DNA from: Rhizobium sp. Leaf306
GTDB taxonomy: Bacteria; Pseudomonadota; Alphaproteobacteria; Rhizobiales; Rhizobiaceae
DNA: 64,000 bases
Assembly: GCF_001423425.1 (NCBI RefSeq)
Contig: NZ_LMNX01000001.1
Location: 1,260,970-1,324,969 of the forward strand
Reading direction: 5' to 3'
Below, in pieces: positions 1 through 64,000 of the stretch. Both the position numbers and the translations under genes were made by a program. Every line of letters begins with the position of its first letter. Within the stretch, counting starts at the first letter, position 1. The notes under the pieces were generated by a model. It worked only from the letters and a program-made list of their open reading frames with translations, had not been told where the DNA came from and made no database searches.

Positions 1-389
1 AGTCTGTTCATCAGGGCCTGCATCTTTTCGCCATCATACGGTTCTGCGGATCCGTAGCCCCAGATCGGGCCCGGCCAGTTCGCATCGCCTTCGAAGCGGG
101 CAATCACATGAACATGGAGCTGCCGGACGATGTTGCCAAGCGCACCGACATTAATCTTGGTCGCGCCCGTTATCGCATTCAAGGCGGCCGCAACATGATT
201 GACCTCGGCCGACAGGAGCGCCTGATCGGCCTCCGAAAGCTCGAAAATCTCGGTCATGTCGGCCCGCTGCGGCACCATGACAAGCCACGGCCAGCGGCTG
301 TCATTCTGGATCCGCAGCTGACAGAGATCGAGGGTGGCGATGAGATCGGAGTCCCGCGCAATGCGCCCGTCCAGTTCGAACTCGCTCAA
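1..389 (-). CDS. HIT family hydrolase, C-terminus cut by window edge
   Basis: About 129 residues are visible; the stop lies beyond position 1. The translated minus strand contains the histidine-triad segment QLHVHVIARFEGDANWPGP and the upstream NVGALGN motif of HIT nucleotide hydrolases/transferases, which act on nucleoside phosphate substrates in the cytoplasm. The third triad position reads as Ile-Ala-Arg rather than His, as I recall for rhizobial HIT proteins. The only start after the in-frame stop is TTG at 387-389, placed 5-6 nt after a perfect AGGAGG (395-400). Transcription is divergent from the SRP RNA gene. The exact substrate cannot be told from the sequence. Confidence 0.85.
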   Translation of the reverse strand, partial: MSEFELDGRIARDSDLIATLDLCQLRIQNDSRWPWLVMVPQRADMTEIFELSEADQALLSAEVNHVAAALNAITGATKINVGALGNIVRQLHVHVIARFEGDANWPGPIWGYGSAEPYDGEKMQALMNR

Positions 390-438
390 GCATTCCTCCT
401 AAATTTTTTTATCTGGTCGTAGTTTTTTACAGGCTTGG

Positions 439-467
439 CTTGCATTTGGAAGCGTTATTGACGATAT
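439..467 (+). promoter_or_regulatory. Promoter of the SRP RNA gene
   Basis: CTTGCA at 439-444, then exactly 17 nt, then CGATAT at 462-467, matches the rhizobial housekeeping promoter (CTTGAC-N17-CTATAT). The predicted transcription start falls at the first base pairs of the SRP RNA helix. Inference from motif and position only. Confidence 0.6.
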
Positions 468-471
468 GAGC

Positions 472-573
472 GGTGGGAGGTTGGTGGTGGACGAGCCACT
501 CGCCAACCGGGTCAGGTCCGGAAGGAAGCAGCCCTAACGAGCCAGGCACGGGTCGCCGTGCCAGCCTCCCACC
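472..573 (+). ncRNA. ffs: Signal recognition particle RNA (4.5S type)
   Basis: The segment contains the universally conserved SRP domain IV core, GGTCAGGTCCGGAAGGAAGC followed by AGCC (roughly 510-533). The ends GGTGGGAGG (472-480) and CCTCCCACC (565-573) are perfectly complementary and close the hairpin. The RNA binds Ffh and targets nascent membrane proteins to the Sec translocon. Its length of about 100 nt fits the short bacterial form. It lies immediately upstream of dnaX, a usual place in rhizobia. Confidence 0.95.
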
Positions 574-648
574 CTCTCATCTTGGTCAGCATCCGGCGCG
601 CTCAGTCTCTGACGGCCGGAATGGCCCGTACAGGCTGGCAGGATTTTC

Positions 649-2526
649 ATGAGCGACGACGGGCCGACATATTCCAGCAACCCGACTGCGCCCACGCCTT
701 CCGGCAGTGGCTACCGGGTTCTCGCCCGCAAATACCGTCCCAAGGATTTTTCCGACCTGATGGTCGGCCAGGAGCCGATGGTGAGAACACTCACCAACGC
801 CTTCGAGACCGGCCGCATCGCCCAGGCCTATATGCTGACCGGTGTGCGCGGTGTCGGCAAAACCACGACTGCCCGCATTCTGGCGCGTGCGCTCAATTAC
901 AAGACCGCCGAGATCGACCGCCCGACGATCGATCTGCGTATCCCCGGCGAACACTGCCAGGCGATCATGGAAGGTCGGCATGTCGATGTCATCGAGATGG
1001 ACGCAGCCTCGCACACCGGCATCGACGATATCAGAGAGATCATCGAGCAGGTGCGCTATCGGCCTGTCTCGGCGCGCTACAAAGTCTACATCATCGACGA
1101 AGTGCACATGCTCTCCACGCAGGCCTTCAACGGCCTGCTGAAGACGCTGGAAGAGCCGCCGGAGCATGTGAAGTTCATCTTCGCGACGACGGAAATCCGC
1201 AAGGTGCCGATTACCGTCCTGTCGCGCTGCCAGCGCTTTGACCTCCGCCGGATCAGTGCTGCCGATCTCGTCGGCCTGTTCACGACCATCCTCGAAAAGG
1301 AAGGTATTCCGGCCGAGACCGAGGCACTGTCGATGATCGCGCGCGCGGCTGAAGGCTCCGCTCGCGACGGACTGTCCCTTCTCGACCAGGCGATTGCCCA
1401 TGGCGCAGGCCATGTGGTGGCCGATACCGTGCGCGGCATGCTTGGCCTTGCCGACCGCGCCCGCATCGTCGATCTGTTCGAACAGATCGTGCAGGGCGAC
1501 GTGACGGCTGCCCTTTCCGAATTCACCGCACAATACGAGGCCGGCGCCAACCCTGTCGTGGTTCTGACCGACCTTGCGGACTTCACCCATCTCGTCACGC
1601 GCTTCAAATATATCCCGGAAGCGGCGGACGATCCTTCGCTGAGCGAAGTCGAGCGTGTGCGCGGTCGCGAATTTTCCGAGACGATCGCCGTCAGCACCCT
1701 GTCGCGGATCTGGCAGATGCTGCTCAAGGGCATTCCGGAAGCGGAGAACTCTTCCCGCCCCGCCGGTGCCGCCGAAATGGTGCTGATCCGCCTGACCCAT
1801 GCCGCCCACCTTCCCTCGCCGGAAGACGCTGCGCGTCGGCTTGCCGACCTTTCCGGTGGCGATGGCCAGCGCGGCGCGCCCAATGGGAATGGCGGCGGCA
1901 ATGGCGCAGGCCAGACTTCGTCATCGCAGCCGCCGGTCAATGCCCGCGGGATCGATATGCAGTCGCAGCGTATGCCGTCAGGCGGACCGACCGCGATGCT
2001 GAAAGCCGTGCCGAACGACAATCCGCGCGAGATGCCGGTCGGCCGTGTCGAGGAAAAGCCCGAGCCCAGCGTTGCTGTTCGCTCGCTGGCCGACATCGTC
2101 GATCTCTGCTCCAAGAACCGCGACGCGAAGCTGAAGGCGCTGGTGCGCAATTTTGTGCGGCTGGTGAAGATCGAACCGGGCCGGCTCGACATGCGCCTGA
2201 CCGACGGCGGACCAACGACGCTGCCGGGTGAACTCGGCGTCAAGCTGAAGGAATGGACCGGCATCCACTGGATCGTCTCCCTCAGCAAGGAAGACGGTTC
2301 GCCGACATTGGTCGAGGCAGAGGGAACCGCGCGCGAGGCGCGGCTGACCGACGCCCGCTCCGATCCGGATGTCGCGGCGATCCTGTCGCAGTTTCCCGGC
2401 GCAAAGATCACCGACGTCCGGATCCGCGTGAGCGAGGACGAAATCGACGCAGACGAATTGCCGCCGCCAGCCGTGGTGGAAAGCGCCGAGGGCGATATCC
2501 TGCCGGGCGACGACATCGAACTTTAA
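649..2526 (+). CDS. dnaX: DNA polymerase III subunit gamma/tau
   Basis: This 625-residue AAA+ clamp-loader ATPase loads the beta sliding clamp and organises the replisome. Walker A is [10 protein letters not shown] (residues 65-74), Walker B is DEVH (150-153), followed by TLEEPP and the FATTE sensor region. A Gly/Asn-rich linker at about 402-428 leads to the C-terminal tau region, which ends in an acidic tail. Between Walker A and B only one Cys remains (GEHC), so the four-Cys zinc module of the E. coli protein is absent. I saw no A-rich slippery heptamer for a gamma frameshift. The start ATG has an AGGA upstream. ffs lies upstream and the YbaB gene follows after 22 nt, probably in one operon. 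Confidence 0.97.
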
Positions 2527-2548
2527 AAATCAGGAAGAGGAGATCCCG

Positions 2549-2872
2549 ATGCGCGACATCATGGGCATGATGGGCAAGGTCAAGGAAATGCAGGCCAAGA
2601 TGGAGAAGATGCAGGCGGATATCGCCGCTCTCGAAGTCGAAGGCACGGCCGGTGGCGGCCTCGTGACCATAAGAATGAACGGCAAGGGCGACATGCTGGG
2701 TCTGAAGATCGATCCGTCCCTGTTCAAGGAAGACGAATCCGAGATTCTCGAAGACCTGATCATTGCGGCCCACAAGCTGGCAAAGGACCGGGCAGAAGAG
2801 ATCACTGCCGAAAAGACCAAGGAACTGACCGCCGGCCTGCCGATCCCGCCCGGCATGAAGCTGCCGTTCTAA
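2549..2872 (+). CDS. YbaB/EbfC family nucleoid-associated protein
   Basis: This 107-residue protein opens with [20 protein letters not shown] and continues with a heptad-like amphipathic helix, the start of the YbaB/EbfC fold (PF02575). The family forms dimers that bind DNA and is nearly always found between dnaX and recR, as here. Length is normal for the family. The ATG follows a GGAAGAGGAG Shine-Dalgarno stretch. It is probably co-transcribed with dnaX. In this genome recR is separated from it by a gene on the opposite strand (MOSC protein), so the usual dnaX-ybaB-recR operon is interrupted. Confidence 0.95.
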
Positions 2873-2926
2873 GACGAGACCGGCGTTCCCTCTTGGAACT
2901 GCCTGCCAACAAGGCCCGCCTATTCG

Positions 2927-3559
2927 TTAGAACTTGGCGGGTTTTCCGGCTTCGATCGCCTCTCGCATATCGGCATGGATGGGTGCGGATAAAAACCGTT
3001 GCCGGTCGTCATCCCCAAGACGCTTGCCGAATTTTGCGAGCAGTTCCGGGATGGAAACCCTCGTTCCCTGGTAGACGCTGAACTCGACCGCATCGCCCGC
3101 CGCTGCAAAACCCGGCGTCAGCACCCGGCAGTAGATGCCGGGGCGAGCAGCCGTTCGGTAGGCTTTGACGAAAGTCGGATCGCCCATCTTGGCGGCAAGC
3201 GTCGCGCAGGGTGTGCGGGCGGATGTCGCCTGCAGAACAAGCTCGGCACCGATGCGGAAACAATCGCCGGCGGCCACGTCGCGGTTGTCGAGCCCTTCGA
3301 TCACGAGGTTTTCGCCAAACGTGCCATCCGGCAAATCACGGCCGAGTTGCGACCGCCACCAGTCGAGCGTCAGGCTGCCTTCGAGCAGGATCGCCTGCTC
3401 AGGGCCACCATGATATTTCGTATTGCAGACGGCATCGCCGACCAGGCCTTCCACGTCGATCATGACCGGATTTCTCATCGGCATCTTGTTGATGCCGGTC
3501 TTGTAGCTCTTGCCCGGAAGCTTTTCCGGATGACCAAGGCAGAGGCTAAGAAGTTTCAT
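2927..3559 (-). CDS. MOSC domain-containing protein
   Basis: A 210-residue protein starting MKLLSLCLGHPEKLPGKSYK. The segments GLVGDAVCNTKYHGGPEQAI, GTFGENLVIEG, GDCFRIG and the Cys-containing TSARTPCATLA match the MOSC (molybdenum cofactor sulfurase C-terminal) fold of the YiiM type. YiiM-like proteins bind molybdenum cofactor and reduce N-hydroxylated substrates. The reading frame stays open upstream to 4294, antisense to recR, but the MOSC homology begins at 3559, which I take as the start. It lies divergent from recR with 54 nt between the starts. The physiological substrate is unknown. Confidence 0.88.
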   Translation of the reverse strand: MKLLSLCLGHPEKLPGKSYKTGINKMPMRNPVMIDVEGLVGDAVCNTKYHGGPEQAILLEGSLTLDWWRSQLGRDLPDGTFGENLVIEGLDNRDVAAGDCFRIGAELVLQATSARTPCATLAAKMGDPTFVKAYRTAARPGIYCRVLTPGFAAAGDAVEFSVYQGTRVSIPELLAKFGKRLGDDDRQRFLSAPIHADMREAIEAGKPAKF

Positions 3560-3613
3560 TCGGCTGGTCCTTCGTCGATTCCGTTTCCCCTGCATATGGG
3601 CTAAAGGAGAACC

Positions 3614-4219
3614 ATGGCAAAGCGAGTCACCGGCCCCGAAATCGAAAAACTCATCCAGCTTCTGGCGAAAGTACCGGGTCTCGGCCCCCGTTCGGCCCGC
3701 CGGGCGGCATTGCATCTTATCAAGAAGAAGGACCAGTTGCTCGGTCCGCTGTCGAACGCGATGGGCGAAGCCTATGACAAGGTGAAGATCTGCTCGCGCT
3801 GCGGCAATGTGGATACGTCCGATCCCTGCACCGTCTGCACCGATATCCGACGCGACCAGTCGACGCTGATCGTCTGCGAAGATGTGTCCGATCTCTGGGC
3901 GCTGGAGCGCGCAGGCGCGATGAACGCGGCCTATCACGTGCTGGGTGGCACGCTGTCTCCGCTCGATGGCGTCGGACCTGATGATCTTAACATTCGCGGC
4001 CTGATCGACCGGGTGAGCGAAGGCTTGGTCAAGGAAATCATCATCGCCGTCAACGCCACGGTCGAGGGACAAACCACAGCACACTATATAACCGACCAGC
4101 TGGCCGGCATCGATGTCAAGATCACCCGGCTTGCGCACGGCGTGCCTGTCGGCGGCGAGCTCGACTATCTCGACGAAGGCACGCTGACGGCGGCACTTCG
4201 GGCACGAACGGCGATCTGA
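3614..4219 (+). CDS. recR: Recombination mediator protein RecR
   Basis: A 201-residue protein of normal RecR length. It has an N-terminal helix-hairpin-helix ([19 protein letters not shown]), a four-Cys zinc finger with Cys at about 60, 63, 72 and 75 ([16 protein letters not shown]), and a Toprim domain from about residue 82 ([18 protein letters not shown]). With RecO and RecF it loads RecA onto SSB-coated gaps. AAAGGAGA precedes the ATG. The lytic transglycosylase gene follows after 9 nt and is probably co-transcribed. Confidence 0.97.
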
Positions 4220-4228
4220 GGAGATTTC

Positions 4229-5467
4229 ATGCGCAAGACACTCATCGCCCTTGGCGCCATCCTTTGCCTGCTTCCGCCGCCCGTGATGGCCCAAAACAAG
4301 CCGGATGTGGAAAAGCAGTTCCAGCGATGGATCGCCAGCGATCTTGGGCCGGAAGCCCGCAAAGCCGGCATTTCCGAGCGGACACTGAAAACCGCCTTTA
4401 ACGGGATCTCGCTCAACTGGAGCATTCCTGATCTGGTGCCGCCGGGGTCAAAGCCGCCGAAAAGCCAGGATCAGAGCCAGGCGGAGTTCTCTTCCCCCGG
4501 CGCCTATTTCTCCGAAAAGCGGCTGCAAGGACTGGCGGCAACGGGTCGCGGCCTTGCGTCGACACATGCCGCGACGCTGAAGCGGATCGAGGCCGCCTAC
4601 GGCGTTCCCGGTGAGATCGTGGTCGCCATCTGGGGTCGCGAGTCCGGTTTCGGCAAGGCACGGCTTCCCTATTCGGCACTCGAGGTTCTCGCGACCAAGG
4701 CCTTCATGTCCACACGCAAGCCGATGTTCCGTGAGGAGTTGATTGCGGCGCTGACGATGATCGAGCGCGGCGACGTGGATGCGGCGACGATGAAGGGTTC
4801 GTGGGCGGGCGCTCTCGGCCAGCCGCAATTCATGCCGACCAGCTACCTGAAATACGCCGTCGATTTCGACAAGGACGGGCATCCGGACATCTGGAATTCC
4901 GTGCCCGACTCGCTCGCGTCCATAGCCCACTATCTTCAGAAGGAAGGCTGGCAGCGCGGGCGTGACTGGGGTTTCGAGGTTTCCATTCCTGCCAAGGTTT
5001 CCTGCGCCCAGGAAGGCCCGGATCTGGCCAAGCCGATCTCCGCCTGGGCGGCGACCGGGATCACCCGCGTGTCGGGCAAGCCTTTTCCTTCCGCCGATCT
5101 CAAGGCATCCGGCATGATGCTGGTACCTGCCGGCCGCAACGGACCGGAATTCGTCGTCACGCCGAATTTCTACGTGCTCAAGGAATACAACAACTCCGAC
5201 CTCTATGCGCTGTTCATCGGCAATCTCGCCGATCGCATTGCCCACGGCGCCGGCGCCTTCGAGGGCGCATGGGGTGACGTCGGCAAGATGCTTCGCTCCG
5301 ACGTGCTCGCCATGCAAAAGGCGTTGGTGGCCAAGGGTTACGACGTCGGAAACGTCGATGGTCTGCCGGGCTTCAAGACCCGCCGGGCGCTTGGCGACTG
5401 GCAGGCAAAGAATGGTCTGACGCCGACCTGCTATCCGGATGCATCGCTGAAGACCCGGCTCAGGTAA
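4229..5467 (+). CDS. Lytic murein transglycosylase, MltB/SLT_2 type with peptidoglycan-binding domain
   Basis: A 412-residue exported protein with signal peptide MRKTLIALGAILCLLPPPVMAQ. The SLT_2 domain spans about residues 40-335, with the catalytic region AIWGRESGFGKARLPYSALE (Glu about 138) and the MltB signature GSWAGALGQPQFMPTSYLKYA. The C-terminus (about 345-410) is a peptidoglycan-binding 1 domain (KGYDVGNVDGLPGFKTRRAL). It should cleave the MurNAc-GlcNAc bond in the periplasm, releasing 1,6-anhydro-muropeptides. There is no lipobox, so it is probably soluble rather than a lipoprotein. GAGG precedes the ATG. Confidence 0.93.
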   Translation: MRKTLIALGAILCLLPPPVMAQNKPDVEKQFQRWIASDLGPEARKAGISERTLKTAFNGISLNWSIPDLVPPGSKPPKSQDQSQAEFSSPGAYFSEKRLQGLAATGRGLASTHAATLKRIEAAYGVPGEIVVAIWGRESGFGKARLPYSALEVLATKAFMSTRKPMFREELIAALTMIERGDVDAATMKGSWAGALGQPQFMPTSYLKYAVDFDKDGHPDIWNSVPDSLASIAHYLQKEGWQRGRDWGFEVSIPAKVSCAQEGPDLAKPISAWAATGITRVSGKPFPSADLKASGMMLVPAGRNGPEFVVTPNFYVLKEYNNSDLYALFIGNLADRIAHGAGAFEGAWGDVGKMLRSDVLAMQKALVAKGYDVGNVDGLPGFKTRRALGDWQAKNGLTPTCYPDASLKTRLR

Positions 5468-5486
5468 CAATCGCCGGCCTTTCGCC

Positions 5487-7136
5487 TTAGTGGTGAAAGT
5501 CGATATGGGGCTTGTGCATGATGTCGGTGGAGGGCGGGATCGTCTGCCGCTCGATCATGCGATGGACCTTCGGTTCTTCTTCACCCTGATGCAGCTTGCG
5601 GATCGCATCCCAGATTTCGGCATCCATCTGCATGCGCCGCTGGTTGTGGCGCACGTAATCCGCCCAGGTGGCGGTATGATAGGTCTCCGTCCAGACGTCG
5701 GGATGTTCGAGATCGCGCATCAAGGCCCACTGCCGTGCACCGTCGCGGATACGCACCCGTCTGCGGCGTGCCATCAGGGTCAGGAATTCGGGGATATCGG
5801 CCTCGCCGATGAGGTAGTCGATCTGGAGCACGATCGGACCGCTGCGCGGCTGCAGCGCGAGGCTCAGAAGCGGCGCGTTGAAGCGGTTGAGCGGATCAAG
5901 ATTGACATCGCCGAACTGCGGCAGCGGCATGCGCCAGCCGACGAGAGCGCCGACAAGCATGGCGAGGCTCGCGATAGAGAGTGCAACCGACGCGCCAAAG
6001 TTTTCGGACAGAAGACCCCACATCCAGCTGCCCGCAGCAATGCCGCCGAAGGTTGCCGTCTGGTAGAAGGACAAGGCACGGCCGACGACCCAGCGTGGCG
6101 TCGAAAGCTGCACGGTCGTGTTGAACAGTGATAGCGCGAGAACCCAGCAGGCGCCGGGGAACAGGAGGGCGATCACCGTCACCGTCGTATTCGTGCTTGC
6201 GCCGATGACGGCGGAGCTTGCGGCAAAGCCCACGAACGCGAACCGGACGATCCACTCGCTCGAAAACTTTTCCCTGAGCCTCGCATTGGCAATGGCACCG
6301 GCGACGGCGCCGATGCCGAAAGCGCCCAGCATGATGCCGTAGGTGAACGGGCCACCGGACACGAGATCGCGGGCAACGATCGGCAGAAGGGCCAGAATAG
6401 CGCTTGCGGTCAGACCGAACAGCAGGCCGCGCAGCAGCACATTCAGAATATTCGGCGACATCGCGACGTAGCCAAGGCCGGCGGACAGTGCCCGCAGCAA
6501 AGTTTCGCGCGGAAGCGAATCGTCGGCACGCTGCGGCTTCCAGCGAAACAGCGCATAGATGATCGCGAAATAGCTCATCGCGTTGACCGCGAAGGCGGCA
6601 GCAGCCCCTGCTGCTGCGACGATCGCGCCGCCGATCGCCGGCCCGACGCTGCGGGTGATGTTGAAGCCGACGCTGTTCAGCGTCACTGCGGTCGGCAGGA
6701 TTTCGCGTGGTACGATATCGCCGACCGAGGCCTGCCAGGACGGGTTGTTGAGCGCCGTGCCGCAGCCGATCAGGAAGGTGAACATCAAAAGAAGCCACGG
6801 CGTCAGCAGGCCGAGATAGGCAAACACCGTCAGCGCAATCGACACGGTCAGCATGAAGACCTGCGCCGTCAGCATTAGGCTTCGGCGATTGTAATTGTCG
6901 GCCAATGCCCCGGCGACAAGCGAAAACAGCATGATCGGCAACGCGTTGGACGCCTGCACCAGCGCCACCATGTCTTGCGAACTGGCGATCGCCGTCATCA
7001 TCCAGGCGGCACCGACGGCCTGGATCAACCCACCGAAATTCGACGCGATGCTGGCAATCCAGATCATTCGGAACGTCGGCAGCCGAAACGGCGCCAGCGT
7101 CGAAATCCGATCGGGCAAGTCTCTTCCTCCCATCAT
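5487..7136 (-). CDS. MFS transporter, transmembrane secretion effector type (PF05977)
   Basis: A 549-residue major facilitator protein with about 12 hydrophobic segments up to residue 400, including the loop DNYNRRSLML after TM2. The soluble C-terminal part of about 140 residues (RSGPIVLQIDYLIGEADIPE and ETYHTATWADYVRHNQRR) is characteristic of the PF05977 group rather than ordinary drug exporters. The substrate is unknown. The annotated start is ATG at 7136. A TTG at 7118 (PDRISTLAPFR) sits 6 nt after a strong GGAGGA and may be the true start. The gene converges on the transglycosylase gene. Confidence 0.88.
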   Translation of the reverse strand: MMGGRDLPDRISTLAPFRLPTFRMIWIASIASNFGGLIQAVGAAWMMTAIASSQDMVALVQASNALPIMLFSLVAGALADNYNRRSLMLTAQVFMLTVSIALTVFAYLGLLTPWLLLMFTFLIGCGTALNNPSWQASVGDIVPREILPTAVTLNSVGFNITRSVGPAIGGAIVAAAGAAAAFAVNAMSYFAIIYALFRWKPQRADDSLPRETLLRALSAGLGYVAMSPNILNVLLRGLLFGLTASAILALLPIVARDLVSGGPFTYGIMLGAFGIGAVAGAIANARLREKFSSEWIVRFAFVGFAASSAVIGASTNTTVTVIALLFPGACWVLALSLFNTTVQLSTPRWVVGRALSFYQTATFGGIAAGSWMWGLLSENFGASVALSIASLAMLVGALVGWRMPLPQFGDVNLDPLNRFNAPLLSLALQPRSGPIVLQIDYLIGEADIPEFLTLMARRRRVRIRDGARQWALMRDLEHPDVWTETYHTATWADYVRHNQRRMQMDAEIWDAIRKLHQGEEEPKVHRMIERQTIPPSTDIMHKPHIDFHH

Positions 7137-7273
7137 GGCACTGTCACCAAAGGGTTATAGACCTGAAGACCACAAATTCCACCCGCGTCATGTCCTAAAA
7201 TGCCCGATGATGGAGATCTGCTGTCACCAACCCCATCACGGACCGGAGCGAATGCGACGAGTCTTGCGGCGGT

Positions 7274-7302
7274 CTTGCAATCGCCGGTGTGAAAGCGTAT
7301 AT
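7274..7302 (+). promoter_or_regulatory. Candidate promoter of the rimP-nusA-infB operon
   Basis: CTTGCA at 7274-7279, a 17-nt spacer, and GTATAT at 7297-7302 fit the rhizobial sigma-70 consensus. Predicted start about 7308-7310, giving a leader of roughly 118 nt to rimP. A terminator-like hairpin lies in that leader. Motif-based inference. Confidence 0.55.
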
Positions 7303-7330
7303 GCAGGCCATATTCTTGATCGTCCGATGA

Positions 7331-7361
7331 AGAGTGGGCCCTCCCGGACCCGCTCTTTTTT
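7331..7361 (+). terminator. Terminator-like hairpin in the rimP leader
   Basis: AGAGTGGG (7331-7338) pairs with CCCGCTCT (7349-7356) with one G-U pair, and a six-T tract runs to 7361. It lies about 22 nt after the predicted start of transcription and 66 nt before rimP. It could terminate a short RNA or act as an attenuator; the minus-strand MFS gene does not need it on this strand. Confidence 0.6.
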
Positions 7362-7426
7362 GTTAGGCGATCGCTTTTCTCCCCCTCGTCCGGAAACCGG
7401 ACAGGGAGCACGAATTCGGAGGGCGC

Positions 7427-8029
7427 ATGCCACAAACCGACAGCGAACCGCGCCTGATCGTCGAGACCGGGCTTGAACTGAGAGTGGCCGAGATCATCGA
7501 GCCCGTTCTGACATCCATGGACTTCCGCCTCGTGCGCGTCCGGATGCTCAATCAGAATGGCGCGACGCTGCAGATCATGGCCGAACGCAACGATGGCACG
7601 ATGGATGTCGAGGGCTGTGAAGCCGTCTCGATGGCGATCTCGCCCGTTCTCGATGTGGAAGATCCGATCGATCGCGAGTATCATCTCGAAGTGTCGTCGC
7701 CCGGCATCGATCGCCCGATGGTGCGCAAATCCGATTTCGAGCGCTGGAACGGCCATATCGTGAAATGCGAGACGTCGATCCTGGTCGACAATCGCAAGCG
7801 TTTTCGCGGCAAGATCACCGACGTCACGTCCGAGGGCTTCACGATCGACCGCGATCAGGTCGCCGATGGCGAGACACAGCATTTGCTCATTCCGTTTACG
7901 GCGCTGTCCGAAGGAAAGCTTGTCCTCACCGACGAACTGATCCGCGACGCGTTGCGGGCTGACAAGGCGGCCAAGCAGCAGGCCGCCAATCAGAACGACG
8001 AAACCGACGAAGACACTGACGAAGAATAA
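7427..8029 (+). CDS. rimP: Ribosome maturation factor RimP
   Basis: A 200-residue protein, slightly long for RimP because of an acidic tail ([12 protein letters not shown]). The N-terminal RimP domain carries [20 protein letters not shown] and [16 protein letters not shown], and the C-terminal SH3-like domain follows from about residue 105. RimP assists 30S subunit maturation. It is the first gene of the conserved rimP-nusA-ylxR-infB operon, with nusA 61 nt downstream. The ATG follows CGGAGGGCGC. Confidence 0.96.
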
Positions 8030-8090
8030 CCGACAGCACGCCTTCCTTTGAGAAGGTCGCACATAGCTCGACTTACGGAGACCAACGACA

Positions 8091-9707
8091 ATGGCAGTGA
8101 GCGCAAACCGGCTTGAACTTCTGCAGATCGCAGATGCAGTAGCCCGCGAAAAGGTCATCGACCGCGAAATCGTGCTGGCTGCGATGGCCGACGCCATCCA
8201 GAAGGCCGCCCGCTCGCGCTATGGTTCGGAAACCAACATCCGTGCCGACATCAATTCCAAGACCGGCGAGATCCGCCTCCAGCGCCTGCTGGAAGTGGTC
8301 GACGTCGCCGAGGATTACGGCACGCAGATCCCGCTGACGCTGGCACTCGATCGCAACGTTGACGCCAAGATCGGCGACTTCATCGCCGATCCGCTGCCGC
8401 CGATGGATTTCGGTCGTATCGCTGCCCAGTCTGCCAAGCAGGTTATCGTCCAGAAGGTGCGCGAAGCGGAACGTGACCGTCAGTTCGACGAGTTCAAGGA
8501 CCGCGTCGGCGAAATCGTCAATGGCACCGTCAAGCGCGTCGAATATGGCAACGTCATCGTCGACCTCGGTCGTGGCGAAGGCATCATTCGCCGTGACGAG
8601 ATGATCCCGCGCGAAAACATGCGCTACGGTGACCGCGTTCGAGCCTATGTCTACGACGTGCGCCGCGAACAGCGTGGCCCGCAGATTTTCCTGTCGCGTA
8701 CCCATCCGCAGTTCATGGTGAAGCTGTTCACCATGGAAGTGCCTGAAATCTACGACGGCATCATCCAGATCAAGTCGGTTGCTCGCGATCCGGGCTCGCG
8801 CGCCAAGATCGCTGTCGTTTCCAACGACTCGTCGATCGATCCGGTCGGCGCCTGCGTCGGTATGCGCGGTTCGCGCGTTCAGGCCGTCGTCGGCGAGCTG
8901 CAGGGCGAAAAGATCGACATCATTCCGTGGAGCCAGGATCCGGCGTCGTTCATCGTCAACGCGCTGCAGCCGGCAGAAGTCTCCAAGGTTGTTCTCGACG
9001 AAGACAGCGAGCGGATCGAAGTCGTGGTTCCGGACGAGCAGCTGTCGCTGGCGATCGGTCGTCGTGGCCAGAACGTCCGCCTTGCATCGCAGCTGACCGG
9101 CTGGGATATCGACATCATGACGGAAGCCGAGGAATCGGAGCGCCGCCAGAAGGAATTCAACGAGCGCACCAACCTGTTTATGGACGCGCTCGATGTCGAC
9201 GAGATGGTTGGCCAGGTGCTGGCGTCCGAAGGCTTTGCCGCCGTTGAAGAGCTTGCCTATGTCGAGCTCGACGAAATCTCCTCGATCGACGGTTTTGACG
9301 AAGATACCGCGACCGAGATCCAGACCCGTGCCCGCGAATATCTCGAGCGGATCGAGTCTGAAAACGATGCAAAGCGCGTCGCACTCGGTGTTGCCGACGA
9401 ACTGAAGCAGATCGACGGCCTGACCGGTCAGATGCTCGTCGCGCTTGGCGAAGACGGCATCAAGACGATCGAGGATTTTGCCGGCTGCGCGGCCGATGAT
9501 CTTGTCGGTTGGAGCGAGCGCAAGGACGGCGAGACCAAGAAGTTCGAAGGTCTGTTTTCGAAGTTCGAGGTTTCGCGCACCGAAGCTGAAAACATGGTCG
9601 TGCAGGCCCGCCTGCTGGCTGGCTGGATCACCGATGCGGATCTTGCCACCGAAGAAGCACCAGAGGCCGAAGACGCCGAGGAGGCGCCTGCCGCCGAGCG
9701 GGAATGA
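8091..9707 (+). CDS. nusA: Transcription termination/antitermination factor NusA
   Basis: A 538-residue protein with the alphaproteobacterial architecture. The N-terminal RNA polymerase-binding domain (residues 1-about 130) is followed by an S1 domain around 135-200 ([20 protein letters not shown]). Two KH domains then occur ([20 protein letters not shown] and [20 protein letters not shown]), with helix-hairpin-helix repeats after residue 370 and an acidic Ala/Glu tail. It modulates pausing, termination and antitermination. The stop codon overlaps the ylxR start (ATGA), indicating translational coupling. Confidence 0.97.
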
Positions 9708-10387
9708 TCCCGATTGGCAATGAACCAGACGACGATGCAGACGACGAGCTTATCGTGAATGACCGTACCTGCATCGTCACCCGTGAAGCCGGATCACCGG
9801 AAACGCTGATCCGCTTCGTGGCCGGGCCTGATGGCCAGGTTGTTCCCGATCTCAAGCGTCGCCTTCCGGGGCGGGGCTGCTGGGTAAAGGCCGAACGGGC
9901 GTTGATCGACCGGGCGGTCCAGAAGAAATCCTTCGCCCGCGCGTTGAAGACGGACGCTAAGGCGGATGCCGATCTGGGGGCGACGGTTGACAGACTGCTC
10001 GCGGCCGATCTGATCGGCATGATGAACATGGCTCGCAAGGCGAGCCAGTTTATTTCGGGCGCGACGAAGGTCGATGCCGCAGTTCGCTCCGGCGGCGCGA
10101 TTGCTTGCTTTCATGCCTCAGATGCTGCGGCAGACGGTATCCGGAAGATCGATCAGGCTCGCAAAGCCTTCAAATTCGGCTCGAATGCCGAGGAAGAAAT
10201 TCCATCCTTTTTGCTCTTCACGGGGGCCGAACTGGACGAAGTGATGGGCCAGAATGCTTTTATCCATGCCTGCGCGCTTGCGGGACAGGCGGGTGAAGGT
10301 GTAGTGAAACGCGCAAACCTACTTGAACAGTACCGCACGGGCGGTCTGTCCCAGACAAAAGGTGTCGCTGACATGCCGAAACAATGA
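9704..10387 (+). CDS. YlxR/DUF448 RNA-binding protein with C-terminal L7Ae-like domain
   Basis: A 227-residue protein with two parts. Residues 20-100 form a YlxR/DUF448 domain (RTCIVTREAGSPETLIRFVA and RLPGRGCWVKAERALIDRAV). Residues 100-215 resemble the ribosomal L7Ae/L30e fold (IGMMNMARKASQFISGATK and GGAIACFHASDAAADG). Fusion of the two is common in Alphaproteobacteria, where other bacteria have separate ylxR and ylxQ genes between nusA and infB. The start overlaps the nusA stop by 4 nt. The role is presumably RNA binding linked to translation or nucleoid function; its precise job is not established. Confidence 0.9.
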   Translation: MIPIGNEPDDDADDELIVNDRTCIVTREAGSPETLIRFVAGPDGQVVPDLKRRLPGRGCWVKAERALIDRAVQKKSFARALKTDAKADADLGATVDRLLAADLIGMMNMARKASQFISGATKVDAAVRSGGAIACFHASDAAADGIRKIDQARKAFKFGSNAEEEIPSFLLFTGAELDEVMGQNAFIHACALAGQAGEGVVKRANLLEQYRTGGLSQTKGVADMPKQ

Positions 10388-10487
10388 CGCGGTTACCGGT
10401 TTTTGCCGGACGCACATCGATATGTACGAATTGAACGACAGGCACTGATGGCTTCCATCTGTTCCTGTCCGAAGGAACAGGAACGGA

Positions 10488-13331
10488 ATGACTGATAACA
10501 ACGACGACAAGACACTGGGCGTGAAGAAGACCCTTACCCTGAAACCATCGGGTGTGACCCAGGGTACTGTGCGCCAGGACATGGGTCGCGGCCGGACCAA
10601 GGCGGTCGTCGTCGAGACGGTCAAGCGCCGTCCGACCCGTCCGCTCGACGAAAAGCCAATTACACCGATCGCAGCACCGGCCCCTCGGCCAGTCGAGGCA
10701 GCCGCTCCTATAGCGCCACGCCCGCAGCCGGCAACCCCTGCAGCGCCGGCACCAGCCGCCCCTGTGGCAGCCGCTGCACCTGCAGCCCCCGCCCCTGCTG
10801 CACCCGTCAGCCAGCCGAGCCCGCCGCAGCCGCGCGTACAGCAGCCTTCATCGCAGGGATACCGCCCCGGTTCTTCGCAGGGCCAGCGCCCTTCGTCATC
10901 GCAGGGTCAGCGTCCCTCGTCGCATCAGGGCCAGCGTCCGCAGCAGCCGTCACAGCCGCAGCGCCAGCCGCAGCGTTCGGGTGGTGCTGTCCTGCACGAC
11001 CTGTCCGCAAGCGAGATGGATGCACGCCGTCGCGCACTCGTCGAAGCCCAGGCGCGCGATGTGGTCGAAGCCAAGCAGCGCGTCGAGGATGATGCACGCC
11101 GCAAGGTAGAAGACGAGCGCCGCAAGGTCGAAGAAGCAGCCGAGGCAGCACGTCTGGCCGAAGAAGCCAAGGCACGCGCTGCCGAGGAAGCTCTGCGTCC
11201 GGCACCCGTCGCGCCAGCGCCAGCCGCTGCAGATCGCAACGCAAATACACAAGACAACCGTAACTCGGCTCGCCCGACGCCTGGAGCCGCACCTGTTGCC
11301 GCGCCCGTCATCGGTCGTGGTCGCCGCAACGACGAGGAAGAGGATCGCGCACCTGCCCGGACCATTCCAGGTCGTGGCCGCGTTGCAGCGCCGGTTCCTG
11401 CCAAGCCACCGACACGCCCGAAGGTCGAGGAAGGCCGTCGCCAGGGCAAGCTCACGATTACCGCTGCCAGCACCGATGATGACGGTACCGGCCGTGGTCG
11501 CTCGATGGCTGCCATGCGCCGCCGGCAGGAAAAGTTCCGCCGCAGCCAAATGCAGGAAACCCGCGAAAAGGTTATGCGCGAGGTCATCCTGCCTGAAACC
11601 ATCACCATTCAGGAACTGTCGCAGCGCATGTCAGAACGTGCCGTCGACGTTATCAAGTACCTGATGAAGGAAGGCCAGATGATGAAGGCCGGCGACGTTA
11701 TCGACGCCGATCTCGCTGAAATCATTGCAGGTGAATTCGGCCATACGGTCAAGCGCGTTTCGGAATCGGACGTTGAAGAAGGTATCTTCAACCAGATGGA
11801 CGACGCCGGCGAAATGGTGTCGCGTCCTCCGGTCGTGACGATCATGGGTCACGTCGACCACGGCAAGACCTCGCTTCTCGACGCCATTCGCCAGGCCAAC
11901 GTTGTTTCGGGCGAAGCCGGTGGCATCACCCAGCATATCGGTGCCTATCAGGTTGAACAGAACGGCCAGAAGATCACCTTCATCGACACCCCCGGTCACG
12001 CCGCCTTTACGGCCATGCGTGCCCGTGGTGCGCAGGCGACTGACATCGCGATCCTCGTGGTTGCAGCCGACGACAGCGTGATGCCGCAGACGATCGAATC
12101 CATCAGCCACGCAAAGGCTGCCGGTGTTCCGATCATCGTGGCGATCAACAAGATCGACAAGCACGAAGCCAACCCGGACAAGGTGCGCCAGCAGCTGCTG
12201 CAGCACGAAGTGTTCGTGGAATCGCTGGGCGGTGAAGTTCTCGACGTCGAAGTTTCGGCCAAGAACAAGACCAATCTCGACAAGCTGCTCGAGGCTGTTC
12301 TGCTGCAGGCCGAAATTCTCGACCTGAAGGCAGATCCGGTCCGTACGGCCGAAGGCATCGTCATCGAAGCCCAGCTCGACCGTGGCCGCGGTGCGGTTGC
12401 AACCGTGCTCGTCCAGAAGGGCACGCTGAAGCCTGGCCAGATCATCGTTGCCGGCGATCAGTGGGGCCGCGTCCGCGCGCTCGTCACCGACAAGGGTGTT
12501 CACGTCAAGGAAGCCGGCCCGGCCATGCCGGTCGAAGTGCTCGGTCTTTCCAGCACGCCTGCTGCCGGCGACAAGTTTGCCGTCGTTGAAAACGAGAGCC
12601 GTGCTCGCGAGATTTCCGAATATCGCCAGCGGCTTGCCCGCGACAAGGCGGTTGCTCGCCAGTCCGGTCAGCGCGGTTCGCTCGAACAGATGATGAGCAA
12701 GCTGCAGAATACCGGCTACAAGGAATTCCCGCTGCTCATCAAGGGCGACGTTCAGGGTTCCGTCGAAGCCATTATCGGCGCTCTCGACAAGCTTGGCACC
12801 GACGAAGTCCGCGCCCGCATCGTCCATTCGGGCGCAGGTGCGATCACCGAGTCGGATCTTGCGCTTGCCGAATCCTCCGAAGCAGCGATCATCGGCTTCA
12901 ACGTCCGTGCCAACGCACAGGCGCGCATAGCGGCCGATCGTGCCGGCACCGAGATCCGCTACTACAACATCATCTACGATCTGGTGGATGACGTGAAGGC
13001 AGCAATGTCGGGTCTGCTTTCGCCAGAACGTCGCGAGACCTTCCTCGGCAATGCCGAAATCCTCGAGGTGTTCAACATCACGAAGACCGGCAAGGTTGCA
13101 GGTTGCCGCGTCGTCGAAGGCAAGGTCGAGCGTGGTGCAGGTGTTCGCCTGCTGCGCGACAACGTTGTCATTCACGAAGGTAAGCTCAAGACGCTCAAGC
13201 GCTTCAAGGACGAAGTTGGCGAAGTGCCGATGGGTCAGGAATGCGGTATGGCGTTCGAAAACTACGAAGATATCCGCGCAGGCGACACGATCGAGTGCTT
13301 CCGCGTGGAGCACATCACGCGCACGCTGTAA
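10488..13331 (+). CDS. infB: Translation initiation factor IF-2
   Basis: A 947-residue GTPase that brings fMet-tRNA to the 30S subunit. The N-terminal 300 residues are a long Ala/Pro/Gln-rich disordered region (with tandem SSQGQRPS-like units at about 125-155) followed by a charged helix rich in RRKVEDE. An IF2_N domain lies near residue 370. The G domain starts with G1 GHVDHGKT (about 454-461), then DTPGHAAF (G3) and NKIDK (G4). The C-terminal domains end EHITRTL. An intrinsic terminator follows directly. rbfA, truB, rpsO and pnp, the usual followers in rhizobia, are not here. Confidence 0.98.
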
Positions 13332-13354
13332 GTTTAGCGCTGCCGAAACCATCA

Positions 13355-13386
13355 ACCGCCGAAGAGAAATCTCCGGCGGTTTTTTC
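13355..13386 (+). terminator. Intrinsic terminator of the rimP-infB operon
   Basis: ACCGCC (13355-13360) pairs with GGCGGT (13375-13380), extended inside by further pairs around AGAG/CTC, followed by a run of seven T starting at 13380. It sits 24 nt after the infB stop codon. Confidence 0.85.
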
Positions 13387-13447
13387 GTTTGTGCGGAGCT
13401 TTGGGAGACAGGCTGCGGCTGGCAGCATGGCCATGCGGACCAAATCA

Positions 13448-13462
13448 TGACGGAAGCAGTCA
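13448..13462 (+). promoter_or_regulatory. Candidate IRO box (RirA site) upstream of exbB
   Basis: TGA-CGGAAGCAG-TCA fits the IRO-box consensus TGA-N9-TCA used by the rhizobial iron regulator RirA, with the arms extended to TGAC/GTCA. It lies 156 nt before the exbB start, in front of a possible -10 (CGATAC, 13471-13476). The motif is short, so chance occurrence is possible; the support is its place upstream of a TonB energising operon. Confidence 0.4.
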
Positions 13463-13618
13463 AATTTAAGCGATACTCTCCCGATTATAGTTGCCAACCA
13501 CACTCATGTTTATTATCGCATAGCGGCAAGCCGCCGCCCTCAGTTTTCGGACCGGCTGAATGATATCGAGCCGTTGGGCCAACTGAGCCTTCCGGCGACC
13601 AGTCGGAGTATCGCTGCC

Positions 13619-14665
13619 ATGTCCGTTGTGCCGAAGTCTCACCTCTACAGGAAGCAGTTGCGCGTTGCCGGGCCAGGTCCCCTGGTGACAACGATTGCGG
13701 CCTTGATGCTGATGACGACAAATGCGGTCGCGCAGGTCGAGGCGCCTGCACCGGAAGCGCCTGGTCCGGCACAACAGACGGCGCCGGCCCTTGCTCCTCC
13801 AAGCGCTGCTCCTACGACACAGCAGACCCCGCCACCCGTTCAAGACGCAACCCCGGCAGAACCTGCTGCTCCCTCCGTGACGCCAATCGAGCAGGCTCCG
13901 GCTGCAACGGGTGCACCTTCCCCCGAAGCACGCGCCGATATTCCTCACAATCTTTCGCCCTGGGGCATGTTCATGGCGGCCGACTGGGTGGTGAAGGCCG
14001 TGATGATCGGCCTTGCCATTGCCTCGCTTCTCACATGGACGATCTGGATCGCAAAGACGCTTGAGCTGATGGGCGCCCGTACCCGCGCCAGGCGCGTCCT
14101 CAAGATCATCCAGGGCGCGCATACGCTGCCGGAAGCGCTTGAGACGACAGGCAGCCGCGGCGGGCCTGCGGCCCTGATGCTGCGCGCGGCGACCGAAGAG
14201 GTGGAGCTTTCCGAAGCTGCTCTCGACTACGCCCATACCGATGGTGTCAAGGAGCGCGTATCTTCGGTCCTGTCGCGCATCGAAGCATATTCCGGACGGC
14301 GCATGGCCCGCGGCACGGGCATTCTCGCCTCGATCGGTTCGGTTGGCCCGTTTGTCGGGCTGTTCGGCACGGTCTGGGGCATCATGAATTCCTTTATCGG
14401 CATTTCGCAGTCCAACACGACCAACCTTGCGGTCGTGGCACCCGGCATCGCCGAAGCGCTGCTTGCGACCGCCCTTGGTCTGGTCGCGGCAATCCCGGCC
14501 GTGATCATCTACAACGCCTTCGCCCGCTCGGTCACCGGCTACCGCCAGCTACTGGCCGACGCTGCTTCCGGTGTCGAACGACTGGTCAGCCGCGATCTCG
14601 ATTTCCGCAAGGTGCCGCCAGGCGGACGCAGGCCGGCGTCGATGTCTCTGGTCGCGGGGGAATAA
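13619..14665 (+). CDS. exbB: TonB-system energiser ExbB (MotA/TolQ/ExbB proton channel)
   Basis: A 348-residue inner-membrane protein. The N-terminal hydrophobic segment (VTTIAALMLMTTNAVAQ) looks like a signal sequence and is followed by a Pro/Ala-rich periplasmic stretch up to about residue 110. The ExbB core then has a TM at about 125-145 and the hallmark GILASIGSVGPFVGLFGTVW, then a third TM (EALLATALGLVAAIPAVIIY). The long N-terminal extension is the form common in Alphaproteobacteria. I chose ATG 13619, which has GGAG 10 nt upstream; the frame stays open to a TTG at 13574. exbD follows after 4 nt. Confidence 0.93.
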   Translation: MSVVPKSHLYRKQLRVAGPGPLVTTIAALMLMTTNAVAQVEAPAPEAPGPAQQTAPALAPPSAAPTTQQTPPPVQDATPAEPAAPSVTPIEQAPAATGAPSPEARADIPHNLSPWGMFMAADWVVKAVMIGLAIASLLTWTIWIAKTLELMGARTRARRVLKIIQGAHTLPEALETTGSRGGPAALMLRAATEEVELSEAALDYAHTDGVKERVSSVLSRIEAYSGRRMARGTGILASIGSVGPFVGLFGTVWGIMNSFIGISQSNTTNLAVVAPGIAEALLATALGLVAAIPAVIIYNAFARSVTGYRQLLADAASGVERLVSRDLDFRKVPPGGRRPASMSLVAGE

Positions 14666-14669
14666 TTCC

Positions 14670-15176
14670 ATGGCAGGCGGCATTCGCGAACATCACGGCG
14701 ATGAACTTCCCGAAAATCACGAGATCAACGTGACGCCGTTTATCGACGTCATGCTGGTGCTCCTGATCATTTTCATGGTGGCCGCGCCGCTGTCGACGGT
14801 CGACGTCAATGTCGATCTGCCCGCCTCCAGCGCCAAGCCCGCAGAACGACCGGACGAGCCTCTCTACGTGACGGTCAAGGACGACCTATCGCTCAATATC
14901 GGCAACGATCCGGTCGCGCGCGAACAGTTTGCCGCAAATCTCGACCGCCAGACCGAGGGTAACAAGGATACGCGGATCTTCCTGCGGGCCGACAAGGCCG
15001 TCGATTACGGGCAGTTCATGGAAGTGATGAACCTGCTGCGCGATTCCGGCTACCTGAAGATTGCGCTGGTCGGGTTGGAGGCCGCGTCGGGTGCCCAACA
15101 GGCGCCAGCGTCTACACCCGCCGCACCGGCAGCGCCTGCACCAGCCGCTTCGCCGGCCACCGGAGGCGCTCCATGA
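14670..15176 (+). CDS. exbD: TonB-system transport protein ExbD
   Basis: A 168-residue ExbD/TolR protein. The cytoplasmic N-terminus HEINVTPFIDVMLVLLIIFM holds the conserved membrane Asp (in TPFIDVMLVLLIIF) needed for proton-driven force transfer to TonB. The periplasmic domain follows to about residue 140, ending in an unusual Ala/Pro-rich tail ([20 protein letters not shown]). ATG 14670 is chosen because homology starts here; the frame is open further upstream inside exbB. The stop overlaps the tonB start in ATGA. Confidence 0.95.
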   Translation: MAGGIREHHGDELPENHEINVTPFIDVMLVLLIIFMVAAPLSTVDVNVDLPASSAKPAERPDEPLYVTVKDDLSLNIGNDPVAREQFAANLDRQTEGNKDTRIFLRADKAVDYGQFMEVMNLLRDSGYLKIALVGLEAASGAQQAPASTPAAPAAPAPAASPATGGAP

Positions 15177-16084
15177 GCCTTGCCATGCAGCGCAGAGGAT
15201 ATGCGAGCAGGATCGGCGAGATCGCGCTGTGGGGATCTGCCGCTATCCTTGTGCTCACGGTCCACATTGCCGCCGCAGCTCTTCTGATGAGGCAAGAGCC
15301 GGAGGAACTCGCCGACAACGGTCCGCAGGCCGCCATCATGATCGAGCTTGCGCCGGAGCCGGAGGCGGCGATCCCAGACGAAGAGCAGATCGCTACCGAC
15401 ACCGAAGACCGGCAACTGGTCGAGACCCAGCAGACCGAGCCGGTCGAAGAGGTCGAACCCATCGAGGAGCCGCCACCGGTCGAACCGCCACCGGAAGTGG
15501 CTGAGGAGATACCCGAACCGCCGCCGGAACCCGTGATCGAGACGCCGCTGCCGGAGGAAACGCCCCCGCCGCCGGAGATCGTCGAAACGCCGCCGCCCGA
15601 GCCTGTCGATCCGATCGAGCAGAAGGTCACCGCAGCGTTGGAGAACGTGGAAGTCCCGCTGCCGGTCACTCGTCCACCACCACCGAAGCCGGTCCAGAAG
15701 GTAGAAAAGCCACGCCGTCAGCCGCAGGCGCAGAAGGAAAAGGCGCAGGCAAAGGTTCAGGCAAAGCCGTCGGAGCGCACGGCCGCTGCGCAGACCTCGA
15801 GCGGATCGGTGGCCTCGACGATGTCACCGTCCACCTGGATGACCCGTGTGCGCACGAAGATCGCCCGTAATGCCCGCCGCTGCCCGTCCAACCAGAAGGG
15901 GATCGTGACGATCAGCTTCAATTTCGATAGCGATGGCAATATCGGGCGCGTGTCCGTTGCCAGATCGTCTGGAGATACGCGTATCGACGACTACGTCGTC
16001 TCAGCCGTTCGGCGCGCATCACCTGTTCCGATCGCACCGGCAGGTGTTGCAAGCCTCGTCACTCAGTCGGTAGAGTGCAAGTAG
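15173..16084 (+). CDS. tonB: TonB family protein
   Basis: A 303-residue periplasm-spanning protein. One N-terminal TM anchor (about residues 17-38) is followed by a very Pro/Glu-rich stretch at about 60-165 (repeated PPPE and VEEP units) and a Lys/Gln-rich linker. The C-terminal TonB domain covers about 220-303 (RRCPSNQKGIVTISFNFDSD). It transmits proton-motive force from ExbB/ExbD to outer-membrane siderophore or haem receptors. No receptor gene lies beside it, so this is a general energising operon. Iron control by RirA is suggested by the IRO-like box upstream of exbB. Confidence 0.93.
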   Translation: MSLAMQRRGYASRIGEIALWGSAAILVLTVHIAAAALLMRQEPEELADNGPQAAIMIELAPEPEAAIPDEEQIATDTEDRQLVETQQTEPVEEVEPIEEPPPVEPPPEVAEEIPEPPPEPVIETPLPEETPPPPEIVETPPPEPVDPIEQKVTAALENVEVPLPVTRPPPPKPVQKVEKPRRQPQAQKEKAQAKVQAKPSERTAAAQTSSGSVASTMSPSTWMTRVRTKIARNARRCPSNQKGIVTISFNFDSDGNIGRVSVARSSGDTRIDDYVVSAVRRASPVPIAPAGVASLVTQSVECK

Positions 16085-16140
16085 CCGTGCTTTCGGGTTC
16101 GGTTGCCCTCCTTAACACTCGCTCCCGGAACAGCTTGTCC

Positions 16141-17133
16141 ATGCAGATTACCCTTGAAGAAGCCGAAACGCTGGTGAGCGGCGTTTTCGAAGCCAACGGC
16201 GTGCTTGATAGCACCGCACGCTCGGTTGCCCGCGCCCTGGTGCAGGCGGAAGCCGCCGGCCAGTCCGGTCATGGGCTTCGCCGCATCCCGGCCTATGTCA
16301 AACAGGTGCGGACCGGCAAGGTCGACGGCAGTGCTCTCCCTGAGGCGAGCAGGCCTCGACCCGCAGTTCTTGCAATCGACGCGAACTTTGGCTTTGCCTA
16401 TCCGGCGCTCGATCTCGCTGTCTTGGAACTTCCAGCGATTGCGCGCGAACAGGGCATCGCCTTTGCCGCCATCAACCGTTCGCACCATGCAGGCGTCATG
16501 GCGTTGACCGTGGAGCGCTTTGCCGAGCAGGGGCTGGTTGCGATGATGTTTGCCAACGCGCCCGCCTCCATGGCCCCCTGGGGTGGCAAGGTGCCGCTGT
16601 TCGGCACCAATCCGATCGCTTTTGCGGCGCCTATTGCCGGTGACGAGCCGCTGGTCATCGATCTAGCACTCTCCAAGGTTGCCCGCGGCAAGGTGATGGA
16701 AGCGACCCAGAAGGGCACCAGTATTCCCGACGACTGGGCGTTCGACACCGACGGCAATCCGACAACCGACGCATTTGCCGCGATCAAGGGAACGATGGCG
16801 CCATCCGGGGGCGCCAAGGGGGCAGCGCTTGCACTCATGGTCGAAGTGATGGCGGCCGGCATCGGCGGTGCGCATTACTCCTACCAGGCCAGCTCGCTGT
16901 TTGACGAGACCGGACCTCCGCCGGCGCTTGGCCAGTCGCTGATCGTCATCGATCCGGATGCCACGACGGGTGGCGGCGCGGCAGAACGCTTTGCGGCATT
17001 GGCGAGCGAAATGGCAAAGCAGGACGGTGTCCGCCTGCCCGGCCGGCGCGGCCGCGGTCTTCGCGCCGAAAGCATCCAGCACGGTCTCAAGATCGACGAC
17101 GACGTGATGAAGGCGATAGAAGCTCTGGGCTGA
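16141..17133 (+). CDS. Ldh family (malate/L-lactate/ureidoglycolate) oxidoreductase
   Basis: A 330-residue NAD(P)-dependent dehydrogenase of the Ldh_2 family, which is unrelated to classical lactate dehydrogenase. Motifs seen are GQSGHGLRRIPAYVKQVRTG, NRSHHAGVMALTVERFAEQG with the catalytic His region, APWGGKVPLFGTNPIAFA, and the C-terminal PGRRGRGLRAES. The family includes malate, sulfolactate, delta1-piperideine-2-carboxylate and ureidoglycolate dehydrogenases, and the sequence alone does not decide between them. Start chosen at ATG 16141, where the family begins (MQITLEEAETL). It lies 56 nt after tonB and ends at its own terminator. Confidence 0.85.
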   Translation: MQITLEEAETLVSGVFEANGVLDSTARSVARALVQAEAAGQSGHGLRRIPAYVKQVRTGKVDGSALPEASRPRPAVLAIDANFGFAYPALDLAVLELPAIAREQGIAFAAINRSHHAGVMALTVERFAEQGLVAMMFANAPASMAPWGGKVPLFGTNPIAFAAPIAGDEPLVIDLALSKVARGKVMEATQKGTSIPDDWAFDTDGNPTTDAFAAIKGTMAPSGGAKGAALALMVEVMAAGIGGAHYSYQASSLFDETGPPPALGQSLIVIDPDATTGGGAAERFAALASEMAKQDGVRLPGRRGRGLRAESIQHGLKIDDDVMKAIEALG

Positions 17134-17159
17134 CCTGCAGATCCACCTTTATGCCGGAC

Positions 17160-17189
17160 AAGCCAGTGCAGCGATGCGCTGGCTTTTTC
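17160..17189 (+). terminator. Terminator after the Ldh-family gene
   Basis: AAGCCAG (17160-17166) pairs with CTGGCTT (17179-17185), with inner GCA/TGC pairing and a T-rich tail TTTTTCTT. It lies 27 nt after the dehydrogenase stop codon and probably ends transcription from the tonB side. Confidence 0.8.
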
Positions 17190-17254
17190 TTATTGCGCAG
17201 CAAGGCGTTCTGCGGAGGCAGAGCCGGTCATACAGAGGATTTTAAGGGATACAA

Positions 17255-17380
17255 AACGAGAAAAGCCTGGCGCGGGAGGAGGATGCGCCAGGCTTTAAAC
17301 TTGATCAACAACTGGGAGGAGGAGGGTGTTGTTGATCCGTATCGAACGACACTGGGAGGAGGAGGTGCGTCGTTCGATGA
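17255..17380 (-). ncRNA. alpha-r14-like anti-Shine-Dalgarno small RNA with three CCTCCTCCC loops
   Basis: Read on the minus strand, three perfect hairpins follow one another. The stems are at 17369-17378/17341-17350 (10 bp), 17328-17337/17303-17312 (10 bp) and 17285-17296/17262-17273 (12 bp), and each loop exposes CCTCCTCCC. The last stem is followed by TTTTCTCGTTTT and acts as the terminator. This is the layout of the alpha-r14 family of rhizobial sRNAs, related to the cuckoo/CcsR anti-SD RNAs, which are thought to pair with ribosome-binding sites. A good promoter is present. Length is about 125 nt. No ORF of note overlaps it. Confidence 0.85.
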
Positions 17381-17386
17381 CCAAAC

Positions 17387-17415
17387 TTCTAGCCATATCT
17401 TCCCGGTGCGCCAAG
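17387..17415 (-). promoter_or_regulatory. Promoter of the alpha-r14-like sRNA
   Basis: On the minus strand CTTGGC (17415-17410), 17 nt, CTAGAA (17392-17387) fits the rhizobial consensus CTTGAC-N17-CTATAT. It places the transcription start near 17380, just before the first hairpin. Confidence 0.65.
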
Positions 17416-17425
17416 AGGCTCTGCT

Positions 17426-17454
17426 GCAATGCAGCAATGCGTTTGCTGCATTGC
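17426..17454. repeat. Perfect 12-bp inverted repeat upstream of the sRNA promoter
   Basis: GCAATGCAGCAA (17426-17437), a 5-nt loop TGCGT, and TTGCTGCATTGC (17443-17454) form a perfect 12-bp palindrome. It lies 11 bp beyond the -35 box of the minus-strand sRNA and 137 bp before the RNase D-like gene. No T tract follows on either strand, so it is not an obvious terminator. It may be an operator or an RNA structure in the leader of the exonuclease gene. A second inverted repeat, CGGGATAA/TTATCCCG, lies at 17509-17516/17558-17565. The whole gene-free stretch is 17134-17591. Confidence 0.6.
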
Positions 17455-17591
17455 TGGGCAATTGCTCACGCGTTCGTGTTTCGTCGTCGCCAAGCGATAG
17501 CCATTGTCCGGGATAAGACGATGCGGCCGCGTGCTTCCACCGGAGCTTTCCTCTAGGTTATCCCGCATAGAGCCTGACAGCGGAGACACGC

Positions 17592-18218
17592 ATGAAGACG
17601 TCGATACGGTACCATCAAGGAGATATTCCAGCCTCTGACGCTGCGCGCTACACAGGCGCGATCGCAATCGATACGGAAACGCTTGGCCTCGTCCCGCGCC
17701 GCGACAGGCTTTGTGTCGTGCAGCTCTCACCAGGCGACGGAACCGCGGACGTCATCCGGATCGCAGCCGGGCAGAAGCAAGCTCCCAATCTCGTCGCACT
17801 GCTTGCCGATCCCGCCCGACAGAAAATCTTTCACTACGGACGCTTCGATATTGCGGTTCTGTTTCACACGTTCGGGGTTACGACCACGCCTGTCTTCTGC
17901 ACCAAGGTCGCATCGCGGCTCGTGCGGACCTATACGGATCGACACGGCCTCAAGGACAATCTGAGAGAGTTGCTGGACGTCGATATCTCGAAGGCGCAGC
18001 AGCAGACCGACTGGGCTGCCGAAACCCTGTCGCAGGCCCAGCTCGAATATGCGGCGTCCGACGTGCTTCACCTCCATGCGCTCCGCGACAAGCTGACCGA
18101 GCGCCTTCTCCGCGACGAGCGTATCGAACACGCGACGGCGTGTTTCGAGTTCCTGCCGACCCGAGCCAAGCTCGATCTGCTCGGCTGGGGTGAGACCGAC
18201 ATTTTTGCGCATAGCTGA
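17592..18218 (+). CDS. RNase D-like 3'-5' exonuclease, single DEDD domain
   Basis: A 208-residue protein consisting only of a DEDD exonuclease domain. Motif I is AIDTETLGLVPRRDRLCVVQ, motif II FHYGRFDIAVL, and motif III EYAASDVLHLHALRDKL with the Tyr and Asp of the DEDDy group. Unlike E. coli RNase D (about 375 aa) it has no HRDC domains. Rhizobia usually carry this short form alongside a full RNase D. It probably trims RNA 3' ends. The start follows GGAGACACGC. The gene is preceded by the palindrome-rich leader described at 17426. Confidence 0.88.
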   Translation: MKTSIRYHQGDIPASDAARYTGAIAIDTETLGLVPRRDRLCVVQLSPGDGTADVIRIAAGQKQAPNLVALLADPARQKIFHYGRFDIAVLFHTFGVTTTPVFCTKVASRLVRTYTDRHGLKDNLRELLDVDISKAQQQTDWAAETLSQAQLEYAASDVLHLHALRDKLTERLLRDERIEHATACFEFLPTRAKLDLLGWGETDIFAHS

Positions 18219-18393
18219 CGACCGGTCGGGCCTGCCAGCGATTAGCGATGATTTAACCATAGCGATTTAAGAATTGGTGCTCGGCATTCATGCGCCATGA
18301 GTTGGCGGCGCAGTTTTGGCGTGCGACGTGCGCGTGAATTCGTGTGTGGCCGAGTTGTCCCTTCCTTTCACACGCGAGAGATGGAGGCGCGCT

Positions 18394-20292
18394 ATGCTTA
18401 CTCCTGTCAGTGCTACGCAAAGCATGCAGGCCGACCCACTCTCTCCGGTCCGTACGGTTGCTTCCACGCGTCCCATCGCGGCGGCCGCAGGAGCAGACCC
18501 TGACCTGTCCGCGAGCGATGGACTGCTTGCGGGCGCCCGCCTGAACCTTCTGTCGCTCTCCGGCCAATTGCAGCTTGCCTACGGGTCGTCGATCTTCGCC
18601 GAAACGATCGGTCAACTCCTGCAGATACCGCGAAACGACGGCGAGTTGCTGGCAGACTATGCAGAGCGCCTGACTGTCGCGGTGCAGTCCATGAATACGG
18701 ACGACATTGCAGCGCTTGAAAAAACGCTGAGACAGCTGGTCAAGGGCATGTCCGTGCCGCTGCTCGCCGAGATCCTCAAGAACCCCGGTGGTCTCGACGC
18801 AGCACGGCTGATCCTGTCGCTCGAAGCAGCGCTCGTCACGGATAGCGATACGGTTGAGAATGCAGCGGTCACCTCCTATCGGCAGAATGAGATAGCCAGC
18901 CTTCCAAAAGACGGTGCGGCACCCTCTCCTACGACGCGGCCCGGCGCCCCGCCGGCAGTTGCCCCGACTGGCCCGTCCTTGCCCGGCCCATCATCCCCCG
19001 CGCTCTCAGCGCTCCAACCCTCGACGCCCAGCCCCGCATCGCCGGCAGTTCCTCTGCCCGGTTCTTCTTCGGGCACAGCAAGTACAGAGACCCCCGGGCC
19101 ATCCCCCGGCGCTCTGCCTGACATCGGAGCAAAATCGCAGTCGGTGACGTCACCCGCCACCAGTGCAACGCCGCCGGCTCCCGGTGCAGCGGCACCAGCT
19201 ATCGCTCCGTTCTCGCCACCCACGAGCGGGTCAGCCGCCGCGGCTCCTGACACAAAGGTTCCCGGTACGGAGCTTCAGAAACCCCAACTGCTGCCGCCGC
19301 TCGTTGATCTGCAGGAAGAGCCGACCCGCGAGGCGATTCTTGCGCGGCCGATGCCGGTCCGAACAGAAGGTCTCGCGACAGCAACCGCCGACCTTCAATC
19401 CAAACCAGCTCTACCATCTCCCGCCGTCCCAAGTGCGGTTCCGATCAAGCCGGACGCAAGCCCGGCGCCTGCGCAAGCCCCGCCGATCTTGGCTGCAGAT
19501 GCGAAGCCGATGCGGCAAGTCTTGCCGCAAGTCTTACCGCAGACCGCCGTGCCGGGCATCGCGACTGTGACGAATACCGGGGCTCTGGTCGCAGCGGTTA
19601 TCGATGCCTTCGACACCGAATTGAAGATCCCGATCAGCGATGCCGAACCGGCGCCGGCGCCGAAACCCGCTGTGGAATGGCCCAGCAATCTGGCACAACT
19701 GGTGTCAGTGATTGCACCAAGCGCGCTTCAGGCAGCGCTGCTCGCGACAGGAGCTCCGGTCGACAATTCGACAGCGGCACTGTTCAAGAACCTTTTTGGC
19801 GGAGGCGGCGGTGGAACGGTGCCCCATGCCGGCGGGCATGGACAACCTGCCCCGGCTGCTCCGGACATAGACGCAATGCATACGGCCGGGATAACGGATG
19901 CCGAGGACGATCTGCTGCGCATTGCAAACGAACGTCACACCACGGCCGCAAAAGCCAGCGGAGCCCCGGAGGCGGCGCCAGAGCCTGACATCCAGCCGAT
20001 GCCGGTGCCGCTGCCGCTCGTCCAGCGCGAGGCGATTGGCCTGCCGTTTGTCCCCTACCCAATGGCGGACGACGAGCCGCGGCGCGAAAACCGCAAGACG
20101 CAGCCGGTGACGGCAGTCGACGAGGATGGCGAAGCCGACCACAGCCAGGACCAGGCTTTCGATCACCCTGATGACGGCAACGAGCCGACTGACGACGACA
20201 ACCCTGGCGACGGCGAGGCCGCATCCTCGGAGGCCAGCAACGACGATCGTCGTCCGAACGAACTTTACTGGCGCATGGCAGGGTGGGCCTGA
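18394..20292 (+). CDS. Uncharacterised 632-residue Pro/Ala-rich protein
   Basis: I do not recognise this protein. Residues 40-155 look folded and helical (LLAGARLNLLSLSGQLQLAY and IAALEKTLRQLVKGMSVPLL). Residues about 170-440 are a long Pro/Ala/Ser-rich disordered stretch, about 440-520 contain a second, possibly folded segment (NLAQLVSVIAPSALQAALLA), and the last 60 residues are very acidic before a final LYWRMAGWA. No signal peptide or TM is seen. The layout resembles FliK-type hook-length proteins but no FliK motif is visible. ATG 18394 is chosen because GGAGG lies 6 nt upstream; the frame is open to 18316. Confidence 0.75.
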   Translation: MLTPVSATQSMQADPLSPVRTVASTRPIAAAAGADPDLSASDGLLAGARLNLLSLSGQLQLAYGSSIFAETIGQLLQIPRNDGELLADYAERLTVAVQSMNTDDIAALEKTLRQLVKGMSVPLLAEILKNPGGLDAARLILSLEAALVTDSDTVENAAVTSYRQNEIASLPKDGAAPSPTTRPGAPPAVAPTGPSLPGPSSPALSALQPSTPSPASPAVPLPGSSSGTASTETPGPSPGALPDIGAKSQSVTSPATSATPPAPGAAAPAIAPFSPPTSGSAAAAPDTKVPGTELQKPQLLPPLVDLQEEPTREAILARPMPVRTEGLATATADLQSKPALPSPAVPSAVPIKPDASPAPAQAPPILAADAKPMRQVLPQVLPQTAVPGIATVTNTGALVAAVIDAFDTELKIPISDAEPAPAPKPAVEWPSNLAQLVSVIAPSALQAALLATGAPVDNSTAALFKNLFGGGGGGTVPHAGGHGQPAPAAPDIDAMHTAGITDAEDDLLRIANERHTTAAKASGAPEAAPEPDIQPMPVPLPLVQREAIGLPFVPYPMADDEPRRENRKTQPVTAVDEDGEADHSQDQAFDHPDDGNEPTDDDNPGDGEAASSEASNDDRRPNELYWRMAGWA

Positions 20293-20330
20293 GCCGACAG
20301 TTCACGGTGCGACCCAAAAAAAGCGGGCAT

Positions 20331-20366
20331 GAAAAAAGCCGCCGGATCTTTCGATCCGGCGGCTTT
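20331..20366 (-). terminator. Terminator of rpsA
   Basis: A perfect 14-bp stem (20335-20348 with 20353-20366, core GCCGCCGGATC) with loop TTTC. On the minus strand it is followed by TTTTTTC, so it ends rpsA transcription, 21 nt after the rpsA stop. It may also stop plus-strand reading from the Pro-rich gene, although there the tail is weaker. Confidence 0.9.
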
Positions 20367-20386
20367 CGCATTTCAAGCTACAACGA

Positions 20387-22090
20387 TTACTCGCTGCCGC
20401 GGTTCTTCAGAGCCGCGCCGAGGATGTCGCCGAGCGAAGCGCCGCTGTCGGACGAACCGAACTGTGCAACTGCTTCCTTTTCTTCAGCGATCTCGAGAGC
20501 CTTGATCGACAGCATGACCTTGCGATCCTTCTTGGAGAAGTTCGTGACGCGGGCGTCAAAAACCTGACCAACCGAGAAACGCTCCGGACGCTGATCGTCG
20601 CGATCGCGTGCCAGGTCGTTGCGGCGGATGAAGGACGTGATGTCTTCGTGAGCAACAAGCTTCACTTCAACACCACCGTCGTTGACGGCGATGACTTCGC
20701 ACGAAACGACAGCGTTCTTGCGCAGTTCGCCGGATGTTGCGGCTTCGCCGACAGCATCCTTGCCGAGCTGCTTGATGCCGAGCGAGATACGCTCCTTCTC
20801 GACGTCCACATCCAGAACGACAGCCTTAACGACGTCGCCCTTGTTGAACTCCTCGATGACCTGTTCGCCTGGACGGTTCCAGTCGAGGTCGGAGAGGTGA
20901 ACCATGCCGTCAACGTCGCCGTCGAGGCCGATGAACAGGCCGAATTCGGTCTTGTTCTTGACTTCGCCTTCGACTTCAGTGCCGGCCGGATGGCTGAACG
21001 CAAATGCCTGCCATGGGTTCTCGAGGGTCTGCTTGAGACCGAGCGAGATGCGGCGCTTCGACGGATCGACTTCGAGAACGACAACGTCGACGTCCTGCGT
21101 GGTCGAAAGGATCTTGCCGGGATGTACGTTCTTCTTGGTCCAGGACATTTCCGAGATGTGGATCAGGCCTTCGATGCCTGGCTCCAGCTCGACGAATGCG
21201 CCGTAGTCCGTGATGTTCGTGACGGTACCGGAGATCTTCTTGCCAACCGGGTACTTGGCAGCAATGCCATCCCACGGATCCGACTCGAGCTGCTTCATGC
21301 CGAGCGAGATGCGGTGGGTTTCCTGGTTGATGCGGATGATCTGAACCTTGACCTGCTGGCCAATGGACAGGATTTCCGACGGATGGTTGACGCGGCGCCA
21401 TGCCATGTCGGTCACGTGCAGCAGGCCATCGATGCCGCCGAGGTCAACGAACGCACCGTAATCGGTGATGTTCTTGACGACGCCGTCAACAACCTGACCT
21501 TCTTCAAGGTTCTGAACGATTTCCGAGCGCTGTTCTGCACGGGACTCTTCAAGAACCGTACGACGCGAAACAACGATGTTGCCGCGACGCTTGTCCATCT
21601 TGAGGATTTCGAAGGGCTGCGGGTTGTGCATCAGCGGGGTCACGTCGCGGATCGGACGAATGTCGACCTGGCTGCGCGGAAGGAAGGCAACAGCGCCGTC
21701 GAGATCGACCGTGAAGCCGCCCTTGACCTGGTTGAAGATAACGCCTTCAACGCGTTCGCCAGCTTCGAACTTGACTTCGAGCTTGACCCAGCTCTCTTCG
21801 CGGCGAGCCTTCTCGCGCGACAGAACTGCTTCGCCAAGCGCGTTTTCGATGCGCTCGACATAGACTTCGACTTCGTCGCCGACCTTCAGCGAACCGTCTT
21901 TGCCCTTGACGCCGAATTCCTTCAGCGCGATGCGACCTTCGACCTTGAGGCCGACGTCAACAACGGCCATGTCCTTTTCGATCGCCGTTACCAGACCTTT
22001 GGTAACGTAGCCTTCGGCCAGATCATTGGTTGCGAAGGATTCTTCGAGAAGGGCTGCGAAGTCCTCCCGCGACGGGTTAGTTACTGCCAT
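20387..22090 (-). CDS. rpsA: 30S ribosomal protein S1
   Basis: A 567-residue protein with six successive S1 RNA-binding repeats, seen as repeated GAFVDLGGIDGLLHVTDMAW and GAFVELEPGIEGLIHISEMS units with the linking VKVQIIRIN and VDVVVLEVD strands. S1 recruits mRNAs with weak or structured leaders to the ribosome. Start ATG 22090 (MAVTNPSREDFAALLEE), with AGGAGA a few nt before; the frame is open upstream to 22162 but that part is not homologous. It lies downstream of cmk on the same strand, with 156 nt between, and ends at a strong hairpin. Confidence 0.98.
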   Translation of the reverse strand: MAVTNPSREDFAALLEESFATNDLAEGYVTKGLVTAIEKDMAVVDVGLKVEGRIALKEFGVKGKDGSLKVGDEVEVYVERIENALGEAVLSREKARREESWVKLEVKFEAGERVEGVIFNQVKGGFTVDLDGAVAFLPRSQVDIRPIRDVTPLMHNPQPFEILKMDKRRGNIVVSRRTVLEESRAEQRSEIVQNLEEGQVVDGVVKNITDYGAFVDLGGIDGLLHVTDMAWRRVNHPSEILSIGQQVKVQIIRINQETHRISLGMKQLESDPWDGIAAKYPVGKKISGTVTNITDYGAFVELEPGIEGLIHISEMSWTKKNVHPGKILSTTQDVDVVVLEVDPSKRRISLGLKQTLENPWQAFAFSHPAGTEVEGEVKNKTEFGLFIGLDGDVDGMVHLSDLDWNRPGEQVIEEFNKGDVVKAVVLDVDVEKERISLGIKQLGKDAVGEAATSGELRKNAVVSCEVIAVNDGGVEVKLVAHEDITSFIRRNDLARDRDDQRPERFSVGQVFDARVTNFSKKDRKVMLSIKALEIAEEKEAVAQFGSSDSGASLGDILGAALKNRGSE

Positions 22091-22246
22091 GAAATCTCCT
22101 GGTCGTGTCCAGTCAAGGACACATTGCGCCGTGGGTTCGTGTTGATCACACCCGAAATCCAAGCCCGCCTCGTCATGTTCAGAGGCAATCCGGCGCGAGG
22201 ACTAAGATATCGGGCTCGAATGCGCCGCCGGTTATCCGGTCGGTCA

Positions 22247-22900
22247 TCATCCTTTCAGGGCGGCGTCGATAATCGCCTTCGCGGCCTGAAACGCGGCCTC
22301 TATACCCATTTCTGACGTATCAAGCAAGTGCGCGTCTTTCGCAGGCTTCAAAGGGCTGTCGGCACGCCCCATGTCGCGCTCGTCGCGCTTTCGCACATCG
22401 GCAAAAATCTCGTCGAAATCTGCGGCATCGCCGCGGCCAACGATCTCGTCGTAACGGCGTCTGGCGCGCACTTCAGGCGATGCGGTGACATATAGTTTCA
22501 CGGGTGCATCGGGGCAGACGACGGTGCCGATATCACGCCCGTCGAGCACCGTGCCTGGCTTGCGCCTCGAAAACGCCTGCTGCGCTTCCACCAGCGCCCG
22601 GCGCACGGCGGGCATGACGGCGATCTTCGAGGCCGCTTCGCCAATCGCATGGGCCGACAGGATTTCGCGGTCGAGACCTGCCAGTTCGACGTCTCGCGCC
22701 ATCGTCTCGGCAACACCCTCGTCGTTGAGCGGCAGACCCCGGTCGAGCAGCGCCTTGGCGGCTGCGCGGTAGGTGAGGCCCGTATCGAGGTGCTGGAAGC
22801 CGTAGGTTTCAGCGATCTGGCGCGACAGCGTGCCCTTGCCGGCTGCGGCCGGGCCGTCGATTGCGATCACCAGAGGCGTAGTTCTATCTGCAGAATTCAT
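22247..22900 (-). CDS. cmk: Cytidylate kinase
   Basis: A 217-residue P-loop kinase. The Walker A motif is [11 protein letters not shown] (residues 14-24), followed by the CMP-binding region [10 protein letters not shown] and [15 protein letters not shown], and the lid RARRRYDEI. It phosphorylates CMP and dCMP in nucleotide salvage. Its start overlaps the stop of the upstream PaiB-like gene in ATGA, so the two are translationally coupled. aroA-paiB-cmk-rpsA run in the same direction; aroA, cmk and rpsA together are a widespread conserved group. Confidence 0.97.
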
Positions 22901-23538
22901 GTCAGGCGGGAGGCTCCGTAGCGGCGGACAAGATCGGCCATTTGGTCCTGTCCGGGCATGTTATCAAGTCCGGAGGCTACGCCTTCGCGATCGCCGACCG
23001 GGCGGTTCTGACTGACCTTCCACTTTCCTTCGATCGCCGCGATCTCGATCTCGACACCGACGATACCCTTCAACTGGGCGGAAATGAAATCGTCTGGCGC
23101 ATCGTTGACGGACCAGGGCATCGGCCGGCTGCTCTCATGCTGGCTGGTGATTGCCTCGATCTGGGCAAGCAGCCAGCCGGCGTCTTCGACGATGCGGGCC
23201 GGACCGCGGGCCTGAACGATGGCATAGTTCCAGGTGGGCACGACCTTACCCGTCTCCTGCTTGGTCTGGTACCAGGACGGTGTGACGTAGCTATCGGCGC
23301 CCTGAAACACAGCAAGGACGCTCGCGCCGTCGCGGATGTCTTTCCACTGGCTGTTCGCCCGGGCAAGATGCAACCGCAGCACACCTTTTTCGGCAGCTTC
23401 TCCATCAAGGTGAAACGGCACCGGATTGGCCAGCAGACCGGAATTTCCCGATGTGATCAGCATGCCCAGCGGATGGGCGCGGATCAGCGCATGCTGGGTG
23501 CCGAGATCGTCTTCGCGGAAATGCGGCGGTTGGTACAT
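22897..23538 (-). CDS. PaiB-type FMN-binding protein
   Basis: A 213-residue member of the FMN-binding negative transcriptional regulator family (PF04299). It starts [20 protein letters not shown] and contains [32 protein letters not shown] and [20 protein letters not shown], the usual FMN-binding split-barrel motifs. B. subtilis PaiB was linked to control of sporulation and protease genes; the role in rhizobia is unknown. Its position inside the aroA-cmk pair is unusual. It overlaps cmk by 4 nt and starts 12 nt after the aroA stop, so it must be co-expressed with both. Confidence 0.9.
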
Positions 23539-23549
23539 TAGCGTGCGCC

Positions 23550-24956
<1,407 letters not shown>

Positions 24957-25130
24957 TTATCACAAAGCAAAAGGCGGGTCATTAGCCTGCCTGCCAAGGA
25001 ATTCAGGAAAAGTTAGTCTTTGACATGGAGCCCGCCAGGCCTTATGGGGACCGGCTTAGATTTTTCACCCATTGATTGCCGCTTTATGCGGCTTCGCCGA
25101 CCTGTTCGGCCATCTCATGAGGCTTTGATA

Positions 25131-25520
25131 GTGGCTAAAGCGGAACTCGGAACCAAGCGCACCGACCCGGATACCGGCAAGAAGTTTTACGATCTGAACC
25201 GCGATCCCGTCGTTTCCCCCTATAGCGGCAAGTCCTGGCCGTTGTCGTTCTTCGCCGAAAACAGCGCCGCTGCAAAGCTGGAGCAGGCGGAAGAAGAAGA
25301 TGTCGAGGAAGTCGACGTTGAGAACCCAACTGTCGAGCCCGTCGCAACCGACGACGCCGACGATGCGGCAACCGGCGACGACATCCCGGATCTGGGCGAC
25401 GACGATGATGTCGATATCGGCGACGATGACGACAACACCTTCCTCGAAGCCGACGAAGACGATGAAGACGACGACGTAACCGGCATTGTCGGCGTTGGCG
25501 GCGACGACGACGAGAATTGA
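25131..25520 (+). CDS. TIGR02300 family protein
   Basis: A 129-residue protein of unknown function. The conserved N-terminus AKAELGTKRTDPDTGKKFYD followed by LNRDPVVSPYSGKSWPLSFF defines the TIGR02300 family of Alphaproteobacteria; the rest is a long acidic Asp/Glu/Val tail. The first part resembles a zinc-ribbon-like FYDLNRDPIVSPYTG fold that lacks the Cys pairs. The start is GTG 25131 with TGAGG upstream; the frame is open further upstream but unsupported. The location between aroA and tRNA-Ala is conserved in rhizobia as far as I recall. Confidence 0.88.
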   Translation: MAKAELGTKRTDPDTGKKFYDLNRDPVVSPYSGKSWPLSFFAENSAAAKLEQAEEEDVEEVDVENPTVEPVATDDADDAATGDDIPDLGDDDDVDIGDDDDNTFLEADEDDEDDDVTGIVGVGGDDDEN

Positions 25521-25531
25521 TCTTTCGACCT

Positions 25532-25567
25532 AAAGCCCGGTAATTTGAAGAAAAATTGCCGGGCTTT
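25532..25567 (+). terminator. Terminator after the TIGR02300 gene
   Basis: AAAGCCCGG (25532-25540) pairs with CCGGGCTTT (25559-25567), extended by AT-rich inner pairing. It lies 11 nt after the stop codon. The T tail is short. Confidence 0.7.
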
Positions 25568-25577
25568 GAAAAACAGG

Positions 25578-25606
25578 CTTGCACTCTCCGAAAACCGGAC
25601 GTAATA
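25578..25606 (+). promoter_or_regulatory. Promoter of tRNA-Ala
   Basis: CTTGCA (25578-25583), 17 nt, GTAATA (25601-25606). The start of transcription would be near 25613, about 60 nt before the mature tRNA. The same CTTGCA box is seen for ffs and rimP in this window. Confidence 0.55.
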
Positions 25607-25674
25607 AGCCGCCACTCCGGTCAGCATCGCTGCTTCGGAGTTCCCAAGGACCGGAACACCCGGACCACCCTGAT

Positions 25675-25750
<76 letters not shown>

Positions 25751-25796
25751 AATCTTTCTCCGAACAAACCGACTGCTGAATAGAGGCCGACAAGGC

Positions 25797-26060
25797 CTAA
25801 TTCGCGAAGTACGCGGCTGTGCTGTGCGCAGCTTTCGTCTGATGAATCCGGGTGCGGCGGGCGGCGAGTTTGCGGGTTTTGTGGGCCGCGTGCCGGAAGC
25901 GCTTCTTGGTGCGCTCGACTTCGCGCAGATAGCCGAGATCTGAGGCCAGAACCTCGTCCTGGTACTGCTGGCGGCGAGCATCCGCGATCTGGCGAACCAC
26001 CAAGGCGCCGGTCCCTGCGAGAGTGGCGACCGCTGCAATCAGAATTAAAATTACCGTCAT
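25797..26060 (-). CDS. Small basic membrane-anchored hypothetical protein
   Basis: An 87-residue protein with one N-terminal TM (MTVILILIAAVATLAGTGAL) followed by a strongly basic cytoplasmic part (RRQQYQDEVLASDLGYLREV, then KKRFRHAAHKTRKLAARRTR). I recognise no family. ATG 26060 is preferred because GGAGG lies 7 nt upstream; the frame is open to 26117. It converges on tRNA-Ala. Coding potential is supported by the ribosome-binding site and the clear TM plus basic tail, not by homology. Confidence 0.6.
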   Translation of the reverse strand: MTVILILIAAVATLAGTGALVVRQIADARRQQYQDEVLASDLGYLREVERTKKRFRHAAHKTRKLAARRTRIHQTKAAHSTAAYFAN

Positions 26061-26160
26061 TGCCGTTTCCTCCATCCCCATAACGCGGAAGGAGCGCAAA
26101 GGTTCGCTTTCCCGCATTGGAGGTAGTGGAACACGGAACTGGTTACGGCCGATTTAAAGG

Positions 26161-27162
<1,002 letters not shown>

Positions 27163-27236
27163 GAGCGTATTCCCACTTCTGTCGTTTGGTGCAATCGCGG
27201 ACGCTGTCCCGTCCGGCACGATTGCTTGCGTTGCTT

Positions 27237-28301
27237 TCAGAGATAGATCGGCTTGCCGGTCCGTGCGCTTTCATCCGCCGCAAGGCAGATGCGCAGCGAC
27301 TGGACCGCATCGTCTATGTGCCGGCTGAGATCGATATCCTCGCGGATCGCCTTCAGCATATAGGCCTGCTCGAAATCGCAAAGCTGCTGATGGCCGGGTT
27401 CGCCCGCCATCGTCATATCCTCGTCGGGCCTGATGAACCTGCCGTCCGGGCCGGTCTCGGCGTTGTGAAGGCGAATGACAGAGGTTTTGGTATGGGTGTC
27501 GATATCGTCGGATTTGGCATTGGGGTCCATGACGATCGAGACCGAGCCTCTCGGCGACATCACGTCCTTCACGAAGAACGCAGTTTCGGAAATCATCGGG
27601 CCCCAGCCCGCCTCGTACCAGCCGACCGATTTGTCATCGAAGATCACCTGAAGGTGGCCGTAATTATACATGTCGGGCGCAATTTCATCGGAAAGGCGCA
27701 GGCCCATGCCGCGCACTTCCACCGGCTTGGCATCGGTGATCTGGCACATGACATCGACATAATGAACGCCGCAATCAACGATCGGCGGCGTCGTCTGCAT
27801 CAGCGCCTTGTGGACATCCCAGGTGGGGCCTGACGATTGCTGGTTGAGGTTCATCCGGAAGACATAGGGCGGTCCGAGCTTGCGGGCTTCGGCAATCAGG
27901 CGGATCCAGGAAGGATGATGGCGCAGGATATAGCCGATCACCAGCTTCTTGCCCGCGACCTTGGCGGCGGAAACGACGCGCTCGGCATCGGCAACCGTGG
28001 TTGCCAGCGGCTTTTCGACAAACACGTCGCAACCGGCTTCGAAGGCGGCAACTGCATAGTCTGCATGGCTGTCGGAATAGGTGCAGATGGCGCAGAGGTC
28101 CGGCTTCAGCTCGGCAAGGGCTGTCAGGAAATCGGCATGGATCTCGTAGCCGGCAAGGGCCGGATCGAGCGTCGGCGTCGAGCGGTTGACGAGACCGACG
28201 ATCTCGAAGCCCGGGTTGTTGTGATAGGCCAGCGCATGGCTACGGCCCATATTGCCGAGGCCTGCGACGAGAACGCGGATCGGCTTTTCGGTTGAACTCA
28301 C
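27237..28301 (-). CDS. Gfo/Idh/MocA family oxidoreductase
   Basis: A 354-residue NAD(P)-dependent dehydrogenase. The N-terminal Rossmann fold shows [20 protein letters not shown] (residues 9-28) and the family motif EKPLATT with the conserved Lys. The C-terminal part carries the substrate-binding beta sheet, with [13 protein letters not shown] supplying the conserved Asp/His. Members oxidise sugars and sugar derivatives. Being inside an amino-sugar ABC operon it may act on an imported sugar, but no step of the known GlcNAc/MurNAc route needs it. It overlaps the upstream permease gene by 4 nt. Confidence 0.9.
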
Positions 28302-29140
28302 TTGACGGCTCCAGACGTGATGCCGCGGATCAGTTGCCGCGAGAAGATGACGTAAAGGACAAGGATCGGCAGGATGGCGAGCGACAGCGCTGCCAGCACC
28401 GCGTTCCAGTTGGTGACGAACTGGCCGATAAAGATCTGCGATCCGAGCGTTACCGTCTTGGTGGCCTCAGAGGGCGCGAGGATCAGCGGGAACCAGAGAT
28501 CGTTCCAGATCGGGATCATGGTGAAGACGGCGACCGTTGCCATGGCCGGGCGCACAAGCGGCAGGACCAGACGGAAGAAGATCGCATATTCCGAGAGCCC
28601 ATCGATGCGCCCGGCATTTTTGAGATCGTCGGAGACCGAGCGCATGAATTCGGACAGGATGAAGATCGCAAGCGGTATCCCTTGCGCCGTGTAGACGAGG
28701 ATCAACGCGGTGAGCGTGTTGACGAGGCCCGACGCGACCATGCCCTGCAGGATAGCAACCGTGCCGAGCCGGATGGGGATCATGATGCCGATCGCCATGT
28801 AGAGGCCGAGCAGCGTGTTGCCGCGGAAGCGATACTCTGACAGCGCAAAGGCGGCCATCGCGCCGAACAACAGCACGAGCGCGATCGAGACGACCGTGAC
28901 GATCATGCTGTTCTGGAAATAGCCGATGAAATCCGCCTGTCCGAGAACCGTCTGGTAGCCGATCAGGCTGAAGCTCGACGGTGTGGGAACCTGCATCGGA
29001 TTGCGGAAGATCGAATTGCGATCCTTGAACGAGTTGATGATGGTGAGGAACACCGGGAAGAGCGCGATCAGCGTGTAGGCGATCAAAGCCAGATGCACGA
29101 GGCTTGAGCGGATCGGTGAAGAGCGTGCCTTGTTGGACAT
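28298..29140 (-). CDS. Carbohydrate ABC transporter permease, MalG type
   Basis: A 280-residue inner-membrane protein with six TM segments. The binding-protein-dependent transport motif is seen as EFMRSVSDDLKNAGRIDGLS followed by EYAIFFRLVLPLVRPAMATV. It is the second of two permeases forming the channel. Start ATG 29140 (MSNKARSSPIRSS); the frame is open upstream but without homology. It overlaps the oxidoreductase gene by 4 nt and follows the first permease by 13 nt. Confidence 0.93.
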   Translation of the reverse strand: MSNKARSSPIRSSLVHLALIAYTLIALFPVFLTIINSFKDRNSIFRNPMQVPTPSSFSLIGYQTVLGQADFIGYFQNSMIVTVVSIALVLLFGAMAAFALSEYRFRGNTLLGLYMAIGIMIPIRLGTVAILQGMVASGLVNTLTALILVYTAQGIPLAIFILSEFMRSVSDDLKNAGRIDGLSEYAIFFRLVLPLVRPAMATVAVFTMIPIWNDLWFPLILAPSEATKTVTLGSQIFIGQFVTNWNAVLAALSLAILPILVLYVIFSRQLIRGITSGAVK

Positions 29141-29153
29141 ATCTACACGCCCC

Positions 29154-30107
29154 CTAGAACTGGTAGCGGCGCATGCGCCGCTGGATGGCGAAAAGATAGA
29201 AGGAAACGCCGGCAAGGATGATGACGAACATCACCGCTGCGATCGTTGCCCCCATGGAGCGATCTCCGAGTTGCAGCTGGAAACCGAAGAAGGTGCGGTA
29301 GAGAAGCGTGCCGAGAATATCCGTCGACATATCAGGGCCCGCAAGCGCGCCCTGCACCGTGTAGACCAGATCGAAGGCGTTGAAATTTCCGACGAAGGTC
29401 AGGATCGAGATGATGCCGATCGCCGGCAGAATGAGCGGCAGCTTGATCTTCCAGAACTGGCTCCAGCCGGTAATGCCGTCGCATTCGGCAGCTTCGACCA
29501 CCTCTTCGGGGATGCTGAGCAACGCCGCATAGATCAGCATCATGGGTATGCCGACATATTGCCATACCGAAATCAGGGAAACGGCAATCAGCGCCGGCCC
29601 GGACTGACCGAGCCAGGGCGCAAACAGCCATTTGGCACCGGCAAGGCTCATCAGCCAGGGCGCAACGCCCCAGATGGGCGAGAGGATGAGCTTCCAGATA
29701 AAGCCGACGATGACGAAGGAGAGAAGCGTCGGAAGAAAGATGGCGGTGCGGTAAAAGGCGGCGAAACGCAGTTTCGGCAGCGACAGGAGTGCTGCGAGCG
29801 CAATGCCGATCGGGTTCTGCACGCACATGTGGATGGCGAAGAAGATCAGGTTGTTGGTGAGCGCATTCCAGAAATCGCGCGCCCAGCGCACATCACCGAA
29901 CAGGACCTGGTAGTTTGCAAAGCCGACGAAGGACTGAGCACCATCGACAGTGTTGTAGAACGAAAGCCTGAGCGTCTCGATCAGCGGCAGGATCATGATC
30001 GCCGTGTAGACCAGCAGCGCCGGCGCCATGAAGACGACGATATGCCAGCGGAACGGGCGCTTGATCGATACCAGCTGCAGGGCAGATGAAGGGTGGATGT
30101 CGCTCAT
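29154..30107 (-). CDS. Carbohydrate ABC transporter permease, MalF type
   Basis: A 317-residue permease with six or more TM segments and the EAA loop SIPEEVVEAAECDGITGWSQ followed by FWKIKLPLILPAIGIISILT. It pairs with the MalG-type permease downstream. Start ATG 30107 (MSDIHPSSALQLVS). It is separated from the binding-protein gene by a 170-bp gap that holds a RIME-like palindromic repeat, whereas all other gaps in this operon are under 20 bp, apart from the 74 bp before the ATPase gene. Confidence 0.93.
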   Translation of the reverse strand: MSDIHPSSALQLVSIKRPFRWHIVVFMAPALLVYTAIMILPLIETLRLSFYNTVDGAQSFVGFANYQVLFGDVRWARDFWNALTNNLIFFAIHMCVQNPIGIALAALLSLPKLRFAAFYRTAIFLPTLLSFVIVGFIWKLILSPIWGVAPWLMSLAGAKWLFAPWLGQSGPALIAVSLISVWQYVGIPMMLIYAALLSIPEEVVEAAECDGITGWSQFWKIKLPLILPAIGIISILTFVGNFNAFDLVYTVQGALAGPDMSTDILGTLLYRTFFGFQLQLGDRSMGATIAAVMFVIILAGVSFYLFAIQRRMRRYQF

Positions 30108-30155
30108 GGCTTTGCCTGTTTTCTTGTGCTTGCGCTGGCGCAGCATGATCACGAT

Positions 30156-30270
30156 ACCTCCCCCTTGAAGGGGGAGGTCGCAGCGAAGCTGCAGGTGGGG
30201 GTGACACCACACGCACAAGGATCACCCCACCCCGGCCCGTCGGGCCGACCCTCCCCATCAAGGGGAGGGT
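30156..30270. repeat. RIME-like palindromic intergenic repeat
   Basis: Two strong palindromes flank a central region: 30156-30178 (ACCTCCCCC/GGGGGAGGT) and 30248-30270 (ACCCTCCCC/GGGGAGGGT), with GGCCCGTCGGGCC in between. The total of about 115 bp and this arrangement match the Rhizobium-specific intergenic mosaic elements. Inside an operon, between the binding-protein gene and the first permease gene, it would form stable RNA hairpins that can protect the upstream binding-protein mRNA. Confidence 0.75.
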
Positions 30271-30277
30271 AAGCTTG

Positions 30278-31534
30278 TCACTTACCTGGCTTGTACCAGC
30301 TGTCGAGGCCCTTCTGGAGCTTTTCGGCGGCAACGGCCGGGGTATCGGTGCCGTTGATGACGTTGGCCGATTCGACCCAGGTCTCGTTTTCGAGGTTCGG
30401 GGTGCCGCGCGACAGGATTTGATAGGTCGAGCGGACCGTCGGCTTGTATTTTTCACGCCAGGAAACGAATTCCTGCGCCATCGGATCGGCCATCTTCACC
30501 GGCGACGAATTCAGGCTGAAGAAGCCCGGAAGAGAATTGGCGTAGATCTCGGCGAATTCCGGCGAAGCAACCCAGGTAAGGAACTTCTTGGCTTCTTCCG
30601 GATGCTTGCTCTTGGTGTTCAAGCCAACGCCGATATCCGGATGGTCGGAGATGTAGCCGGTTTCGCCAGCCTTCAGGACCGGCGGCGGGAACGCGCCCAT
30701 CTTGAACTGGGCCTGGCTGGTGAACAGCGCGATTTCCCACGAACCGGCTGGGAAGATCGCCGCGCGGCCGAGCGTGAAGAGGTTCTGGCTGTCGGCATAG
30801 GTCTGGGCTTCGAAACCGTCGCCGAGATAGGGCTTCCACTTGGCCAGCTCTTCGTAGGGCTTGACCCATTCCGGATCGGTCAGCTTCTGCTTGCCTTCGA
30901 TCAGCGCCTTGCGGCCTTCCTCGCCCTTCCAGTAGTTCGGGCCGATGTTCTGGTAGCCCATCGTTGCGGCTTCCCAGAGATCCTTGGTTCCCATGGCAAG
31001 CGGAATGAACGTGCCGTCGGCCTTGATCTTGTCGAGCGCCGCGTAGAATTCTTCGTTCGTCTTCGGCACCGCGATCTTCAGCTGGTCGAAGGCGTCCTTG
31101 TTGTAGATGAAGCCGTGGATGACGGATGCCATCGGCACGCAGAAGGTGGACTTGCCGTCGTCTGTCGACCAAGCGGCCTTGGCGACCGGCGAGAAATTGC
31201 TCATGCCCGACAGGCTGGTGAGATCGACGAGCTGCTTCTTGTTGAAGAGTTCGAGCGAGGCATCGAACGGACGGCAGGTGATGATGTCACCGGCAGAGCC
31301 TGCATCGAGCTTGGCGTTGAGCGACGCATTGTACTCGGTCGGTGCGGTCGGCGAGAAGTTGAGCTTGATGCCGGGGTTCTTCGCTTCGAAGGCCGGGATC
31401 AGCTTTTCTTTCCAGATCGCCAGATCGTCATTGCGCCAGCTCTCGATGTTGAGCGTGACATCGGCCGCAGACGCTGCACCCGCGGACGCGAGCACCGTCG
31501 TGGCCAAAAGAATTGTTTTCAACAGGCTGTTCAT
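30278..31534 (-). CDS. Extracellular sugar-binding protein of the ABC transporter
   Basis: A 418-residue periplasmic solute-binding protein (family 1). The signal peptide is MNSLLKTILLATTVLASAGA-ASA, and the mature protein starts ADVTLNIESWRNDDLAIW. Typical features are GDIITCRPFDASLELFNKKQ and the aromatic-rich C-terminal half. Context (MurQ-like etherase just upstream, GlcNAc-type kinase and NagA divergent) points to an amino sugar such as GlcNAc, chitobiose or a muropeptide sugar. It lies 18 nt after murQ and before a palindromic repeat that may raise its relative level. Confidence 0.92.
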   Translation of the reverse strand: MNSLLKTILLATTVLASAGAASAADVTLNIESWRNDDLAIWKEKLIPAFEAKNPGIKLNFSPTAPTEYNASLNAKLDAGSAGDIITCRPFDASLELFNKKQLVDLTSLSGMSNFSPVAKAAWSTDDGKSTFCVPMASVIHGFIYNKDAFDQLKIAVPKTNEEFYAALDKIKADGTFIPLAMGTKDLWEAATMGYQNIGPNYWKGEEGRKALIEGKQKLTDPEWVKPYEELAKWKPYLGDGFEAQTYADSQNLFTLGRAAIFPAGSWEIALFTSQAQFKMGAFPPPVLKAGETGYISDHPDIGVGLNTKSKHPEEAKKFLTWVASPEFAEIYANSLPGFFSLNSSPVKMADPMAQEFVSWREKYKPTVRSTYQILSRGTPNLENETWVESANVINGTDTPAVAAEKLQKGLDSWYKPGK

Positions 31535-31552
31535 GCTGTTCTCCCTTATTGG

Positions 31553-32476
31553 TTAGCGCCTTGCAGCGCGAGTCTCGGTCGTTTCCGTCATCTTCAGTTC
31601 CGCAAGTGCTTTCCTCAACACGTGATCGGAACGAATAAGCAACGATTGTGCGGCGTCGACATCAGAGGCGCCTTCAGCCAGGAGCACGGCGATCTTCACC
31701 GATCCGTCCGCCACCTGCAGATATCTTACCGCCTCGTCGGCAGTCACGCCTGCGATATCGGCAACCATGCCGGCGGCGCGGGTGCGCAGCTTGGCATTGT
31801 CGGCGCGCAGATTGACCATGTGTCCGTCATGCACGTGACCGAGCTTGATCGCAGCCAACGTCGACAGCATGTTGAATGCAAGCTTCTGTGCGGTCCCCGC
31901 GCCCATGCGCGTCGACCCCGCCACCAGTTCCGGCGGCGTTTCGAGAAGGACGGCCACATCGGCATGGTCAAAAAGGGGTGCATCGGGATTGTTGGCGAGT
32001 GCCACGACCTTTGCGCCACGGGCCCCGGCAATTTCGACGATCTTCAGCACGTAAGGGGTCGAGCCGCTTGCAGACACGGCGAGAACGCAGTCTCCCGCCG
32101 CAATGATCGCTGCATCCTGATCGGCCAGGGCGATATCATCCTCCGGCGCGCCCTGCAGGTCAGCCAGAACGGACGTTCCGCCGGCAAGAAGAAGAACGAT
32201 CTGCTCGCGTGCAATGCCGTAGGTTCCGGGAAGCTCGAGCGCATCGGCCATGGCCATCAGGCCGGAGCTGCCGGCGCCTGCGTACACAAGCTTTCCGCCC
32301 ATCTTCAGAGCCGAAGCAACCAGCTCCGCTGCATCGGCAAGAGCCGGGACCGCCGCATCGATGCTGGCTGCGGCCTGCTGCTGACCGGCAGCCAGAAGCC
32401 GAAGGATTTCGGTCGGGGCGCGCGTATCGAGCCCTTCCGTATTCCCATGCCTGGCTTCGGTGGCTGTTTGGCTCAT
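31553..32476 (-). CDS. MurQ-like N-acetylmuramic acid 6-phosphate etherase (SIS domain)
   Basis: A 307-residue SIS-domain protein. It shares with MurQ the layout GAGSSGLMAMADALELPGTY, QGAPEDD, VSASGSTPYVLKIVEIAGAR, GSTRMGAGTAQKLAFNMLST and the final KIAVLLAEG segment. MurQ cleaves MurNAc 6-phosphate to GlcNAc 6-phosphate and D-lactate. The canonical TSGR and SECPPTF motifs are altered (SSGL, LELPGTY), although the Glu residues aligned with the catalytic ones remain, so it is a divergent subgroup. Start ATG 32476 (MSQTATEARHGN). First gene of the minus-strand operon, 24 nt after an operator-like repeat. Confidence 0.85.
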   Translation of the reverse strand: MSQTATEARHGNTEGLDTRAPTEILRLLAAGQQQAAASIDAAVPALADAAELVASALKMGGKLVYAGAGSSGLMAMADALELPGTYGIAREQIVLLLAGGTSVLADLQGAPEDDIALADQDAAIIAAGDCVLAVSASGSTPYVLKIVEIAGARGAKVVALANNPDAPLFDHADVAVLLETPPELVAGSTRMGAGTAQKLAFNMLSTLAAIKLGHVHDGHMVNLRADNAKLRTRAAGMVADIAGVTADEAVRYLQVADGSVKIAVLLAEGASDVDAAQSLLIRSDHVLRKALAELKMTETTETRAARR

Positions 32477-32499
32477 CCGTTTCTCCCTCAAGCAAAATG

Positions 32500-32516
32500 A
32501 TGCCAAAAAAATACCA
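32500..32516 (-). promoter_or_regulatory. Candidate GntR operator before the murQ operon
   Basis: On the minus strand, TGGTAT-TTTTT-TGGCAT, two half-sites 11 bp apart. It lies 24 bp upstream of the murQ start. A near-identical copy in opposite orientation precedes the kinase gene on the other side of the 205-bp divergent region. Likely target of the GntR regulator encoded at 33572. Confidence 0.6.
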
Positions 32517-32644
32517 ATTGTCCAGCAGGAAATTAACGAAAGTTACCGACTGAAACATGGCAGCTGGCGTTTAGTACTAATAATCGAGTTAAAATAGCGT
32601 CTTAGCCCCGCTCTGTCCGCATCAATAATTTCGCGCTTGGTAAA

Positions 32645-32661
32645 TGGTATTTTTTTGGTAT
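32645..32661 (+). promoter_or_regulatory. Candidate GntR operator before the kinase-gntR-nagA operon
   Basis: TGGTAT-TTTTT-TGGTAT, two direct half-sites with 11-bp spacing, 20 bp before the kinase start. A further TGGTAA half-site is at 32638. The flanks (ATCATT) also match the copy at 32500-32516. Its place between promoter and start suits repression by the adjacent GntR protein. The 205-bp region 32477-32681 holds nothing else I can identify. Confidence 0.62.
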
Positions 32662-32681
32662 CATTCTTCGTGGAGGTATCC

Positions 32682-33575
32682 ATGGCGGATTACGTGATCG
32701 GGATAGATGGCGGCGGGACAAGCTGCCGGGCGGCGCTGGCCGATAGGAACGGCACCCTGCTCGGCCGCGGCAAGAGCGGTGCCTCCAATATCCTGACCGA
32801 TCCCGACACTGCCCTCAGGCATATTGCTGAAGCCGCAGAGCTGGCGTTCGAAGATGCTGGGCTCACGCCGGATCTTTCATCCGCATCTGCAATCCTGGGT
32901 CTTGCCGGCAACAATGTCGGCGGCGCGGTGGGCTATGTGACCGAACGTCTCCCCTTTGCCAGATCGCAGATCGTGTCTGACGGCGTCATCGCCTTGCAGG
33001 GCGCGATCGGTGACGAAGACGGTGCGATCGGCATCGTTGGGACCGGGACCGTCTATATCATTCGCAGCCAGGGTCAGTTCAGATCCGTCGCCGGCTGGGG
33101 GTTTCAGGTGAGCGATCTCGGCAGCGGTGCAAGGCTGGGACAGCTCGCGCTGCAGGAAACCCTGCTTGCCTTTGACCGGATACGGCCGATGACCCCGCTT
33201 TGCGAGGCAATCCTTGCCGAGTTCGACAACAATCCGGAACTGATCGTCGATTTCGCGCGGCTGGCAAAGCCCGGCGACTTCGGTCGTCACACGCCAAAGG
33301 TCTTCGACTTTGCGCGGCGTGGCGACGAGACGGCTTTGCGGATCCTCCATACCGGTGCAGCCGGGATCGACGAAGCGCTCGATGCAGTTACCGCGCTATC
33401 CGGCGACAAGACCAAGCTCTGCCTGCTGGGCGGTCTCGCACCGCTTTATCCTCCCTATCTTGCCCAGAGGCACAGGCGTCGCCTTTCCGAGCCGCGGGCG
33501 GACGCGCTGACCGGCGCCGTCGAACTGGCCGTCAAGGCCTTCGCATCTGGAGCCCGGATGGAGGCGTGCGCATGA
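32682..33575 (+). CDS. BadF/BadG-type amino-sugar kinase (N-acetylglucosamine kinase)
   Basis: A 297-residue ASKHA-fold kinase. Phosphate-binding motif 1 is YVIGIDGGGTSCRAALADRN (residues 4-23), followed by ILGLAGNNVGG, GIVGTGTVYIIRSQG and GWGFQVSDLGSGARLGQLAL, all typical of GlcNAc kinases in the BadF/BadG/BcrA/BcrD family. This family also includes clostridial MurK, which phosphorylates both GlcNAc and MurNAc; beside a murQ-like gene, dual use is plausible. Start ATG 32682 with GGAGG 5 nt before. It overlaps the gntR start by 4 nt. Confidence 0.88.
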   Translation: MADYVIGIDGGGTSCRAALADRNGTLLGRGKSGASNILTDPDTALRHIAEAAELAFEDAGLTPDLSSASAILGLAGNNVGGAVGYVTERLPFARSQIVSDGVIALQGAIGDEDGAIGIVGTGTVYIIRSQGQFRSVAGWGFQVSDLGSGARLGQLALQETLLAFDRIRPMTPLCEAILAEFDNNPELIVDFARLAKPGDFGRHTPKVFDFARRGDETALRILHTGAAGIDEALDAVTALSGDKTKLCLLGGLAPLYPPYLAQRHRRRLSEPRADALTGAVELAVKAFASGARMEACA

Positions 33576-34336
33576 GCGAGACGCTGACGGCCATCCTCCC
33601 CCTCGACGGCCTGCAGTCCGGCGGCTCCGGCCCGCTTTATCTCAAGCTGCGCCAAAGCCTGGAAGATGCGATCCGGTCCGGCAAGCTCGGTCACGGCGAC
33701 GCGCTTCCCGCGGAGCGGGATCTCGCCGACTATGCGAGCGTCAGCCGCGTCACGGTGCGCAAGGCCGTCGACGATCTCGTCCGGGACGGGCTTCTGACCC
33801 GCCGCCATGGATCCGGGACCTTCGTGGTAAAACCGCTGTCGCGCGTCGAGCAACCCCTGACCAAGCTGACATCGTTTACCGAGGACATGGCACGGCGTGG
33901 CCTGGTTTCCCGATCGGAATGGCTGGAGCGCGGATTGTTTCATCCCTCGCCCGAAGAGATGATGATGCTGGGTCTCGCACCCGGCACGATGGTTGCCCGG
34001 ATCGGACGTTTGCGCTTTGGGAACGACATGCCGCTTGCCATCGAGCGCGCCAGCATATCGGCAGAATTCCTGCCCAACCCGGTATCGCTCCAGCAGTCGC
34101 TTTATGCGGAACTTGAAAAGAAGGATGCGCGACCGGTACGCGCCATCCAGCGGATCTCCGCTACCAATCTGAAAAAGATCGACGCCGGCCTGCTTGAAGT
34201 GCCCATCGAGGCGGCGGGCCTGTCGATCGAACGCGTTTCCTACCTGGCCTCCGGCCGGGTGGTGGAGCTTACCCGCTCGCTTTACCGGGGCGATGCCTAT
34301 GATTTCGTGGCCGAGCTTTCGCTTGGCGACAGCTGA
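33572..34336 (+). CDS. GntR/HutC family regulator with UTRA domain
   Basis: A 254-residue repressor-type protein. The winged helix-turn-helix is at about residues 20-85 (LPAERDLADYASVSRVTVRK and LLTRRHGSGTFV), and a UTRA effector domain spans about 100-245. HutC-type regulators of amino-sugar genes (NagR, DasR, NagQ) sense phosphorylated amino sugars such as GlcN6P and GlcNAc6P. Its own operon and the divergent murQ operon both carry TGGTAT-N5-TGGYAT repeats, its likely sites. Translationally coupled to the kinase by ATGA. Confidence 0.92.
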   Translation: MSETLTAILPLDGLQSGGSGPLYLKLRQSLEDAIRSGKLGHGDALPAERDLADYASVSRVTVRKAVDDLVRDGLLTRRHGSGTFVVKPLSRVEQPLTKLTSFTEDMARRGLVSRSEWLERGLFHPSPEEMMMLGLAPGTMVARIGRLRFGNDMPLAIERASISAEFLPNPVSLQQSLYAELEKKDARPVRAIQRISATNLKKIDAGLLEVPIEAAGLSIERVSYLASGRVVELTRSLYRGDAYDFVAELSLGDS

Positions 34337-34352
34337 TCAGACGAGGATGACG

Positions 34353-35375
34353 ATGAAGACCCATATGCGCCAGGAAATCGACGAGATACCGGAGGCGACG
34401 GCCCGATTGCTCGACCGTTCGGCGGCAGACATTGCCAAGGCCGGCAAGGCCCTGCGCGACAAGGATCCGGCCTTCCTGGTAACGATCGCGCGCGGCTCCT
34501 CCGATCATGCCGCGACGTTCATCAAATATGCGATCGAGCTGACGGCGGGGCGCCCGGTTGCCTCGCTCGGACCGTCGCTTGCCTCGATCTACGGTGCCAA
34601 TATGCAGCTTGGCGGTGGCGCTGCGATCGCCATCTCCCAGTCCGGCAAGAGCCCGGACATCGTCGCGATGGCGGAGGCTGCGACCCGGTCAGGAGCGGTG
34701 ACGATTGCGCTGACCAATACGCTCCCGTCGCCGATCACCGAGGCATCGCTGTATGGGGTCGATATCAATGCGGGTCCGGAAATTGCGGTTGCGGCAACCA
34801 AGTCTTTCGTCAGCTCGATTGTCGCCGGTCTTGCCCTTCTCGCCGAATGGACCGCCGATGACCGGCTGAAAGCGGCGGTTCGCGCCCTGCCCGGCCATTT
34901 CGATGAAGCCATCAAGCTCGACTGGAGCGCGTTTGCGAGCGAACTCGGCGATGCTGATTCGCTCTACATGCTCGGCCGCGGCCCGGCGCTAGCAGTCGCC
35001 AGCGAGGCTGCGCTCAAATTCAAGGAAACGTCCAACATGCATGCGGAGGCCTATTCCGCGGCCGAAGTCCTGCATGGTCCGGTGGCGCTGGTCGAAAAGC
35101 GCTTTCCGGTACTGACCTTTGCCGCGAGGGACGCGGCGGAAGCGTCCGCGGTGCAGATCGCAGACAATTTCGCGGCCAAGGGCGCGCTCGCCTACGCGAC
35201 CTCCGACAAGGTCACGGCTGCCCGAAAGCTGCCATTCGTTGCCACCGGCCATCCGCTGACCGACGCGCTGGCGCTGATCGTGCCCTTTTACGGTTTCGTC
35301 GAAGCCTGGTCGCGGTCGAAGGGGTTTGATCCCGATCAGCCGGCAGCCCTCAACAAAGTCACCGAAACCCTATGA
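34353..35375 (+). CDS. SIS-domain aminosugar-phosphate deaminase/isomerase (NagB-II/GlmS-like)
   Basis: A 340-residue protein with two SIS domains and no glutaminase domain. Motifs are MRQEIDEIPEATARLLDR, IARGSSDHAATFIKYAIELT, AIAISQSGKSPDIVAMAEAA, VAATKSFVSSIVAGLALLAE and SAAEVLHGPVALVEK. Such GlmS-half proteins beside nagA act as glucosamine-6-phosphate deaminases (NagB-II), giving fructose 6-phosphate. No classical NagB is present here, so this is the likely last step of the pathway. GAGG lies 6 nt before ATG 34353; an ATG two codons upstream is possible. It overlaps nagA by 4 nt. Confidence 0.88.
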   Translation: MKTHMRQEIDEIPEATARLLDRSAADIAKAGKALRDKDPAFLVTIARGSSDHAATFIKYAIELTAGRPVASLGPSLASIYGANMQLGGGAAIAISQSGKSPDIVAMAEAATRSGAVTIALTNTLPSPITEASLYGVDINAGPEIAVAATKSFVSSIVAGLALLAEWTADDRLKAAVRALPGHFDEAIKLDWSAFASELGDADSLYMLGRGPALAVASEAALKFKETSNMHAEAYSAAEVLHGPVALVEKRFPVLTFAARDAAEASAVQIADNFAAKGALAYATSDKVTAARKLPFVATGHPLTDALALIVPFYGFVEAWSRSKGFDPDQPAALNKVTETL

Positions 35376-36526
35376 CCGACCTCAAGGCTCTGACTGCAAA
35401 CCGCATCTTCGACGGCGCCGACTGGCATGAGAATGCCGCGGTCGTGTTTTCGAACGGCCGGATCGATCACATCCAGCCTTCGGCTTCGCTCGCACCTGAG
35501 ATCGAGAGGATCGACGGTGGCGAGATCATCGCTCCGGGTTTTATCGACCTGCAGGTCAATGGCGGCGGTGGCGTGCTCCTCAACGAAGAGCCGACGGTCG
35601 AGGGTATCGCCACGATCTGCGCCGCCCATGCGAAGTTCGGGACGACGGCACTGTTGCCGACCTTGATCACCGACACGCCTGACATTTCCGCCCGGACTGT
35701 TGCCGCCGGTATCGATGCGAAGACGCGGGGCATTCGCGGCTTTCTCGGACTGCATCTGGAAGGACCGCATCTGTCCGTTGCCCGCAAGGGAGCGCATGAT
35801 CCTACGCTCATCCGTCCGATGGAGGATCGCGACCTCGATCTGATGCTCTCCTGCGGACGGGCGCTCGATGTGCTGATGGTGACCATTGCGCCGGAAAGCG
35901 TGACCGCCGAACAGGTCACAAAGCTCGCAGACGCCGGCATCATCGTCAGCCTCGGTCACACGGAAGCAAGCTACGATACGGCGGCGGCCTATGCCAAGGC
36001 CGGCATTCGCACCGTCACGCATCTCTTCAACGCCATGAGCCCGCTCGGTCACCGCGAACCGGGGCTGGTCGGGGCGGCGCTCGATACCGGAGCGCTTTAT
36101 GCAGGCCTGATCGCCGATGGCATCCACGTCCATACCGCGGCAATGGGGGCAGCGCTGCGCGCCAAAGCCGGTCCGGGAAAGATATTCCTGGTGACCGATG
36201 CCATGTCGACGATCGGCACCGACATGACATCCTTCACGCTCAACGGCCGCGAAATCCTGCGCAAGGATGGCCGGCTGACCCTTGCCGACGGAACACTCGC
36301 CGGCGCCGATATCGACATGATCTCGTCGGTTCGATACGTGCACCGCAATCTCGGCCTGTCGCTGGAGGAGGCCTTGCGCATGGCTTCTGCCTATCCCGCC
36401 CAGGCCGCTCGCATCGAGGATCGGAAGGGCTTTCTGAAGCCCGGATATGATGCGGATTTCGTCGTGCTTGGCGCGGATCTCTCCATGAAAAGCACCTGGA
36501 TTTCTGGAGAATGTGCGTACGCTTAA
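35372..36526 (+). CDS. nagA: N-acetylglucosamine-6-phosphate deacetylase
   Basis: A 384-residue amidohydrolase. Seen are PGFIDLQVNGGGGVLLNE, the metal-binding Glu in GLHLEGPHLS, the two metal His in SLGHTEASYDTA and TVTHLFNAMSPLGHREPG, and the catalytic Asp in LVTDAMSTIGTDM. It removes acetate from GlcNAc 6-phosphate in the cytoplasm, feeding the SIS deaminase encoded just upstream (4-nt overlap). Length is normal. It ends 12 nt from the convergent sensor-kinase gene. Confidence 0.96.
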   Translation: MTDLKALTANRIFDGADWHENAAVVFSNGRIDHIQPSASLAPEIERIDGGEIIAPGFIDLQVNGGGGVLLNEEPTVEGIATICAAHAKFGTTALLPTLITDTPDISARTVAAGIDAKTRGIRGFLGLHLEGPHLSVARKGAHDPTLIRPMEDRDLDLMLSCGRALDVLMVTIAPESVTAEQVTKLADAGIIVSLGHTEASYDTAAAYAKAGIRTVTHLFNAMSPLGHREPGLVGAALDTGALYAGLIADGIHVHTAAMGAALRAKAGPGKIFLVTDAMSTIGTDMTSFTLNGREILRKDGRLTLADGTLAGADIDMISSVRYVHRNLGLSLEEALRMASAYPAQAARIEDRKGFLKPGYDADFVVLGADLSMKSTWISGECAYA

Positions 36527-36538
36527 GGGTGGAGGAAC

Positions 36539-37921
36539 CTATCCGGCCAGCGGGAAATCGATCCGGACTTTCAAGCCTGTACCGACTGAGGCATCGTGAA
36601 GCGACAGGGCAGCGCCGTGTAGGCGGGCGATCTCTTCGACGATCGGCAGTCCGAGACCGGTGCCGGATGCATCGCCGCGGCCGAGACGTCCGAATCGTTC
36701 GAGCACGGTAGCTCGCTTCTCGGGCGGAATACCCGGGCCGTTATCCTCGACCTCGAGCCGGGCCGTCTCGTCACTCCGTTCGATGCGGACGGTGACCTCC
36801 GTGCCGGAGCCCCCATGAAGGATCGCGTTGACGATCAGGTTCTTCACCAGTTCGCCGATCAGCAGCGGCTCGACGTTGACCTCAGTTGCGCCCTCTCCTT
36901 CGAACCCGAGGTCGATGCCACGATCGGCGGCGCCCGGAACATGATCTCCCGTCAGGCCGCGGACGAGATCGGTGAGATCGAGCTTGCGGAATGCTGCCGA
37001 GCGTCCGGCCGCATCAATCTTTGCCATCAGCAGCAGCTGCGCGAGGATATGTTCGGCACCGGCGACCGCTTCATCCGCCTTGCGGACCGCCGTCTTTGCC
37101 GTGGCCAGATCGTCCGCCCGGTCCGCAAGTGCGAGCTGTGTGCGCACGATTGCGAGCGGAGTTCGGAGCTGGTGGCTGGCATTGCCGGTAAAGTGGCGCA
37201 GGGCATTCAACGCGCCTTCGAGCCGCACCATGAACGAATTGACGGTATCGACCAGGCCCTGAACCTCGTTCGGCACTCTTTCTCCGATCGGATGCAGATC
37301 GTCCGGGCTGCGTTCGGCGATCGCTTCGCTGAAGCGATAGAGCGGCCGGAGCGACAGCGTGACGGCGATCCAGACGATCACGGCGGCACCGATGATCATG
37401 AAGAGGATTCGCAGCGCCGACCGGATCAGGATGGTGCGCGTCAATTGTTCGCGGGCCATGGTGGTTTCGGCGACCGTGACGACGAAGGGCACAGACCGGA
37501 TGCCGGTCGAGGCGGATCTGGCGAGCACCGCCACGCGGATGGGCTCGCCGCGGAAGCTGGCGTTCTCGAACGCCACCGCCTGGCCCTCCCGACGCGCGAT
37601 GGAGGGAAGGTTCTGGTAGCCGGTGATGAAGGTGCCGGGCGGCCCGTCGACGCGGTAGAAGACCCGGTCCTGCGCGGCAGAGGTCAGCATTTCCAGGGCC
37701 ACATAGGGGATGTCGACCTCGAGCGCTCCGTCTTCCGCGACGATCACGCGCTCGGCGATCGCGAGAGCCGACCCCGCAAGCACGCGATCGGACACTTCAT
37801 TGGCCGTATCGAGCGCCTCATCCCATGTGTCGAACATGGCGACGCCACCGATCAGCGCCGTCGAGAGAAGCAGCCACGCTAGGAGGCGGCGGCGGAGCGA
37901 ATAGGCGGCTGTCGGCGTCAT
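36539..37921 (-). CDS. Sensor histidine kinase, TctE type
   Basis: A 460-residue membrane kinase. TM1 is at about 10-30, then a periplasmic domain of about 130 residues (LEVDIPYVALEMLTSAAQDR) resembling the 2CSK_N tricarboxylate sensor domain, TM2 at about 165-185 and a HAMP-like linker. The H box is TGNASHQLRTPLAIVRTQLA with the phospho-His; ATPase motifs are NLIVNAILHG, EDNGPGIPPEKR and GTGLGLPIVEEI. Paired with the response regulator, whose stop overlaps its start by 4 nt. It probably senses a carboxylate and controls tctCBA. Confidence 0.92.
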   Translation of the reverse strand: MTPTAAYSLRRRLLAWLLLSTALIGGVAMFDTWDEALDTANEVSDRVLAGSALAIAERVIVAEDGALEVDIPYVALEMLTSAAQDRVFYRVDGPPGTFITGYQNLPSIARREGQAVAFENASFRGEPIRVAVLARSASTGIRSVPFVVTVAETTMAREQLTRTILIRSALRILFMIIGAAVIVWIAVTLSLRPLYRFSEAIAERSPDDLHPIGERVPNEVQGLVDTVNSFMVRLEGALNALRHFTGNASHQLRTPLAIVRTQLALADRADDLATAKTAVRKADEAVAGAEHILAQLLLMAKIDAAGRSAAFRKLDLTDLVRGLTGDHVPGAADRGIDLGFEGEGATEVNVEPLLIGELVKNLIVNAILHGGSGTEVTVRIERSDETARLEVEDNGPGIPPEKRATVLERFGRLGRGDASGTGLGLPIVEEIARLHGAALSLHDASVGTGLKVRIDFPLAG

Positions 37922-38649
37922 TCCGGAGAGGCCATTTTCTCGAGATAATAGCCGATGCCGCGGGCGGTCTTGACGGTCAGGCCGTAGACCGCAAGCCGCT
38001 TTCTTAGTCGGCTCACATACTGCTCGATCGCATTGGACGAGAGGTCGTCGTCGAACCCTGTCAGCGACCGAATGATCGCCTCCTTGGACACGACCTTTCC
38101 GGCCCGCATGAAGAGGAGTTCGAGAAGGGCCACCTCGCGGGCAGGGATATCGAGCGGCACGCCCTGGCTCGAAAAGGTTCGGGAGGTCAGATCGAAAGTG
38201 ACGCCGCCATAGGTGATGACAGAGCTTCGCAGGCCCGCTTGACGGCGAAGAAGGACGCGGATGCGCGCCTCGAACTCCGGCACGTCGAACGGTTTCGTCA
38301 TGTAATCGTCGGCGCCGAGATCGAGGCCTTTGACCCGCTCTTCCGGCGTGCCGCGGGCGGTGAGGATCATCACCGCCGCCCGGTTCTGGCGGGCGCGCAT
38401 GGCCTTCAGAACATCGAGACCATCCATTTCGGGAAGGTTGAGGTCGAGAATAACCAGATCGTAGCTTTCGGCGGCGACCGTTGCCTCCGCCGACGTTCCG
38501 TCGGCCACGAGATCGACCACATAGCCGCTGCCGCGCAAAATCGCGGCAAGGCCCGATGCCAGCGTCTGATTGTCTTCGACAAGAAGGATACGCAAACCGT
38601 CATTTCCCCGTTCCGGCTGACTCTTATCGCCGGGACGCGGGGTTGTCAC
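37918..38649 (-). CDS. OmpR-family response regulator, TctD type
   Basis: A 243-residue regulator. The receiver domain has ILLVEDNQ acidic residues, phospho-acceptor Asp in YDLVILDLNLPEMDG, and TARGT/MTKPFD (Thr and Lys). The C-terminal winged helix covers about 145-238, ending YVSRLRKRLAVYGLTVKTAR. It has a longer N-terminus than usual (MTTPRPGDKSQPERGNDG); a later internal start is possible. OmpR-type regulators bind direct repeats about 11 bp apart, which is what lies upstream of tctC (40466-40493). Confidence 0.94.
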   Translation of the reverse strand: MTTPRPGDKSQPERGNDGLRILLVEDNQTLASGLAAILRGSGYVVDLVADGTSAEATVAAESYDLVILDLNLPEMDGLDVLKAMRARQNRAAVMILTARGTPEERVKGLDLGADDYMTKPFDVPEFEARIRVLLRRQAGLRSSVITYGGVTFDLTSRTFSSQGVPLDIPAREVALLELLFMRAGKVVSKEAIIRSLTGFDDDLSSNAIEQYVSRLRKRLAVYGLTVKTARGIGYYLEKMASPE

Positions 38650-38679
38650 TGGACACAGCAGCGTCTGCCGATAGCTCGC

Positions 38680-39186
38680 CTAGCTACGGCCGAGATAATC
38701 GGTCTTGCCGATGGGTACGCCTTTGTGGCGGAGGATCGCGTAGGCGGCGGTGAGATGGAAATAGAAGTTGGGCAGGGCAAACCCGAGAACGTAGTCGGTG
38801 GCTGTGAATTTCATCTCGCCGGACCGGGTCTTCAGCACGACCTCGGCCTCGTCGCGACCGGACATGCTGGCGGGAACGACGGTCTTCAGGAAGGCGACCG
38901 TCTTGTCGATGCGGGCATGGAGATCCGCAAACGTGACTTCGTTATCCTCCATCGCGACGTTTTCGAGCTGGCCGACGCGCACCGGGACGAACTTGGCCGT
39001 GTCGCTAGCGCGCTGGATCTGACCCGTCAGCGGCAGCATGTCCTCGATCAGGCACGCTTCGAGAAGCTGGCTGTGGGGAATGCCCTTCTCGTCGGCGAAG
39101 GCTTCGGCCTTCTTCAGGATCTCGGAGAGATTGGCAAATCCACGGATAAAGGCCGGGACGGAGACGTCGTAGAGGGAAAGCGACAT
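38680..39186 (-). CDS. DUF1993 family protein
   Basis: A 168-residue protein, MSLSLYDVSVPAFIRGFANL at the start and TATDYVLGFALPNFYFHLTA near the end, matching the DUF1993 family (a DinB-like four-helix bundle). Function unknown; many DinB-like proteins are metal-dependent thiol transferases, which I cannot confirm here. Start ATG 39186; the frame is open far upstream but not homologous. Its stop is 30 nt from the response-regulator start, so it may be transcribed into the two-component genes. Confidence 0.88.
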   Translation of the reverse strand: MSLSLYDVSVPAFIRGFANLSEILKKAEAFADEKGIPHSQLLEACLIEDMLPLTGQIQRASDTAKFVPVRVGQLENVAMEDNEVTFADLHARIDKTVAFLKTVVPASMSGRDEAEVVLKTRSGEMKFTATDYVLGFALPNFYFHLTAAYAILRHKGVPIGKTDYLGRS

Positions 39187-39351
39187 GGTTATGACCTCAA
39201 AGGGCTGGTGGGGAAATCGCCATTGACAGGTAATAACGGCGACCGGCAATACAACAGGGGAGCGGTAAACCGCGAGCCCTGCATTCCGGACGCCAGTGAT
39301 GGATTTCCAACGGCTTGCCGCAAGCGCCCGGGTCGGGCATTCTTGCCCGCA

Positions 39352-40419
39352 ATGAAAAAGCTTCTCCTCTGTCTTTGTCTCATCGCTGCGCCGCATCTGG
39401 CCGTCGCGGAAGTGCTGATGTTTCCTGCCCTTTCGGGCAACAAGGATGCGCCTGTCCTTACCGTCTATTCGTCGCTGGACGAGCCTCTTGCCAAGCCGAT
39501 GATCACAGGCTTCCAGTCGTCCAACCCAGATGTGGCGGTGTCCTACGAGGACATGCTGACGGGAGAGATCTACGACAGGATCGTGCGGGAGACCGACGCG
39601 GGCCGCAAGACCGCCGATTTCGCGTTTTCGTCGGCCATGGATCTCCAGGTCAAGCTCGCCAATGACGGTTACGCCCAGGCGAGCGATCTGCCGATGAGCG
39701 GGCGATGGCCCGAATGGGCGAACTGGCGCAATACGGTTTACGCGCTGACCTTCGAGCCGGCCGTGTTCGTCTACAACAAGCCGAGTTTCAAGAACGAGGC
39801 GCCGCCTGCCACCCGCGCCGAGTTCATCGCGTTTCTGGCGCGCCAAGGTGACCAGGCGCATGGCCGCATCGGCACCTACGATATCGAACGCTCCGGTGTC
39901 GGCTTCCTGTTCATGTCGCGCGACCAGGAACAGTTCGGCGACATCTGGTCGGTGGTGCGGGCGATGGGCGAAGCGGGCGTCAAACTCTATTCGACAAGCG
40001 GCGCCATCCTCGAGAGGGTGGCGGATGGCCGTTTCCTGATGGGTTACAATATCGTCGGTTCCTACGCCGCCGACTGGGCCTCACGGAACCCGAATGTCGG
40101 GATCGTCCTGCCGAAGGACTATACGGTGGTCATGTCGCGTATCGGGCTGGTGCCGCAAGCCGCTCAACGTGCCGATCTCGGAAAGCGCTACCTCGAATTC
40201 TTCATGTCGAAGGAGGGCCAGACGATTATGGCCCGCGAACTGCAGATCCCGGCCGTCAGTCCCGAAGTGTCCGGCAACAACACCGCAACGACGATGCGCG
40301 AGATGCTGGGTGGCCAATTGAAGCCGGTGCCCGTCAGCCTCGGGCTGATGGTCTATCTCGATCAGGTGAAACGGGCGCGGCTGATCTCGAAATGGAACGA
40401 GGTCTTGCGCCAGCAGTGA
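39352..40419 (+). CDS. Orphan ABC-type (iron/putrescine-like) periplasmic binding protein
   Basis: A 355-residue secreted protein, signal peptide MKKLLLCLCLIAAPHLAVA. Motifs LTVYSSLDEPLAKPMITGFQ, FAFSSAMDLQVKLANDGYAQ and YNIVGSYAADWASRNPNVGI resemble FutA/AfuA-type extracellular binding proteins. There is no permease or ATPase next to it. Its location between TctDE-type regulators and tctCBA suggests that it may deliver a ligand to the sensor kinase or work with the Tct transporter. The frame is open far upstream (38239), but the signal peptide fixes ATG 39352. Confidence 0.85.
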   Translation: MKKLLLCLCLIAAPHLAVAEVLMFPALSGNKDAPVLTVYSSLDEPLAKPMITGFQSSNPDVAVSYEDMLTGEIYDRIVRETDAGRKTADFAFSSAMDLQVKLANDGYAQASDLPMSGRWPEWANWRNTVYALTFEPAVFVYNKPSFKNEAPPATRAEFIAFLARQGDQAHGRIGTYDIERSGVGFLFMSRDQEQFGDIWSVVRAMGEAGVKLYSTSGAILERVADGRFLMGYNIVGSYAADWASRNPNVGIVLPKDYTVVMSRIGLVPQAAQRADLGKRYLEFFMSKEGQTIMARELQIPAVSPEVSGNNTATTMREMLGGQLKPVPVSLGLMVYLDQVKRARLISKWNEVLRQQ

Positions 40420-40465
40420 TCAATTCTGGCGATTTTGAGGCATTTACCCTTGTCAAACAGACGCA

Positions 40466-40493
40466 GTCAGGGAAATGTCAGGTAGATGTCAGC
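40466..40493 (+). promoter_or_regulatory. Three tandem 11-bp direct repeats upstream of tctC
   Basis: GTCAGG at 40466, GTCAGG at 40477 and GTCAGC at 40488 are spaced exactly 11 bp, one helical turn, as for OmpR/PhoB-type binding sites. They lie about 157 bp before the tctC start, in the otherwise empty 230-bp gap after the orphan binding-protein gene. The likely binder is the TctD-type regulator encoded at 37918. Confidence 0.65.
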
Positions 40494-40649
40494 TTGTTAT
40501 GCTGCCTTAGAACCATTCGAGACCCGTTCGGAGGCGGACTCGATCGGTGACGGGAGGAGATCAACGGACGGCACCAGTCCGCTCAAATCGATCCTACCGT
40601 TGCGCCATCAAAGATTTCGTCCAAAAGGACGTCAACGGAGGACATACCC

Positions 40650-41594
40650 TTGAAACATTTTCTCATCGCATCTTTCCTCGCGGGCGCAGTCGCCTTCCCG
40701 GCTGTAGCGGCTGACTATTCGGTCATGGCACCGGCAGCGCCGGGCGGCGGCTGGGACCAGACGGCCCGCACCATGCAGGTCGCCCTGCAGCAGGAGAAGA
40801 TCTCCAACCGCGTCCAGGTCATGAACGTTCCGGGCGCCGGCGGCACGATCGGCATCGCCCAGTTCGCCAGCCAGCAGAAGGGCAACCCGAACGCTCTGAT
40901 GGTTGGCGGTTACGTCATGGTCGGCGCAATCCTCACCAACAAGTCGCCGGTAACTCTGAAAGACGTCACACCGATCGCACGCCTGACCGGCGAATACGAA
41001 GTGATCGTCGTCCCGACCTCTTCCGACATCAAGACGATGGCGGATCTGGTCACCAAGCTGAAGGCTGATCCGGGTTCCGTATCCTGGGGTGGCGGTTCGG
41101 CTGGCGGCACCGACCACATCGGCGCTGGCCTCATTGCAAAGGCTGCCGGCGTAGACCCGACCAAGATCAACTACATCGCGTTTTCCGGTGGCGGCGAAGC
41201 GCTTGCCGCGATCCTGGGCAGCCAGGTGACGGCCGGTATCTCGTCCTACGGCGAGTTCGAATCGCAGATCAAGGCCGGCTCGCTGCGCCTGCTGGGGATC
41301 TCGTCCGACAAGAAGATCGACGGCATTGATGCCCCGACGCTGAAGGAATCCGGTCTCGACGTCGTGCTGCAGAACTGGCGCATGGTTGCCGCTGCTCCCG
41401 GCATTTCCGACGAGCAGAAGAAGACCATCACTGCCGACATCGAGAAGCTGGTAAAGTCCAAGACCTGGCAGGATAACCTGAAGACCAAGGGCTGGATGGA
41501 CACCTACCTCTCCGGTCCGGCCTTCGATGAGCAGCTCGCCAAGGATATCGCTGCGACGGAAACCATCCTGAAGGACATCGGACTGGTCAAATGA
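40650..41594 (+). CDS. tctC: Tripartite tricarboxylate transporter substrate-binding protein
   Basis: A 314-residue periplasmic TctC/Bug-type protein. The signal peptide is [40 protein letters not shown] and [20 protein letters not shown] are the conserved ligand-loop motifs, and [20 protein letters not shown] follows. Binds citrate or another carboxylate and hands it to TctAB. The start is TTG 40650 with GGAGG 8 nt upstream. It overlaps tctB by 4 nt. Confidence 0.95.
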
Positions 41595-42079
41595 GTTCTG
41601 AAAACACGACTACCGAACAGCGCCGCCCTGATTGGGCGGCGCTTGCCATTGCAGCCGTACTCGCGATCGTCGCCGCCGTCATCTTCATCGATGTGTCGCG
41701 GCTGACGAGTACGACTGGCTACTCGCCTGTCGGCCCCGCCTCCGTGCCCTACTGGATCGCTTTCGGCCTGATCGGCCTAGCCATCTGGACGGTCTTTGCG
41801 GCATTCCGTCGGGATTTCCCCGCGCGCGAACGGCAGGAATTCGGTCCCGTCGCCTGGGTTGTCGCCGGGCTTCTCGCCCAGATGATCCTGATCCGGTTCG
41901 TCGGGTTCTCGATTGCGACGGGCCTGCTTTTCGCTTTCGCCGCACGCGGTTTTGGTGCCCGTCGGCTGCATATCAGCATTCCGATCGGCATCGCGATCTG
42001 TCTCGCCATCTGGTACCTGTTTGCGGGCGTCCTGCAGCTTTCCCTTCCCGCCGGTCCGCTGGAAAACCTGCTCCTTTAA
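41591..42079 (+). CDS. tctB: Tripartite tricarboxylate transporter small permease
   Basis: A 162-residue membrane protein with four hydrophobic segments (about residues 14-34, 51-68, 83-103 and 120-150) as in TctB (PF07331). The loop [20 protein letters not shown] is the conserved region after TM1. It is the small membrane subunit linking TctC and TctA. It overlaps tctC by 4 nt and precedes tctA by 22 nt. Confidence 0.93.
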
Positions 42080-42101
42080 CTTGGAGCCAGAGAGTTAATC
42101 C

Positions 42102-43619
42102 ATGAGCACTTTCGAATTCCTTCTTCAGGGTCTGGCCTCTGCCGCAGAGCCGATGAACCTGTTTTACGCGCTCGTCGGCGTAACGCTCGGCACGATGGTC
42201 GGCGTGCTGCCCGGCATCGGTCCGGCAACCACCGTCGCGCTGCTTCTGCCCGTTACCTACCAGCTGGATGCAACCGGCTCGCTGATCATGTTTGCCGGCA
42301 TCTATTACGGCGGCATGTATGGGGGATCGACGACCTCGATTCTTCTCAACACGCCAGGCGAAAGCGCCTCGATCGTGACTGCGCTCGAGGGCAACAAGAT
42401 GGCCCGCGCAGGACGCGGGGGGCCAGCGCTTGCAACAGCTGCGATCGGTTCCTTCGTGGCCGGCCTGATCGCCACGCTCGCGCTCGCCTTCGTTGCACCC
42501 TATATCGTCAAGCTGGCGCTGGTGTTCGGTCCGCGCGAATATTTCGCGCTGATGGTTCTCGCCTTCGTCACAGTCTCGTCGGCTTTCGGAAACTCGACGC
42601 TGCGTGGCTTGACATCTCTGTTCATCGGTCTTGCTTTGTCGCTTGTCGGCATCGATCAGCTGACCGGCCAGAACCGCCTCTCCTTCGGCGTACCTGACCT
42701 TCTCGACGGCATCGAGGTCACGACCATGGCGGTTGCCATGTTTGCGATCGGCGAGACGCTGTTTATCGCAGCCCAGGGTGCCCAGGCACCCGACAAGGTG
42801 GAAGCGATCAAGGGCTCCGTCTGGATGACCGCCCAGGACTGGGCGCGCTCTTGGAAAGCCTGGTTGCGCGGGACCGTCATCGGCTTCCCGATCGGCGCAA
42901 TGCCGGCCGGTGGTGCAGAAATCGGCACCTTCCTCTCCTATGCGACCGAAAAGCGTCTTTCCAAGCATCCTGAAGAGTTCGGCAATGGTGCGATCGAAGG
43001 TGTTGCCGGTCCGGAAGCTGCCAACAACGCATCCGCCGCCGGTACGCTCGTGCCGCTTCTGACGCTCGGTCTTCCGACGTCGGCGACGGCCGCCATCATG
43101 CTGGCCGGTTTCCAGCAATATGGCCTGCAGCCGGGCCCGCTGCTTTTTGTCACCAACCCGCAGCTGGTCTGGGGACTGATCGCTTCGCTTCTCATCGCCA
43201 ACCTGATGCTGCTGGTGTTGAACCTGCCGCTGGTCGGTCTGTGGGTGAAGCTGCTGACGATCCCGAAGCCTTGGCTCTATGCCGGCATTCTCGTGTTTGC
43301 GACGCTTGGCACGATTGGCGCAAATCCGTCGGTGTTCGAGCTTGGCATGCTGCTCGTCTTCGGTCTCGTCGCCTACATCATGCGCGTGTTCGATTACCCG
43401 ATCGCGCCTGTGATCGTCGGCCTGATCCTTGGCCCGCTGGCCGAGCAGCAGTTGCGCCGTGCCTTGTCTATCAGCCAGGGCGACGTGACGGTGCTGTTCA
43501 CCTCGCCGATCGCCGCAGGCCTGCTGCTCGTGGCAGCGGCTGCCCTGATCGTACCGCTGGTGCTGCGCATGCGCGGACGCGGCAACGTGCTGAACCAGAT
43601 GGCAGCCAGCGAAGACTGA
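42102..43619 (+). CDS. tctA: Tripartite tricarboxylate transporter large permease
   Basis: A 505-residue inner-membrane protein with about 12 TM segments. The TctA signatures are [20 protein letters not shown] near the N-terminus and the symmetric [20 protein letters not shown] and [20 protein letters not shown] in the second half. It drives sodium- or proton-coupled carboxylate uptake. Last gene of tctCBA; a bidirectional terminator hairpin follows. Confidence 0.96.
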
Positions 43620-43645
43620 GGACCTCAGCCTTCCCCCAACGAAAC

Positions 43646-43680
43646 AAGCCCGGTCTTCCGAAAGGAGGCCGGGCTTTCTG
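43646..43680. terminator. Terminator between tctA and the convergent glutaminase gene
   Basis: AAGCCCGG (43646-43653) pairs with CCGGGCTT (43669-43676), extended inside by CTTCC/GGAGG with loop GAAA. The plus-strand tail TTTCTGTTTTG follows. It serves tctA and may also serve glsA, whose stop is 20 nt away. Confidence 0.82.
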
Positions 43681-43699
43681 TTTTGAAGGGAGTGTTGTG

Positions 43700-44632
43700 T
43701 CAGTGCCCGAACACGGACCAGCCGGTTTCATCCGCCAGCATTTCGAGCGCGAGCGAACCGACCAGCGAATTGCCGTTCTGATTGAGACCTGGAGACCAGA
43801 CGGCCATTGATGCGCGTCCCGGCGCCACGGCCATGATGCCGCCGCCGACACCACTCTTGCCGGGAAGCCCGACCCGATAAGCGAACTCGCCGGAGCCGTC
43901 ATAGTGGCCGCAGGTCAGCATGAGGGCATTGATGCGCCGTGCCCGCTGGCTTGAGACCACGGTGTGCCCGGTCATCGGGTTGCGGCCATTGGCGGCGAGG
44001 AATAGACCGGCCCGCGCCAGCTGGGTGCAGGTCATGGAGATGGCGCAGTGGTGGAAATAGACGCCGAGCACATGCTCGACCGGATGCGAGAGCTTGTTGA
44101 AAGAGCGCATGAAATTGGCAAGCGCAAAATTTCGGTAGCCGGTCGCTTCCTCGGATTTCGCAACCGACGGGTCGATCGCGATCGTTTCGTCATCCGCCAG
44201 ATATCGGACGAAGCGCAGGATCTCCCCGATCGCCTCGCGCGGCGTATGGCCAGCAAGAACGAGATCGCTGACGGCAATCGCGCCGGCATTGATGAAGGGG
44301 TTGCGGGGCTTTCCGGCCTCCTGTTCGAGCTGGACAATGGAGTTGAAGGGAGAGCCCGACGGCTCCCGACCGACCCGGTTCCAGGTGGTTTCGCCATGCT
44401 TGCCGAGTGCGAGCGTCAGCGTGAAAACCTTCGACACGCTCTGGATCGAGAAGGGTTCGGCACAATCACCAGCGCTATTGACCTTGCCGTCGACGGTGAC
44501 GACCGCCATGCCGAACTTGCGTGGATCGACATGGGCAAGCTGGGGAATGTAGTCGGCCACTTTTCCCTCGCCCAGCCGGCTCTGCAGCTTGGCGTGAATC
44601 CGGTCGACGATGGCCTGCAGATCGTCCGTCAT
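43700..44632 (-). CDS. glsA: Glutaminase (beta-lactamase-fold type)
   Basis: A 310-residue enzyme that hydrolyses glutamine to glutamate and ammonia. The serine-protease-like motif SVSK is in [20 protein letters not shown], followed by [18 protein letters not shown], the Tyr in [20 protein letters not shown], and [15 protein letters not shown]. Length is standard. Its start is only 3 nt after the livF stop, so it is very probably the last gene of the Liv-type transporter operon, hinting that the transporter brings in glutamine or a related amide. Confidence 0.96.
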
Positions 44633-44635
44633 TGC

Positions 44636-45318
<683 letters not shown>

Positions 45319-45319
<1 letters not shown>

Positions 45320-46068
45320 CAGGCGTGATCCCCCAGGTAGGCGGTACGGACCGCCGGATCGCGCCTTATATCCTCAACCGTGCCGGTTGCGATGATGCGG
45401 CCGTAGACCAGAACCGAAATCCGGTCGGCCAGCGCGAAGACGGCATCCATATCATGTTCCACAAGCAGGATCGGTGCTTCCTGGCGCAGCGTATCGAGAA
45501 AGCCTGTAAGCCGTTTCGAACCTTCCGGCCCCATTCCCGCCATCGGCTCGTCGAGAAGCAGAGCCTTCGATTGCAGGGCCAGCGCCATGGCGATCTCCAG
45601 CTGGCGGCGCTCGCCGTGGGAAAGCTCGGCCGCCGGCAGGCGTGCCCGGTCGGACAGACCCACGCGCTCGAGGATCGCCATCGCAGGATCGATCAGCGAT
45701 CTGTCGCGCATGACAGGTCGGAAGAAACCGAAACTCGACCCCTGCCTCGCCTGAACCGCCAGCATGACATTACGCAGCGCTGAAAACTCCGGCGCCAGCG
45801 ACGACACCTGAAACGTGCGACCGAGCCCCCGTCGGGCGCGAGCGGCAGCACTCAGTGCGCCGATGTCTTCACCCGCGAGGCGGATCGTGCCGCTATCCTG
45901 CTTGAGCGTGCCGCAGATCTGGTGAATCAGGGTCGATTTTCCGGCACCGTTTGGACCGATCAGTGCGTGGATTTCGCCCGGCTTCAGGTCGAGCGTGATG
46001 CCGTCGGTGGCTCGAAGCGCGCCGAAGCTCTTGACGAGATTGTCTATTTGCAGGACCGGCTCAACCAT
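45319..46068 (-). CDS. livG: Branched-chain-amino-acid-type ABC transporter ATPase, LivG
   Basis: A 249-residue ATPase with Walker A GPNGAGKST and GLGRTFQVSSLAPEFSALRN. The signature is degenerate (LSHGERRQLEIAMALAL), as usual in LivG, followed by LLLDEPMAGMG and LLVEHDMDAVFALADRISVL. Start ATG 46068 lies within the end of livM (8-nt overlap). The frame is open to 46197, but that part is inside livM. Confidence 0.94.
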
Positions 46069-47059
46069 GTTTCGTCTTCCCGGCAAGAAGGCCCAGCAAT
46101 CCGCCGCGGGCAAACAGAACCACGCCGAGAAGGATGAGACCGAGGAAGAACTGCCAGCGTTCGGTGAGGCCTCCCAGCGCGAACTCGAACGCCACATAAA
46201 GGGCTGCCCCTGCCAGCGGCCCGAACAGCCGGCCGGTGCCGCCGAGAATGATCAGGACGATGAGTTCGCCCGACATGTGCCAGGCGAGCATGGACGGGCT
46301 GACGAAGCGGTTGAGATCTGCGTAGAGAGCGCCGGCAAGGGCCGTGATCATGGCCGAGATGACGAAACCTGCGAGCCGGATACGATAGGGGTCTATGCCG
46401 AGGGCGGCAACGCGAATCTCGTTCTGGCGGGTGGCAACCAGCGCCGCACCGAACCGCGACGCACGGATCAGCGCGAAAAGGCCGATGCCGGCCAGCAGAA
46501 CGGCATATGCGACGAAGAAGAAATTGAGCGGGCGCATCGTGTTGGTGCCCGGAAACTGGTTGCGCACCGCGATCGAAAGCCCATCCTCGCCACCGTAAGC
46601 CGGCCAGGATATCGCGAAGTAATAGACCATCTGCGCGAAGGCGAGCGTGATCATGATGAAATAGACGCCTGACGTTCGCAGGCTGAGCGCGCCGATGGCG
46701 AGCGCCACCAGACCGGCTGCGATGACCGCGACCAGCCAGATGATCGGCATCTGCGCCGTGCCCGAGAGATCGAACAGAAGCGGTTCGCCTGATAGCGCGT
46801 GGCTTGCAAGAATGCCGGCCGCATAGCCTCCGATGCCGAAAAAGGCTGCGTGGCCGAACGACACCATGCCGCCGAGGCCGAGCGCAAGATTGAGGCCGAG
46901 CGCTGCCAGCGCCAGAATGGCGATCCGGGTCGCAAGGGTTATGTAGAACGGCTGGCCGAGCGCACTCGCGGCCAGGGGCACGGCGAGCAGCAGGACGGCC
47001 AGCGTGAGATTGACTGCGTTTTCGCGGGTCAGCACCATCGTTGAACGGCCTTCATGCAT
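46061..47059 (-). CDS. livM: Branched-chain-amino-acid-type ABC permease, LivM
   Basis: A 332-residue permease with about ten TM segments and the LivM motif GLGGMVSFGHAAFFGIGGYA near the N-terminus; the loop RLAGFVISAMITALAGALYA lies in the second half. ATG 47059 overlaps livH by 8 nt; MVLTRENAV at 47038 is an alternative start. Forms the channel with LivH. Confidence 0.93.
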   Translation of the reverse strand: MHEGRSTMVLTRENAVNLTLAVLLLAVPLAASALGQPFYITLATRIAILALAALGLNLALGLGGMVSFGHAAFFGIGGYAAGILASHALSGEPLLFDLSGTAQMPIIWLVAVIAAGLVALAIGALSLRTSGVYFIMITLAFAQMVYYFAISWPAYGGEDGLSIAVRNQFPGTNTMRPLNFFFVAYAVLLAGIGLFALIRASRFGAALVATRQNEIRVAALGIDPYRIRLAGFVISAMITALAGALYADLNRFVSPSMLAWHMSGELIVLIILGGTGRLFGPLAGAALYVAFEFALGGLTERWQFFLGLILLGVVLFARGGLLGLLAGKTKHG

Positions 47060-47975
47060 GTGCTGGCGGAAACAGGCCGCGAGGTTTTACCGACAGGATC
47101 ACGGCCATGACCACATAGATCAGCATGGATGCCGCAGCGCCGCCGATCATGCCCGCCTGGGACGGATCCATGAACAGGGTCAGCAGTTGCGGCAAAAGAA
47201 GCCGGCCGAGCGTATCGGTGATACCGACAAGCAGCGCGCCAATGAGCGCACCCTTGATCGACCCGATGCCGCCGATGACGATCACCACGAAGGCGAGGAT
47301 GAGGACCGGTTCGCCCATGCCGACCTGGACAGATTGCAGCGGGCCGACGATTGCGCCGGCAAGCCCGGCCAGAGCCGAGCCCAGTGCAAAGACCAGCGTA
47401 TAGAGCGTGCGGATATCGACGCCGAGCGCGCCGATCATCTCGCGGTCGCTTTCGCCGGCCCGGATGCGCATGCCGAGCCGGGTCTTGCCGATCAGCAGGT
47501 AAAGGCCGAGCGCCACCAAGGCACCGACAGCGATGATCGCCAAGCGGTAGACGGGATAGGTTGCATCCCCCGGCAGAGCGACCGCGCCCTGCAGCAACGG
47601 CGGAATATCGAGATAAAGCGGGAAGGAGCCAAACAGCCAGCGGGTGCCTTCGGAAAAGATCAGGATCAGTGCAAACGTCGCCAACACCTGATCGAGATGA
47701 TCGCGGTCATAGAGCCTGCGGATGACCAGGAGTTCGACGATGGCACCGGCTGCCGCCGCACAGGCAAGGCTGGCGACGAGACCGAGCCAGAACGACCCGG
47801 TCAATGCTGCAACGGCCGCGCAGGCGAAGGCGCCGACCATGTAGAGCGAGCCATGGGCGAGATTGATCAGGCCCATGACGCCGAAGATCAGCGTCAGCCC
47901 GGCAGACATGAGAAACAACATGACGCCGAGCTGGATACCGTTCAGCAGCTGCTCGAGAGCAAGCGAGATGGTCAC
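47052..47975 (-). CDS. livH: Branched-chain-amino-acid-type ABC permease, LivH
   Basis: A 307-residue permease with eight or so TM segments. LNGIQLGVMLFLMSAGLTLI followed by FGVMGLINLAHGSLYMVGAF is the hallmark LivH N-terminus, and the central GMRIRAGESDREMIGALGVD loop is conserved. It starts 9 nt after the binding-protein gene stop. Confidence 0.93.
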   Translation of the reverse strand: MTISLALEQLLNGIQLGVMLFLMSAGLTLIFGVMGLINLAHGSLYMVGAFACAAVAALTGSFWLGLVASLACAAAAGAIVELLVIRRLYDRDHLDQVLATFALILIFSEGTRWLFGSFPLYLDIPPLLQGAVALPGDATYPVYRLAIIAVGALVALGLYLLIGKTRLGMRIRAGESDREMIGALGVDIRTLYTLVFALGSALAGLAGAIVGPLQSVQVGMGEPVLILAFVVIVIGGIGSIKGALIGALLVGITDTLGRLLLPQLLTLFMDPSQAGMIGGAAASMLIYVVMAVILSVKPRGLFPPAHA

Positions 47976-47984
47976 ATGCTTCCC

Positions 47985-49121
47985 TTAGATCTTGCAGTCT
48001 TTGGCGTAGGCGTCGCCATGATCGGCAAAGATCTTCTCGACCGTCTTGTTGGTCAGAACGCCGTCCTTCTTCACCACTTCCGTCAGGTAGATATCCTGGA
48101 TCGGATGCTGGTTGGTGTTGAACTTGAACTTCCCACGCGGCGACTTGATATCGGCTTTCAGAAGTTCGGCGCGGAAGGCCTCGGTATCCTTGACATCTGC
48201 CTTGGCAGCGGCCGACGCGATCAGCTGGCCGGCATCATAGGCCTGAAGCGCATAGATGGACGGCAGGCGATTGTATTCGGCCTTGAAGTCGGTGACGAAT
48301 TTGCGGCTGACGTCGGTATCGAAATCCGGAGCCCACTGCCCCGATGCCTTGGCGCCGAGCGCCGCATCGCCGATCGCCGGCAACACATCCTGGCTGAAGG
48401 AGAAGCCCGGGCCCATGACCGGGATCTTCACACCCGACTGGGCAAACTGCTTCATGAAGGAAATGCCCATGCCGCCCGGCAGGAAGACGAAGATGCCGTC
48501 TGCACCCGATGCCCGCATCTGGGCGATTTCGGCGGCGTAATCGGTCTGGCCAACCTTGGTATAGACCTCGCCCGCCAGCTCGCCCTTGTAATAGCGCTTG
48601 AAGCCGGTGAGCGAATCCTTGCCCGCCGGATAGTTCGGCGCCAGGATGAACATCTTCTTGTAGGACTTGTTGGCATATTCGCCGACAGCTTCATGAAGAT
48701 TGTCGTTCTGATAGGCAGCGTTGAAATACAGTTTGTTGCAGCCGGCACCGGCGAGCGCTGCGGGTGCGGCATTGGTTGAGACGTAGAACTTGTCCTGCGC
48801 GACCGCGCCTGGAACGACGGCCATCAAGAGGTTCGACCAGACGATGCCGGTGAGCAGGTCGACATTGTCGCTCTGGATCATCTTGTCGGCGATCTGGACG
48901 GCGAGTTCCGGCTTCTGCGCATCATCCTCGGTGACGACGGTGATATCCTTGTTGCCGGACTGCTTGATGGCCAGCATGAAGCCGTCGCGCGTATCGACAC
49001 CGAGGCCTGCACCGCCGCCGGATAGCGTGGTGATCATGCCGATCTTGAGCGGTTCTGCGATGGCCAGACCGGATGCGCCGAGGCCGAGTGCCATCGTGGC
49101 GGCTGCCAGGATTTTCTTCAT
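47985..49121 (-). CDS. ABC transporter periplasmic binding protein, LivK type
   Basis: A 378-residue solute-binding protein of the Peripla_BP_6 (Leu/Ile/Val-binding) class. The signal peptide is MKKILAAATMALGLGASGLAIA, then LKIGMITTLSGGGAGLGVDT, and the mid-domain MFILAPNYPAGKDSLTGFKR. Start ATG 49121 has GGGGAG at the right distance; MTM at 49127 is too close to it. First gene of the livKHMGF-glsA operon. The 221-bp gap to the divergent hydrolase gene shows no clear motif. Confidence 0.92.
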   Translation of the reverse strand: MKKILAAATMALGLGASGLAIAEPLKIGMITTLSGGGAGLGVDTRDGFMLAIKQSGNKDITVVTEDDAQKPELAVQIADKMIQSDNVDLLTGIVWSNLLMAVVPGAVAQDKFYVSTNAAPAALAGAGCNKLYFNAAYQNDNLHEAVGEYANKSYKKMFILAPNYPAGKDSLTGFKRYYKGELAGEVYTKVGQTDYAAEIAQMRASGADGIFVFLPGGMGISFMKQFAQSGVKIPVMGPGFSFSQDVLPAIGDAALGAKASGQWAPDFDTDVSRKFVTDFKAEYNRLPSIYALQAYDAGQLIASAAAKADVKDTEAFRAELLKADIKSPRGKFKFNTNQHPIQDIYLTEVVKKDGVLTNKTVEKIFADHGDAYAKDCKI

Positions 49122-49342
49122 CGTCATTCTCCCCTTTTTTATCCCCTGCTCCGCCAATCCGTCGATGGCGGTGAAACCGTTACCTTCCACATTCGCCGGC
49201 AAACTTCCACCGCGTGCAAGCGCAAAAAGCATCACAAAGCAAACTATGCCAACGAGGCGATGTCTGCGGAGACAAACGCAGGCTTTCCAGCGACACCGGG
49301 GGCGGGTTATGACGCTAGCCGGATCAATCATGGGACAATCAC

Positions 49343-50167
49343 ATGCGCCACGGGATCATCGACTGGGACGACGCCTATGCCAATGGCCCGAACATTCCAA
49401 AGGGCGATCGTTGGCCAGCGGCCTGGGTGGAACCGGCAAGACTGTACCGCGAAACGCTGGTGGCCGAAGGACGTGCGAAGCTCGACATTGCCTATGGCGA
49501 CAATCCGCGCAACCGGTTCGATCTCTTGCTGCCCGCCGGAAAGCCGGCAGGCCTCGTCGTCTATGTCCATGGCGGCTTCTGGATCGCGCTCGACAACAGC
49601 TACTGGTCGCATTTTGCCCATGGCGCGCTGGAAAGCGGATATGCGGTGGCACTCCCCGCCTATACGCTTGCGCCGGAAAACCGGATCGCTGAAATCACCC
49701 GCGAGATCGGCCAGGCCATCACGGCCGCAGCAGATCTGGTGGACGCGCCGATACGGCTTGCCGGGCATTCGGTGGGCGGGCATCTGGTGACGCGGATGAT
49801 CACCACCACGTCGCCACTCGCAGAGACCGTCCGAGACCGCATCGTCAACACGGTGTCGATCTCAGGCGTGCATGACCTTCGCCCGATCATGAAGACGAAG
49901 ATGAACGAGAAGCAGCGGATCGATCCTGACGAGGCGCAGCGCGAAAGCCCGGCCTTGCTGGAACCCCTGCCGAACACGCGCCTCACCTGCTGGGTGGGTG
50001 GCAACGAGCGCTCGGAATTCCTTCGACAGAACGCCCTGCTCGCCAATATCTGGAAGGGTCTGGGGGCCGAGACCGAAGCCGTCGAGGAGCCGGACAGAAA
50101 CCATTTCACGGTTCTGGACGGGCTATCCGATCCGAACCACCCGCTGACGAGAGCGCTTTTGGGCTAG
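49343..50167 (+). CDS. Alpha/beta hydrolase, kynurenine-formamidase-like
   Basis: A 274-residue hydrolase. The oxyanion motif HGGFW is at residues 76-80, the nucleophile elbow GHSVGGH at 141-147 (Ser143), and the likely catalytic His in DRNHFTVLDG (His254). HGGxW plus this size resembles arylformamidases and small esterases. No tryptophan-catabolic gene lies nearby, so the substrate is open. Lying divergent from the Liv-glutaminase operon, it may act on an imported amide or N-formyl compound. Confidence 0.82.
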   Translation: MRHGIIDWDDAYANGPNIPKGDRWPAAWVEPARLYRETLVAEGRAKLDIAYGDNPRNRFDLLLPAGKPAGLVVYVHGGFWIALDNSYWSHFAHGALESGYAVALPAYTLAPENRIAEITREIGQAITAAADLVDAPIRLAGHSVGGHLVTRMITTTSPLAETVRDRIVNTVSISGVHDLRPIMKTKMNEKQRIDPDEAQRESPALLEPLPNTRLTCWVGGNERSEFLRQNALLANIWKGLGAETEAVEEPDRNHFTVLDGLSDPNHPLTRALLG

Positions 50168-50177
50168 CGTTTTGTCG

Positions 50178-50699
50178 CTAGAGAGACGCGGCGCCGCGGG
50201 CGGCCTGATCGTAATGGCCGGACAGGGCGCGAAGGCGGGCGGCGACATCCGACAAGGAGTCTGCGGACACTTCGGTTGCCAAAACGGATTTGACGAGCAG
50301 GCTTTCACGCATCGCCTTGTAGCGGGCACAGGCGGCAGCGCCCGCTTCCGTCACCATGACCAGCTTTTCCTTGCCGCGTCTGCCGGACTTGATCAGCTTC
50401 AGCCGTTCCAGCTTTTTGAGCGCGTAGGTCACGACGTGGGTGTCTTCGATATTGAGGACGAGCGCGATATCGGCCAGCGTCTTCGGTTTGTTGCGGCTGT
50501 TGACGTTGTGCAGGACGAGAATGTCGACGGTTGAAAGGTCAGGCACTCCGGATGCCGCCATGCAGCGCACCATCCAGCGGCTGAACGCATGATTGAGCAT
50601 GGTGAGGCCGAACTCGATTTCGGACAGAGCCGGCAGCGCGCCGCTCGCCAGGTGTTCCGAAGAAACGATCGGGCCAACAGTGTCTATCGGTTCGGACAT
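50178..50699 (-). CDS. MarR-like winged-helix regulator
   Basis: A 173-residue protein with a winged helix at about 55-125 (VDILVLHNVNSRNKPKTLAD, then HVVTYALKKLERLKLIKSGR) and flanking dimer helices, as in MarR-type regulators (PF13463-like). ATG 50699 follows GGAGAAG; the frame is open upstream to 50792. It is 55 nt downstream of dctP on the same strand, so it may be the last gene of the TRAP operon. The candidate operator is the palindrome at 53786-53802. Confidence 0.88.
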   Translation of the reverse strand: MSEPIDTVGPIVSSEHLASGALPALSEIEFGLTMLNHAFSRWMVRCMAASGVPDLSTVDILVLHNVNSRNKPKTLADIALVLNIEDTHVVTYALKKLERLKLIKSGRRGKEKLVMVTEAGAAACARYKAMRESLLVKSVLATEVSADSLSDVAARLRALSGHYDQAARGAASL

Positions 50700-50754
50700 G
50701 AGCTTCTCCGGAATGAGAGGGCGCCGCGGCACGATTGCCACGGCGCTTCCGAAA

Positions 50755-51738
50755 TCACATCTTCTTGTAGGCGTCCAGAATGGCGGCGCCATCTGCGCCG
50801 GCTTTCTTCGACCAATCCTCGGTCAGCTTGGCGCCGATTTCGGAAAGACCGGTCTTCAGTTCGGCGCTTGGTTCCAGAACCTGCATGCCGTTCTTCTTCA
50901 GCGTTTCCATGTAGGACGCCGTCTTCTCGGCGGCCATCGACCAGCCGCGGGTTTCTGCAGCCGCAGCCGCATCCGTCACGGCTTTCTGCGTGGCGGCGTC
51001 GAGGGCTGCGAACGCAGCCTTGTTGACGAAGATGACGTTCTTCGGGATCCAGGCCTGGGTGTCATAGTAGTGGGTCAGTGATTCCCAGATCTTGCTGTCG
51101 ACGCCAGTGGCGCTGGAGGTCATCAAGCCATCGACGACACTGGTTGCCAGAGCCTGCGGCAGTTCGGCAGCCTGGACGGTGACCGGCTGGGCGCCGACCA
51201 GTTCCGCAATACGCGATGTGCCGACATTATACGCGCGCCACTTCAGACCCTTCAGGTCGGCGACGGTGTTGACGTCCTTCTTGGTGAAGAGGCCCTGTGG
51301 CGGCCATGGCGTGGTGTAGAGGAGCTTCAGGCCCTGCTTGTCGAGCGCCTGTTCGATAGCGGGCTTCGACGCTGTGTAAAGCTTCTTGGACTGTTCGAAG
51401 CTGGTGGCGAGGAACGGCACGACGTCGATCCCGAAGACCGGGTTTTCGTTTTCGTGCAGCGACAGCAGCACTTCGCCCGCCTGCGCCTGGCCGGTCTGGA
51501 CCGCGCGCTTGATATCGGGGGCCTTGAAGAGGGAGGCATTCGGATGAACGGTGATCTTCAGCTCACCCTTAGTGGCCGCATCGATGTCCTTGGCGAACTG
51601 GTTGAGGTTCTCGACATGGTAGTTGGTCGGTGGATAGGCGGACGGCAGGACCCAGTTGGCTGCGAAAGACGATGCTGTGGACGCGAGGAGCGCGGCTGCG
51701 GCAATGCCGAGGCGGGCGAGTTTTCCAGTGACCTTCAT
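50755..51738 (-). CDS. TRAP transporter substrate-binding protein, DctP type
   Basis: A 327-residue periplasmic protein, signal peptide ending ALLASTASSFA-ANW. AYPPTNYHVENLNQFAKDI and the Arg-containing GLKWRAYNVGTSRIAELVGA helix (ligand-carboxylate contact) followed by QPVTVQAAELPQALATSVVDGLMTSS-type residues match DctP (PF03480). Binds an organic acid and passes it to DctQM. Neighbouring 5-oxoprolinase suggests 5-oxoproline (pyroglutamate) or a similar cyclic amide as ligand; this is inference. Confidence 0.93.
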   Translation of the reverse strand: MKVTGKLARLGIAAAALLASTASSFAANWVLPSAYPPTNYHVENLNQFAKDIDAATKGELKITVHPNASLFKAPDIKRAVQTGQAQAGEVLLSLHENENPVFGIDVVPFLATSFEQSKKLYTASKPAIEQALDKQGLKLLYTTPWPPQGLFTKKDVNTVADLKGLKWRAYNVGTSRIAELVGAQPVTVQAAELPQALATSVVDGLMTSSATGVDSKIWESLTHYYDTQAWIPKNVIFVNKAAFAALDAATQKAVTDAAAAAETRGWSMAAEKTASYMETLKKNGMQVLEPSAELKTGLSEIGAKLTEDWSKKAGADGAAILDAYKKM

Positions 51739-51758
51739 TTTCAGTTCCCTCTTTGTGA

Positions 51759-53072
51759 TTAACCCGGGAATGCCATTTTCGGCAGAACCATCACGATTTC
51801 CGGGAAAACCGTAATGATGGCGACGGTCGCCACAAGCAGGAAAAAGAATGGCAGCGAGGCTTTTGCCACCGTGAGGCTATCGCGCCCGCTCATCGTCTGC
51901 AGGACGAAGAGATTGAAGCCCACGGGCGGAGAGACCTCCGCCATCTCGACGATCAGCACCAGGAAGATGCCGAACCAGACGAGGTCGAAGCCGGCCTGCT
52001 GGATCATCGGCAAAACGACAACCGTGGTGAGGACGATCATCGAAAGACCATCCAGTGCCGCACCAAGCAGAATATACATGATCGTCAGCACCGCGATCAG
52101 CGCGTAAGGGCTGAGGTTGAAGCTATCGACCCAGGCAGCCAGCGCGTTCGGAATGCCGGTATATCCCATGGCGATCGACATGAAGCCGGCACCCGTCAGG
52201 ATCAGCATGATCATGCAGGTGAGACGTGTCGCACCCATGACGCTGTCCCAGAAGGACTTCCAGCTGAGCGTTTTCGACCAGGCGGCAATGGCGAGCGAGC
52301 CGGCCACACCCCAGGCCGCACATTCTGTCGCTGTGGCCCAGCCGAGCAACAGTGTTGCGAAGACGAGGATGATCAGAAGGCTGACCGGAATGAGATTGGC
52401 CGATTCCTTCAGTTTTTCTTTGAAGCTCATTTTCGGCGGCGCAGGCGGCTGCTTGTCGGGGTTGAGCAGCGACCAGACGACGATATAGCCGCAATAGAGG
52501 ACCATCACGATCAGGCTCGGCAGGAATCCGGCGAGGAAGATCTGGATGATCGAAACGTTGGCGGCGACCGCATAGACGACCATGGTGATCGACGGCGGAA
52601 TGAGAATGCCGAGCGTGCCGGCACCGGCCAGCGAGCCGAGACTGACCATTTCGTCATAGCCGCGCTTCTTCAATTCCGGCAGGGCGATCTTGGCAATCAT
52701 TGCCGTGGTTGCAGCCGAGGAACCTGAGATCGAGCCGAACAGGCCGCATCCGAGAACGTTGACATGCATGAGCCTGCCCGGGAGCCAGCCAAGCCAGGGT
52801 GCCAAACCCCGGAACATCTCTTCGGACAGCTTTGTCCTGAAAAGGATTTCGCCCATCCAGACAAACAGCGGCAGCGCCGCCAGCGACCAGGACGCGCCGT
52901 TGCTCCAGGAGTTGGTGGCCAGCACCGCGCCAAACGGGATGCCCGGCACGAAAAGCATGGCAATCAGGCCGCAGATGAGCAGCGAGAAGCCGATCCAGAC
53001 TCCGGCGGCCAGAAGCGCCAGCAGCGCGACGAGGACGACGCCGGCGATTTCAACGAGTTCAATCGTTCCCAT
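51759..53072 (-). CDS. TRAP transporter large permease, DctM type
   Basis: A 437-residue membrane protein with about 12 TM segments. LFVWMGEILFRTKLSEEMFR, GSISGSSAATTAMIAKIALP and the SLGSLAGAGTLGILIPPSIT motif are typical of DctM. It drives Na+-coupled uptake with DctQ and DctP. It starts 3 nt after the dctQ stop and ends 20 nt before dctP. Confidence 0.95.
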   Translation of the reverse strand: MGTIELVEIAGVVLVALLALLAAGVWIGFSLLICGLIAMLFVPGIPFGAVLATNSWSNGASWSLAALPLFVWMGEILFRTKLSEEMFRGLAPWLGWLPGRLMHVNVLGCGLFGSISGSSAATTAMIAKIALPELKKRGYDEMVSLGSLAGAGTLGILIPPSITMVVYAVAANVSIIQIFLAGFLPSLIVMVLYCGYIVVWSLLNPDKQPPAPPKMSFKEKLKESANLIPVSLLIILVFATLLLGWATATECAAWGVAGSLAIAAWSKTLSWKSFWDSVMGATRLTCMIMLILTGAGFMSIAMGYTGIPNALAAWVDSFNLSPYALIAVLTIMYILLGAALDGLSMIVLTTVVVLPMIQQAGFDLVWFGIFLVLIVEMAEVSPPVGFNLFVLQTMSGRDSLTVAKASLPFFFLLVATVAIITVFPEIVMVLPKMAFPG

Positions 53073-53075
53073 GCG

Positions 53076-53660
53076 TCAGGCCCCGCTCTGCATTGCGCGT
53101 TCAATTACTTCTTCGGCCGTTTCCGCAGGCGGCTTTTCATAGCGGGGTGCCCCGCCGAAAAGCACATGCAGAAGCTCGTCCGTCATGGCGACAGCGAGGA
53201 TGATCAGGCCGCCGGAAAAACCGATCTGGGGGATCCACAGCGGCATGGCGATGACGCCTTGGGCAAGATCGTTGAACCGCCACGACGTGACGTTCATGTC
53301 GAAAGCGTACCAGGCGAAATAGAGGGCAGCGGCGGACCCAACCAGCAGGGCAAAAATCTCGACCATCTGGCGGGTACGGCCGGTGAACCTTTCCACCAGC
53401 AAGCCGACGCGGATCATTTCGCCGGAGCGGAATGTATGGGCGAGACCGAGGAAGGCAGACGCCGCCATTGCCCAGGATGCGAAATCGTCGCCGGCCGGAA
53501 CGTCTATCCCAAGCGGGCGACCTGCGGAAAGCGCGAGCATGATGAGGAAGATCGCAATCAGGAAAAGCCCGGCCAGCCAGCCGGACACGAGGTACAAACC
53601 GTCCAACCCTTTACGGAGCCATTCGGGGAAGATGCTGTGGCGTGGATCAACGGTGGACAC
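53076..53660 (-). CDS. TRAP transporter small permease, DctQ type
   Basis: A 194-residue protein with four TM segments (GLDGLYLVSGWLAGLFLIAI, then ASAFLGLAHTFRSGEMIRVG and two more) as in DctQ (PF04290). I chose GTG 53660, which has GGAGG 7 nt upstream; a TTG at 53678 is also in frame but lies over the Shine-Dalgarno. First gene of the TRAP operon, divergent from the oxoprolinase gene. Confidence 0.9.
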   Translation of the reverse strand: MSTVDPRHSIFPEWLRKGLDGLYLVSGWLAGLFLIAIFLIMLALSAGRPLGIDVPAGDDFASWAMAASAFLGLAHTFRSGEMIRVGLLVERFTGRTRQMVEIFALLVGSAAALYFAWYAFDMNVTSWRFNDLAQGVIAMPLWIPQIGFSGGLIILAVAMTDELLHVLFGGAPRYEKPPAETAEEVIERAMQSGA

Positions 53661-53785
53661 AGTTTGCCCTCCGCACAAGAATGCGTAGATCGCTCATATG
53701 GCTTCCCCTCGGTTGCCTTTGCGGCGCGGCTCTTCTGGCCACTTTGCCTGTTATAAAGGCATGATGCCGTACTGGGCATTTTCCT

Positions 53786-53802
53786 GTCAATCGATCATTG
53801 AC
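53786..53802. promoter_or_regulatory. Palindrome in the TRAP/oxoprolinase divergent region
   Basis: GTCAATCGATCATTGAC is an inverted repeat (GTCAAT/ATTGAC, 5-bp centre). A degenerate second copy sharing AATCGATC starts 45 bp further on, at 53834. Lying 56 bp before the oxoprolinase start and 125 bp before dctQ, it suits a MarR-type operator controlling both directions, probably for the regulator encoded at 50178. The 197-bp gap 53661-53857 shows no gene. Confidence 0.5.
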
Positions 53803-53857
53803 GTTTTATCGACGAAATGTTCTCGTGGCCTCAAATCGATCGTTACGGGGGCATTGC

Positions 53858-56800
53858 ATGGCGCAGGACAAGTGGGATTTCTGGATCGACCGCGGCGGCA
53901 CATTTACCGATATCGTTGGGCGCAAGCCGGATGGGACACTTGTGGCCCACAAGGTCCTTTCGGAAAATCCCGAAGCCTATCGCGATGCTGCCGTGCAGGG
54001 CATTCGCGAGTTGCTGCAGGTCGAAGCTGGGCAACCTATTCCGGCCGAACTGGTCGGCGCTGTTAAAATGGGAACGACCGTCGCCACCAATGCGCTGCTG
54101 GAGCGCAAGGGCGAGCGGACGCTTCTCGTCACCACACGCGGCTTCAAAGATGCGCTGGCGATCGGTTATCAGGCCCGAACCGACATCTTTGCCAAGAAGA
54201 TCGTGAAGCCCGAACTGCTCTACACGGCGGTCGTGGAAGTCGAAGAACGCGTGCGTGCCGACGGAGAAGTCGAGGCGGAGCCGGACGAGGCGACGGTGCG
54301 CGCGGACCTTCAGGCGCAGTTCGATGCGGGCTACCGTGCGATCGCTATCGTCTTCATGCATGCCTATCGTTATCCGGCTCATGAACAGCTCGTTGCAACG
54401 ATCGCCCGCGAGATCGGCTTTGCTCAGGTCTCGGTCAGCCATGAGGTTTCGCCACTGATCAAGCTGGTCGGCCGCGGCGACACGACCGTCGTCGACGCCT
54501 ATCTCTCACCGATCCTGCGCCGTTACGTCGATCAGGTGGCGAGCGAGCTTGGCACGGATGCGGAGACTGCCGGTTCTGAGGGACCGCAGCTGATGTTCAT
54601 GCAGTCGTCTGGGGGCCTTACCGCGGCACGACTGTTTCAGGGCAAGGACGCAATCCTGTCAGGCCCGGCCGGCGGCGTCGTTGGCGCGGTCGAAACCTCG
54701 CGACTTGCCGGGTTCGACAGAATGGTCGGCTTCGACATGGGCGGCACGTCCACCGATGTTTCGCACTATGACGGAGAGCTTGAACGTTCGTTCGAGACCG
54801 AAGTCGCTGGCGTGCGGATGCGCGCGCCGATGATGTCGATCCACACGGTCGCGGCCGGCGGGGGCTCTATCCTGCATTTCGAAAACGGTCGGTTCCGCGT
54901 CGGCCCGGATTCCGCCGGCGCCAATCCCGGCCCGAAGGCCTATCGCCGCGGCGGACCGCTTACCGTCACCGATGCGAACGTGATGCTGGGCAAGCTTTCA
55001 CCAGAACTCTTCCCTAGGATTTTCGGGCCAAACCGCGACGAGCCACTGGATGCCGGTGCCGTGCGGAAAGCCTTCGAGGAGATGGCGACGGTGGTCGGCG
55101 ATGGCCGCACGCCGGAACAGGTGGCGGATGGCTTTCTTGCCATCGCGGTCGAGAACATGGCCAATGCCGTCAAAAAAATCAGTGTCCAGCGCGGCTACGA
55201 TGTCACGCATTACGCGCTGACCTGTTTCGGTGGCGCCGGTGGTCAGCACGCCTGCCTGACAGCGGACGCGCTCGGTATCTCGACGGTCCTGATCCATCCG
55301 TTTTCCGGTATCCTGTCTGCCTACGGGATGGGTCTCGCCGATATCCGCGCTACCCGCCAACGGACGGTTTCGCGGCCGCTTTCCGAAGCATTGGCGTCGC
55401 TCGACCCGGTACGCGACGAAATGTCGACAAGCGTGCTCGCCGAAATGGGTTCGCAGGGCGTGGCTCAAGCGCAGACCGAGGTGCTACACCGTGCTCATCT
55501 TCGCTATCAGGGAACGGATACGACCCTCTCGGTCGCGGTGACAGATGCCGGGGAGATGACGGCCGCGTTCGAGACTGTCCACCGGAAGCAGTTCGGCTTT
55601 ATCTTCGAAAACCGCGAGATCATCTTCGAGGCCTACGAGGTCGAGGCGATCGGTGGCGGTGCCGATGCATCGGAGCCCGAGTTTGCGCTGGACGACGCGG
55701 CTCCAACGGCTGCGGAGCGCACGCGTTTCTATTCCACCGGCGCATGGCGCGAGGCACCTGTCTATCGCCGTGCCGACATCAGACCCGGCGCGCGGGCAAA
55801 CGGTCCCTGCCTGATCGTCGAGCCGCACCAGACCATCGTGATCGAGGATGGCTGGGCATTCGAAGTGACCCGGCTCAACCACGTGGTCCTAAAGCGCATC
55901 GTCACGTTGTCGCGTGGCAAGGCTGTCGGCACCCAGGCCGATCCGGTTCTGCTTGAGGTCTTCAACAACCTGTTCATGTCGATTGCCGAGCAGATGGGCG
56001 TGACGCTGCAGAACACGGCGTCGTCCGTCAACATCAAGGAACGACTGGATTTCTCCTGCGCCGTGTTCGACGAGAACGGCGCTCTGGTCGCCAATGCACC
56101 GCATATGCCGGTTCATCTCGGATCGATGGACCGCTCCGTCGAAAGCATCATCGCGCAGAACCGGGGCAAGATCCGTCCCGGCGACGTGTTTGCGTTGAAC
56201 GCGCCTTACAATGGTGGCACGCATCTGCCCGATATTACCGTGGTCACACCGGTATTCGATGACGCGGGTGAGAAAATCCTGTTCTACGTCGCCTCGCGCG
56301 GTCACCATGCCGATGTCGGCGGGACCGCGCCGGGATCGATGACGCCGCTGGCAACGACAGTGGATGAGGAAGGCGTGCTGTTCGACAACGTGCTTCTGGT
56401 CGACCGCGGCCGGTTCGACGAGGCGGGCATCACCAACCTCCTGTCCGACCATCCCTACCCTGCCCGCAACGTCGCTCAGAACGTCGCAGACCTGAGAGCG
56501 CAGATCGCGGCCAATGAAAAGGGCGTCTACGAAATGCGCCGGATGATCGCGCAGTTCGGGCTGGATGTCGTGCAGGCTTATATGGGCCACGTGCAGGACA
56601 ATGCGGAGGAAAGCGTTCGCCGCGTGCTGGAAAAACTTGGCGACGCAGAGTTCTCCTATGCCACCGACCAGCGCAGCACGATCAAGGTCAAGATCACCAT
56701 CGACAGGCAAAAGCGCGAGGCGACGGTCGATTTTACCGGCACCAGCGAGCAGAAGAAGAACAATTTCAACGCACCCGAACCGGTGACGCGCGCAGCTGTT

Positions 56801-57484
56801 CTTTACGTGTTCCGCGTGATGGTGGAGAGCTCAATCCCGATGAATGCCGGGTGCCTGAAGCCGATCCGGATCATCGTGCCAGATGGTTCGATGCTCAAGC
56901 CGCAATATCCGGCAGCGGTCGTTGCCGGCAATGTCGAGACGTCGCAGCACGTGACGAATGCGCTGTTCGGCGCGCTGGGTGCCATCGCGGCAAGCCAGGG
57001 CACGATGAACAACCTGACCTTCGGCAACGCCACCTACCAGTATTACGAGACGCTGTGCTCCGGTTCGCCGGCAGGTCGTTTCAACGACGGCAGCGGTTTT
57101 GCGGGCACCGACGCTGTCCATGTGCACATGACCAACTCGCGTCTCACCGACCCGGAAATCCTGGAGACGCGCTATCCGGTGCTGCTCGAAGATTTCCACA
57201 TCCGCGACAATTCCGGCGGACAGGGGCAGTTTGCGGCAGGCGACGGCACGAAGCGGACGATCCGGTTTCTCGAAACGATGGATTGCGCCATCCTCTCCTC
57301 GCATCGAACGCTTCACCCGCACGGCCTTGACGGCGGCGGAGAGGGAGAGCTTGGCATCACCACCGTGCGCAGGCTCGACGGCTCGATCGAGACACTTCCG
57401 GGCTGTGCCCAGACGGTGATCGAGGCGGGCGAAGCGGTGACCGTGACGACACCAACGGCTGGGGGCTATGGCAAAACGGGGTGA
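53858..57484 (+). CDS. 5-oxoprolinase (ATP-hydrolysing), fused HyuA-HyuB form
   Basis: This 1208-residue enzyme opens the ring of 5-oxoproline (pyroglutamate) to glutamate using ATP. The HyuA half starts [20 protein letters not shown] and has [15 protein letters not shown], the ATPase motif [20 protein letters not shown] and [20 protein letters not shown]. The HyuB half begins about residue 690 ([20 protein letters not shown]) and contains [15 protein letters not shown] and [12 protein letters not shown]. The W-D-F-W-I-D-R start and the fused length favour 5-oxoprolinase over hydantoinase or acetone carboxylase. Start ATG 53858; the frame is open to 53798. Confidence 0.92.
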
Positions 57485-57503
57485 TCTGCCGTAACCGGAG
57501 ATC

Positions 57504-58712
57504 ATGAGCAGACAGGTTGCGATCATAGGCGGTGGGCCGGCGGGACTGATGGCGGCGGAGCATCTTTCCGCCGCAGGATTTTCGGTGACCGTTTACGAGG
57601 CGATGCCGACCTTCGGGCGGAAGTTTCTGCTGGCCGGAAAGTCCGGGCTCAATATCACCCATGCGGAGGATTTTGCCCGGTTTGCCGGTCGCTTCGGCTT
57701 GTCTTCGTCGCGGATACAACCGGCGCTTGACGCGTTCACACCGTCGGATGTTCGCGCCTGGGCACAGGAGCTCGGGACGGAAACATTCGTCGGAACGTCG
57801 GGCCGGGTTTTTCCGGTTGCCATGAAGGCATCGCCACTGCTGCGCGCCTGGCTTAGCCGCCTGGACAAGCAGGGTGTCGTGCTGAAGACGCGCCATCGCT
57901 GGACGGGGTTCGAAGGCGGCGGTTACAGATTCGAAACTGTTGATGGCGACCTTCTCATTCGCCCGGACGCCGTCATTCTGGCGCTCGGGGGCGCAAGCTG
58001 GCCAAGGCTCGGTTCGGATGCGGCATGGGTGCCGTGGCTGAAGGCCGAGGGGATTGCGATATCCGAGCTCCAGGCTGCCAATTGCGGCTTCGACGTTGCG
58101 TGGAGCGACGTGTTCGTCGAGCGGTTTTCTGGAGCACCGCTCAAATCCGTCTCGACGCGATCGGATGCGGGCACGTATCAGGGCGAGTTCGTGATCTCGA
58201 AACACGGGATCGAAGGCAGCCTTGTCTATGCGCATTCGGCAGTCCTGCGTGAGTTGATCAACAGGGATGGCCAGGCGGTGCTTGATGTCGACCTGATGCC
58301 GGGCCGAAGCGTCGAGCGTCTCGTGCGCGATCTCTCGCGGCAGGATGTCAAAGCAAGCTTTTCCAACCGGTTGCGCAAGGGTGCAGGCCTCGACGGCGTC
58401 AAGGCGGCCCTGCTGCGCGAACTGATACCGGATGTGAACCGGATGCCGCCGGAGGATCTGGCGCGGGCGATCAAGTCCCTGCCGATCCCGCTGCTTCGCC
58501 CCCGCCCGATTGCGGAAGCGATCTCGACGGCCGGTGGCATTGCCTGGGACGAGCTCGATAGCGGCTATATGCTCAAGCGGCGTCCCGGTCTGTTCGCAGC
58601 CGGCGAGATGCTCGACTGGGAGGCGCCGACCGGCGGCTATCTTCTGACCGCCTGCTTTGCCACGGGCCTTGCTGCGGCGCGCGGCGTTGAAGACTATCTC
58701 AAGACAGAGTGA
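57504..58712 (+). CDS. TIGR03862 family flavoprotein (HI0933-like oxidoreductase)
   Basis: A 402-residue FAD-binding protein. The dinucleotide motif QVAIIGGGPAGLMAAEHLSA is at residues 4-23, followed by GRKFLLAGKSGLNITHAEDF, the second motif AVILALGGASWPRLGSDAAW, and the C-terminal FAVGEMLD-type FAAGEMLDWEAPTGGYLLTA. These define the TIGR03862/HI0933 group, whose reaction is unknown. It follows the oxoprolinase gene by 19 nt, so it may be co-transcribed with it. Confidence 0.9.
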   Translation: MSRQVAIIGGGPAGLMAAEHLSAAGFSVTVYEAMPTFGRKFLLAGKSGLNITHAEDFARFAGRFGLSSSRIQPALDAFTPSDVRAWAQELGTETFVGTSGRVFPVAMKASPLLRAWLSRLDKQGVVLKTRHRWTGFEGGGYRFETVDGDLLIRPDAVILALGGASWPRLGSDAAWVPWLKAEGIAISELQAANCGFDVAWSDVFVERFSGAPLKSVSTRSDAGTYQGEFVISKHGIEGSLVYAHSAVLRELINRDGQAVLDVDLMPGRSVERLVRDLSRQDVKASFSNRLRKGAGLDGVKAALLRELIPDVNRMPPEDLARAIKSLPIPLLRPRPIAEAISTAGGIAWDELDSGYMLKRRPGLFAAGEMLDWEAPTGGYLLTACFATGLAAARGVEDYLKTE

Positions 58713-58779
58713 CCGTTGCCGCGTTCACCATCGGCCCGCGACAGGATAGACTGGCCGGGACTCAAACAGACGACGGTCC

Positions 58780-59568
58780 ATGTTTTTTATTTCCAAGCTG
58801 ATCTGGCTGCTCGCACAGCCGCTTTCCATCGCCTTCCTGCTTTCGGCCCTTGCCGCTCTCTTCGGACTTTTCGGCCTGCGGAAGCTTTCCGGCATCTCGG
58901 CACTTCTGTGCGCGCTCACCCTGTTCGTGACGCTCTATACGACGGCGGGCGCTTTGGCGCTGCAGTCCCTCGAAGCTCGCTACCCGAAGCCGGCAACCGA
59001 TCCTGCCGACCTCTCCTGCATGATCATTCTCGGCGGCGCCTTCGAGAGCGAGGTGACGGCGGCGCGGGGTGGCATCGAATTCAACCAGGCGGCGGACCGC
59101 TTTATCGAAGCGGGTCGGCTGGCGCTGCAATTTCCGCAGTCGCGCATCCTGATTTCCGGCGGCGACGGGTCGTTCAGCGGCGTCTATGAAGGCGAAGCGC
59201 AAGCGTCCGAACGCTTCTTCACAGCCTTCGGCATAGCGCCGGACCGGGTAGTGAAGGAAAACACGTCGCGCACCACCTACGAGAATACGCAGAATACGGC
59301 CGACATCCTGAAACAGCAGGGTTTCAGCGATTGCGCGCTGATCACCTCGGCCTTCCACATGCCCCGTTCCGTCGCCCTGTTTCAGAAGGCGGGCATTCAG
59401 GTTCGCCCGTGGCCGACCGACTTTCGCACCAGCGGCATCGTAGCCGCCAAGCTCGATTTTACCCAGCCGGCGCTCAATGCGCAGCTGACGGCGACGGCTG
59501 CACGGGAGTGGATGGCCGTTCTCGGCTATAGGTTCGCGGGCCGTATCGACAGCATCAAGGCGCCCTGA
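58780..59568 (+). CDS. YdcF family (DUF218) membrane protein
   Basis: A 262-residue protein with two N-terminal TM segments (about residues 5-30 and 36-60) and a periplasmic DUF218 domain. Seen are MIILGGAFESEVTAARGGIE, SRILISGGDGSFSGVYEGEA, ENTSRTTYENTQNTADILKQ and CALITSAFHMPRSVALFQKA. DUF218 proteins (ElyC, SanA, YdcF) affect envelope integrity and cell-wall precursor handling; biochemical role not settled. Start ATG 58780. Confidence 0.9.
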   Translation: MFFISKLIWLLAQPLSIAFLLSALAALFGLFGLRKLSGISALLCALTLFVTLYTTAGALALQSLEARYPKPATDPADLSCMIILGGAFESEVTAARGGIEFNQAADRFIEAGRLALQFPQSRILISGGDGSFSGVYEGEAQASERFFTAFGIAPDRVVKENTSRTTYENTQNTADILKQQGFSDCALITSAFHMPRSVALFQKAGIQVRPWPTDFRTSGIVAAKLDFTQPALNAQLTATAAREWMAVLGYRFAGRIDSIKAP

Positions 59569-59586
59569 TCCCTAAAGGGGCCGTGA

Positions 59587-60051
59587 TTACTGTTTCGAGA
59601 TCGTCACGAAACGGCCGCCGCGGACGCGGACCCGCATGACGCAGGGCGCGGCATCGGTGCGCTCGCAGAACCGCGGATGCATCTGCAGCATGAACACCAT
59701 GTTGCCGAAATACTGGACGAAATCGTAGCCATAGATCTGGGCGGTGGCGATCATGATATAGCCGCCCTCCTTCGCCTGGACGTAGAAGTTCTGCGGGCAG
59801 CCATCTGCATTGCATTTGGGGCCGCGAACGCCGTCGCACGTCAGGTCGCTGTGATCGGTGACGACGTCCGTTATGCCATCATTGTTGATGTCGAAACGTT
59901 TGACGAAGCCCGGACCGAACTCGACTTTTCCGCAGGTTTTCTGGAAATGGCTCTTTTCCGTGACTTCCGGATCGCTGAACAGTTTCTGCTGGGCTGACGC
60001 GAAGGTCGGCAGCAGGACGAGAGCGACCAGAAGTATCAAGACCTTATTCAC
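59587..60051 (-). CDS. Small secreted hypothetical protein with EF-hand-like loop
   Basis: A 154-residue protein with signal peptide MNKVLILLVALVLLPTFASA. The mature part has an Asp-rich FDINNDGITDVVTDHSDLTC segment like the calcium loop of FG-GAP or dockerin repeats, and six Cys that could form disulphides (TCGK, LTCDG, KCNADGCP, FCER, PCVM). No family recognised; probably periplasmic. GTG 60051 is preferred because the signal peptide starts there; a TTG at 60072 is in frame. Converges with the YdcF gene. Confidence 0.72.
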   Translation of the reverse strand: MNKVLILLVALVLLPTFASAQQKLFSDPEVTEKSHFQKTCGKVEFGPGFVKRFDINNDGITDVVTDHSDLTCDGVRGPKCNADGCPQNFYVQAKEGGYIMIATAQIYGYDFVQYFGNMVFMLQMHPRFCERTDAAPCVMRVRVRGGRFVTISKQ

Positions 60052-60172
60052 CGCACCTACCCATATTCTCAAATCATCTGTTCATGACATCATCGGACCT
60101 GGCCGGAGATGCCGTTGCTGTCGTTAGCGTGATCATCTAGAGCAATGCACTTGCGCGACGCTGGAGAATGGA

Positions 60173-60826
60173 ATGTCCCTGCTGATGATCCTCGATTATG
60201 CCGGCATCGCGGTGTTTGCCGCAACCGGTGCGCTTGCGGCATCAAGAAAGGAGCTCGATCTCATCGGGTTTTTGTTCTTTGCAGCCGTGACCGGGCTCGG
60301 CGGCGGCACGGTGCGTGACATCATTCTTGGCCGTACCCCGGTCTTCTGGGTTCTCGACCCGACCTATATCCTGATCTGCGTCGTAACCGGCGTTCTCGTC
60401 TACCTGACGGCACACCGGGTCGAATGGCGCTATCGCTTGCTGATCTGGCTCGATGCGGTGGGCCTTGCCGCTTACACCGTGCTGGGTGCGGCCAAGGGCC
60501 TGGCCGCGACCGGATCACCCACGATCGCGATCATCACCGGCGCGCTGACGGCGGCATTCGGCGGGATCCTGCGCGATCTTCTCGCAAACGAGCCTTCCGT
60601 GCTGCTGCGCTCGGAAATCTATATCACGGCCGCGATCGCCGGCGCGGCCGCGTTCACGGCGGCACAAGCGCTCGGTTTTCCGCAATATGTCAGTTCAGGC
60701 TTTGGGGTATGTGTCGCCTTCGCCTTGCGGGGCGGCGCGATCCATTACGGCTGGACGCTGCCACGCTACAAGTCACGTCCGGGGCGACCGGCAGACGAGG
60801 CGATCAAGGGCAAGGCCAAGGATTAG
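60173..60826 (+). CDS. TRIC-type cation channel family protein (UPF0126)
   Basis: A 217-residue membrane protein built of two homologous halves, each three TM segments with a glycine-rich re-entrant motif: GLGGGTVRDIILGRTPVFWV in the first and AAFGGILRDLLANEPSVLLR in the second. This is the UPF0126/YicG layout shown to form trimeric intracellular-cation-type channels in prokaryotes. The ion carried here is not known. It converges on irr, with a 4-nt overlap of the 3' ends. Confidence 0.92.
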   Translation: MSLLMILDYAGIAVFAATGALAASRKELDLIGFLFFAAVTGLGGGTVRDIILGRTPVFWVLDPTYILICVVTGVLVYLTAHRVEWRYRLLIWLDAVGLAAYTVLGAAKGLAATGSPTIAIITGALTAAFGGILRDLLANEPSVLLRSEIYITAAIAGAAAFTAAQALGFPQYVSSGFGVCVAFALRGGAIHYGWTLPRYKSRPGRPADEAIKGKAKD

Positions 60827-61239
60827 CCGCGCTTTTCGCGCAGCCGGATGATGACGTCGACATGGGCGATTTCCATGCCCTCGGGCGCATCCGGGAGATT
60901 GCCGATTTCGAGATTGCTGATCGGGATATCCAAAACCTCGTTGCGCCCTTCGACAAAGAAGTGATGGTGATCGGAAATATTGGTGTCGAAATAGGTGCGT
61001 GCGCTCTCCACCGCGAGAACGCGGATGAGGCCTGCCTCGGTAAACTGGTGGAGGGTATTATAGACGGTGGCGAGCGAGACCGGCACGCCGGCTTCCGTGG
61101 CTTCCGCGTGCAGTTCCTCGACCGTCAGATGCCGATCACCCTTTGCAAACAACAGATCCGCCAACGCGACGCGCTGCCTCGTCGGTCGAAGGCCGCAATG
61201 GCGCAATCTAATCTCGATGTTCGGCATGGCATCCGCCAT
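60823..61239 (-). CDS. irr: Iron response regulator Irr (Fur family)
   Basis: A 138-residue Fur-family protein, shorter than Fur. The winged helix is LRPTRQRVALADLLFAKGDR and SLATVYNTLHQFTEAGLIRV. The metal/haem site SDHHHFF with three adjacent His is characteristic of Irr. In rhizobia Irr represses haem synthesis and iron-using genes under iron limitation and is destabilised or inactivated by haem. No N-terminal GCPWHD haem motif is present, as usual outside Bradyrhizobium. Located divergent from fabA, the conserved rhizobial order. Confidence 0.95.
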   Translation of the reverse strand: MADAMPNIEIRLRHCGLRPTRQRVALADLLFAKGDRHLTVEELHAEATEAGVPVSLATVYNTLHQFTEAGLIRVLAVESARTYFDTNISDHHHFFVEGRNEVLDIPISNLEIGNLPDAPEGMEIAHVDVIIRLREKRG

Positions 61240-61545
61240 ATGTGCTTCGGCTCCAACCGTTTCGTCACACGGGATCTAATCTGATTTCCGATATAACTTT
61301 TAAGATGAATTCTTTCAATAGTGTCCCTTAGCACGTCCTTCCGCGGTCGGCAAAAACGCTAATTTTCGGTGTTTTACCACTGGTTTGCGCTCTCCGCTTC
61401 CTATATGCGGACCTGAATGCGATGCTTCCGCAGCTGCAGTCTTCCCCAGACAGCACCTGTGTTTTCATGGCAAGACTTCAATTTCGGCCCATATTGCTCT
61501 AAAGCTTGGGAAACAAAAGCTTCAAACGGGGGGAAACGGAAATTC
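61240..61545 (+). promoter_or_regulatory. irr/fabA divergent intergenic region
   Basis: This 306-bp gap holds no gene I can support. A consensus-like -10 CTATAT is at 61401-61406 but has only a poor -35 at the right distance, so fabA transcription may need an activator. It would give a leader of about 130 nt. An AAAAGCTTCAAACGGGGGGA stretch before fabA contains its ribosome-binding site. I found no convincing Irr (ICE) or RirA (IRO) box. Confidence 0.35.
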
Positions 61546-62061
61546 ATGTCCACCAGACAGTCCAGCTTCAGCTACGAAGAAATCCTCTCTTGCGCCCACG
61601 GTGATCTGTTTGGTCCCGGCAATGCGCAGCTGCCGTTGCCGCCCATGCTGATGGTCCACCGGATCACGGAGATCTCGGAAACCGGCGGCGCCTTCGACAA
61701 GGGTTACATCCGCGCTGAATACGACGTGCGTCCGGACGACTGGTATTTCCCCTGCCATTTCGAAGGCAACCCGATCATGCCGGGCTGCCTTGGCCTTGAC
61801 GGCATGTGGCAGCTGACCGGCTTCTTCCTGGGCTGGCTGGGTGAACCCGGCCGCGGCATGGCGCTTTCGACCGGCGAAGTGAAGTTCAAGGGCATGATCC
61901 GCCCGGACACCAAGCTTCTGGAATATGGCATCGACTTCAAGCGCGTCATGAGGGGTCGCCTCGTGCTGGGCACCGCCGACGGCTGGCTGAAGGCCGATGG
62001 CGAGACCATCTATCAGGCGACGGACCTCCGCGTGGGTCTGTCCAAGGAAAAGACCGCCTGA
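61546..62061 (+). CDS. fabA: 3-hydroxydecanoyl-ACP dehydratase/isomerase
   Basis: A 171-residue enzyme, exactly the usual length. The active-site His is in [20 protein letters not shown], followed by [11 protein letters not shown]. FabA dehydrates 3-hydroxydecanoyl-ACP and isomerises the product to cis-3-decenoyl-ACP, the branch point for unsaturated fatty acids. Start ATG 61546; the frame is open to 61417. fabB follows after 46 nt, its partner in this pathway. Confidence 0.97.
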
Positions 62062-62107
62062 ACTGCTTGAAAAGCGCAGCTGTCGAAAACAACAAAGGTT
62101 TGATGAA

Positions 62108-63331
62108 ATGAGACGGGTAGTTGTCACTGGGCTCGGTATCGTGTCCTCGATCGGTAACGACGCAGCCGAAGTCACCGAGTCCCTGCGGCAGGCAAAGTCC
62201 GGTATTTCTTTCTCGCCGGATTTCGCCGAGCACGGCTTCAAGTGCCAGGTCTGGGGCAAGCCCAACATCGATACGACGGAACTCGTCGATCGCCGCGCCA
62301 TGCGCTTCCTCTCCCAGGGTGGAGCGTGGAACCATGTGGCGATGAAGCAGGCGCTGGCCGATTCCGGACTTGAGGAAAAGGATTACAGCGAGAACGAGCG
62401 CACCGGCATCATCATGGGTTCGGGCGGTCCTTCCACCCGCACCCTGATCGAAGCGGCCGAGACGACGATCAAGAACAACAGCCCGAAGCGGATCGGTCCT
62501 TTTGCCGTGCCGAAGGCGATGTCTTCGACGGCGTCGGCAACGCTTGCGACCTGGTTCAAGATCCACGGCGTCAACTACTCGATCTCGTCGGCCTGCTCGA
62601 CGTCTGCGCATTGCATCGGCAATGCCGCGGAGATGATCCAGTGGGGCAAGCAGGACGTGATGTTCGCCGGCGGCCACGAAGACCTCGACTGGACCATGTC
62701 GAACCTGTTCGACGCGATGGGCGCCATGTCCTCCAAGTACAACGACCAGCCGGCGACGGCTTCGCGCGCCTATGACGCCGACCGCGACGGTTTCGTCATC
62801 GCCGGCGGTGCAGGCGTTCTCGTGCTTGAAGAGCTGGAGCATGCCAAGGCGCGCGGCGCCAAGATCTATGCGGAACTCACCGGCTACGGCGCAACATCCG
62901 ATGGCTACGACATGGTCGCACCATCAGGCGAAGGCGCAATCCGCTGCATGCGTCAGGCGCTTGCCAACGTGGAAGGTGAGGTCGACTACATCAACACCCA
63001 CGGCACCTCGACACCGGTTGGCGATTCCAAGGAAATCGGCGCCATCCGCGAAGTGTTCAAGGACAAGATCCCGCACATCCAGTCGACCAAGTCGCTGACC
63101 GGCCACTCGCTCGGCGGTGCCGGCGTGCAGGAATCGATCTACGGTCTGCTGATGATGCAGGAACGCTTTATCGGCGAGAGCGCGCACATCCAGACGCTGG
63201 ATCCGGAATTCGACGGCGTGCCGATCGTTCGCAAGCGGATCGACAATGCCAAGATCGACACTGTGCTCTCCAACTCCTTCGGCTTCGGCGGCACCAACGC
63301 TACGCTCGTCTTCCAGCGTCATAACGGATAA
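62108..63331 (+). CDS. fabB: Beta-ketoacyl-ACP synthase I
   Basis: A 407-residue condensing enzyme. The nucleophile Cys is in [20 protein letters not shown], the two His in [20 protein letters not shown] and [20 protein letters not shown], and the ending [14 protein letters not shown] is typical. FabB elongates the cis-3-decenoyl-ACP made by FabA. Start ATG 62108; fabI begins 4 nt after the stop. Confidence 0.97.
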
Positions 63332-63335
63332 TTTG

Positions 63336-64000
63336 ATGTCCGGGATCATGCAGGGCAAGCGCGGCCTGATCATGGGCGTTGCCAACAACCACTCGATCGC
63401 CTGGGGAATTGCCAAGGCGGTCGCGGCACAGGGTGCGGAAGTGGCTTTCACCTATCAGGGTGAGGCGCTTGGCAAGCGGGTCAGACCGCTTGCCGCCGAA
63501 CTCGGCTCAGATTTCGTGGTTCCCTGCGACGTCGAAGACATCACGTCGGTCGACGCAACGTTTGAAGCGCTGCGCGAACGCTGGGGCACGATCGACTTTC
63601 TCGTTCATGCCATCGGCTTCTCCGACAAGAACGAGCTGAAGGGCCTCTACGCCGACACGACGCGCGAGAATTTCTCGCGCACGATGGTAATCTCCTGCTT
63701 TTCCTTCACGGAAATCGCCAAGCGCGCCGCAGCCCTGATGCCGGATGGCGGCTCTATGCTGACGCTGACCTATAACGGTTCACAGCGCGTCATTCCGAAC
63801 TACAACGTGATGGGCGTTGCCAAGGCAGCGCTTGAAGCCTCGGTGCGGTATCTGGCCGCCGATTTCGGCCCGAACGACATCCGCGTCAACACGATCTCCG
63901 CCGGCCCCGTGCGCACGCTTGCCGGCGCCGGGATTTCCGATGCACGGGCGATCTACGCCTGGAACCAGCAGAACGCGCCGTTGCGCCGCACTGCCACGAT
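63336..64000 (+). CDS. fabI: Enoyl-ACP reductase FabI, C-terminus beyond the window
   Basis: The first 221 residues are visible. They start MSGIMQGKRGLIMGVANNHS with the NAD-binding SIAWGIAKAVAAQGAEVAFT of FabI, followed by FLVHAIGFSDKNELKG and the active-site YNGSQRVIPNYNVMGVAKAA (Tyr-x6-Lys). The FabI reaction is the last step of each elongation cycle and the target of triclosan-type inhibitors. It lies 4 nt after fabB and completes the fabA-fabB-fabI operon. Confidence 0.96.
   Translation, partial: MSGIMQGKRGLIMGVANNHSIAWGIAKAVAAQGAEVAFTYQGEALGKRVRPLAAELGSDFVVPCDVEDITSVDATFEALRERWGTIDFLVHAIGFSDKNELKGLYADTTRENFSRTMVISCFSFTEIAKRAAALMPDGGSMLTLTYNGSQRVIPNYNVMGVAKAALEASVRYLAADFGPNDIRVNTISAGPVRTLAGAGISDARAIYAWNQQNAPLRRTAT

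Follow-up and report, generated by a model that had tools for sequence, protein, structure and literature searches.

The 64-kb window analyzed here, that is, the whole stretch of the Rhizobium sp. Leaf306 genome under study, contains at positions 17382..17258 of the minus strand what is very probably (about 0.85) a genomic copy of the trans-acting sRNA alpha-r14 (ar14; NfeR1/cuckoo-type), a reading that includes transcription and the blocking of ribosome-binding sites, both of which we infer. Direct support exists for family membership, for covarying stems with conserved loops that carry the anti-Shine-Dalgarno motif, and for an upstream element that is likewise conserved and matches the published LsrB box. 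The Rfam model of ar14 (RF02344) matches the site over its full length (model positions 1–123 of 123) with 99.6 bits (E = 3.8e-17 in the 64-kb window), compared with a gathering score of 58.8 bits. This match bears out the assignment to an alpha-r14/cuckoo-type family that had been made in a preliminary description of the sequence. The locus is a further, ordinary copy of a published family, whose three-loop design for blocking ribosome-binding sites is already in print, and, in searches of one open-licence library, no trait of the locus was seen to fall outside what is described for that family. The biological gain is one more copy of ar14, and the case illustrates that a real sRNA gene can be recognized from raw sequence alone.

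Genomic Context

The gene was described as lying between a dehydrogenase gene and an exonuclease gene, and its flanks are indeed an Ldh_2 gene and a gene for an RNase D-like 3'-5' exonuclease (rnd; Table 1). A strict test, namely three exact loop motifs on the minus strand, was applied to 80 named rnd loci, each taken together with as much as 3 kb of flanking sequence. Such motifs are present in 17 of the 80 loci, and the other 63 have none by this test. In eight of these 17 (L013, L015, L017, L033, L053, L059, L062, and L078), the copy is located within about 0.2–0.4 kb of rnd; in the remaining nine, it is farther away. Elsewhere in the window, the only Rfam matches at gathering scores are a small SRP RNA (RF00169; 476-572, plus strand) and a tRNA (25675-25747, plus strand).

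Table 1. Features of the ar14 locus and its surroundings, with positions in the 64-kb window unless a genome and contig are given.
Feature	Position	Strand	Basis or remark
Ldh_2 dehydrogenase gene	16075-17133	+	convergent with the sRNA gene
Three-hairpin sRNA gene of the ar14 (alpha-r14) family, about 125 nt	17258..17382	-	Rfam match, fold, covariation
Anti-Shine-Dalgarno motif CCTCCTCCC, loop 3 (probable terminator hairpin)	17274..17282	-	motif search (start 17282), unpaired in fold; T-rich tail after stem
Anti-Shine-Dalgarno motif CCTCCTCCC, loop 2	17314..17322	-	motif search (start 17322), unpaired in fold
Anti-Shine-Dalgarno motif CCTCCTCCC, loop 1	17354..17362	-	motif search (start 17362), unpaired in fold
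-10-like CTAGAA	17387..17392	-	position by script; weak
-35-like CTTGGC	17410..17415	-	position by script; TTGGC with the same 17-nt spacing in 8/8 rnd-linked relatives
Perfect 12-bp inverted repeat, overlapping the conserved upstream element	17426..17454		12/12 arm positions in the window copy
LysR-type (LsrB-like) box TGCAGCAAACGCAT, exact TGCA-N6-GCAT	17437..17450	-	pattern; about -68 to -55 if the start is 17382
3'-5' exonuclease gene, RNase D-like (rnd)	17592-18218	+	
ar14 pairs in other genomes	G058:C3:51510 and 51787; G059:C18:1185644 and 1185929; G066:C3:119215 and 119515		same orientation

Hairpins, Loops, and Covariation

The minimum-energy fold of 17245-17385 reaches -52.7 kcal/mol, compared with -24.5 kcal/mol (SD 3.0) for shuffled sequences (z = -9.4; 0 of 200 as good). 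The stems had been given as 10, 10, and 12 bp. The three hairpins, the 10 pairs of the second, and the 12 pairs of the third stand, whereas the first stem is longer than claimed because the fold gives 12 pairs (one of them G-U) plus 2. Every loop presents an anti-Shine-Dalgarno motif as described, and the three occurrences of CCTCCTCCC in these loops are the only ones on either strand of the 64-kb window. Three hairpins with CCUCCUCCC unpaired in each are a trait of the ar14 family. The last stem was proposed to double as a terminator; it is followed by the T-rich tail TTTTCTCGTTTT, and the third hairpin is a probable terminator. A terminator scan has no entry for this hairpin because loops longer than 8 nt are beyond its limit.

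Three exact motifs were found at 74 loci, of which 68 are distinct; loci without three exact motifs are outside this count. The alignment has 40 rows, consisting of the window copy and 39 of the 68 distinct copies picked by hand, with apparent four-hairpin copies and near-repeats left out. The RNAalifold consensus of these 40 copies has 29 pairs, 21 of which show two-sided changes, such that the stems vary in sequence yet stay paired, another trait of ar14. The proportion of consensus cells that are paired is 99.0%, compared with 88.9% in shuffled alignments and 26.5–47.2% after a shift of the pairing partner by one to three columns; the consensus structure was derived from the same 40-row alignment, and the slid control retains relatedness, with a large difference. 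The covariation score is 0.451, compared with 0.243 in shuffles, which do not correct for relatedness; none of 500 shuffles scored as high. Hairpins 1 and 3 show no variation in the loop motif across the 40 rows, which is partly by construction because possession of the motif was how these copies were chosen.

Promoter and Upstream Element

A CTTGGC-N17-CTAGAA promoter had been proposed to fix the start of the transcript. Both the letters and the 17-nt spacing are correct, whereas the promoter role is plausible rather than proven because a consensus scan of 17100-17600 yields no (0) sigma-70-type promoters. All eight rnd-linked relatives have TTGGC at the matching place, 17 nt before a -10-like hexamer, and three of them have the complete CTTGGC. 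At the -10 place, these relatives have CTATAT (four copies) or ATTATA, CTTATA, ATATAA, and TTAGAA (one each). In Agrobacterium-type copies, the -35 place is occupied by CTGTT-like letters.

The strong palindrome noted just beyond the -35 box is present, with perfect 12-bp arms and a 5-nt loop, and is one of two distinct perfect repeats with arms of 12 bp and loops of 3–10 nt in the 64-kb window. The other of the two (arms of at least 12 bp) is located at 20335-20366, just downstream of a minus-strand S1-domain gene, and is probably a terminator. Within the palindrome next to the sRNA gene, positions 17450-17437 match the LsrB-type pattern TGCA-N6-GCAT, an upstream trait of ar14 that is read here as a sequence pattern. 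In the S. meliloti NfeR1 promoter, an LsrB box of this form at -72 to -60 was demonstrated with gel shifts and point mutations, and 29 nt of upstream sequence are conserved, according to excerpts of the published study (PMC10746234).

The pattern YGCR-N6-GCAW-NN-CTGC, which was built from the five ar14 copies of the Leaf306 genome, occurs upstream of 42 of the 68 distinct copies (40 of 66 when the two from the same genome are set aside). Among these 42 matches, 41 are located at -63 to -67 and one at -103. Across both strands of the 80 rnd loci (1,056,250 nt), the pattern occurs 10 times, and nine of these occurrences are ar14 promoters. When a spacer of five or six is allowed, the element is found at -63 to -68 in 33 of the 40 aligned copies, and seven are without it. 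In the five copies of the Leaf306 genome, the LysR-type element starts 85–89 nt before the first loop motif.

The palindrome was also considered as a conserved dyad, and this was rejected: the other 32 element-bearing aligned copies match 2–8 of the 12 arm positions in the window's frame, although in five copies a five-base spacer shifts the true frame by one base. When the repeat could be placed freely and many placements were tried, the best matches of these 32 copies are 6–9 of 12. Perfect symmetry is seen in the window copy alone and is not conserved. Because the element is conserved whereas only the window copy is perfectly symmetrical, the most fitting view of the palindrome is that of an activator site with embellishment, for which we infer a binding protein; it is accounted for as part of a conserved activator-type site.

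An NtrC-like site (TGC-N11-GCA) was not found at -101 to -116. The sole match within 150 nt upstream starts at -79, and the window as a whole has 44 matches to the pattern. Such a site is not defining for the ar14 family because the NtrC site of NfeR1 is said to be restricted to plant symbionts and is not evident in Agrobacterium or Brucella, as stated in the available portions of PMC10746234. On the genome scale, YGCR-N6-GCAW-NN-CTGC has 24 sites, compared with 11 for the reversed pattern. A wider regulon is not claimed from these counts because five of the 24 sites are the ar14 promoters that gave the pattern.

Copies and Distribution

The search for further copies in the Leaf306 genome gave five ar14 matches, all above the cut-off. 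Two have three hairpins and three have four (L002, L004, and L005; G000:C3:329146, G000:C3:581817, and G000:C8:62056). In the four-hairpin copies, the extra upstream hairpin is outside the three-hairpin Rfam match. Measured from the upstream element, this match starts about 34–39 nt later than it does in L001 or in the window copy. Over the five copies, 18 loops have CTCCTCCC, and 15 of these have CCTCCTCCC. Another copy, L001, is 37 kb from the window copy and scores 111.6 bits. About 0.6 kb from the L001 copy, there is a match to ar35 (RF02346; L001:730-871, minus strand) with 45.4 bits, compared with a cut-off of 45.

Within the genus, all 57 genomes searched (that of Leaf306 included) have ar14 over the cut-off, and the number of matches per genome ranges from three to nine. 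The family sample has 137 of 151 genomes (again with Leaf306 included) over the cut-off, and 146 have a match at E ≤ 0.001. In the class sample of 190 genomes, only the window's own genome is over the cut-off, and nine have a match at E ≤ 0.001. The 14 control genomes yielded no match. For 15 of the 80 named rnd loci, the source genomes were searched as well, and all are over the cut-off (15/15); this set is not independent of the genus set because at least five genomes, recognized by identical contigs and coordinates, are in both. Pairs of ar14 copies in the same orientation, about 280–300 nt apart, were observed in two Ensifer-named genomes and one Shinella-named genome (Table 1).

A speculative and rather doubtful reading is that the five copies of Leaf306 form one co-induced set, which would collectively exert a graded brake on mRNAs whose Shine-Dalgarno sequences are strong, the rnd-linked copy having a clade-specific core promoter of its own.

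Proposed Mechanism and Predicted Targets

Transcription by sigma-70 RNA polymerase would start at about 17382 and run leftwards, aided by a LysR-type (LsrB-like) activator, and the transcript would end at the third hairpin. Each loop would then pair with the purine-rich ribosome-binding sites (GGGAGGA and similar) of a set of mRNAs and may keep ribosomes from loading, with no need for Hfq, which is how NfeR1 of S. meliloti is described. In the accessible text of PMC10746234, NfeR1 is described as a 123-nt, Hfq-independent RNA whose three anti-Shine-Dalgarno loops are redundant and obstruct translation initiation regions, including that of ntrB.

The Leaf306 genome has 116 matches to GGGAGGA-N4-11-ATG, compared with 14 for the reversed pattern and 54 for TCCTCCC-N4-11-ATG. 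This excess is not specific evidence of targeting because any genome with strong Shine-Dalgarno sites would give such counts. Eleven sites with GGGAGGAGG before ATG, picked by eye among the matches listed (of 116 in total), have loop duplexes of -20.3 to -25.1 kcal/mol, compared with a mean of -7.6 and a minimum of -20.1 kcal/mol for 300 random 50-mers of the window against one loop; such strong duplexes are expected because the sites were chosen by the complementary word. Six of the 11 sites open frames of at least 155 codons, which encode a histidine kinase, a DctQ transporter part, an Lrp/AsnC-type regulator, a protein of the altronate-dehydratase type, an MFS transporter, and a carboxylesterase. 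The other five frames have 2, 22, 31, 45, and 113 codons. The genes led by GGGAGGAGG are predicted targets only.

At the ntrB site of Leaf306, AAGGAAGG, the loop duplexes reach only -8.5 to -9.0 kcal/mol, against the random 50-mer mean given above. By this estimate, the site appears to be weak, and the NtrB circuit of S. meliloti is therefore not evident in Leaf306. A duplex of -50.7 kcal/mol between the whole sRNA and the ntrB leader was set aside because the program ignores the hairpins within the sRNA.

Alternative Readings

The locus could be an ar14 gene by descent that is silent or nearly silent, with other copies, such as L001, doing the work. The genome has five ar14 copies, and the -10 hexamer of this one, CTAGAA, is weak. 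Moreover, the window copy may be silent because S. meliloti transcribes only one of its six copies to reliably detected levels, according to parts of the published work (PMC7143759). However, the copy adjoins rnd in 8 of the 80 named loci, and both the upstream element and the TTGGC-N17 core are retained. In addition, stem 2 of the window copy has A-U where all eight rnd-linked relatives have G-C, which is a compensated change. On balance, a silent paralogue is unlikely.

Far less probable is a CcsR-type RNA, which would be driven by RpoH, co-transcribed with a DUF1127 protein, and involved in stress and C1 metabolism. CcsR1-4 of Rhodobacter sphaeroides share the CCUCCUCCC loops, and the model for CcsR1 (RF02791) gives a weak match that is limited to the first two hairpins of the gene. 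However, this match has 30.7 bits and stays below the cut-off of 65.3 bits, so the CcsR model, which had been named alongside alpha-r14 as a check, came out negative. As for the partner gene, a Pfam scan of six small frames around the sRNA (of 14 frames of at least 20 aa listed) gave nothing at E ≤ 0.1, hence no DUF1127, and the flanking genes are Ldh_2 and the exonuclease. Membership in CcsR was rejected on the score and because none of the six frames encodes a recognizable DUF1127 protein. The stretch between the two flanking genes is rich in hairpins and might be taken for a mere terminator or repeat region with no sRNA, although the covarying stems, conserved loops, full covariance-model match, and conserved upstream element all argue against this reading, which is highly improbable.

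Comparison With Known Systems

The founding member of the family is NfeR1 (SmelC397, smrC14) of Sinorhizobium meliloti. The window copy resembles it in length, in its three hairpins whose loops all present CCUCCUCCC, in the variability of its stems, in belonging to a multi-copy set within the genome, and in the upstream TGCA-N6-GCAT. The window copy differs from NfeR1 in its location beside rnd and its TTGGC-type -35, and it has neither the NtrC-like site at -101 to -116 nor a good match to the ntrB ribosome-binding site. AbcR1 and AbcR2 have anti-Shine-Dalgarno seeds that are similar but not identical, and AbcR1 is also activated by LsrB; unlike NfeR1, these RNAs are not Hfq-independent, as far as the passages at hand of PMC10746234 go. 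No AbcR-type family is among the Rfam matches at 17258..17382.

Three- and four-hairpin forms, multiple copies per genome, stress induction, and presumed blocking of ribosome-binding sites are described in sections of earlier reports (PMC3927594; PMC7143759), and extracts of another give the family 2–4 hairpins (PMC4504443). The cuckoo RNAs SmelA075 (three hairpins) and SmelA099 (four hairpins) have the loop motif and modular hairpins as seen here, and no difference from them was found. The four-hairpin form of SmelA099, as presented in part of PMC3927594, is paralleled by three of the five copies in the Leaf306 genome.
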